Source: Acidimicrobiia bacterium (GTDB lineage: Bacteria > Actinomycetota > Acidimicrobiia > IMCC26256 > PALSA-610). From it: a stretch of 64,000 bases of DNA. The position numbers and the translations under genes are program-made. Location of the stretch: assembly GCA_036271555.1 (NCBI GenBank), contig DATBAK010000057.1, positions 1-64,000 on the forward strand, in the 5' to 3' direction. A model generated the notes under the pieces. That model was not told the origin of the DNA. It made no database searches and saw nothing but the letters and a program-made list of their open reading frames with translations. Of the stretch, positions 1 to 64,000 are shown one piece after another; the first letter of the stretch is position 1, and every line of letters begins with the position of its first letter.

Positions 1-31
1 TTGTGATCGGCCGGGCCTCCGTGCGCGCCGG

Positions 32-787
32 TCAGCCCTTCGTCGCGTACCAGGTGTGCATGCCTGCGCTCGGCTGGTAGTACGCGCCCGGTGCGCCCGC
101 GCTGCTGATGCCGGACGCGTTCTGCGTGCCGACGAGCACGATGCCCGCGTCCAGGCCGGTCGTCACGCCGAGCACGATCTTCTTGCCGAGCTTCGCCCAG
201 CTCCCGCCGTCGGCGAGCATCGAGAGCGTGAAGGTGCCGTCGACCTTCGACGTCCCGTCCTTCGACAGGATCAGCGTGTCGGTGACGGTGCCGGTGAAGA
301 ACGCTTGGTAGACGGTGCCCTTCGCCGCGACGCGCGCCGCGTTGCTGTGTGACGCCGCGACGGTCACGGTCGCCGTCGCACCGGATCCGGCACTCGTGCG
401 CGTCGCACTCCACGCGCGCGAGCCCGCGCCGGGCTGTCCGAACGCGCCGGGGTTGATGCCGCTCGCGGTGAGCTTGCCGATCATCACCGCGCCGGTGTGG
501 CCGGATGCCGACTGCGCGATCACGAATCCGAGCGTCGTGCCCTGCGCGACCCAGGTGCCGTAGTCGCCGAGGTCGGTGAGCTTGAACGTGCCCGACGTCG
601 TCGACCCGGCCGCGTTCGCGATGACGAGCGTGCTCGTCGTCGACGTCGACGGGAACGTCGCGGTGTACGTGCCCGCGGCCCCGCGCTTCGCCGCGACCGC
701 GGGACCCGCGCCGACGATCAACATCGCGCTGCTGACGATTGCGACGAGCGCCACCGCGCCCGCGCGTCGAGACCTGTCCCCGTCCAT
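32..787 (-). CDS. secreted protein with two internal repeats, unknown function
   Basis: I do not recognise the family. The 251-residue product begins with a charged stretch (MDGDRSRR) and a hydrophobic segment ending AVAA, a typical Sec signal peptide, so it is probably exported. The mature part is an internal duplication: residues around 35-115 and 160-245 share the pattern GT(Y/V)..F..T..T.TL...G....GTF.L..L.D.G.W...G. This start is preferred over an in-frame one 126 nt upstream because a GGAGGG ribosome-binding site lies just before it and the upstream stretch has no secretory character. The composition is rich in Ser, Thr, Gly and Ala. A beta-rich extracellular protein is an inference. 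Confidence 0.7.
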   Translation of the reverse strand: MDGDRSRRAGAVALVAIVSSAMLIVGAGPAVAAKRGAAGTYTATFPSTSTTSTLVIANAAGSTTSGTFKLTDLGDYGTWVAQGTTLGFVIAQSASGHTGAVMIGKLTASGINPGAFGQPGAGSRAWSATRTSAGSGATATVTVAASHSNAARVAAKGTVYQAFFTGTVTDTLILSKDGTSKVDGTFTLSMLADGGSWAKLGKKIVLGVTTGLDAGIVLVGTQNASGISSAGAPGAYYQPSAGMHTWYATKG

Positions 788-949
788 GGCCCGCCCTCCG
801 TCCGTGAGCCCCCATTGCCTGGCTGGCGGGGCGCACGGTACCCATCCCGCCCATTCAACCCAAATGGAACGCGCACAACCTCCCCACCAGACCACAGGGG
901 TGCGCGCCAGCATCGTCCGGACCGCCGTCGGCGCGCGTCATCATGCGTG

Positions 950-1786
950 ATGTCCGCGCGCGAGCTCACCGACGAGAGCGCGCCGCTCGTCTTCGCCGCG
1001 ATCGACCGGCTCATCGGCGACCTCGCCGCCGCCGCGCCTCCGCTCGGCGCGATCGGGATCGCGTTGCGCTCGCTCGCCGACGGCCTCGGTGTGGAACGGG
1101 TCGTCGTCGCGGTCGACGACGCGACACTCGGCCGCCAGGTGTTCTGCTCGGATCGCCGGCCGCTCGGCGACGGCGGCGTCGGGCTCTTCGGTCCGACGGG
1201 TATGTGGGCGGACCCGCCGCGCTCGATCGACACCGACGCGGCCCGTCTGCTCGACCGCACGATCGGTGTCGCGCTCGGACGCGCCGACGCGCCGACGGTC
1301 GTGTCCGTGCCGCCCGCGCCGGCACCGCCCGCGTCCGCACCGGCCGTCGATGTCGAGGATGTCGAGGCTGTCGAGGCTGTCGAGGACATCGACGTGCCCG
1401 CCGTGCGCCGCACCGCCTCCGACCTCGCGGCGATGGGCGTCGCGGGGACGGTCGCCGCCGCGACCGCGCGCGCGTTGCGCCACGGCTGGGGCTTCACGCT
1501 CGTGTTGCTGCGCGGCGGCGCCGGGCTCACCGAGGCGCTGCGCCCGCGCGTGCGCGCCGCCGACACGCTGGTCGCGACCTCGGACCGCGAGCTCGCGCTG
1601 CTGCTGCCCGAGACGGCCGGCGACGTCGTGCCCGACGTGCTCGGGCGGCTGGCGGTGGGTGGCGGCGTGCCGCCGTTCAGCTACGGGCTCGCGTGCTGCC
1701 CCGCCGACAGCCGCGATGCCACGGTGCTCACGCGCATCGCCGCCGAGCGGCTCGCGGACGCGCTCCGTGCGCAGACGTTGACCTGA
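950..1786 (+). CDS. degenerate GGDEF-domain protein
   Basis: 278 residues. The C-terminal ~130 residues follow the shape of a GGDEF (diguanylate cyclase) domain: RVRAADTLVATSDRELALLLPET matches the usual strand pair around the active-site loop, but the signature GGDEF/GGEEF is replaced by SDREL. The later segment ending SYGLACCP plus a helix matches the domain's SxGxA motif. The N-terminal half looks GAF-like. The two halves are joined by an acidic linker made by 9-bp repeats (GTCGAGGMT, about 1350-1390) encoding VEDVEAVEAVED. Cyclase activity is unlikely; a structural or c-di-GMP/GTP-sensing role is inference. The ATG is chosen because translation from upstream in-frame codons would read low-complexity Arg-rich sequence. 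Confidence 0.6.
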   Translation: MSARELTDESAPLVFAAIDRLIGDLAAAAPPLGAIGIALRSLADGLGVERVVVAVDDATLGRQVFCSDRRPLGDGGVGLFGPTGMWADPPRSIDTDAARLLDRTIGVALGRADAPTVVSVPPAPAPPASAPAVDVEDVEAVEAVEDIDVPAVRRTASDLAAMGVAGTVAAATARALRHGWGFTLVLLRGGAGLTEALRPRVRAADTLVATSDRELALLLPETAGDVVPDVLGRLAVGGGVPPFSYGLACCPADSRDATVLTRIAAERLADALRAQTLT

Positions 1787-1904
1787 CTCTGTCGGTTTCG
1801 TGTGCCCATCCGCGCCGCGAGCGCGACGCGGCGATACGTTCCGCAGCAGTGGGTGAGTGTGCCAGTGCGGGCTGGCGCCGGGGACCGACACCGGGCGAGG
1901 ACGA

Positions 1905-2516
1905 ATGATGCGCGGCCCGGTCACGCGGCTCCGAGACACGTGGATGCGACGGCGCGAGCTCGACGCCGTGCGCGCGGACGTCACGACCGCGATCGACGAG
2001 CTGCGACACGACGCCGTCGCCGAACGCGACTCGCTCCGAACGCGCGACGGCGAGCTCGTCGGCGCCTTGCACCGCATCGCGGAGGCATTCGAACGCGTCG
2101 CCGACGGGATCGAAGCCGAGCGGCGCGACCGGGCCGCGCAGGTCGACGCGATCGAGCTCCTGCTGCGCGAGCTCGTGTTGGGCGCGGCTCCGACCGCGCG
2201 GCGCCCGACCGTGCTCGGCGGCACGATCGACGTCGGCGTCGACGCGCTGATCGACATCGACCTCGCGGACCCGCCGATCCCGGTCGACGCGCTCGTCGAG
2301 GTGCGCTCGCGCTTCCACGATCAGTGGGTGCACGGGTTCGCCGTCGTCGAGTTCATCCCGGGGCCGCGCCGGCGCGGCTATCGCCTGCGGCGCATCACCG
2401 ACACCGACCAGCTCCCGCTGCTGTTCGACGCGGCCGACATCCGCCTCGCGATCCCGGCCCCCACCGAGCCCGTCCCTGCTCCGCTCGAAGAGCCCGACCC
2501 TTCCATGTGGCGCTGA
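1905..2516 (+). CDS. coiled-coil protein of unknown function
   Basis: About 203 residues, family not recognised. Residues ~15-85 are strongly helical and rich in Arg, Glu and Ala (RRRELDAVRADV, LRHDAVAERDSL) with heptad-like spacing, suggesting a coiled coil. This is followed by a compact beta-type domain with VDALVEVRSRF, HGFAVVEFIPG and YRLRRITD, then an acidic Pro-rich tail. Two adjacent ATG codons (1905, 1908) follow a GGGCGAGG ribosome-binding-like stretch. It follows the degenerate GGDEF gene on the same strand with a ~120 nt gap, so co-transcription is possible. No catalytic motif or membrane segment is visible. Confidence 0.6.
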   Translation: MMRGPVTRLRDTWMRRRELDAVRADVTTAIDELRHDAVAERDSLRTRDGELVGALHRIAEAFERVADGIEAERRDRAAQVDAIELLLRELVLGAAPTARRPTVLGGTIDVGVDALIDIDLADPPIPVDALVEVRSRFHDQWVHGFAVVEFIPGPRRRGYRLRRITDTDQLPLLFDAADIRLAIPAPTEPVPAPLEEPDPSMWR

Positions 2517-2522
2517 CCTGCG

Positions 2523-2616
2523 TTCTCTGGTCGGGCTCGCACGCGTCGCCCTCCTCGACGCCTCAGCCTCCAGCTCGGGCCAGCCGCGAAGCGACCGCCC
2601 CGTCGTTGCGGGCACG
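2523..2616. repeat. dispersed intergenic element, full-length copy 1
   Basis: Copy of the window's main dispersed family. Part A (2523-2581) begins TTCTCTGGTCGGGCTCGCA and runs through CGCCCTCCTCGACGCCTCAG. Part B (2582-2616) is a degenerate form of GGGCCGCNAAGCGACCCGCCCG. It starts 6 nt after the stop codon of the upstream gene. A second part A follows 104 bp later. Confidence 0.75.
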
Positions 2617-2626
2617 CTGACCAGCG

Positions 2627-2685
2627 TTCTCCGGTCGGGCTCGCACGCGTCGCCCTCCTCGACGCCTCAGCCTCCAGCTCGGGCC
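2627..2685. repeat. dispersed intergenic element, part A duplicate
   Basis: Near-identical direct repeat of 2523-2581 (only a couple of mismatches over ~60 bp, TTCTCCGG versus TTCTCTGG). It is a local tandem duplication of part A without a good part B. Confidence 0.8.
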
Positions 2686-2712
2686 GGGCACGGCTGACCA
2701 GGGCTTTCTTGC

Positions 2713-2759
2713 ATCTGATCGAGTGAGGTGACGCGTCGCGTCACTTCGATCGATCAGAT
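2713..2759. repeat. 47-bp near-perfect inverted repeat
   Basis: Arms of 23 nt (2713-2735 and 2737-2759) around a single central base match at 20 of 23 positions; the outer arms read ATCTGATCGA and TCGATCAGAT, the inner ones GTGACGCG and CGCGTCAC. It lies 35 bp upstream of the preferred start of the AlkB-like gene. It could be an operator for a dimeric repressor or a strong hairpin. Its length and symmetry argue against it being coding sequence. Confidence 0.65.
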
Positions 2760-2780
2760 CGCGGAGGCTCGCGATGCCGT

Positions 2781-2786
2781 TACCGT
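2781..2786 (+). promoter_or_regulatory. candidate -10 element of a leaderless AlkB-like gene
   Basis: TACCGT fits TANNNT and ends 7 nt before GTG 2794. This matches the spacing seen at several other genes in the window and supports that start. Confidence 0.4.
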
Positions 2787-2793
2787 TGTGGGC

Positions 2794-3447
2794 GTGTCGA
2801 CGGCGTGGCTCGCGACGGAGCCGGTGGTCGAGCGATTGCAGCTCGACGCGAACTCGTGGATCGACATCGTGCGTGGCCTCGTGCGCGACGCCGACACCGT
2901 CCACGAAGCGCTCGCTCGCGACGCGCACTGGGAGCAGGGCAAGGTCTTCCGGTACGAGCAGTGGCACGCGGACCCGCGGCTCTCGTCGTGGCAGGCCGGC
3001 GACGCGCGCCATCCCGCGCTCGTCGAGGCGCAGGACTGGATCACCGATCGGTACCAGGTGCGCTTCGACGGCGTCGCGCTCGCGCGCTACCGCGACGAAA
3101 ACGACAGCGTTGCCTTCCACCGCGATCGCGAGCTCACGTGGCTCGAGGAGACCGTCATCGGCGTGCTCACGACCGGCGCACACCGACCGTTCCTCGTGCG
3201 CCCGATCGGCAACGGCGTGAAGTCGACGGCCGACGACCGGCGCGGCGTCCTCGACCTCGGCCCGTCGAGTGGCGACCTCTTCGTGATGGGCGGTCGCTGC
3301 CAGGCCGCGTGGCTGCACGCGATCCCGAAAGTGCAGGGTCGTTGCCGTAGCCGCATCTCCGCGCAGTGGCGCTGGACGTCGCGCCGCGGTCGACCCGACA
3401 CGAATCCGTCGTACTACGCGCCGCGCTTCTTCAACGGGCCGAAGTAG
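2794..3447 (+). CDS. AlkB-family 2-oxoglutarate/Fe(II) dioxygenase
   Basis: About 217 residues. AlkB-type enzymes oxidatively remove alkyl groups from nucleic-acid bases using Fe(II) and 2-oxoglutarate. Visible family features are the HxD iron ligands in the FHRDRE motif, GDLFVMGG leading to the distal ligand in WLHAIPK, and the 2-oxoglutarate-binding RISAQWRW near the C terminus. An in-frame GTG at 2728 would add 22 residues, but that stretch lies inside a long palindrome; GTG 2794 has a TACCGT -10-like hexamer 7 nt before it. The gene is convergent with, and overlaps by 17 bp, the TauD-like gene. Whether the substrate is DNA, RNA or a small molecule cannot be read from the sequence. Confidence 0.85.
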   Translation: MSTAWLATEPVVERLQLDANSWIDIVRGLVRDADTVHEALARDAHWEQGKVFRYEQWHADPRLSSWQAGDARHPALVEAQDWITDRYQVRFDGVALARYRDENDSVAFHRDRELTWLEETVIGVLTTGAHRPFLVRPIGNGVKSTADDRRGVLDLGPSSGDLFVMGGRCQAAWLHAIPKVQGRCRSRISAQWRWTSRRGRPDTNPSYYAPRFFNGPK

Positions 3448-4282
3448 CGACACCGGTCGGGCGGTCGCCGCGCAGGGTCACGCGGTGCATCACGCGGCGG
3501 TGGCCTTCGTAGTCGTAGATGCCGTAGTGCATCGTGGCCCGGTTGTCCCACATGCCGAGCGTGCCTTCACTCCACCGGTAACGGCACACGTTCTCCGGCC
3601 GCGACGTGTGGTCGTAGAGCAGGCGCAGCAACACGTCGCCCTGCGACTTCGGGAAGTCCTTCAACGCGACCGTGAACTGCGAGTTGACGAACAGACCCTT
3701 GCGCCCGGTCTCCGGGTGCACGCGCACGACCGGGTGCTCGACCGGGTGCAGATGCTCGAGTCGCTTGCCTTCCCACATCTGTCCGCCGCCGTTCTCGACG
3801 ATCTGCGCGTAGTACGGGTCGTAGTGGTACGCCGTCAGCGTGTCGCAGAACTCGCGCAACGGCGTCGCGAGCGTGTCGTACGCGTTCCCGAGGCTCGCCC
3901 ACATCGTGTCGCCGCCGACCGCGGGCAACGTGACCGCGTAGAGCAGTGACGCCATCGGCGGCTTCGACATGAAGGTGACGTCGGTGTGCCAGAAGTCGGT
4001 GCGGTCCTTCAGGCTGTCGATCGCGTGCACCTGCGTCTGGCCCTCCATCGGCGGTTCGACGGGATGCGCCTCGGTGACCTCGCCGAACCGGCTCGCGAAC
4101 GCGACCTGCGAGTCGGGATCGAGCTGCTGGTCGGGAAAGAAGACGACCTGGTGCTCGAGCCAGATCGCGCGGATCTCCGCGACCGTCTCGTCGGAGAGAT
4201 CGGACGCGAGGTCGACGCCGCGCACTTCGGCGCCGAGGGACGGCGAGAGCCGGGTGACGTCGAGCCGGGTGACAGTGGGCAT
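3431..4282 (-). CDS. TauD/TfdA-family dioxygenase
   Basis: 283 residues, the usual length for taurine dioxygenase relatives. These non-heme iron enzymes hydroxylate small substrates (taurine, sulfonates, phenoxyacetates) using 2-oxoglutarate. The iron triad is visible: H99 and D101 in WHTDVTF and the distal H266 in RVMHRVTL, followed by the Arg-containing RGDRP. The segment WDNRATMHYGIYDY is characteristic of the family. There is no sulfonate ABC transporter nearby, so taurine is not supported as substrate. The start codon is 8 nt from the tandem-repeat array, so its promoter must lie within or beyond those repeats. Confidence 0.88.
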   Translation of the reverse strand: MPTVTRLDVTRLSPSLGAEVRGVDLASDLSDETVAEIRAIWLEHQVVFFPDQQLDPDSQVAFASRFGEVTEAHPVEPPMEGQTQVHAIDSLKDRTDFWHTDVTFMSKPPMASLLYAVTLPAVGGDTMWASLGNAYDTLATPLREFCDTLTAYHYDPYYAQIVENGGGQMWEGKRLEHLHPVEHPVVRVHPETGRKGLFVNSQFTVALKDFPKSQGDVLLRLLYDHTSRPENVCRYRWSEGTLGMWDNRATMHYGIYDYEGHRRVMHRVTLRGDRPTGVATSAR

Positions 4283-4290
4283 GATCGCAT

Positions 4291-4557
4291 CCGTTCCGTG
4301 TTTCTGGTCGCACTCGCTACGAGGCGGGATACCCGCCTCGCGGACGCTCGCCGTTCCGTACTTCTGGTCGCACTCGCTACGAGGCGGGATACCCGCCTCG
4401 CGAACGCTCGCCGTTCCGTATTTCTGGTCGCACTCGCTACGAGGCGGGATACCCGCCTCGCGGACGCTCGTCGTTCCGTGTTTCTGGTCGCACTCGCTGC
4501 GAAGCGGGATAGCCGCCTCGCGGACGCTCTCCGTTCCGTATTTCTGGTCGCACTCGC
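4291..4557. repeat. 60-bp tandem repeat array (about 4.5 units)
   Basis: Units start exactly every 60 bp at 4291, 4351, 4411, 4471 and 4531; the last is truncated at about 4557. Each complete unit carries TTCTGGTCGCACTCGCT followed by the hairpin GAGGCGGG-ATA-CCCGCCTC and CGGACGCTCG. Units 1-3 differ at only a few positions; unit 4 has several changes, including GAAGCGGGATAGCCGCCTC. The first half is the same core as the dispersed intergenic family. The array fills most of the 323-bp divergent region between the TauD-like and cupredoxin genes. Long + strand reading frames through it exist only because 60 is divisible by three. Confidence 0.95.
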
Positions 4558-4605
4558 GCTCCGGCGAGATGTTAGGCAGGAAGTGGTGAACGCATCGCGG
4601 GCACC

Positions 4606-5397
4606 GTGCGTATGTCCCCTCCGATGATCGGGGGTACCTGGCGACGCTTCACGGTGGCGGGTGCAGGCTGCCTCGGCGCGCTCCTGCTCGCGATCGCGCC
4701 CGCCGCGGCCGCCGCGCCCCGGACGCGCACCGCGCCCGCGTTGGTCGCGCAGCCCGCGCACGCATCGACGACGACGACCGTTGCCGCGCCCTCGACCACG
4801 ACGGCGACGCTCACTGATCCGTTCGCGCCGGTGCCGACGACGGTCACCCCCGCACCGCCCGCGCCGTCGCCCGCCGCGACCGCGCCCGTCTCGATCGTCG
4901 ACTTCGGGTTCTCGCCCTCGTCGATCACGGTGACCGCGGGCACGACGGTCGTCTGGACGAACACGGGACAGTCGATCCACAGCGTGACGTCGAACACCGG
5001 TGCGTTCGACTCGAGCCCGACCTGCCCGACCGGCCCGTGCATCAACCCCGGCGGGACCTTCTCGCACACGTTCACGACCGCCGGAACGTTCGCGTACCAC
5101 TGCCGTGTGCACTCGAACATGGTCGGCACCGTGATCGTGAAGGCCGCGACACCGGCCCCCACCACGACCGTCGCGGGGCCGACGACCACGGGCGCGCCGG
5201 GCGTCACCGCGGGCGGTGCGCCGTCACCGTCGACGACCGGCACCGGCTCGCAGCTCGCGTTCACCGGATCGGCGCCGGCGGTGCTGTGGCTCACGTTCGG
5301 CGCGTTGCTCGCCCTCGCCGCGGGCCTCGCGTTGCGCCCGCGCCGCCGGCCGTTCCCCATTCCGGTCCGCACCGACTCGAAGCACCACTCCGACTAG
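4606..5397 (+). CDS. secreted plastocyanin-like cupredoxin with LAFTG sorting-type tail
   Basis: 263 residues from GTG 4606 (ATG 4612 and ATG 4624 are also possible). An Arg-containing N terminus and hydrophobic stretch (residues ~14-37) form a signal peptide. After a Thr/Pro/Ala-rich linker comes a type 1 copper domain (~95-180) with ligands H125, C166, H169 and M172 (YHCRVHSNM). A second Thr-rich linker leads to LAFTG (217-221), a hydrophobic segment and RPRRR, the layout of a sortase substrate of the LAxTG kind or a simple membrane anchor. An extracytoplasmic electron-carrier role is inferred. It is 8 nt upstream of a second cupredoxin gene and probably co-transcribed. No sortase gene is in the window. 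Confidence 0.85.
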   Translation: MRMSPPMIGGTWRRFTVAGAGCLGALLLAIAPAAAAAPRTRTAPALVAQPAHASTTTTVAAPSTTTATLTDPFAPVPTTVTPAPPAPSPAATAPVSIVDFGFSPSSITVTAGTTVVWTNTGQSIHSVTSNTGAFDSSPTCPTGPCINPGGTFSHTFTTAGTFAYHCRVHSNMVGTVIVKAATPAPTTTVAGPTTTGAPGVTAGGAPSPSTTGTGSQLAFTGSAPAVLWLTFGALLALAAGLALRPRRRPFPIPVRTDSKHHSD

Positions 5398-5405
5398 GAG
5401 GTCCC

Positions 5406-5837
5406 ATGCGCCGCTCCGTCACCATCGCCCTGAGCCTGCTGTTCGCCGCGGGCGCGACCGTTGCGGGCGTCGCGACCGCCGGCGCGTCGAGTGCGTCATC
5501 CGCGGCGGCACCGAAGGTCACCGTGCAGATCACGTCGAGCACCAAGTGCATGCCCAAGAGTGAGTTCTGCTACAAGCCGTCGACCGTGACCGTCGCACCC
5601 GGGACGCGCGTGACGTTCGTGAACAAGACGCTCACGACGCACACGATCACGCGCTGCACCGCCGCCGCGTGCGCGGGCCACGACGGCGGCACCGGCAAGC
5701 AGACCGGCTTCGGCAGCACGGTGGCCCACGGCGCGAAGTACAGCTTCGTGTTCCGCAAGGCCGGCACGTACGTGTACTACTGCCAGATCCACGGCTACGG
5801 AATCATGCACGGGGCGGTCACCGTCTCGAAGGCGTAA
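5406..5837 (+). CDS. small secreted cupredoxin
   Basis: 143 residues with a clear signal peptide (MRRSVTIALSLLFAAG..., cleavage near AGASS). The copper ligands of a type 1 site are visible: H79 (THTIT), C126, H129 and M134 in YYCQIHGYGIM. A pair of cysteines (C48, C55) near the start of the mature protein and C84/C89 could form disulfides. An AGGAGG ribosome-binding site is perfectly placed 5 nt before the ATG. It directly follows the larger anchored cupredoxin, so the two likely form a soluble/anchored pair of periplasmic or wall-associated electron carriers. The redox partner is not evident nearby. Confidence 0.87.
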   Translation: MRRSVTIALSLLFAAGATVAGVATAGASSASSAAAPKVTVQITSSTKCMPKSEFCYKPSTVTVAPGTRVTFVNKTLTTHTITRCTAAACAGHDGGTGKQTGFGSTVAHGAKYSFVFRKAGTYVYYCQIHGYGIMHGAVTVSKA

Positions 5838-5856
5838 CCGCCGCCGCAGTCTCTCC

Positions 5857-6795
5857 CTATCGAGCCGCGGCGAGCGCGGCGTCGACCGCGCGCTGCTCCT
5901 CGCGTGTGAGCTTCCACTCGACGGCGGCGACGTTCTCGCGCACCTGCTCGGGACGGGTCGCGCCCGCGATCACCGAGCACACGACGCGGTGCGACGCGAG
6001 CCACGCGTGCGCGAGCTCGTTCACCGTGTGACCGAGCTCACCCGCGACCTTCTCGAGCGCCTCGATGACGGTGAAGTTCTCGTCGGTGAGCCAGTGCGCG
6101 CCGCGCTCGCCCGCGTGCCGTGATCCTTCCGGTGGCGCCTCGCCACGCCGGTACTTGCCGGTCAACGCGCCGCCGGCGAGTGGGAAATACGGCAGCAGAC
6201 TCGGGCCGAACTGGCGACAGGCGGGGACGACCTCGCGCTCGACGTCGCGGTGCAGCAGGCTCCACTCGTTCTGCGCGGACACGAAGCGCGTGAGCCCACG
6301 CGTGCGCGCGGTCCAGTCGGCGTCGGCGATCTGCCAGCCGCTGAAGTTCGACGAGCCGAGGTAGCGCACCTTGCCCTGGTGCACGAGGTCGTTCAGCGCG
6401 TCGAGCGTCTCCTCGATCGGCGTCGTCGGATCGGGCCCGTGCATCTGGTAGAGATCGATGTAGTCGGTGCCGAGCCGGCGCAGGCTCGCTTCCGCGGCGC
6501 GCATCACGTAACGGCGCGAGCCACCGGTCTGGTACGGACCCTCGCCCATCGGCATCGCGAACTTCGTCGCGACCACGACGTCGTCACGACGCGATCCGAG
6601 CGCGCGCCCGAGCAGCTCCTCCGACTTCGAGCCGCCGTAGATGTCGGCGGTGTCGAACAGCGTGATGCCGCAGTCGAGCGCGGCGTCGACGACGGCGCGG
6701 GTCGCGTCCTCGTCGATGCGGCCGCCGAAGTTGTTGCAGCCCAGCCCCGCGACCGACACCCGTAGACCCGACCCACCGACCGACCGGAACTCCAT
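5857..6795 (-). CDS. aldo/keto reductase
   Basis: 312 residues, the normal AKR length. These are (alpha/beta)8-barrel enzymes that reduce carbonyls using NADPH. The catalytic tetrad is complete: D48 and Y53 (FDTADIYGG), K78 (ATKFAMP) and H119 (YQMHGPD). The ending SVIAGATRPEQVRENV is the usual cofactor-phosphate-binding segment. The ATG at 6795 is preferred to a GTG six bases upstream because GGAGG sits 5 nt before it. It is a single-gene unit, tail-to-tail with the cupredoxin operon. The physiological substrate is unknown; the closest named subfamily is the YhdN/PdxI-like group of general reductases. Confidence 0.9.
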   Translation of the reverse strand: MEFRSVGGSGLRVSVAGLGCNNFGGRIDEDATRAVVDAALDCGITLFDTADIYGGSKSEELLGRALGSRRDDVVVATKFAMPMGEGPYQTGGSRRYVMRAAEASLRRLGTDYIDLYQMHGPDPTTPIEETLDALNDLVHQGKVRYLGSSNFSGWQIADADWTARTRGLTRFVSAQNEWSLLHRDVEREVVPACRQFGPSLLPYFPLAGGALTGKYRRGEAPPEGSRHAGERGAHWLTDENFTVIEALEKVAGELGHTVNELAHAWLASHRVVCSVIAGATRPEQVRENVAAVEWKLTREEQRAVDAALAAAR

Positions 6796-6908
6796 ACGCA
6801 CCTCCGCTTTCGCCGACGCGTCAAGCTATCGGGCGGCCACGACCCTGCGGCCACGACCCTGCGAGCCGCGGGCGACGCGAGCACGCGACCTCGCTGACTC
6901 CCGTCGCG

Positions 6909-6946
6909 CGTCAAGGAGCGGCGAGCGGAGCGAGCGCGACCGGAAG
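6909..6946. repeat. dispersed element, part A, reverse orientation
   Basis: GTCAAGGAGCGGCGAGCGG followed by AGCGAGCGCGACCGGAA is the complement of the family core (TTCNGGTCGCGCTCGCT...CGCTCCTTGAC). It covers the stop codon and last ~10 codons of the HelD-type gene. Confidence 0.6.
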
Positions 6947-8947
6947 TTGGCGCGCGTGCACGAGCACGAGCCGCTGCACCGCACGCGTGAGTGCGACGAA
7001 CAGCAAGCGCGCGCCGTGCTCCGACTCCGCGAGGATCTCCGACGGCTCGACCACGACCACGGTGTCGAACTCGAGGCCCTTGGCCAGCCCGGCGGGCAAC
7101 AGCGACAGCCGGTGCGTGATCGTCGTCTCCTCCGGCCGCGGGACGTCGTGCCCCGCCGCGGCGAGCGCGTCGCGTAGCTCGTCGAGCCGCGCGACCGGTG
7201 CGATCACGGCCGTCGTCAGCACCTCACGGCTCGACTCCTCCGCGAGCTCCACGACCGTGGGCACGACCGCGGCGGCGGCGACCGCGTGCAGCTCGGGCGG
7301 GTCGCCTTCCTCACGGGCGGAGACGGCCGGCGTCACGTGCGGCGCGGCCTCGGGGAGCAGACGATTCGCGAAGTCGAGGATCGCGGCGGGCAACCGGTAG
7401 CCGATCGTGAGCTCGGCGGTGCGCACGACCTCGGGTGAACCGAGGTGCTCGAGCGCGTCCGTCCACGAGCGGGACGCGCCGGCGCCGGTCGCCTGCGCGA
7501 GATCGCCGAGCACCGTGAGCGATCCGGCGACGGCGCGCCGGGCGATCATGCGCAGCGCCATCGCCGAGAGGTCCTGGGCCTCGTCGACGACGACGTGCCC
7601 GTAGCGACGGACATCGCCCTTCACGAAGGCCTCGGCCTCGTCGAGCAACGGCAGGTCGGCCGCGGTCCACGGGTCGGGCTCACCCTTGCGCGCGCTGCGC
7701 CGCAGGATCGCCTGCTGCTCGTCGGGCTCGAGGACGCCGTCGGCCGCGCGCGCGAGCGCGGCGCGGCTCGTGAGCAGACGCTTGACGAGCGCGGCCGGGT
7801 TCACGGGCCGCCAGAGCGCGTCGAGCGCGGCGCGCGATTCGCGGTCGGCGAGCAGCATCTCCGAGAACTCGTCGACCGCCAGCGCGAGGAGGTCGCCACC
7901 GGTGAACAACTCGTACGCGTGCCGCACGAACAGCTCGCGGAACCGCAGACGCTGCGCCGCGAACGCGGGCACGCGCTGGCGCGCCGACGCGATGAAGCCC
8001 GCGATCGCGTCGGCGGCGACGACAAGTCGCCGCGCGCGGAACCGCAGCACGACGTCGGACTCGGGCGCGCGAATGGATTCCTCGCACGCGCGCGCGATGA
8101 CCGTCGCCAGACGCGCGTCACCCTTCAGGCGCGCGGCGCGCTCGACGTCGGTCGCCACGATGCGGAACCGGAGGCCGAGCAGATCGTCGACCGTCGACTG
8201 CGACACCGACGTCTCACCCAGCGACGGCAGCACCTGGGAGATGTACTCGAGGAAGACCCGGTTCGGACCGACCACGAGCACGCCCTGACGCGACAGTCGC
8301 TCGCGGTGCTCGTAGAGCAGGAACGCGGCGCGGTGCAGACCCACCGCGGTCTTGCCGGTGCCCGGTCCGCCCTGCACGACGAGGCACTCGTGCACCGGCG
8401 CGCGGATGACGACGTCCTGCTCGGACTGGATCGTGGCGACGATGTCGCGCATCTGCCCGGTGCGCTCGCGGCGCAGCTCTGCGAGCAGTGGGTCGGGCAC
8501 GCCGCCGGCCGCGGCCGCGAGCACCGAGTCGGGATCGGTGAAGTCCTCTTCGAAGATGTCGGCGAGCTCGCGGTCGAAGAACGTGAAGCGGCGGCGCAAC
8601 GCGAGGCCGAACGGGTCGGCGGCGGTGGCGCGGTAGAAGGGAATCGCGATGCGCGCCCGCCAGTCGACGACGACGGGATCACCGTCGGGATCGTCGACCT
8701 CGCGTCGGCCCACGTAGTACCGGTCGCCGGTCTCCTCGTCGATGCGGCCGAAACAGAGCACGCTCGAGTCGTCGTCGAGCGAACGCAGACGGCGCGTCAG
8801 GTGCCCGCGCACGGCGGCGCTGTCGAACTCGCCCGCGGCGAGGTCCTCCTGGTCGATGTACGCGGCGGTGCGGGTGCGCATCTCGTCCAGGCACTTCGCC
8901 GCGAACGTCAGGTAGGCGCGTTCGCTGTCGACATCAGGGTGCGGCAC
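6911..8947 (-). CDS. HelD-type superfamily 1 helicase/ATPase
   Basis: 678 residues from GTG 8947; the frame stays open a further ~1 kb upstream, but that part overlaps the divergent enzyme gene and is Arg-rich noise. A long helical N terminus is followed by GGPGTGKT (Walker A, residues 193-200), DEAQD (Walker B/motif II), GYRLPAAILDFAN and a C-terminal FVALTRA motif, the UvrD/HelD order. Bacterial HelD proteins bind RNA polymerase and recycle stalled complexes; some actinobacterial members protect against rifampicin. That role is family knowledge, not shown here. A TAGCCT hexamer 10 nt upstream may be the -10 box. The last codons lie in a dispersed repeat. Confidence 0.85.
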   Translation of the reverse strand: MPHPDVDSERAYLTFAAKCLDEMRTRTAAYIDQEDLAAGEFDSAAVRGHLTRRLRSLDDDSSVLCFGRIDEETGDRYYVGRREVDDPDGDPVVVDWRARIAIPFYRATAADPFGLALRRRFTFFDRELADIFEEDFTDPDSVLAAAAGGVPDPLLAELRRERTGQMRDIVATIQSEQDVVIRAPVHECLVVQGGPGTGKTAVGLHRAAFLLYEHRERLSRQGVLVVGPNRVFLEYISQVLPSLGETSVSQSTVDDLLGLRFRIVATDVERAARLKGDARLATVIARACEESIRAPESDVVLRFRARRLVVAADAIAGFIASARQRVPAFAAQRLRFRELFVRHAYELFTGGDLLALAVDEFSEMLLADRESRAALDALWRPVNPAALVKRLLTSRAALARAADGVLEPDEQQAILRRSARKGEPDPWTAADLPLLDEAEAFVKGDVRRYGHVVVDEAQDLSAMALRMIARRAVAGSLTVLGDLAQATGAGASRSWTDALEHLGSPEVVRTAELTIGYRLPAAILDFANRLLPEAAPHVTPAVSAREEGDPPELHAVAAAAVVPTVVELAEESSREVLTTAVIAPVARLDELRDALAAAGHDVPRPEETTITHRLSLLPAGLAKGLEFDTVVVVEPSEILAESEHGARLLFVALTRAVQRLVLVHARQLPVALAPLAAP

Positions 8948-8992
8948 AGGGCGAACGAGGCTAGTGGCGTCCGCCGCGGCGGCCGACCGAAT

Positions 8993-10126
8993 ATGCGCGG
9001 GCGCGAGACTGCGGCCGTGCGGGTGCGCGAGATCGAGCTGCGGTGGGTGCGGATGCCGCTGGTGCGGCCGTTCCGCACCGCGCACGGGGTCGAGCACGAG
9101 CGCGACGTCCTCGTGCTGCGGATCGCGACCGATAGCGCCGACGGCTGGAGCGAGTGCGTCGCGCCGAACGCACCCACGTACACGTCGGAGTGGGTCGGCG
9201 GCGCGCACGCGGTGATTCGCGAGTTCCTCGGGCCGATGCTGCTCGCCGCGCCGGTGCGGCCTTCCGACGTCGCCGGCCGACTCGCCGGGATCGAGGGTCA
9301 CGCGATGGCGAAGGCCGCGCTCGAGACCGCGGTGCTCGACGCACAGCTGCGTACCGAAGGTCGATCGCTCGCGTCGTTCCTCGGCGCGACGCGCACGCGT
9401 GTCGAGTGCGGCGTCGCGGTCGGCATGGCAGACTCGATCGCCGCGTTGATCGACGAGTGCGCGGGATACCTCGCCGCGGGCTACCGGCGCGTGAAGCTCA
9501 AGATCGAGCCGGGTTGGGACGTCGAGCCGGTTGCCGAGTTCCGCAAGCAGTTCGGTCCCGTTCCGCTGCAGGTCGACGCCAACGGCGCGTACGGGCTCGG
9601 CGATGCACCGCACCTCGCGCAGCTCGACGACTTCGACCTGCTCTGCATCGAGCAGCCGCTCGCGGCGAACGACCTGCCCGCGCACGCGGGTCTCGCGCGT
9701 CTCATCAGGACGCCGATCTGCCTCGACGAGTCGATCACGTCGGCGCGTGTCGCGCGCGAGGCGATCGACGCGGGCTCGTGCGCAGTGGTCTGCGTGAAAC
9801 CGGGACGCGTCGGCGGCTATCTGGAATCGCTCGCGATCCTCGACGTGTGCGCGTCGCGCGGCGTGCGTGCGTGGTGTGGCGGCATGCTCGAGACGGGACT
9901 CGGTCGGGCCGCGAACCTCGCGCTCGCCGCGCATCCCGGCTTCACGATGATCGGCGACGTGTCGGCCTCGGACCGCTACTTCGCGCGCGACCTCACCGCG
10001 CCGTTCGTGCTCGAGTCCGGCGAGCTGCCGGTTCCCGACGGCCCGGGGATCGGCGTCGTCCCTGATCCCGATTCGCTGCGCGCGCTCACGACGTCGATCG
10101 AAGTCGTGAGCCGGTCGATCGCATGA
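8993..10126 (+). CDS. menC: enolase-superfamily enzyme, o-succinylbenzoate synthase-like
   Basis: 377 residues from ATG 8993 (GTG 9017 and 9023 are alternatives). The muconate-lactonizing/MenC subgroup residues are all present: the KxK pair K168/K170 (RVKLKIEPGWD), metal ligands D195 (VDANGAY), E220 (CIEQPL) and D245 (CLDES), and the second catalytic lysine K269 (CVKPGRVGG). o-Succinylbenzoate synthase acts in menaquinone synthesis; close relatives are N-acylamino-acid racemases, which sequence alone does not separate. No other men genes flank it, though a UbiA/MenA-like prenyltransferase lies at 36.5 kb. It overlaps the next gene by 4 bp (ATGA), indicating translational coupling. Confidence 0.8.
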   Translation: MRGRETAAVRVREIELRWVRMPLVRPFRTAHGVEHERDVLVLRIATDSADGWSECVAPNAPTYTSEWVGGAHAVIREFLGPMLLAAPVRPSDVAGRLAGIEGHAMAKAALETAVLDAQLRTEGRSLASFLGATRTRVECGVAVGMADSIAALIDECAGYLAAGYRRVKLKIEPGWDVEPVAEFRKQFGPVPLQVDANGAYGLGDAPHLAQLDDFDLLCIEQPLAANDLPAHAGLARLIRTPICLDESITSARVAREAIDAGSCAVVCVKPGRVGGYLESLAILDVCASRGVRAWCGGMLETGLGRAANLALAAHPGFTMIGDVSASDRYFARDLTAPFVLESGELPVPDGPGIGVVPDPDSLRALTTSIEVVSRSIA

Positions 10127-10785
10127 CGAACGTCGCGCCCGACGGCTCGCCGGTGGCGGTGTACAAGGCGCTCCCGGTCGAGCCGGACCTCGGGCTCGTG
10201 CGCTCCGTGCTGCGTCCGGGCGCGACCGTGCTCGACCTCGGAACCGGGGTCGGGCGGATCGCGAACGCGCTGGCGCGCGCCGGGCACACGGTCGTCGCCG
10301 TCGACAACGCGCCGATAATGCTCGCGGAGGTCGTCGGCGCGGAGCCGGTGCTCGGCGACGTGTACACGTTGAATCTCGGTCGACGGTTCGACGCGGTGCT
10401 CGCGCTCAGCCATCTGATCGACAGCCGCGTCCGCGCGCAACGACGCGACCTGCTGCGCGTGTGTCGCCGGCATGTTCACGACGACGGTGTGGTGCTCGTG
10501 CAGCGCTATCCGCGCGGCTGGACGCCCGTCGAGGGTGGTGCGAACACCATCGGCGACATCGGCGTGCACCTGCACGACGTCGAGATGCTCGGCGACGGCT
10601 TCGCGGCCCAGGTCACGTACTCGATCGGCGATCGCGATTGGACGCAGGTGTTCGAGGCCGCGGTCGTCGACGACGCCGAGCTGACCGCGCTCGCGGCCGA
10701 GGCCGGCCTCGTGGTGCGCGAGATGCTCGACGACGATGGCGCCTGGGTCGTGCTCGAGCCCGTGCCCGCACCCGCGTCACGCTGA
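10123..10785 (+). CDS. class I SAM-dependent methyltransferase
   Basis: 220 residues. SAM-binding motif I is VLDLGTGVGRIANAL and the acidic end of strand 2 is VVAVDNAP. The later motifs are weak but correctly spaced (FDAVLALSHLID; DDGVVLVQRYP). The ATG overlaps the stop of the MenC-like gene, so the two are translated together, which hints at a shared pathway. It does not look like MenG/UbiE, whose motifs are different. The substrate cannot be assigned. Confidence 0.75.
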   Translation: MTNVAPDGSPVAVYKALPVEPDLGLVRSVLRPGATVLDLGTGVGRIANALARAGHTVVAVDNAPIMLAEVVGAEPVLGDVYTLNLGRRFDAVLALSHLIDSRVRAQRRDLLRVCRRHVHDDGVVLVQRYPRGWTPVEGGANTIGDIGVHLHDVEMLGDGFAAQVTYSIGDRDWTQVFEAAVVDDAELTALAAEAGLVVREMLDDDGAWVVLEPVPAPASR

Positions 10786-10807
10786 TTCGACGTTTCCAAC
10801 GGGCGGG

Positions 10808-11131
10808 TCAGCCGACGTGGCGGCGGAGCGCGGCGAGGCGCGCGTCCCACGCCGCGCCGACATCGGTCATCCACGCGACCGCGTCGGAGAACGCGCCGGG
10901 CGTGAGCGTGTAGCGAACCTGCCGGCCGTCGCGCGACGAGTCGACGAGACCCGCAGTCGCGAGCAACGCCAGATGCTTCGCGATCGCCTGACGCGACACC
11001 GGCATACGCGCCGCGAGCTCCGACGCGCTCGTCGGCGCCTGGCCGAGCGCGCGCACGACGTCGCGCCGCGTCGGATCGGCGAGCGCCGCGAACACCGCGT
11101 CGAGCTCCGTCTCGGCGCGCGACTCAGGCAC
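10808..11131 (-). CDS. ArsR-family transcriptional regulator
   Basis: 107 residues, typical for the family. A winged helix-turn-helix is clear: VFAALADPTRRDVVRAL, then SASELAARMPVSRQAIAKHL (recognition helix) and GLVDSSRDGRQVRYTL (wing). No metal-binding CxC motif is visible, so it belongs to the non-metal group commonly paired with SRPBCC proteins. The GTG start overlaps the end of the upstream SRPBCC gene by 8 bp, so the two form one transcript starting near 11.56 kb. Autoregulation of the pair is the usual arrangement and is inferred. Confidence 0.88.
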   Translation of the reverse strand: MPESRAETELDAVFAALADPTRRDVVRALGQAPTSASELAARMPVSRQAIAKHLALLATAGLVDSSRDGRQVRYTLTPGAFSDAVAWMTDVGAAWDARLAALRRHVG

Positions 11132-11552
11132 GAGGTCCGGCGCCCGCGCACGCGCGCGGCGCCGGCGTGAACCAGTCGGGGCGCGGCTCCCAGCGCGGCT
11201 CGATGCGCACTTCGCGCACACGAAGGATGCTGCCGCAGCCGTCGTCCGAGTCGACGTCGTCGTCGATCTCGAGCTCCACCGACGACGGGGTATCGGAACC
11301 CGGCGCGATCCACACGAACCCGACGCGGCGCGGCGGCTCGATCGTCTCCACGACACCGATCGTCGCGGGCTCCCCCGCGTCGCCGAGCGTGTCGCCGTCG
11401 GTGATCGCGCCGCCGGGCTCGAGGTCGAAATCGACGTTCCCGAACCACTCGGCGAGCAGATCGGGATCGGTCAGCGCGTCCCAGAGCACATCGGGCGGGA
11501 CCGGGAAGGCGGCGGTGCGCTCCACGGTCGCGGTGTCGGTCGGTTCGGCCAT
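11124..11552 (-). CDS. SRPBCC / AHSA1-like protein
   Basis: 142 residues. The N terminus (ERTAAFPVPPDVLWDALTDPDLLAEWFG) is the hallmark of the START-like SRPBCC fold, a hydrophobic-ligand-binding cavity also used by AHSA1 (activator of Hsp90 ATPase) relatives. The remainder has PRRVGFVWIAPG and an acidic stretch, with a Pro/Ala-rich tail running into the ArsR gene. Such genes are usually coupled to an ArsR regulator, as here (8-bp overlap). A TAGCCT hexamer ends 7 nt before the ATG with no Shine-Dalgarno, so the transcript may be leaderless. Ligand unknown. Confidence 0.82.
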   Translation of the reverse strand: MAEPTDTATVERTAAFPVPPDVLWDALTDPDLLAEWFGNVDFDLEPGGAITDGDTLGDAGEPATIGVVETIEPPRRVGFVWIAPGSDTPSSVELEIDDDVDSDDGCGSILRVREVRIEPRWEPRPDWFTPAPRACAGAGPRA

Positions 11553-11559
11553 GCGGGTG

Positions 11560-11565
11560 AGGCTA
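11560..11565 (-). promoter_or_regulatory. candidate -10 element for the SRPBCC-ArsR unit
   Basis: TAGCCT on the minus strand, 7 nt upstream of ATG 11552 and without a ribosome-binding site. It sits back-to-back with a similar element for the ClpP gene. Confidence 0.45.
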
Positions 11566-11602
11566 GCGCAACCGTTGGGTTGCACGAGCCGCGCCGGCCG
11601 AC

Positions 11603-11608
11603 TACCTT
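11603..11608 (+). promoter_or_regulatory. candidate -10 element for the ClpP gene
   Basis: TACCTT ends 8 nt before ATG 11617; no Shine-Dalgarno is visible between them. This suggests leaderless transcription. Confidence 0.45.
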
Positions 11609-11616
11609 CTGCAACC

Positions 11617-12174
11617 ATGCAGTTGCACATGGAGGACGAGGTCTCGAGGCGGTTGCTGGAGCGGCGCCGGGTGATGCTCGTGGGACCGATCGAACCGAAG
11701 AGCGCGACGGCGATCTGCTCGCAGCTGCTCTTGCTCGACGCCGAGAACCCGAACGAGCCGATCGTGCTCTACATCAACTCGCCGGGCGGCTCGGTCGACG
11801 ACGGCTTCGCGATCTACGACACGATGCACACGCTGCACGCCGAGGTCATCACGGTGTGCCTCGGGCTCGCGGCGTCGATGGCACAGTTCGTGCTGTGCGC
11901 GGGCACGCCGGGCAAGCGCTACGCGCACCGCTACAGCCGCGTGCTCATGCATCAGCCGCACGGTCAGGTCGAGGGCACCGCGACCGACATCAACATCCAG
12001 GCCGCGCAGTTCGGCTACCTGCGTTCGACGATGGCCGAGCTCACCGCGAAGCACACCGGCCAGACCGTCGAGCGGGTCGTCGCCGACGCCGATCGCGACA
12101 CGTGGTTCACGGCCGACGAGGCGCTCGCGTACGGCATGGTCGACCACGTGCTCGACGGGCCGCTGCCCCTCTAG
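11617..12174 (+). CDS. clpP: ClpP-type serine protease subunit
   Basis: 185 residues. ClpP forms a tetradecameric chamber that degrades proteins fed by a Clp ATPase. The triad is complete: S87 in GLAASMAQF, H112 in LMHQPHG and D161 in DRDTWFTADEA. INSPGGSV is the oxyanion strand and the YLRSTMAELTAKHTGQ segment the handle helix. The residue after the nucleophile region (SMAQ instead of SMGA) is unusual. There is no clpX or second clpP next to it; actinobacteria usually carry a separate clpP1-clpP2 operon, so this may be an additional paralogue. Start at ATG 11617; ATG 11629 is possible. Confidence 0.88.
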   Translation: MQLHMEDEVSRRLLERRRVMLVGPIEPKSATAICSQLLLLDAENPNEPIVLYINSPGGSVDDGFAIYDTMHTLHAEVITVCLGLAASMAQFVLCAGTPGKRYAHRYSRVLMHQPHGQVEGTATDINIQAAQFGYLRSTMAELTAKHTGQTVERVVADADRDTWFTADEALAYGMVDHVLDGPLPL

Positions 12175-12180
12175 CGCGAG

Positions 12181-12705
12181 CTACGGCGTGTAGTACGGGT
12201 TGCTCGGCGCGTCGCGCGCCGCGAGCACGTCGTCGACCGACGGCCTGCGCGCCGCGCCGTTCGCGAGCGCGTCCGCGGTCGCGCGCCGGTTGTTCGCGAA
12301 CACCGCGTCGGCGGCGCGCGCCGCAGGGTTGACCCACACCGCCGCGATCAGCAGCAGGTCGTCGGCGTCGGCCGGGTCGATGGCGCCCGCGGCGACGGCA
12401 TCCGCCACACCCGCCGCGACCCCGGCCTGCGCCGCGCCCCACGTGAGCTCGCCGTGCCGGTCGTCGGCGATCGTCGCCTTGTTCACGAACAGCGTGAGCG
12501 GTTTGACCGGCAGGTTCGGCCGCAGCACGGTCACGAACGCGGCGTGACCGGGGCGCGGCGTCGCGAGCGCGGTGGTCCACGCGGTCTCGACCGGGCCACC
12601 GAGCCGGCCGAGCACGGTGTTCACATGGGCCGCATCGACGCCCTCGCCGGCGAAGCACTCCCCGATCTGCGTCGTCGTCACCGTCACGCCGGGCACGGTA
12701 CTCAC
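12181..12705 (-). CDS. formaldehyde-activating enzyme (Fae) homologue
   Basis: About 174 residues from GTG 12705 (GTG 12687 also plausible); Fae proteins are ~170. Fae speeds the condensation of formaldehyde with tetrahydromethanopterin in methylotrophs. The match is in several blocks: IGECFAGEG, DAAHVNTVLG with the catalytic-type histidine (H27), GGPVETAW, LRPNLPVKPLTLFVNKATI, AAQAGVAAGVADAV and a C-terminal PSVDDVLAARD. No other formaldehyde or methanopterin genes are nearby, so the pterin partner and function are uncertain; Fae-like proteins of unknown function also exist. It is divergent from the ROK kinase with only 21 bp between starts. Confidence 0.8.
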   Translation of the reverse strand: MSTVPGVTVTTTQIGECFAGEGVDAAHVNTVLGRLGGPVETAWTTALATPRPGHAAFVTVLRPNLPVKPLTLFVNKATIADDRHGELTWGAAQAGVAAGVADAVAAGAIDPADADDLLLIAAVWVNPAARAADAVFANNRRATADALANGAARRPSVDDVLAARDAPSNPYYTP

Positions 12706-12726
12706 GCGGGTACGTTCGCCGCCGCG

Positions 12727-13584
12727 ATGAGCACAGTCCTGGCGGTCGACATCGGTGGCACGAAGCTGGCGGCGGCGATCGTCGACGACGATGGACGCAT
12801 CCTCGAACAGGCGCGTGTGCCGACGCCGGTCACGCACGACGCCGAAGAGCTGTTCGCCGCGCTCGCAACGATGATCGAGTCGCTGTCGGCCGACGGGCGC
12901 GCCGGCGCCATCGCGTGTGGGGTCGGCAGCGGTGGGCCGATGCGCGGCGGCAACGCGCTCGTGTCGCCGGTGAACATCCCCGCGTGGCGTGACTTCCCGC
13001 TGCGCGAACGCGTGGAAGCCGCGACCGGACTTCGGACGGTCCTCGAGAACGACGCCAAGGCCCTCGCGCTCGGCGAGGGCTGGCTCGGCGCGGCCCGCGC
13101 CGAGCACAGCTACCTCGCGATGGTCGTGTCGACCGGGATCGGTGGCGGGATCGTGCTCGCCGGGAATTTGCTCGACGGGAACGACTGCAACGCAGGGCAC
13201 ATCGGGCACGTGATCGTCGAGCCCGACGGGCGCGTCTGCGGCTGCGGCGGGCGCGGCTGCGCGGAGGCAGAAGCGTCGGGCACCGCGATCCGCGCGATCA
13301 CCGGTGGCGACCCGAGCGACGCGCCGCCCGAGATCATCGAGCGCACCGGAACCCTCGTCGGCCGCGCGGTCGCGTCGGTCGCGAACCTGCTCGACCTGCA
13401 ACTCGCGGTCGTTTCCGGCTCGGTCGCGCTCGGCTACGGCGAGCCGTTCTTCGCGGCCGCGCAGGCCGAGCTCGACCTGCGCTGCCGGCTCGACTTCTCG
13501 CGCGGCACGCGCATCGTGCCCGGTGGACTCGGTGCCGACGGCCCGCTCATCGGCGCCGCGGCCGTCGCCTTCCGTTACGGCTGA
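12727..13584 (+). CDS. ROK-family sugar kinase (glucokinase-like)
   Basis: 285 residues. ROK kinases phosphorylate glucose, N-acetylmannosamine or related sugars with ATP. Visible: the phosphate loop VDIGGTK (7-13), catalytic aspartate D109 in LENDAKALALGE, the adenine-side GTGIGGG-type loop STGIGGGI, and the zinc site formed by H158 with CGCGGRGC (C171, C173, C178) followed by E180. It has no N-terminal helix-turn-helix, so it is an enzyme rather than a ROK repressor. TACGTT lies 10 nt before the ATG. A GTAC hairpin directly follows its stop codon. Glucose is the default guess for substrate. Confidence 0.88.
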   Translation: MSTVLAVDIGGTKLAAAIVDDDGRILEQARVPTPVTHDAEELFAALATMIESLSADGRAGAIACGVGSGGPMRGGNALVSPVNIPAWRDFPLRERVEAATGLRTVLENDAKALALGEGWLGAARAEHSYLAMVVSTGIGGGIVLAGNLLDGNDCNAGHIGHVIVEPDGRVCGCGGRGCAEAEASGTAIRAITGGDPSDAPPEIIERTGTLVGRAVASVANLLDLQLAVVSGSVALGYGEPFFAAAQAELDLRCRLDFSRGTRIVPGGLGADGPLIGAAAVAFRYG

Positions 13585-13586
13585 TC

Positions 13587-13632
13587 GGTGGTACTGCGTT
13601 GCTCGGCGTAGTGCCGGCAGCGCAGTACCACT
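13587..13632. repeat. GTAC-type hairpin element, copy 1
   Basis: Arms GTGGTACTGCGTTGC and GCAGCGCAGTACCAC (one mismatch) flank a short CGTA-containing centre. It starts 2 nt after the ROK kinase stop and ends before the stop of the convergent MaoC gene. It is likely a bidirectional terminator or REP-like element. Related copies are at 22514 and 55353. Confidence 0.8.
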
Positions 13633-13641
13633 GGACACCGG

Positions 13642-14511
13642 TCAGGCGTACGTGAGCTTGCCGTTGTCGATCACAACGGTGCCGTCCTGCGTGACGGTCT
13701 GGAAGATCGCGGTGCCGTCGCCCTCACGCCACATCTTCACGGTCAACACGTCGCCCGGCATCACCGGCTTGCTGAAGCGCGCGTCCATGCCCTTGAAGCG
13801 CGCGGGATCGGAGCCGCACAACGTGTGCAGCAGCGCGCGCCCGGTCACGCCGTACGTGCAGAGCCCGTGCAGGATCGGCTTCGGGAACCCGGCCAGCGCG
13901 GCGAACGCGGGGTCGGAGTGCAGCGGGTTGCGGTCCCCCGACAACCGGTAGAGCAGCGCCTGGTCGTCACGCGTCGCGTACGTCACCGACTCGTCGGGCT
14001 GGCGCTCGGGCGCCGACACACGCGGCGGCTGCGCGGGTCCGCGCGAGTCTCCGAAGCCACCTTCGCCGCGGATGAACGCGCCCATGCGCACCTTGAACGC
14101 GGGCTGGCCGGCCCGGTCGGTGTCGACGTACTTCGACTCGGTCTCCATCACCGCGAGCGCGCCGGATCCCTTGTCGTAGATGCCGACGATCTTCGTGACC
14201 GACTCGACGGTTCCCTCCGCGGGGATCTCGCCGTACACCTCGATCGACTGCTCGCCGTGCACGAGCATCGCCCAGTTGATGTCGCCGAAGCTCGGCATCC
14301 CACCCGCGCCCATGCCGATGATGACGGGGAACGTCGGCAGCACGCGCTGCGGCGTGTCCTGGCTGTTCTCGGTCGTGAACTCGAGCTCGAAGCCGGTCGG
14401 GTCGCTCTGCCCCGCGCCGACGCCGAGCGCGTAGACGAGCGCGTCCTTCGACGTCCACGAGCGCCGGCCGGGCTCGGAGGCCTTGCCCACCGAGTCGAGG
14501 TTCATCGGCAT
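13642..14511 (-). CDS. MaoC-type (hydratase 2) enoyl-CoA hydratase
   Basis: 289 residues, a double hot-dog protein like the hydratase-2 part of eukaryotic multifunctional enzyme 2. The C-terminal half carries the hydratase-2 motif, YRLSGDRNPLHSDPAFA with the catalytic Asp/His, followed by PILHGLCTYG. The N-terminal half is the degenerate hot-dog that holds the CoA ester. It would add water to trans-2-enoyl-CoA to give (R)-3-hydroxyacyl-CoA in beta-oxidation. It lies 48 nt downstream of an SDR of the multifunctional-enzyme type, so the two reconstitute successive hydratase and dehydrogenase steps. Confidence 0.9.
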   Translation of the reverse strand: MPMNLDSVGKASEPGRRSWTSKDALVYALGVGAGQSDPTGFELEFTTENSQDTPQRVLPTFPVIIGMGAGGMPSFGDINWAMLVHGEQSIEVYGEIPAEGTVESVTKIVGIYDKGSGALAVMETESKYVDTDRAGQPAFKVRMGAFIRGEGGFGDSRGPAQPPRVSAPERQPDESVTYATRDDQALLYRLSGDRNPLHSDPAFAALAGFPKPILHGLCTYGVTGRALLHTLCGSDPARFKGMDARFSKPVMPGDVLTVKMWREGDGTAIFQTVTQDGTVVIDNGKLTYA

Positions 14512-14559
14512 GTCAGTTCCCCCTGGTTTCGCTGCGTGATTCGCTGACGAGACGTTCGC

Positions 14560-15459
14560 TTACGAGAGCATCGTCGAGTTCGGCTGCGCCTGCTCGACGA
14601 GCTTGGGCACGATGGCGCCGAGCTTCGCGGGGTCCCAGCGCATGCCGTCGTTGCGCGCGGTCGGCCCGCGGTGCCACCCCTCTGCGACGGAGATGCGGTC
14701 GCCGTCGACGAGGAACACGCGCCCGGTCACGTCCTTCGACTCCGGCGAGCCGAGCCACACGATGAGCGGCGAGATGTTCGCGGGGTCGAGCGCGTCGAAC
14801 TTCGCGCCCTCGGGCGCGGGGCCCATGCCGAGCTCTTCCGTCATGCGCGTGCGCGCGACCGGCGCGAGCGCGTTCGCGGTGACGCCGTACCGGCCGAGCT
14901 CGAGCCCGCAGATGATCGTGAACGCGGCGATGCCGGCCTTCGCCGCGCCGTAGTTCGTCTGCCCCGCGTTGCCGAAGATGCCCGACGGCGAGCTCGTGTT
15001 GATGATGCGCGCGTCGACGGGCCGACCGGCCTTCGTCTCGTTGCGCCAGTACTCGGCGGCGTGGCGGGTCGGGCCGAACGTGCCCTTGAGGTGCACCCCG
15101 ATCACCGCGTCCCACTCCGACTCGACCATGTTCACGAGCATGCGGTCGCGCAGGATGCCCGCGTTGTTCACGACGACGTCGAGCCGGCCGAAGGTGTCGA
15201 TCGCCTGCTGCACGAGGCGGCCGGCGCCCTCGAAGTCGGCGACGTTCTCGCCGTTGGCGATGGCCTCGCCGCCCATCGTCTTGATGTCCTCGACCGTCTG
15301 CATCGCGGGCGAGAGGTCGCCGCCCTCACCGCGTGCGTCGCCGCCGAGGTCGTTCACCACGACCTTGGCGCCGGACTCCGCGAACGCCAGCGCGTGCTCG
15401 CGGCCGATGCCCCGGCCCGACCCGGTGACGATGACGACCCGGCCGTCGTTGATGCCCAT
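14560..15459 (-). CDS. SDR-family (R)-3-hydroxyacyl-CoA dehydrogenase-like protein
   Basis: 299 residues. Classical short-chain dehydrogenase features: TGSGRGIGREHALAFA (cofactor loop), NNAGILRD, and the Ser-Tyr-Lys centre (NTSSPSGIFG and NYGAAKAG). The VVVNDLGGDARGEG insertion after strand 2 is typical of the dehydrogenase domain of peroxisomal multifunctional enzyme 2. Acting with the downstream MaoC hydratase, it would oxidise (R)-3-hydroxyacyl-CoA with NAD(P). A GAGGAGCC ribosome-binding site precedes the ATG. A full-length dispersed repeat lies upstream, between this start and the divergent threonine dehydratase. Confidence 0.9.
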   Translation of the reverse strand: MGINDGRVVIVTGSGRGIGREHALAFAESGAKVVVNDLGGDARGEGGDLSPAMQTVEDIKTMGGEAIANGENVADFEGAGRLVQQAIDTFGRLDVVVNNAGILRDRMLVNMVESEWDAVIGVHLKGTFGPTRHAAEYWRNETKAGRPVDARIINTSSPSGIFGNAGQTNYGAAKAGIAAFTIICGLELGRYGVTANALAPVARTRMTEELGMGPAPEGAKFDALDPANISPLIVWLGSPESKDVTGRVFLVDGDRISVAEGWHRGPTARNDGMRWDPAKLGAIVPKLVEQAQPNSTMLS

Positions 15460-15532
15460 GTGCTGGTGGCTCCTCACTCGACCTCTGGAACGCACGGCAC
15501 CGTAGTTCCGACCCCCCGGCAAGAGACACTCG

Positions 15533-15640
15533 TGCCCGCGGGAACGGGCCGGTCGCTCTGCGGCTCGCCCGACTCGACGACTGAGGCGTCAGCGAGGCCG
15601 AAGGCGCGGCGACGCGTGCGAGCCCGACCCGAGAAACTCG
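15533..15640. repeat. dispersed intergenic element, full-length copy, reverse orientation
   Basis: Part B complement (15533-15565, GGGAACGGGCCGGTCGCTCTG) followed by part A complement (15577-15640: GACTGAGGCGTCAGCGAGGC and CGACGCGTGCGAGCCCGACC). It fills the divergent region between the SDR and threonine dehydratase genes. Confidence 0.75.
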
Positions 15641-15654
15641 GTGATACTCGGAGG

Positions 15655-16863
15655 GTGAGCCTTCCGGTGACCGCCGCCGACGTCGCCGCCGCCGCCGAAC
15701 GTCTGCGCGGCGCCGTCATCGAGACGCCGTGCGTCGCGTCCCGCACGCTGTCGGACATCACCGGCGCCGAGGTCGTGCTGAAGCTCGAGAACCTGCAGTA
15801 CACCGCGTCGTTCAAGGAGCGGGGCGCGCGCAACTTCCTCCTCGCACTCGACGACGCGCAGCGGGCGCGCGGCGTCGTCGCGGCGTCGGCCGGCAACCAC
15901 GCGCAGGGTGTCGCCCACCACGCACGGTTGCTCGGCATCGAGGCGACGATCGTCATGCCGCAGCCGACGCCGTTCACGAAGGTGACGCGCACCGAGACGC
16001 TCGGGGCACACGTCGTCCTCACCGGTGCGACCTTGGCCGACGCGTTCGCCGAAGCGGAGCGCCGCGCGCGCGCGACCGGCGCGACGCTCGTGCCCCCCTT
16101 CGACGACGCGCTCGTCATCGCCGGACAGGGCACGGTCGCGCTCGAGATGCTCGCGGCGCGACCCGACCTCGAAGTGATCATCGTGCCCGTCGGCGGCGGC
16201 GGCCTCATCGCGGGAATGGCGGTCGCGCTGAAGGACGCGCGCCCCGACATCGAGCTGATCGGTGTCGAGTCCGAGCGCTACGCCGCGATGGCACGCGCTC
16301 GCGGCGCGCGCGTCGACGACCCGGGCGGCACGACGGTCGCCGAAGGCATCGCGGTCGCGCACCCCGGGCGGCTCACGACCAAGATCGCGAGCGCGCTCGT
16401 CGACGACGTCATCGTCGTGCGTGAAGAGGCGATCGAAGCGGCGGTGAGCCTCTATCTCGAGATCGAGAAGGCGGTCGTCGAAGGCGCGGGCGCCGCGAGC
16501 CTCGCCGCGGTGATCGAACACCGCGCGCGCTTCGAGGGGCGACGCGTCGGGCTCGTCGTGAGCGGCGGGAACATCGACCTGCGCGTCCTGTCGTCGGTGA
16601 TCCTGCGTGCGCTCGCGCGCTCGGGACGGCTCGTGCGGCTACGGCTCGAGATCACCGACCAGCCCGGCACGCTCGCGTCGGTCGCCAAGATCATCGGCGA
16701 CGCGGGCGGCAACATCATCGACGTCTCGCATCACCGCGACCTGCCCGGCGTGCCGCTCAAGGACACCGTCCTCGAAGTGTCGCTGGAGACGCGCGACCGC
16801 GCGCACGCCGAGACGATCGTGGCGTCGCTCCATGAGAGCGGTCTCACGATCTCCGTCGTGTGA
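15655..16863 (+). CDS. ilvA: threonine dehydratase with ACT domain
   Basis: 402 residues from GTG 15655; GTG 15667, 11 nt after GGAGG, may be the true start. The catalytic domain is a fold-type II PLP enzyme: the PLP lysine K54 is in ASFKERGARN, the SAGNHAQG loop binds substrate carboxylate, and GGGGLIAG holds the phosphate. The last ~75 residues (LRLEITDQPGTLASVAKII) form a single ACT domain, as in short biosynthetic/TdcB-type enzymes. It would deaminate threonine to 2-oxobutanoate, feeding isoleucine or propionyl-CoA. It is not part of an ilv operon here. Confidence 0.9.
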   Translation: MSLPVTAADVAAAAERLRGAVIETPCVASRTLSDITGAEVVLKLENLQYTASFKERGARNFLLALDDAQRARGVVAASAGNHAQGVAHHARLLGIEATIVMPQPTPFTKVTRTETLGAHVVLTGATLADAFAEAERRARATGATLVPPFDDALVIAGQGTVALEMLAARPDLEVIIVPVGGGGLIAGMAVALKDARPDIELIGVESERYAAMARARGARVDDPGGTTVAEGIAVAHPGRLTTKIASALVDDVIVVREEAIEAAVSLYLEIEKAVVEGAGAASLAAVIEHRARFEGRRVGLVVSGGNIDLRVLSSVILRALARSGRLVRLRLEITDQPGTLASVAKIIGDAGGNIIDVSHHRDLPGVPLKDTVLEVSLETRDRAHAETIVASLHESGLTISVV

Positions 16864-16908
16864 AGCCGCATAGATTCCCCCGGTCGTTCTCCGGAGGAGG
16901 CTGTTCTC

Positions 16909-17730
16909 GTGCGTGTGTCCAAGGTGCTGGTCGCGGTGGTCGTGCTCGTCGCCGGGCTCGGTGCCTGCGGGAAACACGGCGCGAAGAACGTGTACTCCTG
17001 CCCGAACAAGGGGTCGGGCGTCGGGTTCACGACGGTGAAGAAGGGCAAGCTCACCGTGCAGACGGCGCTGCCGGCGGCGCACTTCTGGAACGGATCCAAC
17101 GACGACTCGCTGACCGGCGGTTACGAGTTCGAGCTCGCGAGGGATCTGTGCGCGCAGCTCGGCATCGGACGCGTGCGCATCGTCGACCAGTCGCGCGCCG
17201 CGATCGCGAACGGTCAGACGCACGACTTCGACATTGCCATCGCGCAGCTGTCGACCGCGACGTCGAGCCCCGGCACGTACTCGACGGGCTACCTCGACGC
17301 CGACCAGGGCATCGTGGTGAACGCGGGCACGAACGTGCCGACCCTCGCGGCCGCGCAGAAGCTCACGTGGGGATACGAAGCGGGCACGACGTCGGGCACC
17401 TTCCTCGCGCAACACGTGAAGCCGACCGCCGCGTCGAAGCCGTTCGCGTCGGTGAGCGGGTTGCTCGCGGCACTCAAGGCGAAGCAGGTCACCGCCGCAT
17501 TGCTGCCGACGCCGGTCGCGCTCGCGAGTGTCGGCGCGGGCCGGCAGGTTGCCGGGCAGTTCGCCTCGCACGAGCAGTTCGGCGTGTATCTCCCGAAGGG
17601 CTCGGCGAACACGAAGCTCGTCAACGCCGCGATCGGGAAGTTGAGGTCGGACGGCGCCCTCGACTCGCTCGCGTCGAAGTGGTTGACCGGCCCGGCCCCG
17701 TCGACGGTTCCGTTCATCACCGCCCGCTGA
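16909..17730 (+). CDS. solute-binding lipoprotein (family 3-like)
   Basis: 273 residues. The N terminus is a lipoprotein signal: positive start, VLVAVVVLVAGLGAC with the lipobox ending at Cys20. The rest follows amino-acid-type periplasmic binding proteins: KGKLTVQTALPAAHF, GGYEFELARDLCAQLGI, FDIAIAQLS and a C-terminal KLRSDGALDSLASKW helix. GGAGGAGG precedes the GTG start; TAGATT (~16870) could be its -10 box. No ABC permease or ATPase flanks it, so it is an orphan receptor that may share a transporter encoded elsewhere. Ligand unknown. Confidence 0.82.
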   Translation: MRVSKVLVAVVVLVAGLGACGKHGAKNVYSCPNKGSGVGFTTVKKGKLTVQTALPAAHFWNGSNDDSLTGGYEFELARDLCAQLGIGRVRIVDQSRAAIANGQTHDFDIAIAQLSTATSSPGTYSTGYLDADQGIVVNAGTNVPTLAAAQKLTWGYEAGTTSGTFLAQHVKPTAASKPFASVSGLLAALKAKQVTAALLPTPVALASVGAGRQVAGQFASHEQFGVYLPKGSANTKLVNAAIGKLRSDGALDSLASKWLTGPAPSTVPFITAR

Positions 17731-17752
17731 TCTCACGGATCGCAGCGGCGCG

Positions 17753-18259
17753 ATGAGCAGTGGTGGGGTGCGCGTCCGCGCCGTCGATCCGTCGGAGTAC
17801 GAGCGCGTCGGGGAGCTGACCGTCGCCGCGTACGCGGCGCTGCGCGTCGATCATCTGTTCGGCGGCTACGACGAGCACATCCGCGCGGTCGGCGAGCGGT
17901 GTGAGTCGACCGAAGTGCTCGTCGCCGAGCTCGACGGGCGCGTCGTCGGCGCGGTGACGTACGCGTCGGATCCCGAGTCGCCGTGGCTCGAATGGAACGA
18001 GCCCGGCGAGGCACAGATCCGTCTGCTCGCGGTCGACACCGACGCGCAGGGCCACGGCATCGGCGAGGCGCTCGTGCGCGCGTGCATCGAACGCGCTCGT
18101 GAGCAGGGACTGACGATTCTCCTGCACACGACGAACCACATGCCCACCGCGCAGCGCCTCTACCCGCGGATGGGATTCACCCGCCGCCCCGACCGCGACG
18201 TGCACGAGTTCGAAGCCGAGCACGACATGACGTTCCTCGCGTTCACGTACGAGCCTTAG
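17753..18259 (+). CDS. GNAT-family N-acetyltransferase
   Basis: 168 residues. The acetyl-CoA-binding motif A is clear: IRLLAVDTDAQGHGIGEALV with the Q/R-x-x-G-x-G/A loop, then AQRLYPRMGFTRRP as motif B. The substrate acetylated (amine of a small molecule or protein) cannot be predicted. It overlaps the convergent 72-residue gene by 4 bp. Confidence 0.87.
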   Translation: MSSGGVRVRAVDPSEYERVGELTVAAYAALRVDHLFGGYDEHIRAVGERCESTEVLVAELDGRVVGAVTYASDPESPWLEWNEPGEAQIRLLAVDTDAQGHGIGEALVRACIERAREQGLTILLHTTNHMPTAQRLYPRMGFTRRPDRDVHEFEAEHDMTFLAFTYEP

Positions 18260-18474
18260 GACGCGAGTTCGCCCACCGTTTTGAAGTACCGCGAGTGCGT
18301 TCGCTTCAACGTGTCGAGCGAATCAGAGCTGAGCACAACAACTTCGATGTTGGGCTGATCTCGAAACTGCTTCTCCAGCTCCAGCCGCCGCGCCCGCGCG
18401 GCGTCCGCGTCCATCTCGCGTCGGTCGACAAGGGTGCCCGTCGATACGTCGTACACGAGCAGGAAGGTCTTCAC
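18256..18474 (-). CDS. small conserved-looking protein of unknown function
   Basis: 72 residues: MKTFLLVYDVSTGTL, then a basic/acidic helix (ARARRLELEKQF) and EVVVLSSDSLDTLKRTHSRYF. The alternating strand-helix-strand pattern and codon use look genuinely coding. The GTG start is preceded at 6 nt by TAGGAT with no Shine-Dalgarno, so it may have its own leaderless promoter, although it also lies just downstream of a frameshifted small gene. I do not recognise a named family. Confidence 0.6.
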   Translation of the reverse strand: MKTFLLVYDVSTGTLVDRREMDADAARARRLELEKQFRDQPNIEVVVLSSDSLDTLKRTHSRYFKTVGELAS

Positions 18475-18480
18475 GCGTCG

Positions 18481-18486
18481 ATCCTA
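18481..18486 (-). promoter_or_regulatory. candidate -10 element of a leaderless small gene
   Basis: TAGGAT on the minus strand ends 6 nt before GTG 18474. No ribosome-binding site lies between. Confidence 0.4.
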
Positions 18487-18497
18487 GGTCGAGGATG

Positions 18498-18682
18498 CTA
18501 GGGAAGAATCTCCGCCAGGTTCTCGAGCATCCGCTCAAAATCCTCGTGCATCGCCAGCAACTCTCGAGCGCGGCTTCGCGGTCGCGGCGGAAAGCCTGGA
18601 ACAGTTCGAGATCTTCGTCGGAGATGACCTCAGTCCTCCGAAGGCGGTCACCGAGCTTGTCGACTTGGGATGCGCTCATCAT
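18498..18682 (-). pseudogene. frameshifted ~61-residue gene, possible RelA/SpoT-type N-terminal remnant
   Basis: From ATG 18682 the frame reads MMSASQVDKLGDRLRR, then EVISDEDLELFQAFRRDREAA, then becomes implausible (SCWRCTRILSGCSRTW). Adding one base near 18572 restores RELLAMHEDFERMLENLAE followed by a stop at 18498. The span is 185 nt, one short of 62 codons. The first ~35 residues resemble the start of small RelA/SpoT-domain proteins (SxSQVDKLGxRLR...DLxLxxxYR), from memory of that family. It could be a decayed gene, an assembly error or a small antitoxin-like protein. It precedes the 72-residue gene. Confidence 0.45.
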
Positions 18683-18700
18683 CGAAGCGCCTCAGCCCGT

Positions 18701-19057
18701 TTAGTTGTCCGGCTGGTTCAGCTCGATCACGTTGCCGGCGGGGTCGCGGAGGAACGCCTGCTTGCCCGCGCCGGGGGTGTGCGCGATCGGGTCGACGCGC
18801 ACACCGGAGGCGCGGATCTCCTCGACCGCGGCGTCGACGTCGGAGACGCGCAGCGCGAAGTGGCCCGGGTTCTTCGGCGCCTCGGCGATCTCCATGAGAT
18901 GCACCTGCTGGCCGCCGGCGTCGAGCCAGTGGCCGGGGCCGAACTCCTCGGGGCGGCTCGTCACCGGCGTGAACCCGAGCACGTCGCAGTAGAACGCCTT
19001 CGCCGCGGCCGCGTCGTCGACGCAGATCGCGACGTGATGGATGCCGACCGGCTGCAC
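18701..19057 (-). CDS. VOC-family (glyoxalase-like) protein
   Basis: 118 residues, one VOC module made of paired beta-alpha-beta-beta-beta units: GIHHVAICVDDAAAAKAFYCDVLGF, then HFALRVSDVDAAVEEI, and the closing FLRDPAGNVIELNQP with its metal-ligand glutamate. Metal ligands H8, H54-type and E are plausible for a divalent-metal enzyme such as a lyase, epimerase or dioxygenase-related protein. The substrate is undetermined. GTG start. Confidence 0.85.
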   Translation of the reverse strand: MQPVGIHHVAICVDDAAAAKAFYCDVLGFTPVTSRPEEFGPGHWLDAGGQQVHLMEIAEAPKNPGHFALRVSDVDAAVEEIRASGVRVDPIAHTPGAGKQAFLRDPAGNVIELNQPDN

Positions 19058-19067
19058 AGCATCATTA

Positions 19068-19139
19068 TGGTCGCCCTCGCTGCGGGACGGGATACCCGGC
19101 CCGCGGCCGCTCGTCGCTCCTGGCGCCTCACACGGCGAG
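19068..19139. repeat. dispersed element, diverged unit resembling the 60-bp array
   Basis: TGGTCGCCCTCGCTGCGGGA followed by GGGATACCCG and GGCCGCTCGTCGCTCCTGGCGCCTCA. The GGGATACCC centre is shared with the tandem array at 4291. It lies between the divergent VOC and SDR genes. Confidence 0.6.
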
Positions 19140-19206
19140 TCGGATCAGACGCTTTCGCGGCTTGCTAGCGTCGCCCCCCGTTCGAACAACCTCGCGGAGG
19201 AAGACC

Positions 19207-20103
19207 TTGGGTTCTCTGGACGGTAAGGCGATCGCGATCACGGGCTCGGGTCGCGGGATCGGGCGGGCGACCGCGCTGCTGTGCGCGGCGGAAGGCGCGT
19301 CGGTCGTCGTGAACGACTACGGCGTGTCGATGGACGGCAACGAGCCGCAGAGCGACGTGGCCGACGAGGTCGTCGCGGAGATCAAGGCCGCGGGCGGTAA
19401 CGCCGTCGCCAACGCCAACTCGGTGACGACGATGGAAGGCGGCGCGTCGATCGTGCAATCAGCGGTCGACACCTTCGGTCGTATCGACGGTGTCGTCTGC
19501 GTCGCCGGCATCCTGCGCGAGCGCATGCTCTTCAACATGTCCGAGGACGAGTGGGACCCGGTCATCGAGACGCACCTCAAGGGCACGTTCACCGTGTTCC
19601 GCGCCGCGGCGCCGATCTTCCGTCAACAGAAGTCGGGCAGCATGGTCGGGTTCACGTCGGGCGCGTTCGCGGCGTCGGTCGCGCAGGCGAACTACTCGGC
19701 GGCGAAGGGCGGCATCGTGTCGCTGGTGCGCAGCGCGGCCGCGGGCATGCACAAGTACGGCGTGACCGCGAACTGCATCGCGCCGGTCGCGAAGAGCCGC
19801 ATGTCCGGACAGGTTCCGTTCGGCTTGGAGATGGGCGAGCCCGAGGACGTCGCGCCGATGGTCGCGTTCCTCCTCGGCGACCGCGCTCGGAACGTCACCG
19901 GCCAGGTGTACACCGCGAACGCGGGACTGCTCGCGGTGTGGAACCAGCCGGCCGAGGTGCGCCAGATGCGCAAGGACGGCCGCTGGACGCCCGACGAGAT
20001 CGCCGACCGCTTCGACGAGCTCGGTCAGGAGCCGATGCCGATCCTCGAGCGTCTCGCGGAACGCGCCGCGGCCGCTGCGACCGGCGAGAAGCCGAACCAG
20101 TAA
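19207..20103 (+). CDS. SDR-family dehydrogenase, likely acyl-CoA pathway
   Basis: 298 residues from TTG 19207, chosen for the CGGAGGAAG ribosome-binding site 5-10 nt upstream. TGSGRGIGRATALLCA binds the cofactor; CVAGILRERM, FTSGAF and NYSAAKGG supply the catalytic core. VVVNDYGVSMDGNEPQS after strand 2 is the insertion seen in multifunctional-enzyme-type 3-hydroxyacyl-CoA dehydrogenases, so it parallels the SDR at 14.6 kb. It is the first gene of a three-gene operon with two family III CoA-transferases (1-bp stop/start overlap with the next gene), implying oxidation of a CoA-bound substrate. Confidence 0.88.
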   Translation: MGSLDGKAIAITGSGRGIGRATALLCAAEGASVVVNDYGVSMDGNEPQSDVADEVVAEIKAAGGNAVANANSVTTMEGGASIVQSAVDTFGRIDGVVCVAGILRERMLFNMSEDEWDPVIETHLKGTFTVFRAAAPIFRQQKSGSMVGFTSGAFAASVAQANYSAAKGGIVSLVRSAAAGMHKYGVTANCIAPVAKSRMSGQVPFGLEMGEPEDVAPMVAFLLGDRARNVTGQVYTANAGLLAVWNQPAEVRQMRKDGRWTPDEIADRFDELGQEPMPILERLAERAAAAATGEKPNQ

Positions 20104-21266
20104 TGGCGGGCGCGCTCGACGGCGTTCGCGTCCTCGATCTGTCGTGGGGCATCGCGGGACCGCTCGGCGTGCTGCTGCTCGCGGAGCACGGCGCCGACGT
20201 CATCAAGGTCGAGCCGCCGGGTGGGGATCCCTTCCGCGTCTACGACGGCGCGCGCGTCTGGAACCGCAGCCGGCGATCGGTCACCGTCGACCTGAAGAAC
20301 GACGACGGCCGCGACGTGATGCGCAAGCTGCTCGCGACGGCCGACGTCGTCGTCGAGAGCTTCCGTCCCGGCGTGATGGAACGGCTCGGCTTCGGCTACG
20401 AGTCGGTGCACAAGGAGTTCCCGCGCGTCATCTACCTCTCGGTGCCCGCGTATCCGGAAGGGCACCGGCTCGCGAAGCGTCCCGGCTACGACGCGCTCGT
20501 GCAGGCGAGCAGCGGGCAGATGTGGGAGCAGCCGGGCTGGCGCATGGGACCGATCTTCCTGCACATGCCGATGCCGAGCATGGGCGCGTTCTTCCTCGTG
20601 AGCATGGGCATCACGACCGCGCTGTTCGCGCGCGAGACCACGGGCGAGGGCCAGCACGTCGAGACGTCGCTGTTCCAGGGCGCGCTGCTCTACACGACGC
20701 AGATCTGGCAGCACCTCGAGAAGTCGAACGCGGGACCCCACGAGCTGATGGGCAAGACGTATCCGCCCGGCGTGCATCAGCCGATGATCTTCGAGTGCGC
20801 GAACGACCAGTGGATCCACGTCTCGGTGATGAGCGGGTTGCCGCCGATCAAGCCGGTGGACGAGATCCTCGGGCTCACCGACGCGCCCGACCCCATGACG
20901 TTCCTCACGATGCCGCCGGAGCAGCGCGAGCAGTTCACCGTCGCGCGGCGCGCGAAGTTCAAGACGTGGGACCGCGACGAGCTCGTCGCCGCGCTGCTCG
21001 CGAACAACCACGCGGCCGAGGCCATCATCCCGATGGAAGAGGCGTTCGCCCACCCACAGGTGATCGCGAACGACATGGTCGCAACGGTCGACGACCCCGA
21101 CCTGGGTCCGACCACGCAGATGGGGGTGCCCATCCACATGCTCGGCACGCCCGGCGCGATCCGAGGCCCGCAGCCGCGGCCCGGTGAGCACAACGCGGAG
21201 GTCCTCGCCGAGCTCGGCTACTCCGCGTCCGACGTCGAGCGGCTCACCGCCGCCGGCGCGCGTTAG
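20103..21266 (+). CDS. family III CoA-transferase (CaiB/BaiF)
   Basis: 387 residues, typical for the family. These enzymes move CoA between carboxylic acids using a conserved aspartate. Landmarks: GVRVLDLSWGIAGPLGVLLLAEHGADVIKVEPP at the N terminus, SFRPGVMERLG, and the GEGQHVETSLFQGALL helix; PGYDALVQASSG is where the catalytic Asp (here GYD) occurs. The ATG overlaps the preceding TAA by one base, and a second CoA-transferase follows 10 nt downstream. Two adjacent paralogues may form a heteromer or act on acceptor and donor pairs. Confidence 0.9.
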   Translation: MAGALDGVRVLDLSWGIAGPLGVLLLAEHGADVIKVEPPGGDPFRVYDGARVWNRSRRSVTVDLKNDDGRDVMRKLLATADVVVESFRPGVMERLGFGYESVHKEFPRVIYLSVPAYPEGHRLAKRPGYDALVQASSGQMWEQPGWRMGPIFLHMPMPSMGAFFLVSMGITTALFARETTGEGQHVETSLFQGALLYTTQIWQHLEKSNAGPHELMGKTYPPGVHQPMIFECANDQWIHVSVMSGLPPIKPVDEILGLTDAPDPMTFLTMPPEQREQFTVARRAKFKTWDRDELVAALLANNHAAEAIIPMEEAFAHPQVIANDMVATVDDPDLGPTTQMGVPIHMLGTPGAIRGPQPRPGEHNAEVLAELGYSASDVERLTAAGAR

Positions 21267-21276
21267 GAGGCCGATC

Positions 21277-22491
21277 GTGTTCGCGCTCGAAGGCGTCACT
21301 CTCATCGACTTCGGCCAGTACCTCGCGGGACCGTTCGGACCGATGCTCATCGGCGATCTCGGCGCCGACGTCATCAAGGTCGAGCCCGTCACCGGCGACG
21401 GCATGCGCATGGCCACGAAGCCGTTCTACGGCTGCCAGCGCGGCAAGCGCGACATCGCGCTGAACCTCAAGATGCCCGCGGGACTCGAGATCGCGCAGAA
21501 GCTGATCGCGAAGGCCGACGTCGTGCACCACAACATGACGCGCGGCGTCGCGACGAAGCTCGGCATCGACTACGCGGCGTGCCGCGCGCTGCGCGCCGAC
21601 ATCATCTACTGCAACACGTACGCGTACGGCCTCGCGGAGCCGCTCGGGAAGTTCGGCGGACTCGACCCGCTGTACCAGGCGGCCGCCGGGCTCGAGTACG
21701 AAGCCGGCGCGACGGCCGAGGGCAACACGCCGCTCTACTACCGCTTCGGCATGTGCGACGCGTCGAACGCGCTGCTCTCGATCGTCGGTGTGCTCATGGC
21801 GCTGTACCACCGCGCGCGCACGGGCGAGGGTCAGGAGCTGTGGACCTCGCTGCTCGACGGCGGCGTGATCTTCTCCTCGGACTCGTTCCTCGTGAACGGG
21901 AAGTCGTGGGACCGGCCCCGCCTCGACAAGGACCAGACCGGGCTCTCCGCGCTCTACCGCCTGTACCGCACGCAGGACGACGACTGGATCATGGTCGCGG
22001 CGGTGAAGGACGCGGAGTGGGCCGCGTTGTGCGGCGCGCTCGGCGTTCCGCATCTGCTCGACGACGCGCGCTTCGCGACCGCGGCGGCGCGACACGAGCA
22101 CCGGCGTCAGCTCGCGTCGCTGCTGGAGCCGATGTTCCTCACGCGGACCGCGCGGTTCTGGTCGCGCACGTTCGACGACGTCGACGTCCCGAACGAGGTC
22201 CCGATCGACACGTGGGACGGCGAGCAGGTGCTCTACGACGCCGACAACGAACGCCTGGGCCTGGTGACCGAGTACGTGCATCCGCTCGTCGGCGTGATGC
22301 GCCAGTTCGGCGACCTCGTCCGCTTCTCGGAGACGCCCGGCCACATCGGCGGCCCGCCGCCGCTCGTCGGCCAGCACACGCGCGACATCCTGCGCGAGCT
22401 CGGCTACCGCGACGGCGACATCGACGCGCTCAACGGCGAGAACGTGGTCTACGTCGCCGACGACGCGTACACGACGCGCTTCGCGAACTGA
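21277..22491 (+). CDS. family III CoA-transferase (CaiB/BaiF), second paralogue
   Basis: 404 residues, GTG start 4 nt after TAGGAGG. The N terminus LIDFGQYLAGPFGPMLIGDLGADVIKVEP is diagnostic; GGLDPLYQAAAGLE contains the likely catalytic Asp (GLD), and RTGEGQELWTSLLDGG follows. It shares only general family similarity with the upstream copy, so it is not a recent duplication. Together with the SDR it forms one operon, probably for activation and oxidation of a carboxylic acid. A GTAC hairpin follows its stop codon. Confidence 0.9.
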   Translation: MFALEGVTLIDFGQYLAGPFGPMLIGDLGADVIKVEPVTGDGMRMATKPFYGCQRGKRDIALNLKMPAGLEIAQKLIAKADVVHHNMTRGVATKLGIDYAACRALRADIIYCNTYAYGLAEPLGKFGGLDPLYQAAAGLEYEAGATAEGNTPLYYRFGMCDASNALLSIVGVLMALYHRARTGEGQELWTSLLDGGVIFSSDSFLVNGKSWDRPRLDKDQTGLSALYRLYRTQDDDWIMVAAVKDAEWAALCGALGVPHLLDDARFATAAARHEHRRQLASLLEPMFLTRTARFWSRTFDDVDVPNEVPIDTWDGEQVLYDADNERLGLVTEYVHPLVGVMRQFGDLVRFSETPGHIGGPPPLVGQHTRDILRELGYRDGDIDALNGENVVYVADDAYTTRFAN

Positions 22492-22513
22492 TCGCGTCGG
22501 GCCCTCCCCTCCG

Positions 22514-22557
22514 CTGGTACTGCATCGATTGCGTATGCGCGATGAACGCAGTACCAG
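22514..22557. repeat. GTAC-type hairpin element, copy 2
   Basis: Perfect 10-bp arms CTGGTACTGC (22514-22523) and GCAGTACCAG (22548-22557), with an inner ATCG/CGAT pair and a GCGTATGCGC centre. It lies 22 nt after the CoA-transferase stop and just before the phosphatase gene; consistent with a terminator or REP-like element. Confidence 0.8.
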
Positions 22558-22568
22558 GCCGGTGATCC

Positions 22569-23129
22569 GTGGCTGACGAACGGCCGCAGCTACAGCTGCG
22601 GCTGCTGCCGCCGGCGTCGGAGGTGCGCTTCGTCGGGCCGATGGCGATGCCGGCGGAGCTGTACTTCCTCGCGCGGGCGCCGGTCGCGCTCGCGGGCATG
22701 GCGTATCCGGCACGCGTCGACTGGGACGCGATGTGGAAGGAAGGGCTGCGGCACGTCGTGTGCCTCACGCACGACGCGCCGCCGTACGATCCCGCGCCGC
22801 TGTCGATCACGACGATCGCGCTGCAGGATCTCTATACCGGGGTCACGCCCGACGATCCGCAGGAAGAGGTGATCCGCGTCCGGCACGCGGCGATGGCCGT
22901 CGTCGACTCGGTGCGCGCCGGCAACGGTGTCGTCGTGCACTGCCGCGGCGGACGCGGGCGCGCGGGCACGGTGCTCGGCACCGCGCTCGTGCTGCTCGGC
23001 CACGACCCTGACGATGCGGTCGCGTACCTCGATCGCATCCACACGATCCGCGGCAAGGGCGGCTGGCCCGAGAGCGCGTGGCAGGCCGAGACGGTGCGCT
23101 CGTTCCGACCGTTGCCGCGCCACGGCTGA
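22569..23129 (+). CDS. dual-specificity/tyrosine-type protein phosphatase
   Basis: 186 residues. The CX5R active site is visible as HCRGGRGRAGT (nucleophile C125, R131), and D87 in LQDLY is a plausible general acid. The region between (HAAMAVVDSVRAGNGVVVHC) matches the cyclin-dependent/dual-specificity phosphatase fold. The C terminus ends in a helical segment with WPESAWQAETVRSF. It could dephosphorylate proteins or a small phosphorylated metabolite. Single gene, GTG start; the next gene on the same strand is 77 nt away after a hairpin. Confidence 0.8.
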   Translation: MADERPQLQLRLLPPASEVRFVGPMAMPAELYFLARAPVALAGMAYPARVDWDAMWKEGLRHVVCLTHDAPPYDPAPLSITTIALQDLYTGVTPDDPQEEVIRVRHAAMAVVDSVRAGNGVVVHCRGGRGRAGTVLGTALVLLGHDPDDAVAYLDRIHTIRGKGGWPESAWQAETVRSFRPLPRHG

Positions 23130-23135
23130 CCGACG

Positions 23136-23177
23136 CCGGCCTCTGAATGTTGCAGATACGCAACAAATGAAGGCCGG
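23136..23177. terminator. imperfect stem-loop, possible terminator
   Basis: CCGGCCT...GTTGC-AGATAC-GCAAC...AGGCCGG: 7-bp outer and 5-6-bp inner stems separated by an internal loop. It starts 7 nt after the phosphatase stop. The TTGC/GCAA inner stem and ATACGC loop resemble the GTAC hairpin family. Confidence 0.45.
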
Positions 23178-23206
23178 GCAGGGAGTCGGCGCCGCAGACT
23201 GAGCGG

Positions 23207-24160
23207 GTGAAGCCGCGAATCGAGCTGCCGGAGCTGGTGCAGCAGAAGGCGCGTGCGCTCGGCGGCGAGGGCGAGCGGTGGCTGCGCGACCTGCCGGAGA
23301 TCGTCGACGCACTCGCGACCGACTGGCAGCTCGACGTCGGCGCGCCGATGGCGGGTGGCAGCGGCGCGTTCGTCGCACCCGCAACGATCGCAACGACGGG
23401 CGAGGACGCGATCCTCAAGGTCGCGATGCCCGACGGGCTCGAAGGCCAATCCCCCTTCGCGACGGAGCTGCACGGTCTCGAGCTCGGCGCGGGCCGGGGC
23501 TTCGTGCGCGTGCTGCGCGCCGCCGTCGACCGGCGCGCGGTGTTGCAGGAACGACTCGGACGGTCGTTGCAGTCGCTCGGGCTGCCGGTCGAGGCGCAGC
23601 TCGACGCGATCGTCGAAACGCTGCGCGGGGTCTGGCGACCCGTCACCGACGACCCGCTCCTGCGCACCGGGTTCGAGCAGGCCGAGTTCCTCGAGATGTT
23701 CGTGCTCACGCGTTGGGAGGCGCTCGACCGTCCCTGCGCGACCGCGACGATCCGTCAGGCGTGTGAGTACGCGCACGCGCGCCGCGACGACTTCGACGCG
23801 AATCACACCGTGTTGATCCACGGCGACGGCCACCACGCGAACGTGCTCGAAGCACCGGACGGCGGCTTCCGCCTGATCGATCCCGACGCGATGCGCTCCG
23901 AGCCTGCGCACGACCTCGGGATCCCGCTGCGCGGCTGGACCGACGAGCTGCTCGCGAGCGACGACCCGACTCGGCACGGCCGCGCCTGGTGCGAGCGACT
24001 GGGTGAGCGAGCCGGCGTCGACGCCGACAAGATCTGGCAGTGGGCGTTCGTCGAGCGCGTCTCGACCGGACTCTTCTTGCTCGACCTCGGAGCGCTCGAG
24101 CAAGGCGCCCGCATGCTCGCCGTCGCCGGGCAGTGGACGGCTACGAGCCCAGCGTCATGA
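23207..24160 (+). CDS. APH-family small-molecule kinase
   Basis: 317 residues. The phosphotransferase core is present: LIHGDGHHANVL (catalytic HGDxHxxN loop) and FRLIDPDAM (metal-binding Asp). The N-terminal half, with ATIATTGEDAILKVAMP and the following helix, and the segment DAIVETLRGVW resemble the APH(6)/hydroxyurea-phosphotransferase branch. These families phosphorylate aminoglycosides or unrelated hydroxylated metabolites; resistance cannot be claimed from sequence. It overlaps the convergent subtilase gene by 20 bp. Confidence 0.78.
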   Translation: MKPRIELPELVQQKARALGGEGERWLRDLPEIVDALATDWQLDVGAPMAGGSGAFVAPATIATTGEDAILKVAMPDGLEGQSPFATELHGLELGAGRGFVRVLRAAVDRRAVLQERLGRSLQSLGLPVEAQLDAIVETLRGVWRPVTDDPLLRTGFEQAEFLEMFVLTRWEALDRPCATATIRQACEYAHARRDDFDANHTVLIHGDGHHANVLEAPDGGFRLIDPDAMRSEPAHDLGIPLRGWTDELLASDDPTRHGRAWCERLGERAGVDADKIWQWAFVERVSTGLFLLDLGALEQGARMLAVAGQWTATSPAS

Positions 24161-26045
24161 GGTCGACGGCCGGCGCGTAAGCCGACGCCGACGCGGAGCC
24201 GAAGAAGCGCGCGGTGCCGAAGCTGTAGACGCCCCCGCCACCACTCAACACGAGGTACCCGCGACCACTCGGCATCGCGCGGATGCGCACACCGTCGACG
24301 CCACTGATGCCGAGGTTCGGCACGCTTCCCGCGAAGGGCACACCGAAGGTGAAGATGCCGCCGTCGCGCGCCACGATCCAGTAGCCGCCGCCGCTGTCGG
24401 CGGCCGTCATCGACATCGCGGGCGAGTTCAGGTGCATCGCGCCGGTCGAGCCGTGGAACGACGCGTCGCCGAACGTGAAGATGCCGCCGTCGCCCGCGAC
24501 CATCCAGTAGCCGTGACCGTCGGCGGTCGCCGTCATGTCGAGCACCGGCGCGTTGAGGTGGATCGCACCGGTCGAGCCGTAGAAGTGGGCGTCGCCGAAG
24601 GTGAAGATGCCGCCGTCGCGCCCGAGCAGGTAGTAGCCGTTGCCGGTCGGCGTCGAGGCCATGCCGACGATCGCCGAGTTGAGATGCCGCCCGTTCATCG
24701 AGCCGGCGTAGCGGGCGTCGCCGAATGCGTACACGGACCCGTCGGCGCTCGCGAGCCAGTAGCCGTGGCCCGACGGCGTGCGCGCCGACGCGACGATCGC
24801 CCCCGACACGCGCCCGGCGACGTCGCCGTAGTCGTGCGCGCCGCCGAAGGCGTGCACCGCGCCGTTCGCGGTCACGACCCAGTAGCCCGAGCCCTCGTCG
24901 GCGGCGGCGGTCGCGTGCACGAGCAGGCGTGTGGACACCAGACCCGCGCCGTACCAGGCGTCGCGGCCGCGCGGTCCGAGATCGATCGCGGTGCCTTCGA
25001 CGAAGCTCGTGACACCGACGGGATCGAGCTTCGGGTTCGACGCTTCGACGAGCGCGACCGCGGCCGACGCGTACGGCGCTGCGAACGACGTGCCCTCACC
25101 CTGGGCGTATGAGTGCGTCGACCCGTTGTACGTCGAGAGCACGTTGACGCCCGGCGCCACGACGTCGACGTACGAGCCGACGTTCGAGAACGCGGCGTGC
25201 GCGTTGTGCGAGTCGACCGCACCGACCGCGAGCACCTCGGGGAAGGCCGCGGGATAGATCGCGGGGCTGCCCGTCTGACCCGAGTTGCCGGCCGCGGCGA
25301 CGACGACCGCGCCCTTCGAGATCGCGTAGTCGACCGCGGCGCGCTCTCCCGGGTCCGCGCCGGTTCCACCGAGACTGAGGTTGATGACGTGCGCGCCGTG
25401 GTTCGCGGCGTACACGATGCCCGCGGCGACGTTCGCGCTCGTGCCCGACCCGCCGCTGTCGAGCACGCGCACCGGGAGAATCTTCACGTTCGGCGCCGCA
25501 CCCGCGATGCCGCGACCATTGCCGACGTGCGCGGCGATGAGACCGGCGACGAACGTGCCGTGGCCGAGCCGGTCGTTCCACCCGTTTCCGGGGCTCACGA
25601 AGTCGGCGCCCGAGAGCACCGAGCCCGCAAGGTCCTCGTGCGTGCCGAGCACGCCGCTGTCGACCACCGCGACCGTGACCCCCGCGCCCTGCGTCAGCGG
25701 CCACGCGTCCGGGAAGCCGACGTCGGGCAGCGCCCACTGCGACGCGCGGTACGGGTCGCCGAGATCCAGCGAGTGCACCGGCGAGTCGACGCCGACGATC
25801 TCGTTGCCGGCGCTCGCGGTGTCGGCCTGGATCGATTGCGCGGCCGCCGCGTTCGCGGCGGTGAAGTGCTCGACTTTCACGTTCGAGCCGTCGGTGACGA
25901 CGGCGTACATCGAGACCGCGGGACCCGCGGCGACGCCGCTCCCGCCGGTCAGGGCGTGTGCGCCGGTGGGGAGGCTGGCCGTGAGCGCGACCGCGCCGGC
26001 CACGAGCCACCGACGACCACGGATCGCGCGTCCCTCCCGAGCCAT
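24141..26045 (-). CDS. secreted subtilisin-like protease with six C-terminal repeats
   Basis: 634 residues. A signal peptide (residues 1-~31) and short propeptide precede an S8 catalytic domain with D129 (VAVVDSGV), H162 (GHGTFVAG), oxyanion N254 (AAGNSG) and S320 (GTSFAAP). From ~388 to the end there are six ~40-residue repeats of the form GYW.V..DGGIFTFGDA.FYGSTG..LN, probably beta-propeller blades. The repeat type is common in secreted proteins of Acidimicrobiia (established from memory). It is probably an exported protease with a binding or display domain. No dedicated export genes are adjacent. Confidence 0.93.
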   Translation of the reverse strand: MAREGRAIRGRRWLVAGAVALTASLPTGAHALTGGSGVAAGPAVSMYAVVTDGSNVKVEHFTAANAAAAQSIQADTASAGNEIVGVDSPVHSLDLGDPYRASQWALPDVGFPDAWPLTQGAGVTVAVVDSGVLGTHEDLAGSVLSGADFVSPGNGWNDRLGHGTFVAGLIAAHVGNGRGIAGAAPNVKILPVRVLDSGGSGTSANVAAGIVYAANHGAHVINLSLGGTGADPGERAAVDYAISKGAVVVAAAGNSGQTGSPAIYPAAFPEVLAVGAVDSHNAHAAFSNVGSYVDVVAPGVNVLSTYNGSTHSYAQGEGTSFAAPYASAAVALVEASNPKLDPVGVTSFVEGTAIDLGPRGRDAWYGAGLVSTRLLVHATAAADEGSGYWVVTANGAVHAFGGAHDYGDVAGRVSGAIVASARTPSGHGYWLASADGSVYAFGDARYAGSMNGRHLNSAIVGMASTPTGNGYYLLGRDGGIFTFGDAHFYGSTGAIHLNAPVLDMTATADGHGYWMVAGDGGIFTFGDASFHGSTGAMHLNSPAMSMTAADSGGGYWIVARDGGIFTFGVPFAGSVPNLGISGVDGVRIRAMPSGRGYLVLSGGGGVYSFGTARFFGSASASAYAPAVDLMTLGS

Positions 26046-26121
26046 GTGGGTGGCATCGGCGCCCTCTGTGGTCGACTGGAGGCAAAGTGCGCCACTTCAG
26101 CCACTCTCAGCGTCAGAAATC

Positions 26122-26376
26122 TCAGGACTCTTCCGCGCCGATCTCACGGAGGGCGTCACCGATGGCGGTGCGCAGCCGCCGGGCCGTCGCCGGCGCGAGG
26201 TGCGCGACCACGCCGGTGCCGGGGCGGCCGATCTCCTCGAGCGTGAGCACCACCCGCGCCTCGCCCTCGCCGCAGCCTTCGCAGTCGTCGCTCAGCGCGA
26301 CCGCCCACGACACGGGCGGGCGCTCCTCGTCTCCGCTCGGGTGGTCGTCTCGGGCATCGTGAATCGATCGACGCAT
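26122..26376 (-). CDS. small acidic CxxC-containing protein of unknown function
   Basis: 84 residues. It contains DDCEGCGEGEARVVLTLEEIG followed by ATARRLRTAIGDALREIG, an alpha/beta pattern with a CxxC that could bind metal or form a disulfide. CTGGAGACGAC provides a ribosome-binding site before ATG 26376. It is the last gene of a minus-strand run pdxH-yhhN-this, 26 nt after the yhhN-type stop. No family recognised. Confidence 0.6.
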   Translation of the reverse strand: MRRSIHDARDDHPSGDEERPPVSWAVALSDDCEGCGEGEARVVLTLEEIGRPGTGVVAHLAPATARRLRTAIGDALREIGAEES

Positions 26377-26402
26377 GTCGTCTCCAGATCGTGCGGCCGT
26401 TG

Positions 26403-27038
26403 TCAGTGCAGCAGCGAGAGCACCAAGCAGCCCTGAGCAACGTGGTACGTGTACATGATCCCCACCGGCGCGGCGGCGAAGGGGCCGACGAAGCGGTCCC
26501 ACGCGATCATCGAATCGGACGTGACGAACAGCGCCGCGCCCGCGATCGCGAACGCGTTCCCCGACGCGATCGCGCACGCGAGCATCGTCGCGATCACGAC
26601 GAGGTACGCGACCACCGGAGGGCGCAACCCGGGCTCGGTCGCGCCGACGCCGCGCAGGATGCGACGCGCGACCGGCGCCACGACGATCGCGGTGCCGACG
26701 AGCGCGAGCGCGACCGCCCACCAGTGCACGCCGCTCGCGACGAAGCCCGCGATGTAGCAGACGTGCGCGAGCAGGAAGGCCGCGAGCCCGCCGACGAACT
26801 GCTCTTTCGGCAGCATCAACAGCACGTCGCCGAGCAGCGAGAGCACCAGCGCGGCCACGAACCACGCGCGCACACCGCCGTCGGTCGGATGGATCAGCAC
26901 CGCAACGATCACGAGCAGGGTCAACGTCGTCGGTTTGCTGACGTACTCGAGCACCTTGATCGCGCGCTGCTTCGAGAACCAGTTCAGCGCGGCGAACAGC
27001 AGCGCGGCGCTGAGGAACAGAGACGCGCCCGCGGTCAC
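26403..27038 (-). CDS. YhhN/TMEM86-family membrane protein (lysoplasmalogenase-like)
   Basis: 211 residues with about seven or eight hydrophobic helices. The family signatures are KPTTLTLLVIVAVL near the first third, SLLGDVLLMLP and FLLAHVCYIAGF, and SDSMIAWDRF near the end; the Asp residues in these motifs line the proposed active site. Characterised relatives hydrolyse the vinyl-ether bond of lysoplasmalogens. The GTG start overlaps the pdxH stop by 4 bp, so translation is coupled. Confidence 0.85.
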   Translation of the reverse strand: MTAGASLFLSAALLFAALNWFSKQRAIKVLEYVSKPTTLTLLVIVAVLIHPTDGGVRAWFVAALVLSLLGDVLLMLPKEQFVGGLAAFLLAHVCYIAGFVASGVHWWAVALALVGTAIVVAPVARRILRGVGATEPGLRPPVVAYLVVIATMLACAIASGNAFAIAGAALFVTSDSMIAWDRFVGPFAAAPVGIMYTYHVAQGCLVLSLLH

Positions 27039-27676
27039 GGTGCGAGCCGTTCGACGATCCAGCCGTCCGGCGCACGGCGGTAGCGGACGCGATCGTGCAG
27101 ACGCGATTCGCGTGACTGCCACAGCTCGAGCGTCTCGAGTCCGACGACGAAACCACCCCAGAACGGCGGCAACGGCGGATCGACGCCCGCAAAGCGCGCT
27201 TCTGTATCGCCGACGAGCCGTTCGAGCTCGGCGCGATCGCCGAGCACCTGACTCTGCGGCGACGACCACGCGCCGATCCGACTCCCGAGCGGACGGGTCG
27301 CGAAGTACGCCGCGGCCTCTTCGTCGGGCACGCGGGCGACCGGGCCGGTGACGCGCACCTGGCGCGTGACCTCGTGCCAGTGGAACACGAGCGCGGCGCG
27401 GGGGTTCTCGCGCAGGTCGACGCCCTTCTCGCTCTCGAGGTGCGTGTAGAAGGCGAAGCCGCGCGCGTCGAGGCCGCGGAGCAGCACGACCCGCGCCGAG
27501 GGCCGGCGGTCGGCACCCGCGGTGGCCAGGGTCATCGCCTCGGGCTGGTCGACGCCGGCCGCCTGCGCCTCGGCGAACCAAGCCCGGAACTGCTCGAGCG
27601 GATCGGCCGCGACCGTGGCCACGTCGAGGGGTGCGGCGCGCAGCTCCGCTCGCAGCTCATCCACGGGCCGCACCAT
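27035..27676 (-). CDS. pdxH: pyridoxamine 5'-phosphate oxidase
   Basis: 213 residues, the canonical length. FMN-dependent PdxH converts pyridoxine or pyridoxamine phosphate into PLP. Recognisable blocks are DPLEQFRAWFAEAQAAGV, PEAMTLATAGADRRPSARVVLLRG, GFAFYTHLESEKGVDLRENP, HWHEVTRQVRVTG, the FATRPLGSRIGAWSSPQS segment and the C-terminal LWQSRESRLHDRVRYRR that binds substrate phosphate. TAGAGT lies 6 nt before the ATG, so the transcript may be leaderless. It is first in an operon with the YhhN-type gene. Confidence 0.95.
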   Translation of the reverse strand: MVRPVDELRAELRAAPLDVATVAADPLEQFRAWFAEAQAAGVDQPEAMTLATAGADRRPSARVVLLRGLDARGFAFYTHLESEKGVDLRENPRAALVFHWHEVTRQVRVTGPVARVPDEEAAAYFATRPLGSRIGAWSSPQSQVLGDRAELERLVGDTEARFAGVDPPLPPFWGGFVVGLETLELWQSRESRLHDRVRYRRAPDGWIVERLAP

Positions 27677-27682
27677 CGGCGA

Positions 27683-27688
27683 ACTCTA
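27683..27688 (-). promoter_or_regulatory. candidate -10 element of leaderless pdxH
   Basis: TAGAGT on the minus strand, ending 6 nt before ATG 27676, no Shine-Dalgarno. Confidence 0.45.
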
Positions 27689-27812
27689 CGTGCGAGACTT
27701 CCGCGCGGCGTTCCGCACCAGGGCGATTCACTCCCATCCGCGTCCGGAGCGGCGAGCGCCCCGAAGGGCGGCGGCGGGTACCCCGCCACCGAGCGAGTGC
27801 GACAGGAGAGAC

Positions 27813-28361
27813 ATGGCTTTTCATCACCTCGCCATCGCGACTCGTGACCTCGACGCGACGCACCGCTTCTACACCGAGGCCATGGGCTTCGAGCTCGTGA
27901 AGGCGGTCGCCGCGCCGACGCCCGAAGGCACCGGCGGGTGGGCGCGGCATCTGTTCTACGACACCGGCAACGGCGAGATGTTCGCGATCTGGGACCTGCA
28001 CGACGACAGCATCCCGCCCGATTTCTCGCCCGCGATCTCCACGGGCCTCGGCCTGCCGTCGTGGGTGAACCACATCGCGTTCGCCGCCGCCGACCTCGAC
28101 GACATCACGCGCCGCCGCGACCGCTGGCTCGCGAACGGCTACGACGTGCTCGAGATCGACCACGGCTGGTGCACCTCGATCTACTGCGACGACCCGAACG
28201 GCATCGCCGTGGAGTTCTGTACGACGACCGCGCCGTTCACGGCGGCCGACCGCGCCGAGGCCGACGCGATCATCCGTGCGACGAAGCCCGCGCTCGACGA
28301 AGAGCCGCCCGACGCGATCGCGTACGCGGCCGCCGAGTACCAGGCCGCGCCCGTCGCATAG
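27813..28361 (+). CDS. VOC-family dioxygenase/glyoxalase-like protein
   Basis: 182 residues. Paired VOC modules: FHHLAIATRDLDATHRFYTEAMGFELVK and WVNHIAFAAADLDDI...GYDVLEIDHGWCTSIYCDDPNGIAVEFC. H4/H5, H73-type (NHIAF) and the final Glu (VEFC) are plausible metal ligands, resembling extradiol dioxygenase or lactoylglutathione lyase relatives. CAGGAGAGAC gives a good ribosome-binding site. An acidic C-terminal extension of ~45 residues (TAADRAEADAIIRATKPALDEEPPDA) goes beyond the fold. Substrate unknown. Confidence 0.85.
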   Translation: MAFHHLAIATRDLDATHRFYTEAMGFELVKAVAAPTPEGTGGWARHLFYDTGNGEMFAIWDLHDDSIPPDFSPAISTGLGLPSWVNHIAFAAADLDDITRRRDRWLANGYDVLEIDHGWCTSIYCDDPNGIAVEFCTTTAPFTAADRAEADAIIRATKPALDEEPPDAIAYAAAEYQAAPVA

Positions 28362-28367
28362 CGCGCG

Positions 28368-29588
28368 CTACGCGATCACGTTCGCGGCGCGCAACGCGGC
28401 GATCTCTTCGTCGCCCAACGCGGCGAGCGCGCGCAGCACGACATGGGTGTGCTCGCCGAGCGCGGGACCGACGCTGCGGATCGAGCCCGGCGTGCGCGCG
28501 AGCTTCGGCACGACACCCGCCATCGGCACGGCACGCTCGAAGCCGGCCGCGAGCCGCACGATCATCTCGCGCGCCGCGATGTGATCGTCGACCGCGATGT
28601 CGGCAGCGGTGTTGATGAGCCCGACCGGCACTGAGTTTTCGCGCAGACGCGCCAGGATCTCGTCGGCCGGGTGCGCGCCCGTCCACCCCGCGATCTCCGC
28701 GTCGAGCTCGACCTGGTTCGCACCGCGGGCCGCGTGGCGCGCGTAGCGCGCGTCGGTCGCCCATTCCGGCCGCGCCATCGCGGTCGCGAGCCGGGCGAAC
28801 ACCGCGTCGGCGTTCGCGGCGATCACGACATCGCGCCCGTCGGCGGTCGGGTACGCGTTCGCGGGCGCGACACCGGGCAGCACGCCACCCGAGCGGCCGC
28901 GCACGGCGCCCGCGAGCTCCCAGTCGGCGACGGTCGACTCCATGAGCGCGAGCACCGACTCGTAGATCGCGACGTCGACCTCCTGACCCCGGCCCGAGCG
29001 TGACCGCTCGGCGATCGCGGCGAGCGTGCCGATCACGGCGAACAGCGCCGCGAGCGCGTCACCGAGGCTCACGCCGGCGCGCGCCGGCGGCCGGTCGGCG
29101 TCGCCGGTGGTGTGGCGGAGCCCGCCCATTGCCTCGCCGATCGAGCCGAAGCCCGGTTCGTGGGCGCGCGGACCGGTCTGACCGAAGCCGGAGACGTGCA
29201 CCAACACGATGCCCACGTTCGCCGCGCTCAGCTCGGCGTAGCTCATGCCCCACTCGGCGAGCAGGCCGGGACGGAAGTTCTCGAGCACGATGTCGCACTG
29301 CTCGGCGACACGCGCCACGACCGCACGGCCACGCGGATCGCGGAGGTCGATCGCGACCGACCGCTTGTTGCGCGCGATCGCGGGCCACCAGAGGCTGCGC
29401 CCGTCGATGCACTCGCCCCAGGCGCGCATCGGATCGCCGGCGCCGGGCGGCTCGATCTTCACGACGTCGGCGCCGAGGTCGCCGAGCAGCTGCCCCGCGA
29501 ACGGCCCGGCGATGAAGCTGCCGAGCTCGAGCACGCGTAGCCCGGCGAGCGGACCCGCGCCGTCGGAGGCCTCGTCGGTGGTCGTCAT
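28368..29588 (-). CDS. family III CoA-transferase (CaiB/BaiF), third paralogue
   Basis: 406 residues from ATG 29588; an upstream ATG at 29609 overlaps the divergent gene's start and is less likely. [33 protein letters not shown] opens the family fold; [24 protein letters not shown] and [17 protein letters not shown] follow. The usual catalytic GxD triplet is hard to pinpoint in HEPGFGSIG, where Asp is replaced by Gly, so activity should not be assumed. It is divergent from an acyl-CoA dehydrogenase with 19 bp between start codons, suggesting common regulation. Confidence 0.85.
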
Positions 29589-29595
29589 CGCGGGC

Positions 29596-29601
29596 AAGAT
29601 A
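29596..29601 (-). promoter_or_regulatory. candidate -10 element in a 19-bp divergent gap
   Basis: TATCTT on the minus strand, 7 nt before ATG 29588. Any -35 region would lie inside the coding sequence of the divergent acyl-CoA dehydrogenase gene. Confidence 0.45.
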
Positions 29602-29607
29602 CCGACC

Positions 29608-30831
29608 ATGGACCTGAACCCGACTCCCCGTTCGGTGGAGCTGCTCGAACGGTTGCAGGCGTTCGACGCCGAGCACGTGCGGCCGTCGGAGCCGATCTAC
29701 CGCCAGCAGCGGCGCGACTCGGGCGACATCCGCTTCGCGCCGCCGATCATGGAGGACCTCAAACGCGAGGCGCGCTCGCGCGGGCTGTGGAACCTGTTCA
29801 TGCCCGATGCCGAGTACGGCGCGGGGCTGTCGAACACCGACTACGCACCGCTGTGCGAGCAGATGGGAGGTTCGCCGCTGCTCGGCGAGGCGACGAACTG
29901 CTCCGCGCCCGACACCGGCAACATGGAGATCCTCGCCCAGTTCGGCACCGAGACGCAGCGCGAGCAGTGGCTCCGCCCGTTGCTCGAGGGCGAGATCCGC
30001 TCGTGCTTCGCGATGACCGAACCGTGGGTCGCGTCGTCCGACGCGTCGAACATCTCGAGCCGTATCGAGCCCGATGGCGACCACTACGTGATCAACGCGC
30101 ACAAGTGGTTCACGAGCGGCGCGCTCGACCCGCGCTGCAAGGTCGCGGTCGTGATGGGAGTCACCGACCCGAACGCCGAGCCCTATCGCCGGCAGTCGAT
30201 GATCCTCGTGCCCCTCGACGCGCCGGGCGTCACGGTCGTGCGGGGCCTGCCGGTGTTCGGCCACGACGAGGGACCGGGCCACGCGGAGACGCTCTACGAG
30301 AACGTGCGCGTGCCGAAGGAGTTCCTGCTCGGTGAAGAGGGCTCGGGCTTCGCGATCGCGCAGGCGCGTCTCGGTCCCGGCCGCATCCACCACTGCATGC
30401 GCGCCATCGGGATGGCCGAGCGCGCGATCGACCTGATGTGCACGCGTGCGCAGATGCGCCAACCCTTCGGTCGCTACCTCGCCGAACAGGGCGTGGTGCA
30501 GGCGACGATCGCGGAGTCGCGCATCCAGATCGAGCAGGCGCGGCTCCTCACGATGAAGGCCGCGTGGCTCATGGACACCGCGGGCAAGAAGGCCGCTCGC
30601 TTCGAGATCGCCGCGATCAAAGTGATCGGCGCGCGGCTCGCGACCGACGTGATCGACCGCGCGATCCAGATCTTCGGCGGCGCGGGCGTGACCGACGACT
30701 GGCCGCTCGCGTCGATGTACGCGCACGCGCGCACCCTGCATCTCGTCGACGGTCCCGACGAGGTGCACCTGCAGCAGATCGCGCGGCGGGAGCTGCGGCC
30801 GTACGAGATCTTCCGCTCGCAGTCGTCGTGA
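29608..30831 (+). CDS. acyl-CoA dehydrogenase (ACAD10/11-like)
   Basis: 407 residues. FAD-dependent enzymes of this family introduce the alpha-beta double bond in acyl-CoA. Visible: [17 protein letters not shown] (FAD and substrate loop), [32 protein letters not shown] and the C-terminal [23 protein letters not shown] flavin-binding stretch. The RIHHCMR segment and length place it nearest the ACAD10/ACAD11 branch. A catalytic base (Glu/Asp) position is not certain by eye. It is followed 10 nt later by an F420-type oxidoreductase gene on the same strand. Confidence 0.9.
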
Positions 30832-30841
30832 TCGAGCAGCC

Positions 30842-31744
30842 GTGAAGGTTCGAGTCGGTTTCGGTCTCGGTGCGAACGCCGCCGCGGGCGACGCCGAGGG
30901 CTTCGCGCAGCTCGTCGACGCGCTCGACGCGCACCACTTCGACTCGCTCTGGCTCTCGGAGCGCATTGGGGCGCCGTCGCCGGATCCCGTCGTCGGGCTC
31001 GCGATCGCGGCCGGTCGGAGCGCGCGGCTGAAGCTCGGCACGAGCGTGCAGGTGCTGCCGGGCCGGAACCCCGCGCTGCTCGCGAAGTCGTGGGCGACGC
31101 TCGACGTGCTCTCGGGCGGGCGCGTGCTGCCGGCCTTCGGGCTCGGCGTCGTCGCCGGCAACGAGCAGGCCGCGTTCGGCGTCACGCGCGAGGAACGGGC
31201 GCCGTGGTTCGACGAGGCACTCCCGTTGCTGCGGCGCTTCTGGACCGAGGACCGCGTCGATCACGACGGCCCGCGCTTCCACTACGAGGGTCTGTCGGTA
31301 CTGCCGAAGCCGGTGCAGCAACCGCCCGACATCTGGCTCGGTGGGCGTGCGCCGTCGGAGCTGCGACGCGTCGGTCGCCTCGGTGACGGCTGGCTCGCGA
31401 GCTTCTCGACGCCGGCCGATTGCGAAGCGGGGCGGCCCGTGATCGAGGCCGCGGCCGACGCGGCCGGGCGCGCGATCGACGACGAGCACTTCGGCGCGAT
31501 GGTGTTCTACGCGCGCGACGGCGTACCCGACGCGCTCGCCGCCGCGATCACGCAGCGCAATCCCGGTGTCGACCCGCACGAGCTCATCCAGACCGACGCG
31601 GCGAGCGTGCGCACGGCGTGCGAGCGCTACGTCGCCGTCGGCTTCTCCAAGCTCGTGCTCGTGCCGTTCGCGCACCCGCTGCCGTCGAGCTGGGACGCGG
31701 AGCTCGCCGAGCTCGCGGCCGAGGTGCTGCCGATCCAAACGTGA
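30842..31744 (+). CDS. luciferase-like (LLM class) oxidoreductase, probably F420-dependent
   Basis: 300 residues, a TIM-barrel flavin/F420 enzyme. It has FDSLWLSERIGAPSPDPVVGLAIAAGRS, LKLGTSVQVLPGRNPALLAKSWATLDVLSGGR and GDGWLASFSTPAD, the pattern of actinobacterial LLM-class F420-dependent oxidoreductases. These reduce or oxidise diverse substrates with coenzyme F420; FMN use cannot be excluded. GTG start 10 nt after the acyl-CoA dehydrogenase, probably the same transcript. A strong hairpin follows. Confidence 0.87.
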   Translation: MKVRVGFGLGANAAAGDAEGFAQLVDALDAHHFDSLWLSERIGAPSPDPVVGLAIAAGRSARLKLGTSVQVLPGRNPALLAKSWATLDVLSGGRVLPAFGLGVVAGNEQAAFGVTREERAPWFDEALPLLRRFWTEDRVDHDGPRFHYEGLSVLPKPVQQPPDIWLGGRAPSELRRVGRLGDGWLASFSTPADCEAGRPVIEAAADAAGRAIDDEHFGAMVFYARDGVPDALAAAITQRNPGVDPHELIQTDAASVRTACERYVAVGFSKLVLVPFAHPLPSSWDAELAELAAEVLPIQT

Positions 31745-31755
31745 GCGGACGCGGC

Positions 31756-31779
31756 GGGGCCCCGCCGAAGCGGGGCCCC
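31756..31779. terminator. bidirectional hairpin terminator
   Basis: GGGGCCCCG (31756-31764) and CGGGGCCCC (31771-31779) with a 6-nt CCGAAG loop: a perfect 9-bp GC stem between two convergent genes. There is no T tract, as is common in GC-rich actinobacteria. Confidence 0.75.
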
Positions 31780-31804
31780 AATCGCACTTCCGTGTGCAGT
31801 TCCG

Positions 31805-32365
31805 CTAGCTGATCGTCGTGTTCCCGACGTTCGTGAAGGTGACCTTCGACAGCGGCTTCGACGTGCACTCACCCGAGGTCGGGGTGAACTGGAGCGTCGA
31901 GTCCAGCGTCAGGCCCTTGAACAGACCCTTCGTGACCTTGCCCGACACGTGCGTCTCGGTCGCGTTGCCGCTCACCGTGTTCAGCGTGACGTTCGCGGTC
32001 GAGGTGGCGCCGGTGTTCCACTTCGTCGTGATCGTGCCCGACGGCGGGTTCGGCGAGGGATTGCCCTCGAGCAGGATCTGGCAGTTCGTCGCGGTGTGGA
32101 ACTTCACGGTCGAGCTGAAGGTGCCGGACTTCACACCGCCGCCCTTGCAACCGCTCTCTTTGGCGTTCTTCACCGTGATCGTCGGCTTGACCTTCTGCGT
32201 CGATCCGACGGCCGGCAACGCGGGCTTGAAGGTCGCCGTGCCCTTCGCCGTCTTACAGCTGGTTCCAGCCGCCGCCGCGTTCGCGGCTCCGCCCGTGCCC
32301 ACCACGGTCATCGCCATCGGCGCGACCAAGGCGGTCGTGAGCAACATCTTCGTCCATACGCGCAT
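31805..32365 (-). CDS. secreted protein of unknown function
   Basis: 186 residues from ATG 32365, chosen because AAGGAAT lies just upstream and the following MRVWTKMLLTTALVAPMAM forms a signal peptide ending AANA. The mature protein (GTSCKTAKGTATFKPALP..., KPTITVKNAKESGCKGGGV) is rich in Thr, Ser, Gly and Lys with four cysteines, predicted all-beta. No anchor is visible, so it is probably released. It resembles small secreted hypothetical proteins common in actinobacteria. No motif supports a function. Confidence 0.75.
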   Translation of the reverse strand: MRVWTKMLLTTALVAPMAMTVVGTGGAANAAAAGTSCKTAKGTATFKPALPAVGSTQKVKPTITVKNAKESGCKGGGVKSGTFSSTVKFHTATNCQILLEGNPSPNPPSGTITTKWNTGATSTANVTLNTVSGNATETHVSGKVTKGLFKGLTLDSTLQFTPTSGECTSKPLSKVTFTNVGNTTIS

Positions 32366-32523
32366 GCGCTGTATTCCTTCCCCCGGAGTCAGGTCGAAGG
32401 GAATTGATACCGCGATCGCCGACCGAATACACCTCATCCTGTGGGTCGAAACCCGACATCGCGGAGCGTCGCCCGCAGGTGTGGTCAAAGGTTCACAACC
32501 GCCTCAGAAGCGACTCTGGCAGG

Positions 32524-33168
32524 TCAGGCGGGCCGGCGCGCGGCGAGGCCCCAGGAGAGCGCGCCGGTCTGCTGCGCGTCCACGTGCTCGAAGCCCATGC
32601 GCTCGAAGTCGGCGAGTGCCTCGTCGACGAACCACGGGAACTCGTCGGCAAAGAGCTGCTCGACGTCGGGGTGGGCGAGCTCCCGGCGGACATCCGCGAT
32701 CGACGCACGCGCCGGCACCATGAGGTCACCGATCGCGAGCCGGCCCCCCGAGCGCATGCGCGCGAACACCGCGGCGAGCAGCGCGCGCTTCTCGTCGGCA
32801 ACGAGATGGTGGATCGCGTACGTGCTCACCACGACGTCGCACTCGGGCGCGCGGTCGCCGAAGTCGAGCAGATCCGCCTCGACGTACTCGGTGTCGGTCG
32901 GGAGCTTGTCGCGCGCGACGGCGAGCATGCCGCTCGACACGTCGACACACACGAGGCGCGCGTGCGCGCCCAGGCGCGCGGCGAGATTGCCGGTGCCGGT
33001 GCCCAGATCGACGACGACGTCGTCGGGTCGGACCGCGGCGCGTTCGATCACCCAGTCGAGCGTCGCGCCGTAGCCGTTGCGGATCGGGTTGGATTCGTCG
33101 GCGACGTCGTCGTCGTAGCCGACGACTTCGGTGTCGTGGTTGAAGCGGTCGACATGCCGGCTACGCAT
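32524..33168 (-). CDS. class I SAM-dependent methyltransferase
   Basis: 214 residues. Motif I VVVDLGTGTGNLAARL, motif II LVCVDVSSGML and the acidic YVEADLLDFG, then CDVVVSTYAIHHL are all in order. The N terminus (HVDRFNHDTEVVGYDDDVADESNPIRNGYGATLDWV) resembles the YrrT/AdoMet-dependent methyltransferase group. It is the last of three overlapping minus-strand genes (fadD, NUDIX, this), overlapping the NUDIX gene by 8 bp. The substrate is unknown. Confidence 0.85.
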   Translation of the reverse strand: MRSRHVDRFNHDTEVVGYDDDVADESNPIRNGYGATLDWVIERAAVRPDDVVVDLGTGTGNLAARLGAHARLVCVDVSSGMLAVARDKLPTDTEYVEADLLDFGDRAPECDVVVSTYAIHHLVADEKRALLAAVFARMRSGGRLAIGDLMVPARASIADVRRELAHPDVEQLFADEFPWFVDEALADFERMGFEHVDAQQTGALSWGLAARRPA

Positions 33169-33886
33169 CGCGCTCGTACACCCACTCCGAGTTCGCCGGC
33201 ATCCGCAGCCGGTGCCGCGGACCGGCGGTGTCGACGAGCGCGAGGTCGTCCCACGCGACGTCGCCCGTGTACACGCAGATCGCGCCGCCGCCTTCGACGA
33301 AGTGGAAACGGGGCGTGAAGTCGGTCGGCTCCGACACCGCGGCGCCGGCGATCGCGGCGGCGACGTCGGCGTGCTCGCAGAGCCAGAGCAGCGTCACGTA
33401 CTGCGGGGGCGCGAGCTCGATCTCGCCCGCGGCGCGCGCCGTCAACGCGTCGGCGGGACGGAACCAACGCACCGCGTCGGACTCGACGCCGTCGGCGACC
33501 GCCTCCGCGATCCCGGGGCCCGCGGGCGCCGCGAAGAACCACGTCGCGAAGCGCTTGGGCGAGATCTCGGGGGTCGTCCAGTTCGACAGGTGCACGAGCG
33601 AGTCGACGTCGATGTCGATGCCCGCTTCTTCCTTCGTCTCGCGCACCGCGGCGCGGGTCGCGGCGCGCAGGATGTCGTCGCCGTCGTGCCAGTCACCGTC
33701 GTCGATGCGGCCACCCGGGAAGACCCAGGCGCCGCCGTGGAACGCGAGCTTCGACGAACGTTTCAGGAGCAGCGTCTCGAGACCGTGCTCGCCGTCGCGC
33801 AGCACCGCGACGGTGGCCGCGGGCTTGGCGTCGACCCCGCTCGGGGTGCCACCACGGTTACGAGCCTGCTCAGCCCAGTTTTTCAA
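33161..33886 (-). CDS. NUDIX hydrolase
   Basis: About 241 residues if TTG 33886 is used, overlapping the fadD stop by 17 bp; the start is uncertain because no ATG or GTG precedes the fold. The NUDIX box is present with an insertion: PGGRIDDGD, then AATRAAVRETKEEAGI, where RETKEEAGI supplies the metal-binding glutamates. A C-terminal extension (HRLRMPANSEWVYERD) and length resemble the NUDT7/NUDT19-type CoA/acyl-CoA diphosphatases, fitting its coupling to an acyl-CoA synthetase. That substrate is inference. Confidence 0.82.
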   Translation of the reverse strand: MKNWAEQARNRGGTPSGVDAKPAATVAVLRDGEHGLETLLLKRSSKLAFHGGAWVFPGGRIDDGDWHDGDDILRAATRAAVRETKEEAGIDIDVDSLVHLSNWTTPEISPKRFATWFFAAPAGPGIAEAVADGVESDAVRWFRPADALTARAAGEIELAPPQYVTLLWLCEHADVAAAIAGAAVSEPTDFTPRFHFVEGGGAICVYTGDVAWDDLALVDTAGPRHRLRMPANSEWVYERDA

Positions 33887-35492
33887 CGGTGAGGTCGCCC
33901 TTCTCGTGCTGCGCGCGCAGCACCTTCTTGTCGAACTTTCCCACACTCGTCTTGGGGACCTCGTCGATGAACGCCCAGTACTCCGGCACCTGCCATTTCG
34001 CGAGCCGGTCGCCGAGGAACGTCGCGAACGCGGCCGCGTCGGTGTCGCAGCCGCCGCGGCGCACGACGCACGCGAGCGGGCGTTCGTCCCAGCGCAGGTC
34101 GGGGATCCCGACGACGCTCGCCTCGACCACGTCGGGGTGTGCCATCAAGAGGTTCTCGAGCTCGACCGACGAGATCCATTCGCCGCCCGACTTGATGACG
34201 TCCTTCGAGCGGTCGGTGATCTGGATGTAACCGCGTGCGTCGACGCTGCCGACGTCGCCGGTGCGCAGCCAGCCGTCGTGGAACTTCTCGGGCGACGGGT
34301 CCTCGAAGTACCCGGCCGTCACCCATGGTCCGCGCACCTCGATCTCGCCGACCGCCTCGCCGTCCCACGGGAGCACCTCGTCGTCGGCGCCGACGATGCG
34401 CAGCTCGAGGCCACCCATCACGCGGCCGGTCTTCGCGCGCCAGTCGATCTCGTCGTCGGTGCCGAGCTCGACGCCCGCGGGCGCGTGGCCCACCGCCGCG
34501 AGCGGCGAGGTCTCGGTCATGCCCCAGCCCTGCACGATGCGCAGACCATGGCCGCGCTCGAACCTCTCGATCAGCGAGCGCGGCACCGCCGAGCCACCGC
34601 ACACGACCATGCGAACCGACGAGAGGTCGACGTCGTGCTCCTCGCCGTAGCGGAGGATGTCGGCCCAGATCGTCGGCACCGCGCCCGAGAACGTGACGCG
34701 CTCCTCGCGGATCATCGTCGTGATCGGCTCGGCCTGCAGGAAGCGACTCGGCATGACGAGGCTCGAGCCGCTGAAGAACGCCGCGTACGGCAGGCCCCAC
34801 GCGCACGCGTGGAACATCGGCACGATCGCGAGCACGCGGTCGCGATCGGTGAGCGCCATCGCGTTGCCGGTCGTGACCGACAGCGCGTGGAGGAACGTCG
34901 AACGGTGCGAGTAGACGACGCCCTTCGGATTGCCGGTGGTGCCGCTCGTGTAGCACATCGCCGCGGCGGTGCCCTCGTCGAGCTCGGGCCAGTGGTAGTC
35001 GGGTGACTCGTTCGCGATCAGGTCGTCGTAGCGGAGGACATCGCCGAGCGCCGACGCGTCACCGTCGCCGACGACGATGAAGCGCTCGACGGTCTCGAGC
35101 TCGGCCGCGACCTTCGCGAGCACGGGCACGAGCGAGTCGTCGACGATCACGACGCGGTCGCGCGCGTGGTTGATCACGTACGTGAGCTGCTCGGGGAACA
35201 GGCGAATGTTGAGCGTGTGCAGCACCGCGCCCATCGACGGCACCGCGAAGTAGGCCTCGAGGTGCTCCTGCGAGTTCCAGAGGAACGTGCCGACGGGATC
35301 GCCGGGCTCGATGCCGAGTCGCCGCAGCGCGTTCGCGAGCCGGCCCGCGTTGGCGACCACCTCCGTGAAGGGCGCGCGGCGCGCACCGGTGTCGGTCCAG
35401 GTGACGCACTCGCTCGCGCCGTGCACGCTCGCGCCGTGCCGCATGATCGCGGTCGTCGTGAGCGGGAACTCCTGCATCGTCGACGTGATCAT
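33870..35492 (-). CDS. fadD: long/medium-chain acyl-CoA synthetase
   Basis: 540 residues of the adenylate-forming superfamily. YTSGTTGNPKGVVYSH is the ATP-phosphate loop; GWGMTETSP, DGWLRTGDVG and the lysine-bearing PKTSVGKFDKKVLRAQ near the C terminus complete the A3, A8 and A10 motifs. It would activate a carboxylic acid to its CoA thioester via an acyl-AMP, most like medium/long-chain FadD. GGGGGGAACC precedes the ATG. Its stop overlaps the downstream NUDIX gene; together with UbiA and EamA genes upstream it forms a long same-strand run. Confidence 0.93.
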   Translation of the reverse strand: MITSTMQEFPLTTTAIMRHGASVHGASECVTWTDTGARRAPFTEVVANAGRLANALRRLGIEPGDPVGTFLWNSQEHLEAYFAVPSMGAVLHTLNIRLFPEQLTYVINHARDRVVIVDDSLVPVLAKVAAELETVERFIVVGDGDASALGDVLRYDDLIANESPDYHWPELDEGTAAAMCYTSGTTGNPKGVVYSHRSTFLHALSVTTGNAMALTDRDRVLAIVPMFHACAWGLPYAAFFSGSSLVMPSRFLQAEPITTMIREERVTFSGAVPTIWADILRYGEEHDVDLSSVRMVVCGGSAVPRSLIERFERGHGLRIVQGWGMTETSPLAAVGHAPAGVELGTDDEIDWRAKTGRVMGGLELRIVGADDEVLPWDGEAVGEIEVRGPWVTAGYFEDPSPEKFHDGWLRTGDVGSVDARGYIQITDRSKDVIKSGGEWISSVELENLLMAHPDVVEASVVGIPDLRWDERPLACVVRRGGCDTDAAAFATFLGDRLAKWQVPEYWAFIDEVPKTSVGKFDKKVLRAQHEKGDLTVEKLG

Positions 35493-35559
35493 CGGTTCCC
35501 CCCGAGTCGGTGGCCGAGAGTATTTCGCTGTGGAGCCCGCCGCGGATGCCGGTGGGCGG

Positions 35560-36471
35560 TCAGGGCGGCGGGGCCGCCTCCTGGTCGGGTGCAGGCTGGG
35601 CGACGGCGGCGATCACGGCACCCGCGAGGATCGCGGCGCCGCCCACGACGACGACCGCCCGCAGCGCCTCGCCGAGGAAGATCGCCGACAGCACGACGCC
35701 GAAGATGGCCTCGAGCGCCATGACGATCGCCGTGCGCGACGGTCCGAGGCGGGCGAGCACGACGAAGAAGAGCGTGAACGCGATCGCGGTCGCGGTGCCG
35801 GTCGCGGCGATCGCACCGAACGCCCGCAGCGTCGGCGCGTGCAGCGAACGCTGCCCGACACCGAGGATCGTGACGCCGATCGCGGCGCCGATCGCGGTCC
35901 AGGCGGCGGCCGTCAACGCGTCGGTGCGCGGGATGACGCGGTGACCGGCGACGACGTACGTCGAGAACAGCGCGACCGAGCACAGGACGAAGCCGACGCC
36001 GCCGAGCGTGATCGCGACGTGGCCGCCGCCGACCGCGACGATGACGCTCCCCGCGATCGACAGACTCAGGGAGGCCGCGATCGCGCGGTTCGGACGCAGC
36101 GCGCCGAGCGCGATGTCGATGATGCTCACGACGGCGGGATACGAGTAGAAGAGCAGCGCGACCGCGGCGGCGGTGCCGCGTTCGAGCGCGAGGTAGAAGC
36201 ACGTCGACTCGAACGTGTAGAGGCCGATGCCGAGGAAGAGCGCGCGGACGCGTTCGCCGGGTGGTGGGAGCAACGGACGTCCCGTCGCGCGCAGGCTCGC
36301 GACGAGCAGGACGCTCGAGATCCCGAACCGGATGCTCAGCGCCGTCGCCGACGTCGTGCCGTCCTTCGCGATCGCGCGCTGGAAGACGATCGTGGTGCCG
36401 AAGCAGAACGCCGCGAGCATCGCGAGCGCGAGATCACGGCCGCCTCCGGCGGCGCGGTTGCGGTCGGACAC
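35560..36471 (-). CDS. EamA/DMT-superfamily transporter
   Basis: 303 residues with ten predicted membrane helices arranged as two EamA repeats (e.g. LALAMLAAFCFGTTIVFQRAI and the second-half GFVLCSVALFSTYVVAGHRVI). The C-terminal ALEAIFGVVLSAIFLGE motif is typical of the drug/metabolite exporter family. Substrates range from amino acids to drugs and cannot be read here. It starts 13 nt after the UbiA-type stop, so the two are probably co-transcribed. Confidence 0.87.
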   Translation of the reverse strand: MSDRNRAAGGGRDLALAMLAAFCFGTTIVFQRAIAKDGTTSATALSIRFGISSVLLVASLRATGRPLLPPPGERVRALFLGIGLYTFESTCFYLALERGTAAAVALLFYSYPAVVSIIDIALGALRPNRAIAASLSLSIAGSVIVAVGGGHVAITLGGVGFVLCSVALFSTYVVAGHRVIPRTDALTAAAWTAIGAAIGVTILGVGQRSLHAPTLRAFGAIAATGTATAIAFTLFFVVLARLGPSRTAIVMALEAIFGVVLSAIFLGEALRAVVVVGGAAILAGAVIAAVAQPAPDQEAAPPP

Positions 36472-36484
36472 GCGTCGGCGCGCG

Positions 36485-37552
36485 CTAATGGTTGACGATC
36501 ACGCCGAGGATCATCCCGAGCACGAGCAGGCCGCCGGCCCGGCGCGTGAGGATGAAGGCGTTCGGCGCGAACCAGAGCGGCCACACCGGGTTGGGCACGG
36601 GCGACTCCGCCGGCTTCGGCTCACCGAACGCGCGCCACACGTTCCGCGCGATCGGCAGCGAGAGCACGACGAGCAGCGTGCCGATCGGCAGGATCTGCGC
36701 GATGACGAGCGCGATGACCGACAGGTAGAAGGCGACGAACATGCCCCGCGTCACGACGCGGGCGCGGGCCTCGCCGAGCATCACCGGCAGCGTGTGCGTG
36801 CCCGCGGGCGCGTCCCAGGCGAGCTTGTCGATGTGCTTGCCCATGAGCACGGTCGTGCTGAGGATCGCGTACGGCAACGACGCGAGGATCACCGCGCCCG
36901 GGATCGCGCCGGTCGCCGCGTAGTAGGTGCCGCCGACCATCAGCGGACCCCACACCGCGATCACCGTGGGCTCGCCGAGCCCGCGCTTCTTCAGTCGCAA
37001 CGGCGGCGCGGTGTACGCGAGCGACAGCAGGAACCCGCCGAGCGCGAAGCCGAGGATCGGCGCGCCCCGCGCGACGAACAGCACGAGCATGATCGCGAGG
37101 CACAGCGTGTTGACGACGAGCGCGCACCCGGCGAGGCCCCGGCGCGAGATCGTGCCCGACAGCACCGGATGGGGCGAGTAGAGATTGCGCGGGTAGTTCT
37201 CGGTGTCGGTGCCGACCTCGAGGTCGAAGAGGTCGTTCATGAGGTTGTTCGCCATGTGCGCGAGCACGAGACCCACCGCCGCGAGCGCGAACCATCCCCA
37301 CGCGACCGACGCGTTGCGGAACGCCGCGAGCAGCCCCGCGAGCGCGGCGGACACGAGCGTCATCGGCAACACGCCCGCGCGGGTGAGGTACAGCCACTTC
37401 GAGACCGGGTCGAGCTCGCCGCGCGGCGGGTTCGTGGTGGCGAGCACGTAGAGCCACCGCTTCGTGAGGCTCTGCGGCCGCTCGACCGATCCCGGCGATC
37501 CTGCCGATCCCGTGGCTCCCGTCGACCCCGTGGGGACACTCACGTCGGTCAT
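36485..37552 (-). CDS. UbiA-family prenyltransferase (MenA-like)
   Basis: 355 residues, multi-pass membrane protein. Both Asp-rich motifs that bind the prenyl diphosphate through Mg are present: NNLMNDLFDLEVGTD (N102/D107/D110 region) and GKHIDKLAWD (D242, D247). The YLTRAGVLPMTLVSAALAGLL start fits menaquinone-type MenA and related aromatic prenyltransferases. With the MenC-like enzyme at 9-10 kb this supports, but does not prove, a menaquinone route. The N terminus has a Gly/Thr/Ser-rich, probably disordered 30-residue extension. Confidence 0.87.
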   Translation of the reverse strand: MTDVSVPTGSTGATGSAGSPGSVERPQSLTKRWLYVLATTNPPRGELDPVSKWLYLTRAGVLPMTLVSAALAGLLAAFRNASVAWGWFALAAVGLVLAHMANNLMNDLFDLEVGTDTENYPRNLYSPHPVLSGTISRRGLAGCALVVNTLCLAIMLVLFVARGAPILGFALGGFLLSLAYTAPPLRLKKRGLGEPTVIAVWGPLMVGGTYYAATGAIPGAVILASLPYAILSTTVLMGKHIDKLAWDAPAGTHTLPVMLGEARARVVTRGMFVAFYLSVIALVIAQILPIGTLLVVLSLPIARNVWRAFGEPKPAESPVPNPVWPLWFAPNAFILTRRAGGLLVLGMILGVIVNH

Positions 37553-37585
37553 GACCGACAGGTTACGGCCGGGTCCGACGGTGCG

Positions 37586-38131
37586 TCAGCCCCCGTAGTT
37601 CATCCTCGTGTCCTCCATGCGCAGCACGGGCGTGCCCTCGTCGCGCAGGAAACCGGAGTCGACGATCTCGCCGACGAACAACGTGTGGTCGCCCATCGGC
37701 AGGCTCTGTGTCACGACGCAGTCGAGGAACGCGGCCGCCTGGTCGAGCACCGGCGCGCCCGTCGTCGCGGTGTGGAAGCCGAAGCCGTTGAGGGTCGATT
37801 GCTCGAGGTCGGCCTCGAGCGGCTTGGTGAACTTCCGCACGATCGCGCGGTCCTCGCGGTCGACGAGATTGAGCGCGAAGACGCCACCCGCGGTGATGAG
37901 CTCGTGCGTGAACGCGTCCTGCACGACCGCGATACCGAGCAACTTCGGCTCGAACGCGAGCTGCGTGGCCCAGTTGAGCGTCATGAAGTTGCGACGGTCG
38001 ACACCGTCGGTCGAGCCGACGACGTACAGACCGCTCGGCATCGTCCAGAGCACGCGCCGGCGCAGCCGGTCGTACTCGTCGGGGTCGGCGCCGTCGGGAA
38101 ACGGCGGGACGGGACCTTCCTTCACCGGCAT
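37586..38131 (-). CDS. flavin reductase-like FMN-binding protein
   Basis: 181 residues from ATG 38131. RRRVLWTMPSGLYVVGSTDGVDRRNFMTLNWATQLAFEP is the FMN-binding start of the flavin-reductase family; ITAGGVFALNLVDREDRAIVRKF and MGDHTLFVGEIVDSGF follow. It is either a NAD(P)H:FMN reductase supplying a monooxygenase or a stand-alone oxidoreductase. TACGCT ends 7 nt before the ATG and no Shine-Dalgarno is present, so transcription may be leaderless. It is the first gene of the minus-strand run ending at 32.5 kb. Confidence 0.87.
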   Translation of the reverse strand: MPVKEGPVPPFPDGADPDEYDRLRRRVLWTMPSGLYVVGSTDGVDRRNFMTLNWATQLAFEPKLLGIAVVQDAFTHELITAGGVFALNLVDREDRAIVRKFTKPLEADLEQSTLNGFGFHTATTGAPVLDQAAAFLDCVVTQSLPMGDHTLFVGEIVDSGFLRDEGTPVLRMEDTRMNYGG

Positions 38132-38138
38132 GGAGCCG

Positions 38139-38144
38139 AGCGTA
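38139..38144 (-). promoter_or_regulatory. candidate -10 element of the leaderless flavin reductase gene
   Basis: TACGCT on the minus strand, 7 nt upstream of ATG 38131. Confidence 0.45.
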
Positions 38145-38234
38145 CGTCGCGGCACCCTCCGCCCGGGCCCTGGTCATGCGTTCGCATCACATGCGCCACG
38201 GATGTCGTACCCGGGCGGTGGAGGGACGAGCGCG

Positions 38235-40877
38235 TCAAACGGTTGCGTCGAGGGCCTCGGCCAGCCCGGCGCGGCTCGTGACGCCGAGCTTCGTGTACGC
38301 CCGCTGGAGATGGTTGTCGACCGTGCGCACCGACAGGAACAGCTGCGCCGCGATCTCCTTGCTCGCGAGCCCCTGCCCCGCGAGCAGCGCGACCTCACGC
38401 TCGCGCCGCGACAACGGAGTGATCGTGTCGGTCTGCACGAGGCCCGGTGTCTGCGCGCCCTCGCACTCCTGCGCCAGCGCGCGGGCGCGGTTCGCGCTCG
38501 CGGTCGCGGCGCGTTGGTCGCCCTGCCGGCGGTAGAGGTCGACGGCCGCGGTGAACGCCTCGGCGGCGAGCAGCAGCGCGCCGAGCTCCTCGAACGCAAC
38601 CGCCGATGCCGACAGCAGGTCGCCGTCCGCGGCGACCACCGAGGCCGCGTGACGGGCGCGCGCCGCGAGCAACGGTGAGTCACTCTGCGCCGCGAGCGCG
38701 GCGAGTCGCGTCGCGTCGACCTCGCCGCCGACGCGCATGCGGTCGTGCAGCAGCGTCGACTCCGCGGTGATGTGACCGGTCGCGGCCGCGTCCTCCGCCG
38801 CGGCGCCGAAGATCGCGATCGCATCCGACGGACGGCCGCCCGCCCACGCGACCCAGGCGTCGGCGAGCTTCTGCTCGGGCGCGAGGAACCCGAAGACGGG
38901 CAATGCGTCGCGGCGGGCCAGCGAGTCGCGCGCGGCGCGCACATCGCCGAGCATCGCCGAGAGATACGCGACGCCGCCGAGCGCGAGCCGCAGCGGTCCC
39001 GCGAAGCCGTGCGCCTCCGCGAGACCCGCGCCCTCGACGTAGCGCGTGCGTGCGGTCGCGAGCCGTCCCTGCATCCCCGCGATGCGGCCGAGGTTCACCG
39101 CGAACCAGATCTGCGCGATCGGAATCCGTTCGGTCGCCGCGATCTCCGCGCCCGCGAGGCCGAGCCGGTCGGCGGCCTCGAAGCTGCCGGCGTCGGCGAG
39201 CGCGAAGACCTGGTTCACGACGTGGATCCCGGGATGCGCGATCGCGAGGTCGTCGCCGAGCTCGAGGTGCTCGGCGAACCCGCGCTCGGCGACGCGCGCG
39301 CCTTCGAGCGTGCGTCCCACCGTCGCGAGTGCAGGCGCGAGGACGATCGCGCGCACGACGCGCGTGCGGAGGTCGCCACCTTTCAATCGCTCGAGCACCT
39401 CGATCGCCTCGCGCGGTAGACCCGCGAAGAGGCGGATGCCCGCGTCGTCGGCTTCGATCTCCTGACGGAGCTCGGGATCGGTGATGCCGACCGACGCCTC
39501 GTGGTTCACCCGCAAGGCGCGCGCCGCGTCGCAGAGCCCGAACTGGAGGTTCTTCGTCCGCATCGTGACGATGAGCAATCGCTCTGCGTCCGTCTGCGCG
39601 TCGACGTGCGCTTCGGAGAGGACCGATTCGGCTTCGGTGAACGAGCCGAGCTCGTACAGCACCTCACCGAGGAGCAGCCGCGTCTCGACGCCGCGGCGCG
39701 CGGGCGGGATCGCGCGCACCAACCGCTCGACGAGGCGAAAGGCGTGCGCGTAGCGGGCGACGTGCGCGGCGCGCTCGAGCAGCTCGGGATCGACCTCGTC
39801 GCCGGTCTCGAGTCGCCACTGCGCGCACCGCAGATGGTCGTCCGGCCCCTGCAACCCGCGCGCTTCGAGCCGCGCGACCTGCGCGCGCAGCAACTCGACG
39901 CGTCGGAGCATCGGCAACTCGGATCGCAACACCTCGCCGTGCAGAGGATGCGCGACGCGCAATTGCGTGCGGCCCTGCTCACGCGCCGACTCGATCAGGC
40001 CCGATCGTTCCAGCTGCGCGATCACTCCCACGGGCGCGATCTGCTCGACGTCCGCGACCTCCAGCGGTTCGCACAGTGCGAGGAGCTCCATCGCGCCGCG
40101 CGCCTCCGGACCCAGCGCGCCGAGCCGGAGCTCGACGAGATCGACGAGCCGGTCGCTGCTCGGCAGCCGATCGTCGACGTCGAGGTGCCAGACCCCGGAA
40201 CGGTCGACGAGCGCGCCCGAGTCGAGCGCGCCGAGCACGAGCTCGCGCAGGTAGAGCGGGTTGCCGAGCGTCACCGACCAGAGGTGCCGCGCGGCACCGG
40301 CCTCCATCGGCGCGCCGAGCACGAGGTGCAGCAACGTGTCGACGTGCTCGCGCGAGAGCGCTTCGAGATCGACGCGGGCGACGCGGTCGTCGCGCCACAG
40401 CCCGGTGAGGAGGTCGGGCACGGGCTCACCGCTGCGCACGGTGCCGACGAGGAAGATCGCGTCGCGTGCGAGCAGGTAGGAGAGCAGCGTGAGCGACGCG
40501 TCGTCGAGGAGGTGGATGTCGTCGACGACGGTGACGAGCCGGCGCTGGTCGGTGCGCTCCGCGATCGATCGCCGCGCGTCGTCGAACACGCGCACGGGAT
40601 CGGATCGCCCGACCGGCGCACTCAAGCCTGCGCCGAGCAGCGGTGCGACCGCACCGAGCGGGAGCGCGGCCGCGGTGACGCTGCCGACGATGCGCTCGGT
40701 CGGATGGCCGGCGGCCGCGGCGCCGGCGCGGCACTCGTCGGCCAGCCGGGTCTTGCCGACGCCCGCGGGTCCGTGGATCAGCACGCCCTGGGTCGTGTCG
40801 CCCGCGAGCGCGTCCTCGAAGCGCGCGAGCTGCGCGTGCCGGCCGACGATCGGCCAGCGCTCCCCCAACCCGCTCAT
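38235..40877 (-). CDS. LAL-type LuxR-family ATP-binding transcriptional regulator
   Basis: 880 residues. N-terminal AAA-type ATPase with HGPAGVGKTRL (Walker A, ~35-44) and LVTVVDDIHLLDD (Walker B, ~110), a long helical TPR-like middle, and a C-terminal LuxR helix-turn-helix (LSRREREVALLAGQGLASKEIAAQL, SVRTVDNHLQRAYTKLGV). These large STAND-like activators respond to ligands and often control catabolic or secondary-metabolite genes. No obvious dedicated target lies beside it; the divergent/adjacent globin and the flavin reductase operon are candidates. Start at ATG 40877 because upstream in-frame codons overlap the globin. Confidence 0.9.
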   Translation of the reverse strand: MSGLGERWPIVGRHAQLARFEDALAGDTTQGVLIHGPAGVGKTRLADECRAGAAAAGHPTERIVGSVTAAALPLGAVAPLLGAGLSAPVGRSDPVRVFDDARRSIAERTDQRRLVTVVDDIHLLDDASLTLLSYLLARDAIFLVGTVRSGEPVPDLLTGLWRDDRVARVDLEALSREHVDTLLHLVLGAPMEAGAARHLWSVTLGNPLYLRELVLGALDSGALVDRSGVWHLDVDDRLPSSDRLVDLVELRLGALGPEARGAMELLALCEPLEVADVEQIAPVGVIAQLERSGLIESAREQGRTQLRVAHPLHGEVLRSELPMLRRVELLRAQVARLEARGLQGPDDHLRCAQWRLETGDEVDPELLERAAHVARYAHAFRLVERLVRAIPPARRGVETRLLLGEVLYELGSFTEAESVLSEAHVDAQTDAERLLIVTMRTKNLQFGLCDAARALRVNHEASVGITDPELRQEIEADDAGIRLFAGLPREAIEVLERLKGGDLRTRVVRAIVLAPALATVGRTLEGARVAERGFAEHLELGDDLAIAHPGIHVVNQVFALADAGSFEAADRLGLAGAEIAATERIPIAQIWFAVNLGRIAGMQGRLATARTRYVEGAGLAEAHGFAGPLRLALGGVAYLSAMLGDVRAARDSLARRDALPVFGFLAPEQKLADAWVAWAGGRPSDAIAIFGAAAEDAAATGHITAESTLLHDRMRVGGEVDATRLAALAAQSDSPLLAARARHAASVVAADGDLLSASAVAFEELGALLLAAEAFTAAVDLYRRQGDQRAATASANRARALAQECEGAQTPGLVQTDTITPLSRREREVALLAGQGLASKEIAAQLFLSVRTVDNHLQRAYTKLGVTSRAGLAEALDATV

Positions 40878-40911
40878 GGCCGCATCTTGGCAGGCGGGTC
40901 GGCGCCGCCGA

Positions 40912-41343
40912 TCAGACGCCCGCCCTCGTCGCGGCGCCTTCCGCGGCGCCCTGTTGCAGGGCCTCGGCGACCAGGTTGTACGCGTAACGCCAGGCCGCGG
41001 CGAGTTCGCGCGTGCAGCGCGGACCGAGCACGTCGCCGAGCGCGCCGAGCAGCGCGGCACCGACGACGTCGTAGTGCGCGGGCCGCGCGCCGTACGCAAC
41101 GTGGCGCATGCCGAGGTCGCGGGTCCGCGCGACGAGATCGTCGACCCGATCGAGCCGCTCGACGATCGCCAGCAGCTCGAGCGACAGCTTGCGCTGCTGC
41201 TCGGCGGGCTCGGCCGTGAACAACGACTGCAGCTCGGGCGCGGCGGCGAAGAGCCGCGCGTAGAACCGGCTCGCGAGGGCACCGGGCTCGGCGGTGGCGG
41301 CGGCGAACGACGTCTTCACGAGGGCGATCTGCTCGGGGTTCAT
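40912..41343 (-). CDS. single-domain globin
   Basis: 143 residues from ATG 41343 (ATG 41355 possible). The fold is that of bacterial haemoglobins/flavohaemoglobin heads without a reductase domain: LVKTSFAAATAEPGALASRFYARLFAAAPEL, the E-helix QRKLSLELL with a distal glutamine-like position, and the proximal F8 histidine H90 in HVAYGARPAHYDVVGAALL. It should bind haem and O2 or NO. It lies 34 nt upstream of the LAL regulator on the same strand, so the regulator may be read through from here. A dispersed repeat sits upstream. Confidence 0.88.
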   Translation of the reverse strand: MNPEQIALVKTSFAAATAEPGALASRFYARLFAAAPELQSLFTAEPAEQQRKLSLELLAIVERLDRVDDLVARTRDLGMRHVAYGARPAHYDVVGAALLGALGDVLGPRCTRELAAAWRYAYNLVAEALQQGAAEGAATRAGV

Positions 41344-41401
41344 CTCCGGCAGCATGCGGGTCGCGCGGTCGCGAGCATTGAGCAACCAATACTCAACCTT
41401 C

Positions 41402-41488
41402 ACTTGTCGCACTCGCTTCGCTCGCCGCTCCTGACGCCTCGGCCACGAAGTCACCCGGGCCGCAGAGCGACCCGCCCGTTCCTGCGGG
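41402..41488. repeat. dispersed intergenic element, full-length copy
   Basis: Part A ACTTGTCGCACTCGCTTCGC...CGCTCCTGACGCCTCGGCC (41402-41444), then part B CCCGGGCCGCAGAGCGACCC...GCCCGTTCCTGCGGG (41454-41488). It sits between the divergent globin and GNAT genes. Confidence 0.8.
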
Positions 41489-41519
41489 AGCGCCTCGCAT
41501 CTAACCTGCTCCGATCCGG

Positions 41520-42035
41520 ATGCGCCTCACCGAACCCGCCGACGCCGGCGCGGTCCTCGACCTCCTGTCCGAAGCCGCGACGTGGACCGCCGCGAACGGT
41601 CGGGCCAACTGGCCGGCGCGCTTCCCGACCGCGATCGTGGAGCGCGGGATCGAGCGGGGCGAGCTGTTCGTCGCCGAGCTCGACGGTGAGCTGGTCGCGA
41701 CGCTCGCACTCCAATGGAGTGACCACAGGTTCTGGGGCGAGCAGCCGCCCGACGCCGGGTACGTGCACCGCCTCGCCGTGCGGCGCGCGCACGCGGGACG
41801 CGGGCTCGGTGCCGACGCGCTCGAATGGGCGAGCGCACAGGTGCGGGAACGCGACCGACGATGGTTGCGACTCGACGTTCCGGCTGACAACCTGCCGCTC
41901 GGCGCGTACTACGAACGACTCGGCTTCCGGCCCCGCGGACAGGCCGAAGGCGAGCTCACCGATCCCGACGGGCGCGTCGTGCAGTGGATGGTCCGGCGGT
42001 TCGAACGCGACACGAGCGAGGAGCGGAACCCGTGA
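41520..42035 (+). CDS. GNAT-family N-acetyltransferase
   Basis: 171 residues. VHRLAVRRAHAGRGLGADALEWA is acetyl-CoA-binding motif A with the R-x-x-G-x-G loop; LDVPADNLPLGAYYERLGFRP is motif B. The family acetylates amines on small molecules or proteins; the target is not evident. TAACCT about 12 nt before the ATG may be its -10 box. The stop overlaps the start of the deaminase gene (GTGA), so both are one transcription unit. Confidence 0.87.
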   Translation: MRLTEPADAGAVLDLLSEAATWTAANGRANWPARFPTAIVERGIERGELFVAELDGELVATLALQWSDHRFWGEQPPDAGYVHRLAVRRAHAGRGLGADALEWASAQVRERDRRWLRLDVPADNLPLGAYYERLGFRPRGQAEGELTDPDGRVVQWMVRRFERDTSEERNP

Positions 42036-42676
42036 GCGCGACCGCAGCCTGGCAGGTGCTCGACGACGGGTGGACCGCGGCGCTCGACGAGGCGTGGCAG
42101 TCGTGGTGCGACGGGTCCGCGGGCGTCGGCGCGTCGATCACCGACGCGAACGGCGTCGTCATCGCGCGCGGTCGCAATCGTCGCCACGACACGCGCGACG
42201 GCGACGGCCTCGCGGGATCACGCGTCGCGCACGCCGAGATGTGCGCGCTCGCCGCGCTCCCCGACGGCAGCTTCGACGGTCGCACGTTGTCGACGACGTT
42301 CGAGCCGTGCCTCATGTGCGCGGGCGCGATCATCCTGTGCGCGGTGCCGCGCGTCCGCTACGCCGCGGCCGACCCCGTGTGGGACGGCATGCACGACTGG
42401 TTCACCTCACTGCCGCAGGCCGCGAAGCGCCGGCCCGAGCGCGAGCTCCTCGGCGGTCCGATCGGCGCGTTCGCACACGTGCTGCATCTCTCGTGGCTCG
42501 CGCTCTGGATCCCCGACAGCGACGCGGTCGCGCTCCACGATCGGCTCGTGCCGCGCCACTTGGAGCTCGCACGCGACGTCGTGGAGTCGTCCGACCTCCC
42601 CGCGATCGCGACCGACCGCGGTTCGGTCACCGACGCGCTCGACGCGCTCTGGCCCGACCTCCTCGCACTGAGCTGA
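42032..42676 (+). CDS. cytidine/deoxycytidylate deaminase-family protein
   Basis: 214 residues from GTG 42032. The zinc site is visible: HAEMCALAAL (HAE, proton shuttle Glu) and EPCLMCAGAIIL (PCxxC). The N-terminal IGVGASITDANGVVIARGRN-type strand pair belongs to the guanine/tRNA-adenosine/riboflavin-type nucleoside deaminase group. The C-terminal ~100 residues (LSWLALWIPDSD onward) are an extension without known motif. It is translationally coupled to the upstream GNAT gene. The base or nucleoside substrate is undetermined. Confidence 0.83.
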   Translation: MSATAAWQVLDDGWTAALDEAWQSWCDGSAGVGASITDANGVVIARGRNRRHDTRDGDGLAGSRVAHAEMCALAALPDGSFDGRTLSTTFEPCLMCAGAIILCAVPRVRYAAADPVWDGMHDWFTSLPQAAKRRPERELLGGPIGAFAHVLHLSWLALWIPDSDAVALHDRLVPRHLELARDVVESSDLPAIATDRGSVTDALDALWPDLLALS

Positions 42677-42781
42677 CCGAGCGGCGCTCGGCCCCCGGGG
42701 CCGGAGGCCCTCACGCACGCACCCGCGCCGCTTGGATCGGGTCGGACGGGCGAACCGTGGTGCCGGCGCCGACGACAACCG

Positions 42782-43165
42782 CTAGTGCTCCGTGTAGTTG
42801 ATCTCTCCGGCACCCGGTTCCGCGACCGCGAAGCAGAAGCAATGGATCGGCGCGTGGTCGCTCACCGGGCGGAGGCTGTGAATCGTGTTCGGCGGGATGT
42901 GCACGAGGTCGCCCTGACGGATCTCGCGTTCCTCGTCGGCGATGATCATCGTGCCGCGCCCCGCGGTGACGTAATAGAACTCGTGCGTCGGGTGCTCGTG
43001 GGGGAACACGTAGCCGCCCCCCGCGACCTCGAACTCGTTCACGAGCTCGAGGTGGCCGCCCTTGGTGATGTCGAACATCTCCCGCGGCTTCACGAGCCAC
43101 CACACCGGCACCGTGCCGTTGTGCTCGATGACCGGCTCGACGTCCTCGATCTTGCGTACGTCCAC
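42782..43165 (-). CDS. cupin-domain protein
   Basis: 127 residues from GTG 43165. Cupin motif 1 is GGGYVFPHEHPTHEFYYVTAG (HxH...E ligands) and motif 2 is GDLVHIPPNTIHSL, so a metal-binding small beta-barrel is likely. Single-domain cupins include dioxygenases, isomerases and regulatory sensors. The gene is divergent from the SCP2-like/glutamine-synthetase-like operon with an 82-bp gap that holds back-to-back TANNNT hexamers (TACCGT minus, TAGCGT plus, around 43195-43204), so co-regulation with that operon is plausible. Confidence 0.85.
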   Translation of the reverse strand: MDVRKIEDVEPVIEHNGTVPVWWLVKPREMFDITKGGHLELVNEFEVAGGGYVFPHEHPTHEFYYVTAGRGTMIIADEEREIRQGDLVHIPPNTIHSLRPVSDHAPIHCFCFAVAEPGAGEINYTEH

Positions 43166-43194
43166 GAGGGCCCCCTCACGCTTGCGACGCCGGA

Positions 43195-43204
43195 ACGGTA
43201 GCGT
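43195..43204. promoter_or_regulatory. overlapping divergent -10-like hexamers
   Basis: ACGGTAGCGT contains TAGCGT for the plus strand and, complemented, TACCGT for the minus strand, between the cupin gene and the SCP2-like operon. Confidence 0.3.
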
Positions 43205-43247
43205 CATCGGCCGCAGGGCCCGGAAGCGCCGACGAGCGGAGGTGGCC

Positions 43248-43889
43248 GTGGCCGACGGTTCGCCCGTCGAGATCGCGCTGGAGGACGACCCCACACCCCT
43301 CGTGCGGATCCTCGGCGCGACGCTCCGCCGCTCCGCCCGGCGACCCGAGCTCGAGTCGAGGATGACGAAGATGCGCGGCGTCGTCGCGCTGAGGTCGACG
43401 GTCGACCCGCAGGCCGTGACGATGCGGTTCGCGAACGGCAAGGTGCTCGTCGAGCACGGGGTCGCGACCGACAGTGGTGTGGTCATCGAGGCCGATCTGC
43501 TGCGCCTGAACGATCCCGACGCGCCCAAGCCGAAGGTGTCGGGCGCGGCGCGCCACCCGCTGCTCGCGCTCGCCGCGGCGAAGGTGCTCGACCCGCCCGC
43601 AGGTCCGTGGCCGGAGGAAGCCCGCGCCTTCTGGGAGTTCGCGCGCAACCACCCGCGCATGCCGAAGGCGATGCTCGTCGTCGGCACCGACGACAACTCG
43701 CGCCTCACGCTCGGCGACACGCCGCCCGAGTACGAGCTCTACGGCACCGCGCACGCGCTCACGTCGGTGTTCAGCGGCGGGTCGGTGCTCGGCCAGGACA
43801 TGCTCGACGGCAAGCTCTTCGGCGTCGGCTCGCTGCAACACCTCGCGGAGCTCACCGGCCGCTCGATCGCGTGGATGCTCGGCGGATGA
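43248..43889 (+). CDS. SCP2-like sterol-carrier-type lipid-binding protein
   Basis: 213 residues. GTG 43248 is preferred because GCGGAGG lies 6 nt upstream. The central MTKMRGVVALRSTVDPQAVTMRFANGKVLVEHGVATDSGVVIEAD has the strand and helix order of SCP2 sterol-carrier domains, which hold a hydrophobic ligand in a cavity; the assignment is moderate. It ends with NSRLTLGDTPPEYELYGTAHALTSVF and a short helical tail. Its stop overlaps the glutamine-synthetase-like start (ATGA), an unexpected partnership for a lipid-binding protein. Confidence 0.6.
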   Translation: MADGSPVEIALEDDPTPLVRILGATLRRSARRPELESRMTKMRGVVALRSTVDPQAVTMRFANGKVLVEHGVATDSGVVIEADLLRLNDPDAPKPKVSGAARHPLLALAAAKVLDPPAGPWPEEARAFWEFARNHPRMPKAMLVVGTDDNSRLTLGDTPPEYELYGTAHALTSVFSGGSVLGQDMLDGKLFGVGSLQHLAELTGRSIAWMLGG

Positions 43890-45286
43890 GCGCGACCGAC
43901 GCGACCCCACCGCCCGACGCCGCGTCGCTCGGCGCGTGGCTCGACGCGCACGGTGTGAAGACCGTGCGCACCGAAGGCGTGTCGCTCGACGGCGTGCTCA
44001 TCGGCAAGCACCTCCACCGCGCGAAGTTCGAGCACTCGCTCCCGCTCGGCCCCGCGCTCACGGAGCTCGCGTTCGGGTACGACGTCGGCGGCACACCGTT
44101 CCTCGCGTGGTGGGACGAATGGCGGCGCGACGCGCTCGGCGACATCCACCAACGCCCCGATCTCTCCACGCTCGTCGCGCCCGCCGACGAGCCCGGTACC
44201 GCGAACGTGATCGTCGACCACGTCGACATCGACGGCAACGTCTTGCCGGTGTGCGCGCGCGGCCTCCTGCGCCGCATGGTCGACGAGCTCGCGGCGCATG
44301 GTCTCACCGGCAAGGCCGCGTTCGAGATCGAGGCGATGGTCTTCGACGTGCCGCTCAAGGACGCGCGCGCGAAGCACTTCCGCGACCTCACGCCGCTGTC
44401 GACGCCCGCGCCGCTCGCGTACCTGCTCCACAACTCGCACCTGCAGCGCGCGTTCCGCGAGGCCGCGCTCGCGCGCATCGACGCGCTCGGCATCGAGTGG
44501 GAGGCGTACAGCGACGAGGGCTCCCCCGGTCAGTTCGAGCTCAACCTCGCGCCCGCGGACCCGGTCACCGCGGCCGACCGCGCGATGCGCGCCCGCCAGG
44601 TGCTGCGCGAGACCGCGATCGACCTCGGCTACTGCGTCACCTTCATGGCGAAGCCGACGATCGACTACGGCAACGGCTTACACGTCCACCACTCGCTCAC
44701 CGACGCCGACGGACTCGCGGTGTTCCACACCGAGGGCGGCGAACCGAGCGACACGATGCGGCACTGGATCGGTGGCCTGCTCGCGACGATGCGCGGCGCG
44801 ACGTCGATCCTCGCCCCCACGATCAACTCGTACCGCCGGCTCGTCGGCTGGGCCGCGGCACCGACGACCGCGACGTGGGCCGAGGACAACAAGACCACCG
44901 CGGTGCGCGTGCTCACGCGCACGGAATCCGCGTCGCGCATCGAGCACCGGCTCGCGGCCGCCGACGCGAACGTCTACCTCGTGCTCGCGGCGGTGCTCGC
45001 GGGCGGCCTCGCAGGTCTGCGCCACGCGCTCGAGCCGCCACCCGCGTTCCCGTTTGCAGGTTGGGGCCTGCCCGAGAGCTACCCGCACCTGCCCACCTCG
45101 ATCAGCAAGGCCGCCGACGCGCTCGAAGCCGATTCGTACCTGCGCGAGGAGCTCGGTGCGGGCTTCGTCGACTTCTGGGTCAACACGCGGCGGTGGGAAT
45201 GGCTCATGTTCCACACGACCGGCGGTGACGCGTCGGCCGAGTCGGTGACCGACTGGGAGCTCGCCCGCTACTTCGAGATCATGTGA
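43886..45286 (+). CDS. glutamine synthetase-like ligase (gamma-glutamylpolyamine synthetase type)
   Basis: 466 residues. The catalytic fold of glutamine synthetase is recognisable: AAFEIEAMVFD (metal Glu pair), GSPGQFELNLAPADPVTAAD, TFMAKPTIDYGNGLHVHHSL (histidine/ammonia pocket), and the terminal RIEHRLAAADANVYLVLAAVLAGG. It lacks the adenylylation tail of true GlnA. Members placed next to a PuuD-like amidase, as here, usually couple glutamate to putrescine or another amine (PuuA). The exact amine is inference. It overlaps the next gene by 4 bp. Confidence 0.87.
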   Translation: MSATDATPPPDAASLGAWLDAHGVKTVRTEGVSLDGVLIGKHLHRAKFEHSLPLGPALTELAFGYDVGGTPFLAWWDEWRRDALGDIHQRPDLSTLVAPADEPGTANVIVDHVDIDGNVLPVCARGLLRRMVDELAAHGLTGKAAFEIEAMVFDVPLKDARAKHFRDLTPLSTPAPLAYLLHNSHLQRAFREAALARIDALGIEWEAYSDEGSPGQFELNLAPADPVTAADRAMRARQVLRETAIDLGYCVTFMAKPTIDYGNGLHVHHSLTDADGLAVFHTEGGEPSDTMRHWIGGLLATMRGATSILAPTINSYRRLVGWAAAPTTATWAEDNKTTAVRVLTRTESASRIEHRLAAADANVYLVLAAVLAGGLAGLRHALEPPPAFPFAGWGLPESYPHLPTSISKAADALEADSYLREELGAGFVDFWVNTRRWEWLMFHTTGGDASAESVTDWELARYFEIM

Positions 45287-45996
45287 CGGCGCGCGATCGT
45301 CTGCCCGTCGTCGGGATCACCGCGCACCAGGTGCTCGTCGACGAGTCCGGCTTCGAGCTCCTGCACTTCGCGGCCGCGGTGCCGTACGTGAAGGCGGTGC
45401 AGCGGGCGGGCGCGATCCCGGTCGTGCTGCCGGTCGTCGACCCGTCGGACGCCGACGAGGTGGCGCGCGTGCTCGACGCCGTCGACGCACTGATCGTCAC
45501 CGGCGGCTGCGACGTCGATCCGCAGCGCTACGGCGCGCCGGTCGCACCCGAGACCGGCCCCGTCGACGCGCGCCGCGACGAGACCGAGATCGCGCTGTGC
45601 CGCGCGGTGGTCGAGCGCGACCAGCCGACGCTGTGTGTGTGCCGTGGCATCCAGGTGCTGAACGTCGCGCTCGGCGGCACGCTCACGCAGCACGTGCCCG
45701 TGCACTCGCGCGACGACGCGTACAACGAGTCGGTCCACGAGGTCATCCTCGAACCCGACAGCCGCATCGCGAAGGCGCTCGGCACCACCGCGCTCGGCGT
45801 GAACACACTGCACCACCAGACCGTCGACACCGTCGGCGCGCGTGTCCGCGTGGTCGGGCGGGCCGACGACGGCACCGTCGAGGCGATCGAGGTCGACGGC
45901 GCGCCCCGTGTACTCGGTGTGCAGTGGCATCCGGAGATGCTGCGGCACCGGCCCGAGCACCTCGCGCTCTTCCGCCAGCTGTTCGAGCCTGCGTAG
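45283..45996 (+). CDS. PuuD-like gamma-glutamyl amide hydrolase (class I glutamine amidotransferase)
   Basis: 237 residues. Nucleophile C120 in LCVCRGIQ, and H216/E218 in VQWHPE complete the class I amidotransferase triad. VVGITAHQ at the start, IVTGGCDVDPQRYG and the conserved NTLHHQTVDTVG identify the gamma-glutamyl-gamma-aminobutyrate hydrolase group. In the Puu pathway it frees the product from the gamma-glutamyl carrier. It is coupled by overlap to the ligase upstream and the methyltransferase downstream; PuuB/PuuC-type oxidoreductases are not seen in the window. Confidence 0.9.
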   Translation: MTARDRLPVVGITAHQVLVDESGFELLHFAAAVPYVKAVQRAGAIPVVLPVVDPSDADEVARVLDAVDALIVTGGCDVDPQRYGAPVAPETGPVDARRDETEIALCRAVVERDQPTLCVCRGIQVLNVALGGTLTQHVPVHSRDDAYNESVHEVILEPDSRIAKALGTTALGVNTLHHQTVDTVGARVRVVGRADDGTVEAIEVDGAPRVLGVQWHPEMLRHRPEHLALFRQLFEPA

Positions 45997-46838
45997 TGGA
46001 CGACGAGATCCGGCTCACGCTCGCCGCGACCTTCAACGGCGTCGCCGACGGCTACGAAGCGCGGCCCGAATACCCCGACGAGATCTACTCGCTGCTCGCG
46101 AACCGCGGCTGCGGCGCGGGCGCGCGCGTGCTCGAGGTCGGACCCGCGACCGGGCTGGCGACGATGCGGCTGCTCGACCTCGGTGCCGCGGTGACCGCCG
46201 TGGAGCCCGGGCCCGCGCTCGCGGCGCGTCTGCGCGAGCGCACCGCGGGTCGCGCCTGTGAGGTGGTCGTCTCGTCGTTCGAGTCCGCCGCGTTGCCCGA
46301 CGCGGCGTTCGATCTCCTCGTGGCCGCGACCGCGTTCCACTGGGTCGAACCCGGCACCGGCTTCGCGAAGGCCGCTTCCCTCGTGCGCCCGGGTGGCTGG
46401 CTCGCGCTCTGGTGGACGGTGTTCGGCGACGCCTCTCGCCCCGATCCGTTCGAGCGCGCGCTCCGGCCGATGCTTCGGGACCTCGCGCCGGAGCTGCAGT
46501 TCGACGCGTTCGCGAGCTCGGTGCCGTATGCGCTCGACGTCGACGCGCGCATCGGCGAGATCGACGCGACGGGCGCGTTCGAGCCGGTCGAGCACCACGT
46601 CGTGCCGTGGGAGGGCCACCACGATGCGGCCGGGATCCGCGCCCTGTTCGCAACCTATTCGCCGTGGCTCGCGCTGCCCGAGGCAACGCGCACGCGTGTG
46701 CTCGACGAGCTCGAGCGCATCGCGCGCGACGACTTCGGCGACGCGATCGTGCGCCCGTACCAGACCGTCATCTACCTGGCCCGGCGTTCCCGCGAGAGCG
46801 GGCGGGTCGCTTCGCGGCCCTCCCGAGGCGGCGGCTGA
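45996..46838 (+). CDS. class I SAM-dependent methyltransferase with repeat-encoded C terminus
   Basis: 280 residues from GTG 45996, overlapping the preceding stop by one base. ARVLEVGPATGLATMRLL is motif I, VTAVEPGPAL motif II, and FDLLVAATAFHWVEPGTGFAKAASLVRPGGWLALWW completes the UbiE-like core. The last ~17 residues (RRSRESGRVASRPSRGGG) are encoded by a full-length dispersed repeat, so the ancestral stop codon was probably lost when the repeat inserted or expanded. It is the fourth gene of the SCP2-like/ligase/amidase operon. Substrate unknown. Confidence 0.83.
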   Translation: MDDEIRLTLAATFNGVADGYEARPEYPDEIYSLLANRGCGAGARVLEVGPATGLATMRLLDLGAAVTAVEPGPALAARLRERTAGRACEVVVSSFESAALPDAAFDLLVAATAFHWVEPGTGFAKAASLVRPGGWLALWWTVFGDASRPDPFERALRPMLRDLAPELQFDAFASSVPYALDVDARIGEIDATGAFEPVEHHVVPWEGHHDAAGIRALFATYSPWLALPEATRTRVLDELERIARDDFGDAIVRPYQTVIYLARRSRESGRVASRPSRGGG

Positions 46839-46878
46839 GGCGTCAGGAGCGGCGAGCCCAGCGAGCGCGACCAGAAAG
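46788..46878. repeat. dispersed intergenic element, full-length copy, reverse orientation
   Basis: Part B complement (46788-46820, GAGAGCGGGCGGGTCGCTTC then GCGGCCC) and part A complement (46835-46878, CTGAGGCGTCAGGAGCGGCG then AGCGAGCGCGACCAGAAAG). It fills the whole space between convergent genes and runs into the 3' end of the methyltransferase gene. Confidence 0.85.
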
Positions 46879-46879
46879 C

Positions 46880-47710
46880 TCAGGTGAGGAGCAGGTGACC
46901 CAGCCGGCGTGACGCGACCCAGACGCCGATCATCCCCATCGCGACGAAGTAGAGCGCGTGCAGGAGCAGGCCGGGACCGATCGCACCTTCGTTCAGCGCG
47001 CGCAGCAGCGCGACGCCATGGAAGAGCGGCGTGCACTCGGTGACGATCTGCAACCAGCGCGGGTAGGTCGACAAGGGATAGAAGGTCGTCGACAGCAGGA
47101 ACAGCGGGAGCACCGCGAGCTGCACGAACTCGAAGTCCTCCCAGCTGCGCATGTACGCGGTCGTGGCCATGCCGATCGACGCGAAGCCGAAGCCGATGAG
47201 CACCGACGCGGGCAACGCGAGGATCTCCCACGCGGAGTCGACCAGACCGAGCGCGAGCATCACGACGATGAACGAGACCGCGTAGAGGAATCCGCGGATG
47301 AGCGCCCAGGTGATCTCGCCGCGCGCGACGTCGTCGACGCCCATCGGTGTCGACAGCACCGCGTCGTAGATCTTGGCGTACTTCAGCTTGTAGAAGACGT
47401 TCATCGTGCTGTCGTAGACCGCGCCGTTCATCGATGCCGACGCGAGCAGCGCCGGCGCGACGAACTCGCGATAGGTGAGCAGATGACCGCCCGGTCCGGG
47501 CACCTTGCCGACGAGGCGACCGATCCCGACGCCGATCGACAGCAGGTAGAAGATCGGCTCGAACAGGCCGGAGAAGATGATCAGCCAGCTGTGCCGGTAC
47601 ACCATCACGTTGCGCTCGACGAGACGCCGCGCGCGGGCGCCCCGCCACGCGACGCTGGGCGTGATGCGCGTGAGCGTCGTGGTCGACGGGGTCGACGGGG
47701 TCGATGTCAT
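46880..47710 (-). CDS. ABC-2-type exporter permease
   Basis: 276 residues with about six membrane helices. WLIIFSGLFEPIFYLLSIGVGIG and the LPLFLLSTTFYPLSTYPRWLQIVTECTPLFHGVALLRAL segment are typical of NodJ/DrrB-type ABC-2 permeases. It is the third gene of an operon with an ATPase and a second permease; its ATG overlaps the upstream permease's stop by 4 bp. The two permeases probably form a heterodimeric channel. Exported substrate (lipid, glycan or drug) is unknown. Confidence 0.88.
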   Translation of the reverse strand: MTSTPSTPSTTTLTRITPSVAWRGARARRLVERNVMVYRHSWLIIFSGLFEPIFYLLSIGVGIGRLVGKVPGPGGHLLTYREFVAPALLASASMNGAVYDSTMNVFYKLKYAKIYDAVLSTPMGVDDVARGEITWALIRGFLYAVSFIVVMLALGLVDSAWEILALPASVLIGFGFASIGMATTAYMRSWEDFEFVQLAVLPLFLLSTTFYPLSTYPRWLQIVTECTPLFHGVALLRALNEGAIGPGLLLHALYFVAMGMIGVWVASRRLGHLLLT

Positions 47711-48492
47711 GTCGCCAACCGTCGCGTGAACGTGTGCCGGGCCCACAGCGCGCCGGCGACGACGAACACCAGCAGATACGCGACGTGGCCGAGCGAGCGC
47801 ACGACTCCGGCGTCGCCGAGCGCGAGCGCACGACACAGATCGACGCCGTGCCACAGCGGCGTGATGTACGCGACCACGCGCAGGCCCTTCGGGAGCTGCG
47901 TCACCGGGAAGAACGTGCCCGAGAACAGGAACATCGGCATGACCACGAACCGGAACAGCGCGGCGAACGCGGCGTCGCCTTCACGCGTCGCCGCGTACGC
48001 GCAGATCGGCACCGCGAACGCCATCCCGGTGAGCACCGCCGAGGGAACCGCCAGCAACACCGTCCAGTGATGACCGGCGCCGAAGAGCTCCATCGTGACG
48101 AGGAAGAGCGTGACCGTGAGCGTGATGCGCATCGCGATCCACAGCAGCTGCCCGACGAGCACGTCGACGACGCGCAACGGCGTCGCGAGCATCGCGAAGT
48201 AGTTCTTCACCCACTTGATGCCGCCGAGTACGGGATAGGTCGACTCCTGCGCGCCGATCTGCATCGCGATCGCGGCGAGCATTCCGGGCGCGAGGAACGC
48301 GATGTAGCTCACGCCACCGAGCGAGTTGCGACTCGAGTGATGATGGTTCACGAGCGACCCGAGCCCCACGCCCATCGCCGCGAGGTACAGCAGCGGGCTG
48401 ATGAATCCGGAGATCACGCTGCCGCGCCACATCCGCCGGTACTGGTAGATCCAGTACTCGAGCGCGCGCAGCGCGGGCGGTGTCGCGCCCAT
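47707..48492 (-). CDS. ABC-2-type exporter permease
   Basis: 261 residues from ATG 48492, preferred over GTG 48540 because GGAGTCGC is well placed before it. About six membrane helices; GSVISGFISPLLYLAAMGVGLGSLV, MQIGAQESTYPVLGGIKWVKNY and MFLFSGTFFPVTQLPKGLRVVAYITPLWHG match the NodJ family. It is related to, but distinct from, the following permease, and both belong to the operon started by the ATPase at 49.5 kb. Confidence 0.87.
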   Translation of the reverse strand: MGATPPALRALEYWIYQYRRMWRGSVISGFISPLLYLAAMGVGLGSLVNHHHSSRNSLGGVSYIAFLAPGMLAAIAMQIGAQESTYPVLGGIKWVKNYFAMLATPLRVVDVLVGQLLWIAMRITLTVTLFLVTMELFGAGHHWTVLLAVPSAVLTGMAFAVPICAYAATREGDAAFAALFRFVVMPMFLFSGTFFPVTQLPKGLRVVAYITPLWHGVDLCRALALGDAGVVRSLGHVAYLLVFVVAGALWARHTFTRRLAT

Positions 48493-48575
48493 GCGACTCC
48501 GACCTTCGGCGCTCGATCCGGACGGCGACGAGTGCTTCACGGGGTGTCCGCGCCTGCGGTCCGCGCCTGATGTGC

Positions 48576-49508
48576 TCAATCGACCAGCGTGCGGCCGGTG
48601 AGCCGCAGGAAGACGTCCTCGAGCGTGGCCCGGCGCACGAGCATGCTCTCGGGTACGAGGTGGCGTTCGTGCACCGCGGCCGCGGCCGCGTCGCCGTCGT
48701 GCGCGTACACGAGCACGCGGTCGGGCAGCGGCTCGACCTGATCGCCGATGCCCGCGAGCTTCGCGGCCATCGCCTCCTGCTCGCCCACCGCGAAGCGCAG
48801 CTCGAGCACCTCGCGCGACGAGTACTGGTCGATGAGCGCTCGCGGCGAGCCCTCGGCCGCAATGCGGCCCTTGTCCATCACGACGAGCCGGTCGCAGAGC
48901 TGCTCGGCTTCGTCCATGTAGTGCGTCGTGAGCACGAGCGTGACGCCCTGTTGCTTCAGCTGGTACAGCCGCTCCCACACGACGTGACGCGCCTGCGGAT
49001 CGAGTCCCGTCGTCGGCTCGTCGAGCAGCAGGACTTCGGGTTCGTTGATGAGCGAGCGCGCGATCGTGAGCCGGCGTTTCATCCCGCCCGACAGAGGATC
49101 GACCTTGTCGTTCGCGCGCTCGGAGAGCTGCACGAACTCGAGCAGCCGCGCCGCGCGCTCGCGCGCGACCGCGCGCGGCAGGTCGAAGTAGCGGCCGTAG
49201 ATGATCATGTTCTCGCGCACCGTGAGCTCGAGGTCGAGCGTGTCGTCCTGCGGCACGACACCGAGGCGCCCGCGGATCGCGGGTCCGTCGGCCGCGGGAT
49301 CGAGTCCGAGGATGCGTAGCTCGCCGCCACTCACGGGCGAGACGCAACCGATCATGCGCATCGTCGAGCTCTTGCCCGCGCCGTTCGGGCCGAGGAAGCC
49401 GAACGCCTCGCCGCGCTGCACGTCGAAGTCGATCCCGTCGACGGCGACGAAGCTGCCGAAGCGCTTCACGAGCGCGCGCGCCGAGATCAACGCCGGGTCG
49501 GATGCCAC
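48576..49508 (-). CDS. ABC transporter ATPase (NodI/DrrA-like)
   Basis: 310 residues. Walker A GPNGAGKSS (40-48), Q-loop VVPQDDTLD, signature LSGGMKRRL, Walker B LLLDEPTTGLD and the H-loop LTTHYMDEAEQL are all present. A ~85-residue C-terminal extension (EVLELRFAVGEQEAMA...LEDVFLRLTGR) is the DrrA/NodI-type domain. It energises export through the two permeases encoded downstream (83 nt gap). The likely cargo is a lipid-linked or hydrophobic compound by family analogy only. Confidence 0.93.
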   Translation of the reverse strand: MASDPALISARALVKRFGSFVAVDGIDFDVQRGEAFGFLGPNGAGKSSTMRMIGCVSPVSGGELRILGLDPAADGPAIRGRLGVVPQDDTLDLELTVRENMIIYGRYFDLPRAVARERAARLLEFVQLSERANDKVDPLSGGMKRRLTIARSLINEPEVLLLDEPTTGLDPQARHVVWERLYQLKQQGVTLVLTTHYMDEAEQLCDRLVVMDKGRIAAEGSPRALIDQYSSREVLELRFAVGEQEAMAAKLAGIGDQVEPLPDRVLVYAHDGDAAAAAVHERHLVPESMLVRRATLEDVFLRLTGRTLVD

Positions 49509-49532
49509 GAGGTCCGAGAGTACCGGCGCCGC

Positions 49533-50567
49533 TCAGCCCCTCCGGCCGTACATTTCGCGTCCGCGGCGGAACACCACCGGCGACGAGCGCAGGTCGGCGT
49601 TGTCGGACCACTGGTCGACCGAGCCGATCAGCGGCAATGCGCGCAGCGCCGGATCTTCGACCCGTGCGAGGCAGGCATCGACGAAGCGTTCGGCGCCGAT
49701 GACGCGGAACGGTCGCGAGTGGAACCCGCGCGCCGAAGGCTCGACCGCGGCGGTCACGCCGAGCGCGTTGTGGCGGCGCGCGACGGCCTCGTACGCGTCG
49801 ACGAGCCCCGCTTCGCGATCCTCGTACGCGCCGGCGCGCAGCGCGCGATCGAGCGCGGCGCCGACCTCCGCCGCCGCGTCGAGTTGCGCGAACGCGGATC
49901 CGAACCACTTCGAGTAGGGCGCGTACACACGCTCGATCCGGAAGCACAGCAGCATCACGTCGCGCGCGAGACGCGCGGCGAGGACGCGGCTGCCGAGATC
50001 GTCGCCGACCTCCGCGGTCCGCCCGACGAACGGCTCCTCTTGCGCGAGCCGCTTCCATTGACACGCGAGCAACCAGAGCCACACGTCGTCGGGATGGGTC
50101 GCCAGCAGCGCGCGGATGCGCGTGAGCTCGCCGAGGTCGTCGCGGAACACCGCGCCGCGCGTCAGCTCGAGCAGGCGCTGCTCGGGCGTCGTCAGCCAGT
50201 CGAATACGTCGAGGCTCGGGCGCGGGTCGAAGCCGACGATCCGCCGCGAGAGCCCGCCCGTGCTCTCGACGCTCACGTGGTGTTGGCGCGCCACCTCGTC
50301 CCACTCGAATCTCACCGGGTAGCCGCGGTGCTCGGCGGGGAGCCGCTCGTCGAGCGCGCGTCGCAGCTCCTCCGCGTCGGCAGGATCGTGGTCGTCGCCG
50401 AGCAGGATCTGCAGGCGCGGTCCGAAGCCGTGATCGGTCGAGCGCTCGGTGTCGAGGCCGAGCACGTCCGATCCCCACCCCAGCAGCGCGGCCGCATGCG
50501 GTCGCACGCCGACGATCGGTGCGACGACCTCCGCGTAGAAGGACCGCGCGAGCTCGATCCCGGGCAC
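49533..50567 (-). CDS. DUF4037-type protein
   Basis: 344 residues from GTG 50567, where the family normally starts (FVPGIELARSFYAEVVAPIV); longer in-frame versions would run into the adjacent dispersed repeat. The N-terminal third (HAAALLGWGSDVLGLDTERSTDHGFGPRLQILL, then a DD pair) resembles nucleotidyltransferase-like proteins, and the C-terminal half is helical with HPDDVWLWLLACQWKRLAQEEPF and YAPYSKWFGSAF. Function is not established; a nucleotidyltransferase role is inference. It is 24 nt upstream of the ABC ATPase gene. Confidence 0.8.
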   Translation of the reverse strand: MPGIELARSFYAEVVAPIVGVRPHAAALLGWGSDVLGLDTERSTDHGFGPRLQILLGDDHDPADAEELRRALDERLPAEHRGYPVRFEWDEVARQHHVSVESTGGLSRRIVGFDPRPSLDVFDWLTTPEQRLLELTRGAVFRDDLGELTRIRALLATHPDDVWLWLLACQWKRLAQEEPFVGRTAEVGDDLGSRVLAARLARDVMLLCFRIERVYAPYSKWFGSAFAQLDAAAEVGAALDRALRAGAYEDREAGLVDAYEAVARRHNALGVTAAVEPSARGFHSRPFRVIGAERFVDACLARVEDPALRALPLIGSVDQWSDNADLRSSPVVFRRGREMYGRRG

Positions 50568-50572
50568 GAAGC

Positions 50573-50662
50573 TTTCTGGTCGGGCTCGCACGCTTCGCCC
50601 TCCTCGACGAGTCACGCTGCGACTCGGCGGGCCGCAAAGGGCGACCCGCCCGTTTCGGCAGG
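50573..50662. repeat. dispersed intergenic element, full-length copy
   Basis: Part A TTTCTGGTCGGGCTCGCACG...CTTCGCCCTCCTCGACGAGTC (from 50573) and part B CGGGCCGCAAAGGGCGACCC...GCCCGTTTCGGCAGG (50625-50662). It abuts the start of the DUF4037 gene by 5 bp. Confidence 0.85.
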
Positions 50663-50696
50663 AACTTCGAACTGCCGGCGTATGGTCGCACTGTGT

Positions 50697-50823
50697 TCAT
50701 GGTCGCGCTCGCTCGATCTTCGGTGCTCGCGACCGGCGCGCGCGCACGGAACCGCTCGCCGCTCCACGACGCGAGATGGGCGCGACCCAGGTCGCGTGCT
50801 CGCTCCGCTCGCGGCTCGCGTCT
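50697..50823. repeat. partial/diverged dispersed elements
   Basis: Two diverged part A fragments: TTCATGGTCGCGCTCGCTCG (~50697) and GGTCGCGTGCTCGCTCCGCT...CGCGGCTCGCG (~50789-50823). The second closely resembles the complement of 58487-58535. They fill the space before the serine hydrolase gene. Confidence 0.55.
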
Positions 50824-50829
50824 TCGGCC

Positions 50830-51633
50830 ATGACCCTGACCGACGCGGTGCGGTCGACGGTCGACGGCTTGCCGGGTGTGTTCGGCGTGTACGCGCGGAA
50901 CCTCGCGACCGGCGAGACCGTCGAGCTCGACGCCGACCGGGTCATGCCCGCAGAGAGCACGGCCAAGACCGGCGCGCTGATCCTCTACTCGCGGCTCGTC
51001 GACGCCGGCACGCTCGACCCCTCGACACGTGTCGAGCTCAGCGACTCCGACAAGTACATCGGTACCGGCGTGCTCCGATTCCTGGCGAGCGGGCTGCAGC
51101 CGACGCTCGACGACCTCGCGTGGTTGATGATCATCGTCTCCGACAACTCCGCGACCGCGATGTTGATGCCGCGGCTCGGGACGCTCGACGACTTCGCCGC
51201 CGCGATGCAGGCGCTCGGATGCCCGACGCTTCGCATCAACGAGATCGAGATGGGCGACGCGCTCGCGGGCACGCCGTTCTCGGTGAGCTCACCGCGCGAT
51301 CTCGCGGAGCTGTACGCGCACCTCGACGAGCGGTGCCGCACGATCCTCTATCGCCAGCAGCACCTCGTCGGCCTGCCGCGGCGACTCCCGCACATGGCGT
51401 ACGCCGCCGACGTCGCCATCACCATGCCCGTGCGCGTCTACAACAAGACCGGCACCGGCATGGGCCGCTTCGTCGACTCCGGGCGCTTCGAGACCGACAC
51501 CGCTTCGTGGGTCGTCGCGGCCATGGCCGACGGGCAGACCGACTTCGCGTCCCGGCCCGAGGACGCCGCGCCGAACGCGTTCGCGCGCATCGGCGAGCTG
51601 CTCTACGAGGCGTGGGGCGGGTTCGAGGGGTAG
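50830..51633 (+). CDS. serine beta-lactamase-like hydrolase (class A fold)
   Basis: 267 residues from ATG 50830; an in-frame ATG at 50776 would add 18 residues encoded by a dispersed repeat. The class A fold motifs are present: S43-T-A-K46 (AESTAKTGALI), SDN (104-106, IIVSDNSATAML) and KTG (206-208, VYNKTGTGMG). The omega-loop Glu is not clear (NEIEMGD is a candidate). There is no signal peptide, so it may be cytoplasmic; many such proteins are esterases or peptidases rather than beta-lactamases. Antibiotic resistance should not be inferred. Confidence 0.83.
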   Translation: MTLTDAVRSTVDGLPGVFGVYARNLATGETVELDADRVMPAESTAKTGALILYSRLVDAGTLDPSTRVELSDSDKYIGTGVLRFLASGLQPTLDDLAWLMIIVSDNSATAMLMPRLGTLDDFAAAMQALGCPTLRINEIEMGDALAGTPFSVSSPRDLAELYAHLDERCRTILYRQQHLVGLPRRLPHMAYAADVAITMPVRVYNKTGTGMGRFVDSGRFETDTASWVVAAMADGQTDFASRPEDAAPNAFARIGELLYEAWGGFEG

Positions 51634-51819
51634 CTACTGCGCGTTCGCGCGCGCCGGCCGCCGGACGAGCTCACCGCCGCAGTTCGGGCAGACGCCCGCG
51701 AGCACGCCATCGGCGCAGTCGCGGCAGAACGTGCACTCGAACGAGCAGATCGCCGCGTTCGTCGCGTCGGGCGGCAGCGGCGCGCCGCAGTGCTCGCAGG
51801 CCGATCGCATCTCGAGCAT
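51634..51819 (-). CDS. DUF1272-type zinc-ribbon protein
   Basis: 61 residues from ATG 51819, where relatives begin (MLEMR...CE). Cysteines occur in four pairs or singles: CEHCG, CSFECTFCRDC and CPNCGGEL, enough to bind two zinc ions. An ATG 36 nt upstream is also in frame. The family is small, widespread and uncharacterised. The stop codon directly abuts the serine hydrolase stop, leaving no intergenic base. Confidence 0.85.
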   Translation of the reverse strand: MLEMRSACEHCGAPLPPDATNAAICSFECTFCRDCADGVLAGVCPNCGGELVRRPARANAQ

Positions 51820-51885
51820 GCGTGCATCGTGACGCATGTGAGCGGCGCGCGCCATGACGACGAACGCGCGATTCGGGCCGTCGCG

Positions 51886-53223
51886 CTACGGCGTCTCGCC
51901 GCGCGCGCGTCGCTCCGCGAGATCGAGGATCTGCATGTAGATGTCGTACACGTGGAAGCCGTAGTTCGGGCCGGTCGCCCACGTGCCGCCGAGCGAGTAC
52001 CAGGTGCGCGAGTGCCCGGACCCGCGGAGGTGAGGCTCGTGCAGCAGCGCGACAGGATGCGCGAACTGCTCGATCTTCTCGAGCGTCGGGTCCGCGTAGA
52101 CGCGCAACAGCTGGATCTGCGCCCGCACGCCGATCTGCGCGGTCTCGAACAGGTCACCGTGCTTGCAGCTGTCGCACGCGTCGATGCCCGCGAAGTTGTT
52201 GTCGGTCGGGATCAGGAGCCCGTGACCCGGGAAGGTGAACGCGCCGGTCTCGAGGACCGACTGCGCGAACGCGACGTCGCCGCGGACGCCCTCCGCCTTG
52301 CCTTCGGAGATGTAATAGCCCGCGAGCGTGCGCATCGGCACCGTGAGCTGAGGCTGATGCTTCAGGTGGAGCGAGTCGATGTACGCGACGAGGTCGTCGG
52401 CGGTGAGCAGCGTCGGGCCCATGATCGGGCTCGCCGACGTCGTCGCGTCGTCGAAGAAGCGTTGCTGGTCGCGATCGGCCTGCGCGAGCTCCGCGGTCGC
52501 GTCGACCTGGCGTTGCTGCGCGGCAGCGAGGCTCCCCTGCGCAGCCTGCCACTTCGACGTCGCCTCGTTCAGGCCCTCGGTCGCGTCGTCGACCCCGCGT
52601 GCCGCGCGCACCTGCTCGTGCTTCTCGTAGTCGACGAGGTCGTGCAAGCGATCGTGTGAGCTGCGGACGAGCGTGAGGTTGCGTTGCAGCGTGACGATGT
52701 CGTTCGCCGATGCGAACGACGACAGCGCGCCCGTGAGCTCGACGCTCGATCCGAGCATGTACGCGTTCGCCGCGAGCACCTTGATCTCGCTCTTGATCGC
52801 GACGAGCTTGCGCACGACCGCGTGCGCGTGTGCGACCGCCTGGTTGCGCTTGTCCTGCGCGACGCGGACGTTGTCCTGCTCGGTCGCGACCTGACCGGTC
52901 CACATCGAGATGTCGACGTTCGCCTGCGCGAGCGCGGCGGTGCCGTCGGCGCGGTGCTGGAGAAGGAGGCGGCCGAAGTCGTCACCGGGCGGGAACGGGG
53001 GCGGCGGCGGCAGGATCGCCACGCTCGTCGGCGGCGCGGGCGCGGTCGCCGGCGGGACGGTCGAACCCGGCGTGGTCGTGGTGGTCGTCGTGGTCGTCGA
53101 CGTCGTCGTGGTCGTCGACGCCGCCGCGACGCCGCTCACACAGACCGCGAGCGCGACGAACAACACGGAGATCGTGCGGGCCGCCCCGATTACGGGCGCG
53201 TGAGGACGTCGTGCTCGCGCCAC
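51886..53223 (-). CDS. secreted coiled-coil peptidoglycan hydrolase with glucosaminidase domain
   Basis: 445 residues. Signal peptide (ISVLFVALAVCVSGVAAAS), then a Thr-run and Pro-rich linker (T-tracts at ~37-51), a ~180-residue coiled coil (QANVDISMWTGQVATEQDNVR..., QAAQGSLAAAQQRQVDATAEL), and a C-terminal glucosaminidase domain: EGVRGDVAFAQSVLETGAF, NNFAGIDACDSCKHGDLF, IGVRAQIQLLRVYAD. E in QSVLETGAF is the likely catalytic acid. The layout resembles cell-division or sporulation-like hydrolases whose coiled coil regulates access to the wall. GTG start with AAGGAGG immediately before it. Confidence 0.87.
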   Translation of the reverse strand: MARARRPHAPVIGAARTISVLFVALAVCVSGVAAASTTTTTSTTTTTTTTTPGSTVPPATAPAPPTSVAILPPPPPFPPGDDFGRLLLQHRADGTAALAQANVDISMWTGQVATEQDNVRVAQDKRNQAVAHAHAVVRKLVAIKSEIKVLAANAYMLGSSVELTGALSSFASANDIVTLQRNLTLVRSSHDRLHDLVDYEKHEQVRAARGVDDATEGLNEATSKWQAAQGSLAAAQQRQVDATAELAQADRDQQRFFDDATTSASPIMGPTLLTADDLVAYIDSLHLKHQPQLTVPMRTLAGYYISEGKAEGVRGDVAFAQSVLETGAFTFPGHGLLIPTDNNFAGIDACDSCKHGDLFETAQIGVRAQIQLLRVYADPTLEKIEQFAHPVALLHEPHLRGSGHSRTWYSLGGTWATGPNYGFHVYDIYMQILDLAERRARGETP

Positions 53224-53264
53224 CCTCCTTCATCGGCAGCCCGACCCGATTTCCGGAGGCGATT

Positions 53265-53353
53265 CCTTCTGGTCGGGCTCGCAAGCCTCGCTCCCGGCGC
53301 CTCAGGTGCCGAACGCGGCCGCGCCGCTCGCTTCGCTCACGCGCTCTGGTGGG
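53265..53353. repeat. dispersed element, partial
   Basis: CCTTCTGGTCGGGCTCGCAA...GCCTCGCTCCCGGCGCCTCAG (53265-53305) and a further CGCTCGCTTCGCTCACGCGC fragment. It lies between the glucosaminidase gene and the acyl-CoA dehydrogenase stop. Confidence 0.6.
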
Positions 53354-53362
53354 CACGTCTTC

Positions 53363-54541
53363 TCAGCTCCGGGGGACGGCGCTCCAGGCCACGTCCTTGT
53401 CGACCCGGGGCTCGCCCGGGAGGCCGAGCACCCGCTCGCCGAGGATGTTCCTCATGATGTTCGAGGTGCCGCCCTCGATCGAGTTGGCCTGCACCCGGAG
53501 GAACGCCTTCACCGGCTTGCTGAGGTCGAGCGCGGTACGGGGCCGCTCGAACGTGTAGCCGTCGTAGAGGCCGGCCTCGGGACCCATGAGGTTCACGACG
53601 AAGCTCCCGATGCGCTGGTTGAGCTCCGCCATCATGAGCTTGGCGACGGATCCCTCCGGGCCGGGCGTCCCCTGCTTGCGCGCCTGCGACGCGCGCACGT
53701 TGGTGAGTCGCAGCGCCTCCGCCTCGCACCAGAGCTTGGCCAGCTTGTCGCGCGCGATGGGATCGTTGCGGTCCGTCTTCGACCACGCGTGCAGCGCGGT
53801 CGCGATGAAACCGCTCCCGCGCGGCGCGACCGTTCCGCCGATCGACACCCGCTCGTTCATCAATGTCGTGAGCGACACGCGCCAGCCTTCGCCGACCTCG
53901 CTCAGCCGCTCGTGATCGGGGATGCGCACGTCGGTGAAGTACACCTCGTTGAACTCGGCCTCGCCCGTGATCTGCACGAGCGGCCGCACCTCGACACCGG
54001 GCGCGTGCATGTCGACGACGAAGTAGGTCATGCCCTTGTGCTTCGGCGCGTCGGGATCGGTGCGCGCGATGAGCATGCCGAAGCGCGCGATGTGCGCGAG
54101 CGTGGTCCAGACCTTCTGCCCGTTGACGACCCACTCCTCGCCGTCGCGTTCGGCGCGCGTCGAGAGGCCCGCGACGTCGCTGCCCGCGCCGGGCTCGCTG
54201 AACAGCTGGCACCACACCTCTTCGCCGGTGAAGAGCGGGCGCAGGTAGCGCTGCTTCTGCGCGTCGCTCCCGTGCGTCACGACCGTCGGCGCGCCCATGC
54301 CGTAGCCGATCGGGTTGCGACCGTACGGACTCGGCGCCTTCGCCGTGCCGAGCCGAGCGTTGACCGTGTTCTGAAGCTTCGGTGAGAGTCCGAGCCCGCC
54401 ATTGCCCTCGGGGAAGTGCACCCACGCGAGCCCGAGGTCGAACTGCGCGCCGAGGAAGTCCTCGGCCTTCGCCGTCGCGGGGTCGTGCTCCGCGAGCAGC
54501 TGCTCGCACAGGTCGAGGACGCGCTGCTCTTCGGATGCCAC
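53363..54541 (-). CDS. acyl-CoA dehydrogenase
   Basis: 392 residues from GTG 54541. VWCQLFSEPGAGSDVAGLSTRAERDGEEWVVNGQKVWTT is the FAD/substrate motif; MNERVSIGGTVAPRG and VQANSIEGGTSNIMRNILGERVLGLP are the later conserved blocks. It belongs to the actinobacterial FadE group acting on branched or sterol-derived acyl-CoA; which one is unknown. A TACACT -10-like hexamer and an adjoining dyad (TTGACCG-AG-CGGTCGA) lie 23-43 bp upstream and suggest repression by a dimeric regulator. It is divergent from the lipoprotein gene. Confidence 0.9.
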   Translation of the reverse strand: MASEEQRVLDLCEQLLAEHDPATAKAEDFLGAQFDLGLAWVHFPEGNGGLGLSPKLQNTVNARLGTAKAPSPYGRNPIGYGMGAPTVVTHGSDAQKQRYLRPLFTGEEVWCQLFSEPGAGSDVAGLSTRAERDGEEWVVNGQKVWTTLAHIARFGMLIARTDPDAPKHKGMTYFVVDMHAPGVEVRPLVQITGEAEFNEVYFTDVRIPDHERLSEVGEGWRVSLTTLMNERVSIGGTVAPRGSGFIATALHAWSKTDRNDPIARDKLAKLWCEAEALRLTNVRASQARKQGTPGPEGSVAKLMMAELNQRIGSFVVNLMGPEAGLYDGYTFERPRTALDLSKPVKAFLRVQANSIEGGTSNIMRNILGERVLGLPGEPRVDKDVAWSAVPRS

Positions 54542-54563
54542 GGCTGACTCCCGTCCACGAAAC

Positions 54564-54584
54564 TTGACCGAGCGGTCGAGTGTA
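54564..54584 (-). promoter_or_regulatory. candidate promoter and operator of the acyl-CoA dehydrogenase gene
   Basis: TACACT (minus strand, 54579-54584) abuts the dyad TTGACCG-AG-CGGTCGA (54564-54579; exact arms GACCG/CGGTC). The dyad would cover the transcription start, as expected for a TetR-type repressor site. Confidence 0.45.
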
Positions 54585-54651
54585 CGGACGGCCCTGCGGA
54601 ACCGCACGCCCGGTGCCGCCGCGCGGGCGGGCGGTCTGTCACGATGACGCC

Positions 54652-55296
54652 GTGGGATCGCGTGCGACGCGCACCGTCGCAATGGTCGCGACGGTCGCGG
54701 TGCTCGTCGCCGGCTGCCTCGGGCACCACTCGTCGAGCGACGTGCCGACGGTCGACGTCCACCCTGCGAAGGACGGAATCATCCTTCCGTCGCAGATCGC
54801 GATCGAGATGGCGCAGAAGTGCCCCTCGGCGCGCGGCGAGGTCGGCTTCGACGTGCGCGAAGGAACCGCGCACCTGCACGCGCACGTCACCTGCGCGCTC
54901 ACGCGCGCCGACCGATCGGGTCTCGAGCAGGAGCTCGTCGAGCTCGCGGGCCGCCGCAACGACGCCACGCAGCGCGCCGACTTCGTCAACACGCTTGCGA
55001 AGGAGCTCGGCGTGCGTCCGTACCCACGCGCCGACATGGTGTGGGACATCGGGATGGGTCTCGACGAGTGTTCGCGGGTCGACGACGTCGCGTCTCACCG
55101 CGAGAACCTCGCGATCGCGGCGGCAGGATCCGAGCGCGAGACGCCGGTGCACTGGACGGAGGTCGAGGCGGTTCGCTACGCGGGCACATGCCGCAAGCGG
55201 CTCGGCGACTTCTTCGACTCGGTCGCGAAGGCCGGGCAACCGGCCGCCGCGAGCACGGTGCGCCACGAGCTCGCGCGCCTCGGCGTGTCGAGCTGA
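54652..55296 (+). CDS. lipoprotein of unknown function
   Basis: 214 residues from GTG 54652. The signal RATRTVAMVATVAVLVAGC gives a lipobox (VAGC, Cys20). The mature part is helical/beta mixed with two more cysteines (CPSARGEVGF, VTCALTRAD) and DECSRVDD, plus WTEVEAVRYAGTCRKRLGDFF near the end. No family recognised; surface-exposed on the outer face of the membrane by its lipidation signal. A perfect GTAC hairpin follows 56 bp after the stop. Confidence 0.7.
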   Translation: MGSRATRTVAMVATVAVLVAGCLGHHSSSDVPTVDVHPAKDGIILPSQIAIEMAQKCPSARGEVGFDVREGTAHLHAHVTCALTRADRSGLEQELVELAGRRNDATQRADFVNTLAKELGVRPYPRADMVWDIGMGLDECSRVDDVASHRENLAIAAAGSERETPVHWTEVEAVRYAGTCRKRLGDFFDSVAKAGQPAAASTVRHELARLGVSS

Positions 55297-55352
55297 GCGT
55301 CACCACCGAGGTCGGCTGCTCCGCCTGATCGACGCCGCGACGCGTCGGTCCG

Positions 55353-55396
55353 GTGGTACTGCGTTGCCGGCGTATCGCCGGGCAACGCAGTACCAC
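55353..55396. repeat. GTAC-type hairpin element, copy 3 (perfect)
   Basis: 16-bp arms GTGGTACTGCGTTGCC (55353-55368) and GGCAACGCAGTACCAC (55381-55396) around GGCGTATCGCCG, which is itself a small hairpin. It lies between the convergent lipoprotein and carotenoid oxygenase genes. Confidence 0.9.
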
Positions 55397-55403
55397 TGAC
55401 GGA

Positions 55404-56747
55404 TCAGCGGGGGTCGGGAACCCAGTTGCCGTGGAAGCCGTAGGGCACGCGCTGCGGGAGCGCGACCGTCGCGATCGGCTCCGACGCGACCGCGCTCGCG
55501 TCGAGCACGACGAAATCGCTCGAATCGCGCGTCGGGTCGTACACGAAGCCCATGAGGTAGCCGTCGTCCTCCGACGTCGCACCCTCGCTCGGCACGAACA
55601 CGAACTCGCCGGGACTCCCGCCGTTCGCGAAGTCGTGCCCCTCCGACGTGCCCGTCTGCAGGTCGTGCTTCAAGATGCGCGCGGTGTCGAACGCGGTCTC
55701 ACTGTTGATCGTCTCGACCACGTACCCGTACCGGTGCCGCGACATCAGGAGCGACTCGTTCACGCGCGGGAACTCCTGCCCGCGGTCGTCGAGCCGTTCC
55801 TGGCGCACCTTGCGCGCGGCGGTGTCGATCGTCCACCGGTCGAGCGTCGGCAAACCGCCGTCGTTCGGGCCTTCGACGCTGTGGGCGAACATCGTCGGGT
55901 GCCGGCACACGTCGACGACGACGGCGTCGCCCTCGTCGTACGCGTTCATGGGGTGGAACACGTAGCAGGGCTCGACGTCCGACCACACGACGTCGGCGTC
56001 GCCACCGTCGCGCGGCATCACGCCGACGCGCGCGGGATAGTCGTCGTCCCAGCGGTACGGCATCGCGAGCCCGCGTTCGACCATCGAGAGGTCGAACACG
56101 ACCGGAAGGTCGAAGAACACGACCGAGCTGCGCGTGAGCGCGAAGTCGTGGATCATCGTCGGCCCGCCGACGGTGATGGGCTCGCTGCGCACGAGCCGCC
56201 CCGACGCGTCGATCACGTGGTAGATGAGATTCGGCGAAGTCCACGAGTACGCAAACCCGTGCAGCTCACCCGTGACCGGATCGGTCTTGGGGTGCGCGGT
56301 GAAGCCGGTCGGCAACGTCCCGTCGAACGCAGTGCGTCGAAGCGTGTCGAGCTCCGGCGACAGCTCGTAGGGCATCGCACCTTCGGTCAGCGACAACACA
56401 CGACCCGCGTGCCCGATCACGTTCGTGTTGCTCGAGTCGTACATCGGCGGCGGCGGTCCGTCGATCGCGGCCTCGCCCGTCGCGCCGGTGATCGGCGCGG
56501 TGCGCACCCAACGATTGCGGTACCAGTTCGCGCGTCCATCGCGCAGCTCGATGCCGTGCACCATGCCGTCGCCGATGAACCAGTGATACGGGCCTTCGGG
56601 CATCGCGTACGGGTTCGGGCCGATGCGCAGGTAGCGCCCGCTCAACTCACGCGGGAGCGCGCCCCGCACTTCGAGCCGCGAATCGGTGACCTCGTCGCGC
56701 ACGGGCGCGTAGTTGCCGAGCAGGAACGGGTTCGTCGTCGCGACCAT
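55404..56747 (-). CDS. carotenoid oxygenase (RPE65/CCD family)
   Basis: 447 residues. The four iron-binding histidines are identifiable: H152 (FTAHPKTD), H200 (MIHDFALT), H265 (VFHPMNAYDEGD) and H439 (YGFHGNW). GPNPYAMPEGPYHWFIGDGMVHGI is the strongly conserved N-terminal block. Family members cleave double bonds of carotenoids, retinoids, stilbenes or lignin-derived compounds; which applies is unknown. It has the clearest promoter in the window (TTGACC-17-TATAAC) and is divergent from the Rieske fusion genes. Confidence 0.92.
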   Translation of the reverse strand: MVATTNPFLLGNYAPVRDEVTDSRLEVRGALPRELSGRYLRIGPNPYAMPEGPYHWFIGDGMVHGIELRDGRANWYRNRWVRTAPITGATGEAAIDGPPPPMYDSSNTNVIGHAGRVLSLTEGAMPYELSPELDTLRRTAFDGTLPTGFTAHPKTDPVTGELHGFAYSWTSPNLIYHVIDASGRLVRSEPITVGGPTMIHDFALTRSSVVFFDLPVVFDLSMVERGLAMPYRWDDDYPARVGVMPRDGGDADVVWSDVEPCYVFHPMNAYDEGDAVVVDVCRHPTMFAHSVEGPNDGGLPTLDRWTIDTAARKVRQERLDDRGQEFPRVNESLLMSRHRYGYVVETINSETAFDTARILKHDLQTGTSEGHDFANGGSPGEFVFVPSEGATSEDDGYLMGFVYDPTRDSSDFVVLDASAVASEPIATVALPQRVPYGFHGNWVPDPR

Positions 56748-56794
56748 CGGTCCCCCATGTCAGACGTGTGTGGACGGCCAGGCTGTATCACAGC

Positions 56795-56823
56795 GTTATA
56801 CCAATGATGTGCGACCGGGTCAA
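56795..56823 (-). promoter_or_regulatory. canonical sigma70-type promoter of the carotenoid oxygenase gene
   Basis: Minus strand TTGACC (56818-56823), 17-bp spacer, TATAAC (56795-56800). Transcription would start near 56788, giving a ~40-nt leader with GGGGGA before the ATG at 56747. The stretch is unusually AT-rich for this genome. Confidence 0.65.
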
Positions 56824-56880
56824 CGGCCGCCCGCGCGGGAGAATCACGCACCACACGTTCGGCCAAGGGGGGCAGCGCGG

Positions 56881-58488
56881 ATGAATCGGGTGAAGGTCGC
56901 GACCTGGAGCGAGGTGCCCGATCGCACGCCGGTCGGCGCGAACGTCGAGGGCATCGATCTCGTGATCGTGCGCCGCGGCGACGAGCACTCCGTGCTCTAC
57001 GGCCGGTGTCTGCATCGCGGCGCGCGGCTCGCCGACGGCTCGATCGTCGGCGACGACCTCATCTGCGGTCTGCACGGCTGGGACTACCGCATCGACACCG
57101 GCGTGAGCGCGTACAACAACGCCGAGGTGCTGCAGAAGTTCGAGTCGGAGCTCGACGGCGGCGACCTCTTCGTCGATCGCGACGCGGTGCTCATGTGGAA
57201 GATGAAGCACCCGCAACCGTTCGACCCCGACGTCTACCAAGGCCTCTACCGCGATCCGCACATGGTTCCGGAAGAGCCGTTCGTGATGTACATCCACGAG
57301 CTCGCGCAGTTCGGGCTGTCGAAGACCGGACACCACGGACCGGTCGCGGCGATGGGCGTGCCGCGCACCGAGCTCCCGACGTGGGACACGATGCAGATCG
57401 TCACCGCGCAGCTCGCGCGGTTGCCGCTGCTCGACGACGATCCCGTCGGCACCGACCTGTGCATCGGTCCGAACGCGGCGAAGCCGTTGTGGCTCGACAT
57501 CCCGATCTTCGTGTCCGACATGTCGTTCGGCGCGCTGTCGCAGGAGGCGAAGACCGCGCTCGCGCGGGGCGCGCAGCTCGCCGGTACGGGCATCTGCTCC
57601 GGTGAGGGCGGCATGCTGCCGGAAGAGCAGGCCGAGAACGCGCGCTACTTCTACGAGCTCGCGTCGGCCCGTTTCGGGTGGTCGTTCGACATCTTGAAGA
57701 AGGTGCAGGCCTTCCACTTCAAGGGTGGGCAGGGCGCAAAGACAGGTACGGGTGGACACCTTCCCGGCGACAAGGTCGTCGGCCGCATCGCCGAGGTGCG
57801 CGGCCTGCCCGAGGGGACGCCCGCGATCTCGCCACCGCGCTTCCCCGACTGGACCTCGCTCGACGACTACCGCGCGTTCGCGGATCGCGTGCGCGAAGAA
57901 TCGGGTGGCATCCCGATCGGGTTCAAGCTGTCGGCGCAGCACATCGAGGAAGACCTCGACGCCGCGCTCTCGGTCGGCGTCGACTACGTGATCCTCGACG
58001 GTCGGGGCGGCGGTACCGGCGCGGCACCGCTGCTGTTCCGCAACAACATCTCGGTGCCGACGATCCCCGCGCTCGCGCGCGCCCGCCGGCACCTCGACCG
58101 ACGCGGTCGCCGCGACGTCACGCTCGTGATCACCGGTGGCTTGCGCGACGCCGCCGACTTCGCGAAGGCGCTCGCACTCGGCGCCGACGCGGTCGCGATC
58201 GCGAACTCCGCGATCCAGGCGATCGGCTGCCTCGGCATGCGCGCGTGCCACTCGAACAACTGCCCGGTCGGGATCGCGACGCAGCAGCCGCACCTGCGCG
58301 CGCGGTTACCGGTCGACGAGGCCGCGCAGCGGTTGGACCGATTCCTGCGCGCGTCGGTCGAGCTGATGCAGGTGCTCGCGCGCGCGTGCGGGCATTCGCA
58401 CCTCAACCAGTTCAGCCTCGACGACCTCACGTCGTTCGACCGCAACGTCGCCGACCTCGCGGGCGTGGCGTACGGCGGCGTCGCGTGA
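56881..58488 (+). CDS. Rieske [2Fe-2S] - glutamate synthase-like FMN/Fe-S fusion protein
   Basis: 535 residues. Residues ~1-105 form a Rieske domain with ligands C43-x-H45 (CLHRGARLADG) and C62-x-x-H65 (CGLHGWDY). After a ~70-residue linker, residues ~180-520 match the FMN/Fe-S synthase domain of glutamate synthase: VSDMSFGALSQEAKTALARGA, GEGGMLPEEQ, KGGQGAKTGTGGHLPGDKV, IGFKLSAQH, ILDGRGGGTGAAP and the cluster motif C450-x5-C456-x4-C461 (NNCPVGIATQ). The glutaminase domain is absent, so glutamine is not its donor. It probably transfers electrons from the Rieske centre to FMN at an unknown substrate. A second Rieske fusion follows. Confidence 0.88.
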   Translation: MNRVKVATWSEVPDRTPVGANVEGIDLVIVRRGDEHSVLYGRCLHRGARLADGSIVGDDLICGLHGWDYRIDTGVSAYNNAEVLQKFESELDGGDLFVDRDAVLMWKMKHPQPFDPDVYQGLYRDPHMVPEEPFVMYIHELAQFGLSKTGHHGPVAAMGVPRTELPTWDTMQIVTAQLARLPLLDDDPVGTDLCIGPNAAKPLWLDIPIFVSDMSFGALSQEAKTALARGAQLAGTGICSGEGGMLPEEQAENARYFYELASARFGWSFDILKKVQAFHFKGGQGAKTGTGGHLPGDKVVGRIAEVRGLPEGTPAISPPRFPDWTSLDDYRAFADRVREESGGIPIGFKLSAQHIEEDLDAALSVGVDYVILDGRGGGTGAAPLLFRNNISVPTIPALARARRHLDRRGRRDVTLVITGGLRDAADFAKALALGADAVAIANSAIQAIGCLGMRACHSNNCPVGIATQQPHLRARLPVDEAAQRLDRFLRASVELMQVLARACGHSHLNQFSLDDLTSFDRNVADLAGVAYGGVA

Positions 58489-58535
58489 GCGCGCAAGCGG
58501 TGAGCGGAGCGAGCAGGCGACCTGAGGCGCTCCCA
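58487..58535. repeat. dispersed element, partial, reverse orientation
   Basis: GAGCGCGCAAGCGGTGAGCGG followed by AGCGAGCAGGCGACCTGAGG and CGCTCCC. Its complement matches the fragment at ~50775-50823. It begins at the stop codon of the Rieske-glutamate-synthase gene. Confidence 0.6.
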
Positions 58536-58577
58536 TCCCGCGTCATCGAGCGGGTGCACGGTCAGCGACGGACCTCG

Positions 58578-58652
58578 ATGACGCACCGCGCCGCGAGGAG
58601 CAAGCACGCGACCGATGTGATGGAGACCGAGCGCCGCGAGGTCGACCGATGA
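58578..58652 (+). other. possible 24-codon open frame coupled to the next gene
   Basis: ATG 58578 opens MTHRAARSKHATDV and ends METERREVDR with a TGA overlapping the start of the next gene (ATGA). Composition is ordinary and the ribosome-binding site weak, so it may be chance; if translated it would couple to the downstream enzyme. Confidence 0.2.
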
Positions 58653-60592
58653 GCACCGTCTGGTACCGGGTCGCCGACGTCGACGAACTGCCCGACGGGC
58701 GCGTGAAGACGGTCGCCGCCGGTCATCGGTCGGTCGCGCTCACCCGCTTCGGAGACCGTTACGGCGCGCTGCACAACAAGTGCCCGCACCAGGGCGGACC
58801 GCTCGGCGAGGGCTCGATCGAGAAGGGCTGGCTGCGCTGTCCGTGGCACGGCTACGACTACGACCCGATCACGGGAACGCCGCCGCCCGGTTTCACCGAT
58901 GCGCCCGAGGCGTATCCGGTCGAGGTGCGCGCCGACGGTGTCTACGTCGGCCTCCCACCCGAAGCGCCGCGCGAGCGCACCGTCTCGGACGTGATGGTCG
59001 AGACGATGGTCGCGTGGGGTGTGACCCACGTGTTCGGCATGGTCGGCCACTCGAACCTCGGTTTCGCCGACGCGATGCGCGAGGCCGAGGCGCGCGGCGA
59101 CCTGCAGTTCGTCGGCATCCGTCATGAGGGCGCGGCCGCGTTCGCGGCCTCGGCCTACGGCAAGCTCACCGGCAAGCTCGCGGCGTGCTTCGCGATCGCG
59201 GGACCGGGTTCGACGAACCTGCTGACCGGGCTCTACGACGCGAAGGTCGACCGCGCGCCGGTGCTCGCGCTCTCCGGGCAAGTGCCGTCGAAGGTCGCGG
59301 GCCGCGGCGCGTTCCAGGACGTCGACCTCAACGCCGCGTTCGCCGACGTCTCCGTCTTCTCGCGCACCGTTCACGAGCGCTCCGACCACGCCGAGCTGAT
59401 GACCCTCGCGTGCAAGCACGCGCTGCTCGAGCGCGGCGTGTCGCATCTCGTGTTCCCCGACGAGGTGCAGGTCGTGCCGGCCGCCGACCACCAGGTCGCG
59501 AGCGGTCCGACCGGAAGGCTCCCCGACCTGCGCACGCGCCCTCCGGTCGAGGCCGTCGAGGAGGCGATCGAGCTGATCCGCGGCGCGCGCCGACCCGTGA
59601 TCGTCGTCGGCCACGGCGCGCGCTTCGACATGATCGCGGTCTACGCGCTCGCGGAGCGGCTGCGCGCGCCGATCGTCACGACGTTCAAGGCGAAGGGACT
59701 CATCGCCGACGACGACCCGCTCGCGTGCGGTGTGCTCGGTCGCAGCGGCACACCGATCGCGTCGTGGTTCATGAACGAGTCGGACCTCCTCCTCGTGTTC
59801 GGCGCGTCGTTCTCCGATCACACCGGTATCGCTTCGTACAAGCCGATCGTGCAGGTCGACTTCGACCCGGACGCGCTCGGTCGCTTCCACGCCGTCTCCG
59901 TGCCGGTGCTCGGGCACGTCGGCGTCACCGCGCACGAGCTGCTCCGCGCGCTCGGCGAATCCGACGTCGACACCGTCGATCAGCGACCCGAAGTGCTCGA
60001 GCGGCGCGCGATCTGGCACGCGGAGAAGGCGCGGCGGCTGCTCGACGACCGCGGCCTCGGTGTGTCGTCGGCCGCGATCTTCGACTCGCTCTCGCGACTG
60101 GTCGATCACGACGCGGTCATCGCGGTCGACGTCGGCAACAACACGTACTCGTTCGGCCGCTACTTCGAGTGTCGCCGTCAAGCGGTGCTGATGTCGGGTT
60201 ACCTCGGGTCGATCGGGTTCGGCTTCCCGGCCGCGATGGGCGCGTGGGCCGCGGTCGGCGGGACCCGCCAGGTCGTCGCGGTCACCGGCGACGGCGGCTT
60301 CGGTCAGTACCTCGCAGAGCTCACGACCGCGGTGAAGTACGGGATGAACATCACGCACGTGCTGCTCGACAACGCGCAGCTCGGGAAGATCTCGAAGGAG
60401 CAGCGCGCGGGCGAGTGGGACGTGTGGCAGACGTCGTTGCACAACCCCGACTTCGCCGCCTACGCGGAGCTCTGCGGCGCGTTCGGCGTGCGGGTGGACG
60501 AGCGCGCGCAGCTCGACGACGCGATCGCATCCGCGCTCGCGCACCCCGGCCCCGCGCTCGTCGCGATCACCGCCGACGCCAATCTCATCTGA
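58649..60592 (+). CDS. Rieske [2Fe-2S] - thiamine-diphosphate enzyme fusion (PoxB-like)
   Basis: 647 residues. Residues ~1-105 are a Rieske domain: C45-x-H47 (KCPHQGGPLGEG) and C64-x-x-H67 (RCPWHGYDYD). From ~110 to the end it is a ThDP enzyme of the acetolactate synthase/pyruvate oxidase superfamily: activating E160 in GIRHEGAAAFAASAYGKLTG, GPGSTNLLTGLYDAKVDRAPVLALSGQ, and the cofactor loop GDG (547-549)...DN (574-575). The GLYDAK block is closest to quinone-linked PoxB, but no C-terminal membrane helix is seen. Decarboxylation of a 2-oxo acid with electrons passing to the Rieske centre is inference. It follows the other Rieske fusion by 160 bp. Confidence 0.88.
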   Translation: MSTVWYRVADVDELPDGRVKTVAAGHRSVALTRFGDRYGALHNKCPHQGGPLGEGSIEKGWLRCPWHGYDYDPITGTPPPGFTDAPEAYPVEVRADGVYVGLPPEAPRERTVSDVMVETMVAWGVTHVFGMVGHSNLGFADAMREAEARGDLQFVGIRHEGAAAFAASAYGKLTGKLAACFAIAGPGSTNLLTGLYDAKVDRAPVLALSGQVPSKVAGRGAFQDVDLNAAFADVSVFSRTVHERSDHAELMTLACKHALLERGVSHLVFPDEVQVVPAADHQVASGPTGRLPDLRTRPPVEAVEEAIELIRGARRPVIVVGHGARFDMIAVYALAERLRAPIVTTFKAKGLIADDDPLACGVLGRSGTPIASWFMNESDLLLVFGASFSDHTGIASYKPIVQVDFDPDALGRFHAVSVPVLGHVGVTAHELLRALGESDVDTVDQRPEVLERRAIWHAEKARRLLDDRGLGVSSAAIFDSLSRLVDHDAVIAVDVGNNTYSFGRYFECRRQAVLMSGYLGSIGFGFPAAMGAWAAVGGTRQVVAVTGDGGFGQYLAELTTAVKYGMNITHVLLDNAQLGKISKEQRAGEWDVWQTSLHNPDFAAYAELCGAFGVRVDERAQLDDAIASALAHPGPALVAITADANLI

Positions 60593-60593
60593 G

Positions 60594-60672
60594 CTTCTCT
60601 GGTCGGGCTCGCAAGCTTCGCCCTCAGTTCCTGCATCGGGCGGGCCGCTCGGCGACCCGCCCGTTCCGGCAG
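60594..60672. repeat. dispersed intergenic element, full-length copy
   Basis: Part A CTTCTCTGGTCGGGCTCGCA...AGCTTCGCCCTCAG (60594-60626), then part B CGGGCGGGCCGCTCGGCGAC...CCGCCCGTTCCGGCAG (60637-60672), where CGGGCGGG and CCCGCCCG form an 8-bp stem. It begins 2 nt after the stop of the Rieske-ThDP gene, between convergent genes. Confidence 0.85.
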
Positions 60673-60685
60673 TTCGCCCTCGGTG

Positions 60686-61576
60686 CTACTGCGCCGAGAT
60701 CGCGCTGCGCCGGCGGCGCCGCGCGACGACGATCGCCGCGAGCAGCAGGACGAGGATCGCGGCGAAGCCGACGAGTCCCCACGACGACCCGCCCCCTCCG
60801 TGCGCGACGACCGGCGCGGTCGCGACCTTGCGCGGCGACGTGTCGGCCGCGCGCACGCTCGTCTCGGTCGAACGCTCGGCCGTCGTGTCGGTCGATGCCG
60901 GCGGCCGCGTCGTGCTCGGCACCAACGCGATCGTCGGAGCCGTTGGACCGGGGCCTCCGTCCGCGCGCGCCGTCGTCGTCGGTGCGACCGGGCCGACGGG
61001 GCCGACCGTCAGCGGGCTGACCGGCGGTCGGCGCGCGGTCGAGGCCGGCGGACGCGTGGTCGTGGGTGTCGAAGGCCACGCGTCGTTGAACGACACGAAC
61101 GGCGACGGCGCCGATCCCGTGCTCCAGTTCCACGCCTCGACATCGCCGTCGTGCACCTGCGTGTTGCCGGCCCCGAGGCTCGACCACGTATACCTCGACG
61201 CGCCGGCGAGCGCGCGCCAGTACGACCAGTAGTCGGAATCGGGCGAGCACGTCAGACACGTGTTGTCGGAGGGGCATCCGATCGTCGTGCCGCCGACGTC
61301 GAGGGCGCAGACCGCGCCACCATTGCCGCCGAACACGCGCACACCCGGCGCGAAGCCCGCGGCACGTAACGCGTCGAGGCCGCTGATCCAATCCGACGAG
61401 AACGAGATCTTGGCCGTGTGGATCACGCCGTCGACCTCGACGACGACGGCCGCGCGATGCGCGGTCGCGCCACGCGCGGAACCCGCGCCCGCGACGCCGA
61501 TTCCGACCGCCGCCGCGACGACCAGCGTCGTCACGATCGCGAACCGCCGACGCAATCCGAACGACCGCACCCGCAT
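60686..61576 (-). CDS. surface-anchored transcobalamin-like (DUF4430-type) protein under B12 riboswitch control
   Basis: 296 residues. A signal peptide (RRRFAIVTTLVVAAAVGIGVAGAG) is followed by a domain at ~40-155 (VVVEVDGVIHTAKISFSSDWISGLDALRAAGF, CSPDSDYWSYWRA, SRYTWSSLGAGNTQVHDGDVEAWNW) that matches the transcobalamin C-terminal-like pattern with its repeated Trp/Tyr and cysteines. A Thr/Pro linker, one membrane helix (WGLVGFAAILVLLLAAIVVA) and RRRRR anchor it. GGAGGAG precedes the ATG. The cobalamin riboswitch directly upstream on the same strand and the adjacent ECF transporter make it a likely cobalamin-capture protein; the ligand is inference. Confidence 0.78.
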   Translation of the reverse strand: MRVRSFGLRRRFAIVTTLVVAAAVGIGVAGAGSARGATAHRAAVVVEVDGVIHTAKISFSSDWISGLDALRAAGFAPGVRVFGGNGGAVCALDVGGTTIGCPSDNTCLTCSPDSDYWSYWRALAGASRYTWSSLGAGNTQVHDGDVEAWNWSTGSAPSPFVSFNDAWPSTPTTTRPPASTARRPPVSPLTVGPVGPVAPTTTARADGGPGPTAPTIALVPSTTRPPASTDTTAERSTETSVRAADTSPRKVATAPVVAHGGGGSSWGLVGFAAILVLLLAAIVVARRRRRSAISAQ

Positions 61577-61664
61577 CGCCGACTCCTCCCCGACCCCGTC
61601 CTCGAGGGCCGTCCGGGCGGCCGTCCGGAGACGGCCGGTGACTTCGACCGGCGATCGCCGGCGG

Positions 61665-61780
61665 ACGGGGCGGGCATCCTGGCTCGCGCCACGGAGGCGC
61701 TCACAGTTGCGGGTCAGCGCCGGATTCGCACCGGCTTCCCCCGACCCCTGTCGGGCCGGACGCTAGCGCGCGTCGGCCTC
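61665..61780 (-). promoter_or_regulatory. cobalamin riboswitch
   Basis: On the minus strand: GGGGGAAGCCGGTGCGAATCC, GGCGCTGACCCGCAACTGTG and the B12 box GAGCCAGGATGCCCGCC (complement of 61669-61685). These are the conserved core and B12-box elements of the cobalamin aptamer in correct order. It is followed by the hairpin GGCCGTC-TCC-GGACGGCC and the GGAGGAG ribosome-binding site of the downstream gene, suggesting control of translation or termination. It controls the transcobalamin-like gene on the minus strand. Confidence 0.93.
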
Positions 61781-61866
61781 CGAGACCCGCGCCGAAGCGT
61801 GCGGCGACGAGATCACAACAAGGCCGCTTGCTGCGAGGTCGCAACCACCGGCGCGATGCTGAGGCC

Positions 61867-62991
61867 GTGGCCACCGACCAGCTCGCGCCCGATCGCCACG
61901 CGATCGCGATCGGCACGGACCGGGCCGCGGACCGTCCCGCGCTGCACGCCGCGACCTGGGTCGTGTGGGCGATCGCGGCGGTCGTGTCGGTGCAGCTCGC
62001 GCCGAACGTGCTCTACGCCTGCGTCGTGCTCCTGGTGGCCGTGCTCGTCGTCGAGACGCACGGCCGGCGCACGGGGCTGGCGCGCGCGTTCCCGATCTTC
62101 ATCGGGATCGGCGTGACCTTCGGGCTCCTGCGGGTCGTGCTCACGATCGCGACGACCCACGGGCTCGGCACGCCGCTCCTGACGCTGCCGCACGTCACCC
62201 TGCCGCGCATCCTCGGCGGCTTCCGCGTCGGCGGCACGATCGAGCGCCAGGTTCTCCTGCAGGCGCTCGCGGACGCGTTCGTCGTCGTGGTCGTGATCGC
62301 GGTGTTCGGCGCGTGGAACGCGGTCGTATCGCACCACGAAGTGCTCCAGTCGACGCCGCGCGCGTTCCACGAGCTCGGGCTGGTCGTCACGATCGCGCTC
62401 GCCTTCGTGCCGTCGACGATCGCCGCGCTGCGCGCGTCCCGAGAAGCGGATCGGGCACGCACGGGTGGGGTGATCGTGCGTCGCGGCCGGCTCGTGCGGC
62501 ACGCGGTCCCGGTACTCGAGAGCGGCATGGAACGCGCGGTCGCGCTCGCGGAGTCGATGGACGCGCGCGGGTTCGGGCACCAGCCCGCGGGCCGGGGCGA
62601 GCGGTTCGCCGCGATCGGCACGCTCGGCGGACTGCTCGGCTTCGGCGGCGCGTTCGTCGCGCTCATCGGGAGCGCCGACGTCGCGGCGCTGATCTCGGGC
62701 ACGGTCGGCGCGGTGCTGCTCGTCGCCGCGATCGCGAGCGCGTCGTCGGCGACCCGGCGCGTGCGCTACCGACCGCGGCGGCTCACGGCGCTCGACGCGC
62801 GCGTGATCGCCATCGTGCTCGCGGCACCGATCGGGCTCGGCATCCTCGGACTCGCGGGCGACCATTCGCTGCGCTACTCCCCCAGCGAGCACGGCCTACC
62901 GCCGTTCCACCCGATCGTGCTCGTCGTGCTGCTCGCGCTCCTGGTTCCCGTGTTCGTCGCCAACCCCGCGCTGCGGAGCGACCAGGCGTGA
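61867..62991 (+). CDS. ecfT: ECF transporter transmembrane subunit EcfT
   Basis: 374 residues from GTG 61867. Multi-pass membrane protein (VLYACVVLLVAVLVV; GIGVTFGLLRVVLTIA; FVVVVVIAVFGAWN) with the EcfT coupling-helix motif ARG in ESGMERAVALAESMDARGFG, plus a preceding SREADRARTGG helix. EcfT links an S component to the EcfA ATPases. It is longer than most EcfT (~265), with extra C-terminal helices. The gene overlaps the EcfA start (GTGA) and is divergent from the B12 riboswitch gene, so cobalamin is the probable substrate. The S component is not in the window. Confidence 0.85.
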   Translation: MATDQLAPDRHAIAIGTDRAADRPALHAATWVVWAIAAVVSVQLAPNVLYACVVLLVAVLVVETHGRRTGLARAFPIFIGIGVTFGLLRVVLTIATTHGLGTPLLTLPHVTLPRILGGFRVGGTIERQVLLQALADAFVVVVVIAVFGAWNAVVSHHEVLQSTPRAFHELGLVVTIALAFVPSTIAALRASREADRARTGGVIVRRGRLVRHAVPVLESGMERAVALAESMDARGFGHQPAGRGERFAAIGTLGGLLGFGGAFVALIGSADVAALISGTVGAVLLVAAIASASSATRRVRYRPRRLTALDARVIAIVLAAPIGLGILGLAGDHSLRYSPSEHGLPPFHPIVLVVLLALLVPVFVANPALRSDQA

Positions 62992-64000
62992 GCGCGTCGC
63001 TGCGTTACGAGCGCGTCGGGTACGCGTATCCGGACGGCGTGACCGCGCTCGACGCCGTCGACCTCGACATCGACGCGGGCGACATCGCGCTCGTGGTCGG
63101 CGCGTCGGGGTCGGGTAAGAGCACGCTGCTGCGCGCCGCGAACGGACTCGTCCCGCACTCGTCCGGCGGTCGCTTCGCGGGCGACGTCGTCGTGGGTGGG
63201 CGTTCCACCCGCACGCACCGGCCGCGCGAGCTCGCCGACCTCGTCGGGTTCGTGCACCAGGATCCCGAGGCGCAGTTCGTCGTCGACCATGTGGAGACCG
63301 ACCTCGCGTTCGTGCTCGAGAACCTCGGGACCGATCAACAGGCGATGCGGCGGCGCGTCGAAGAGGTACTCGACGCGCTCGCCATCGCGCACCTGCGCGA
63401 CCGGTCACCCGCGACGTTGTCGGGCGGGGAACGCCAGCGCTGCGCGATCGCGGGCGCGCTCGCGTCCGCTCCCGCGGTGCTCGTGCTCGACGAACCGACG
63501 TCGCAGCTCGATCCCCAGGGTGCCGACGACGTGCTCGCCGCGCTCGCGCGCCTCAACGCCGACCTCGGCACGACGATCCTGATCGCCGAGCACCGCCTCG
63601 AGCGTGCCGCGCCGCTCGCACACCGCGCGGTCGTGGTCGAGCGAGGGCGCATCGCGGCCGACGGTGAGCCCGGGCGCGTCGTCGCCGGTTACGACGGCGC
63701 GCCACCGGTCACGCAGCTCGGCCGGCTGCTCGGTTGGGATCCGCTGCCTCTCACCGTGCGCGAGGCGCGCGCCCGCGCCGCCGGTGAGCCCCGTCCCGCG
63801 CCAACCGCGCCGCCGGCGACCGGCGCCGAGCCGGGCCCGGTCGTGCTCCGTGCCCGTGGGCTTGCGTGCGCGATCGGCGGCCGGCGTGTGCTCACCAATA
63901 TCGAACTCGATCTCGCGCGCGGCGACGTGCTCGCGCTGCTCGGCCGCAACGGCTCGGGCAAGACGACGTTGCTCCGCACGCTCGCGGGACTGCTCGCCGC
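62988..64000 (+). CDS. ecfA: ECF transporter ATPase, fused tandem EcfA-EcfA (partial, runs off window)
   Basis: At least 337 codons, open at the window edge. First cassette: Walker A GASGSGKST (38-46), Q-loop FVHQDPEAQFV, signature LSGGERQRC, Walker B VLVLDEPTSQLDP, H-loop IAEHRLE. A Pro/Ala linker (GEPRPAPTAPPATGAEPG) leads to a second cassette with Walker A GRNGSGKTT. Energy-coupling-factor transporters use two ATPases, fused here in one chain. The GTG start overlaps the EcfT stop by 3 bp. The EPEAQF-type Q-loop is typical of ECF ATPases. Confidence 0.92.
   Translation, partial: MSASLRYERVGYAYPDGVTALDAVDLDIDAGDIALVVGASGSGKSTLLRAANGLVPHSSGGRFAGDVVVGGRSTRTHRPRELADLVGFVHQDPEAQFVVDHVETDLAFVLENLGTDQQAMRRRVEEVLDALAIAHLRDRSPATLSGGERQRCAIAGALASAPAVLVLDEPTSQLDPQGADDVLAALARLNADLGTTILIAEHRLERAAPLAHRAVVVERGRIAADGEPGRVVAGYDGAPPVTQLGRLLGWDPLPLTVREARARAAGEPRPAPTAPPATGAEPGPVVLRARGLACAIGGRRVLTNIELDLARGDVLALLGRNGSGKTTLLRTLAGLLA

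Follow-up and report, generated by a model that had tools for sequence, protein, structure and literature searches.

A riboswitch-led, transcobalamin-like protein pair and a group I ECF transporter as a putative vitamin B12 uptake system in Actinomycetota

Results

A transcobalamin-type surface protein behind a cobalamin riboswitch

The window, the 64,000-base stretch of DNA analyzed here, comprises bases 1-64000 of contig C57 (77,030 bases) in a 4.68 Mb genome bin of 104 contigs that is 95.8% complete and 4.45% contaminated. Near its end, two sets of genes point away from each other (Table 1). On the minus strand, a cobalamin riboswitch, the sole Rfam match across the 64 kb window, ends 94 bases ahead of a gene for a protein with a transcobalamin-like beta-domain. 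On the plus strand, the gene for the transmembrane coupling subunit EcfT begins about 105 bases from the 5' end of the riboswitch and is followed by a gene for a fused double EcfA ATPase. The first-pass annotation had described a clear cobalamin riboswitch before the gene of a binding protein, with EcfT and a fused double EcfA encoded divergently, and both parts of this description hold. The Infernal search placed the riboswitch well above the gathering score, and the low covariance score that had been named as a sign against it did not occur.

Table 1. Features of the locus and of its continuation on contig C57
Feature	Coordinates	Strand	Basis
Transcobalamin beta-domain protein (SCO2322-like)	60686..61576	-	ORF of 296 aa, ATG at 61576
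C-terminal transmembrane anchor, residues 261-279	60740..60796	-	hydropathy
Beta-domain proper, residues 36-154	61115..61471	-	AlphaFold2 pLDDT 94.1, pTM 0.88
Ribosome-binding site GGGGAGGAG of the beta-domain gene	61583..61591	-	read from sequence
Hairpin CGGCC-CUCGAGGACGG-GGUCG, likely expression platform	61591..61611	-	directly 5' of the ribosome-binding site
Cobalamin riboswitch aptamer (RF00174)	61761-61670	-	cmscan 51 bits, gathering 31.5, E 8.5e-10
EcfT, transmembrane coupling subunit	61867..62991	+	probable GTG start at 61867, open frame from 61828
Fused double EcfA ATPase	62988..64000, on to contig 64562	+	TIGR04520, E 1.3e-67
S component	contig 64559-65362, beyond the window	+	ECF_trnsprt PF12822, E 1.2e-9; family alignment A3

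The beta protein consists of a signal peptide, the beta-domain, a low-complexity stalk and a C-terminal membrane anchor. Its two hydrophobic segments by hydropathy, residues 10-28 (signal peptide) and 261-279 (anchor), agree with the signal-peptide, single-anchor protein proposed earlier; arginines come after the anchor, and no LPxTG motif was seen in the sequence. The sequence matched the SCO2322 family NF040672 weakly (17.8 bits, E 0.0033, below the curated cut-off of 85 bits), and a profile search of the PDB with the beta family returned nothing relevant. A suggested kinship with DUF4430 (PF14478) failed, as the Pfam search of the protein found no family at E<=1, this one included. The fold was more telling. 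In an AlphaFold2 model built on an alignment with 29 relatives (A5), the beta-domain had transcobalamin or RUMGNA_00854 as each of its top 16 Foldseek matches in the PDB, and VIA-align placed it closest to haptocorrin (4kki, Z 12.3, rmsd 1.8 over 97 residues), intrinsic factor (Z 11.9) and transcobalamin (Z 11.6). The 15 best structural matches were these three carriers and one bacterial protein, at Z 10.9-12.3 vs 7.2 for the next unrelated structure. The claim of a domain like the C-terminal one of transcobalamin is thus borne out by fold.

Between the aptamer and the start codon, a hairpin with loop CUCGAGG forms 5 of 5 pairs. When 41 leaders were tried, 38 yielded a hairpin, and in 37 of these the same element adjoins the ribosome-binding site. 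The outer pairs vary on both sides, with the outermost being C-G in 14 leaders and G-C in 12. All these counts are biased towards pairing because our script took the best-paired register. We propose that this hairpin acts as a translational off-switch for the beta gene, possibly by way of a loop-loop contact, which is a known trait of the cobalamin riboswitch class.

An exported toroid protein under its own riboswitch

The source genome has two cobalamin riboswitches besides that of the window. One of them, at positions 8882-9002 of another contig of the bin (C73), directly precedes a gene for a protein with a signal peptide and squalene-cyclase-like repeats, which matches the SCO2321 family NF053823 (38.5 bits, E 6e-10, below the curated cut-off of 300 bits). 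A relative of the same family was modelled as an alpha/alpha toroid (pLDDT 92.7). This fold is found in the alpha-domain of transcobalamin, and also in terpene cyclases, prenyltransferases and complement TED domains. Intrinsic factor and haptocorrin were among the Foldseek matches of the model (E 2-3e-3), terpene cyclases ranked first in the fold comparison (Z 24), and the profile search against the PDB put squalene-hopene/terpene cyclases nearest (1gsz, E 1.5e-20). Since the fold is common to several classes and cyclases rank first, fold alone does not identify the C73-type protein. We read it as the likely second half of a putative binder, a half that the first-pass annotation lacked. The beta and toroid genes are unlinked in the source genome, a separation that rests on the assignment of C57 and C73 to the same bin.

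A complete ECF operon

EcfT (28 rows in its family alignment with relatives) matches CbiQ (PF02361) at E 4.9e-4, just under the curated cut-off, and the fused EcfA protein contains two ABC_tran stretches. The S component had been supposed to lie beyond the window, and the look downstream found it there. Profile searches assigned it to the general ECF_trnsprt family only, with no match to BioY, ThiT or CbiM, so the S component of another vitamin family that might have contradicted the cobalamin reading did not appear. When its family profile was compared with the PDB, no chain was found at E<=10, and kinship with CbrT is thus not detectable by sequence; S components diverge strongly. The EcfT and EcfA genes, and the EcfA and S genes, overlap by 4 nucleotides, and the three genes therefore very likely form one operon. 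With EcfT, two EcfA and an S component in a single operon (contig 61867-65362), the transporter belongs to group I.

Conserved linkage and fusion across the phylum

We scanned GTDB with the toroid alignment and obtained 38 toroid loci from Acidimicrobiia and other Actinomycetota (individual loci or genomes are labelled L plus a number). Their gene content was read with HMMs built from the first set of loci, and riboswitches were located with a covariance model from 19 leaders (alignment A4), that of the window included. A further alignment of fused, toroid and beta rows (A7) misplaced toroids onto the beta-domain and was left out. A cobalamin riboswitch lies just upstream of toroid or beta-toroid genes in 37 of the 38 loci, and the lone exception starts at a contig edge. 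Viewed from the riboswitch side, 22 of 30 RF00174 matches in the relatives directly precede a toroid or beta gene, and the other 8 precede other genes. Most of the 38 loci also hold beta, EcfT, double EcfA and S by HMM scan. The arrangement of the window, with beta divergent from EcfT and the toroid not adjacent, recurs in L048, L050 and L051. In L112-L114, whose genomes are of Streptomyces size, the order toroid-beta-EcfT-EcfA-S (with double EcfA) is found behind an RNA resembling the cobalamin riboswitch, which scores below the cut-off of Rfam's own model. In one relative (L046/L060), a single riboswitch heads beta, toroid, EcfT, double EcfA and S on one strand, and this ties the transporter to B12. 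The earlier view that the riboswitch governs the binding protein only thus stands within the window, where no second riboswitch was found on the transporter side, but not in this relative, where it heads the whole operon.

The two halves of the putative binder also occur as one chain. In L124, signal peptide, toroid, beta-domain and anchor form a single 566-aa ORF that is led by a riboswitch and followed by EcfT, double EcfA and S, and toroid and beta are likewise fused in L053. We did not count L044/L086 as a fusion: there, toroid and anchor are followed in frame by a second signal peptide and the beta-domain, which may reflect adjacency. Matches of relatives to the named families likewise remained below the curated cut-offs (SCO2321 for the L053 toroid, E 1e-47; SCO2322 for the L056 beta protein, E 4.5e-6). 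Across 149 sampled genomes of the phylum, the toroid was present in 55 and the S component in 53, about one third each, and the two occurred together in 39 genomes vs 19.6 expected (Fisher p 7e-12). Of 45 S loci checked, 27 had the toroid within 10 kb.

Need for B12 and candidate import routes

The source genome encodes MetH, two methylmalonyl-CoA mutases and a cobalamin adenosyltransferase. The B12-synthesis marker CbiC is absent from it and from 56 of the 61 genomes searched, and CobS had no match in it. Apparently, this bacterium cannot make vitamin B12 and, given that it has the B12 enzymes, should depend on the uptake of finished cobalamin. As a candidate B12 importer, we found only the ECF operon in this genome. 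FecCD/BtuC-type permeases gave no match (13 of 14 controls were positive), on which ground we rejected BtuFCD; Peripla_BP_2 gave one weak match only. An importer of the BacA type was likewise rejected for lack of any ABC_membrane_2 match, and cobalt import, for lack of CbiM and CbiC, was rejected as the main reading. These absences are not final, as the bin is incomplete and contaminated.

Discussion

Our findings are best explained by a two-part, transcobalamin-like protein pair that captures B12 outside the cell and supplies it to a dedicated ECF importer of group I, a reading to which we give a probability of roughly 0.78. The first-pass annotation had proposed that cobalamin is captured at the surface and delivered to an ECF transporter in place of BtuFCD, and this remains the best, putative account of a transcobalamin-type fold, an adjacent S component, the presence of B12 enzymes and the lack of FecCD/BtuC and CbiC. 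It is the genomic context, not the fold alone, that decides for a pair of carriers. Under this proposal, the anchored beta protein and the exported toroid would close over one cobalamin in the manner of the two domains of transcobalamin (beta and alpha), and the loaded pair would bring it to the S component, which EcfT and the double EcfA would power. As cobalamin builds up inside the cell, the riboswitches on both binder genes would silence these genes, probably at the level of translation and by means of the hairpin adjoining the ribosome-binding site.

Several observations count against this explanation. By both sequence and fold, terpene cyclases are the nearest match of the toroid, DUF4430 gave no match, and sequence comparison detected no kinship of the S component with CbrT. 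In addition, ECF importers ordinarily work without a separate binding protein.

One alternative is that the pair stores, protects or senses extracellular cobalamin without handing it over, the ECF transporter being merely a co-regulated neighbour. An ECF S component functions without a carrier, binding the vitamin directly at nanomolar affinity, and human carriers give up B12 by proteolysis only (PMC5997447). We nevertheless think such a role unlikely, as the neighbourhood with EcfT, double EcfA and S is conserved, one-operon cases included, and the binder of the window is anchored in the membrane. It is quite unlikely that the beta protein binds cobalamin at the surface alone and that the toroid is an enzyme, whether terpene-cyclase-like or cobamide-modifying, placed in the B12 regulon by chance. 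The cyclases nearest to it by profile and fold, and the unlinked genes of the source genome, would suit an enzyme, but the toroid adjoins beta in most relatives, shares a chain with it in L124 and L053, and there follows the alpha-then-beta order of transcobalamin; its signal peptides also make it ill suited to be a cyclase of membrane lipids.

The cargo of the transporter could also be cobalt or a B12 precursor (cobinamide or a lower-ligand base) rather than intact cobalamin. EcfT resembles CbiQ, and CbrT, the characterised ECF transporter for B12, takes cobinamide too (PMC5997447). Against this, the operon has no CbiM-type S component and the genome retains an adenosyltransferase whose substrate is cobalamin. 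Without CbiC, the usual route from imported cobalt to B12 would be closed, and without CobS, cobinamide could not be completed. We therefore regard such a cargo as very improbable.

Returning to the capture pair with its ECF importer, the system most likely works like transcobalamin, with cobalamin binding putative and the window protein without the one-chain feature. A bolder version, which we hold tentatively and at somewhat below even odds, is that a true transcobalamin exists in Actinobacteria, made of toroid and beta parts that are either separate or fused. This carrier would trap cobalamin and dock on the ECF S component, which would make the whole an ECF system with its own extracellular carrier, and it would be a bacterial source of the animal B12 carriers or a sister to them. 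With the bacterial relatives, one can test where human transcobalamin, intrinsic factor and haptocorrin came from. B12 uptake routes are unassigned in many bacteria, and the locus offers a candidate route as well as a concrete proposed function for widespread families that NCBI names only SCO2321 and SCO2322. The kit of capture proteins and ECF transporter recurs across much of the phylum Actinomycetota. In the literature on SCO2321-SCO2325, DUF4430, transcobalamin-like proteins and Acidimicrobiia riboswitches we did not find the system described, nor the combination of a predicted ECF importer with an outside carrier, and the transporter part may have been predicted before in ECF surveys.

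Comparison with known systems

The animal carriers transcobalamin, intrinsic factor and haptocorrin (PDB 2bb5, 2pmv, 4kki) resemble the system in the beta-domain fold (Z 11-12 at 12-16% identity), the alpha/alpha-toroid partner, the extracellular location and, in fused relatives, the alpha-then-beta order. They differ in that the window protein is the beta half only and membrane-anchored, with the alpha half encoded separately on C73, and in that the bacterial pair, whose binding is putative, is riboswitch-controlled and linked to an ECF transporter rather than to endocytosis. RUMGNA_00854 (PDB 3u7z) has the same beta-domain fold (Z 11.8), but is a Firmicute protein titled a putative metal-binding protein. 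SCO2321 and SCO2322 fall with our toroid and beta proteins in the same broad groups, all below the curated cut-offs, whereas the two halves are unlinked in the source genome. BtuFCD likewise imports B12 with an extracytoplasmic binder, but the fold of that binder is unrelated, and the source genome lacks FecCD. ECF-CbrT of Lactobacillus delbrueckii is an ECF-type B12 importer in an auxotroph without BtuCD (PMC5997447). In contrast to the locus described here, with its dedicated operon of T, double A and an S component of no detectable sequence similarity to CbrT, no extracellular carrier has been described for CbrT.

A possible toroid association beyond the S family of the uptake locus

In other actinobacterial genomes, genes for the exported alpha/alpha-toroid protein (SCO2321-like) also lie less than 10 kb from S components that are more distantly related (E 1e-8 to 1e-16). 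The toroid-S component association may therefore extend past the S family of the B12 uptake locus. The toroid genes of two loci (L056 and L059) are preceded by tandem cobalamin riboswitches, and two genes for the transcobalamin beta-domain protein (SCO2322-like) are found at L056/L040. The acidimicrobial-type locus is also present in two records titled Bifidobacterium breve MAG (L064 and L092), a label that is probably wrong.

A third riboswitch and a pair of Rieske-domain genes

A class I ribonucleotide reductase gene (NrdA-like) lies downstream of a third cobalamin riboswitch in the source genome. The contig carrying both, C94, has a lower GC content (0.657 vs 0.72) and may be a contaminant in the bin. 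Within the window, two adjacent genes each start with a Rieske [2Fe-2S] domain.

Coordinates of the features
Feature	Location	Strand	Remark
Third riboswitch	L005 8992-9162 (G000:C94; also L001)		95.6 bits, very strong
First Rieske gene	within window 56713-60592	+	fused to glutamate synthase-type FMN domain
Second Rieske gene	within window 56713-60592	+	fused to complete thiamine-diphosphate enzyme
Distant S components near toroid genes	G102:C147, G136:C5, G089:C36 and five similar places		
Tandem riboswitches	L056 9567-9640, 9795-9903	+	
Third riboswitch of L056	9202-9290	-	divergent
Tandem riboswitches	L059 2192-2312, 2404-2518	+	
Fused toroid-beta ORF	L053 1435-3980 (G008:C34)	-	then second toroid and second beta gene, then EcfT
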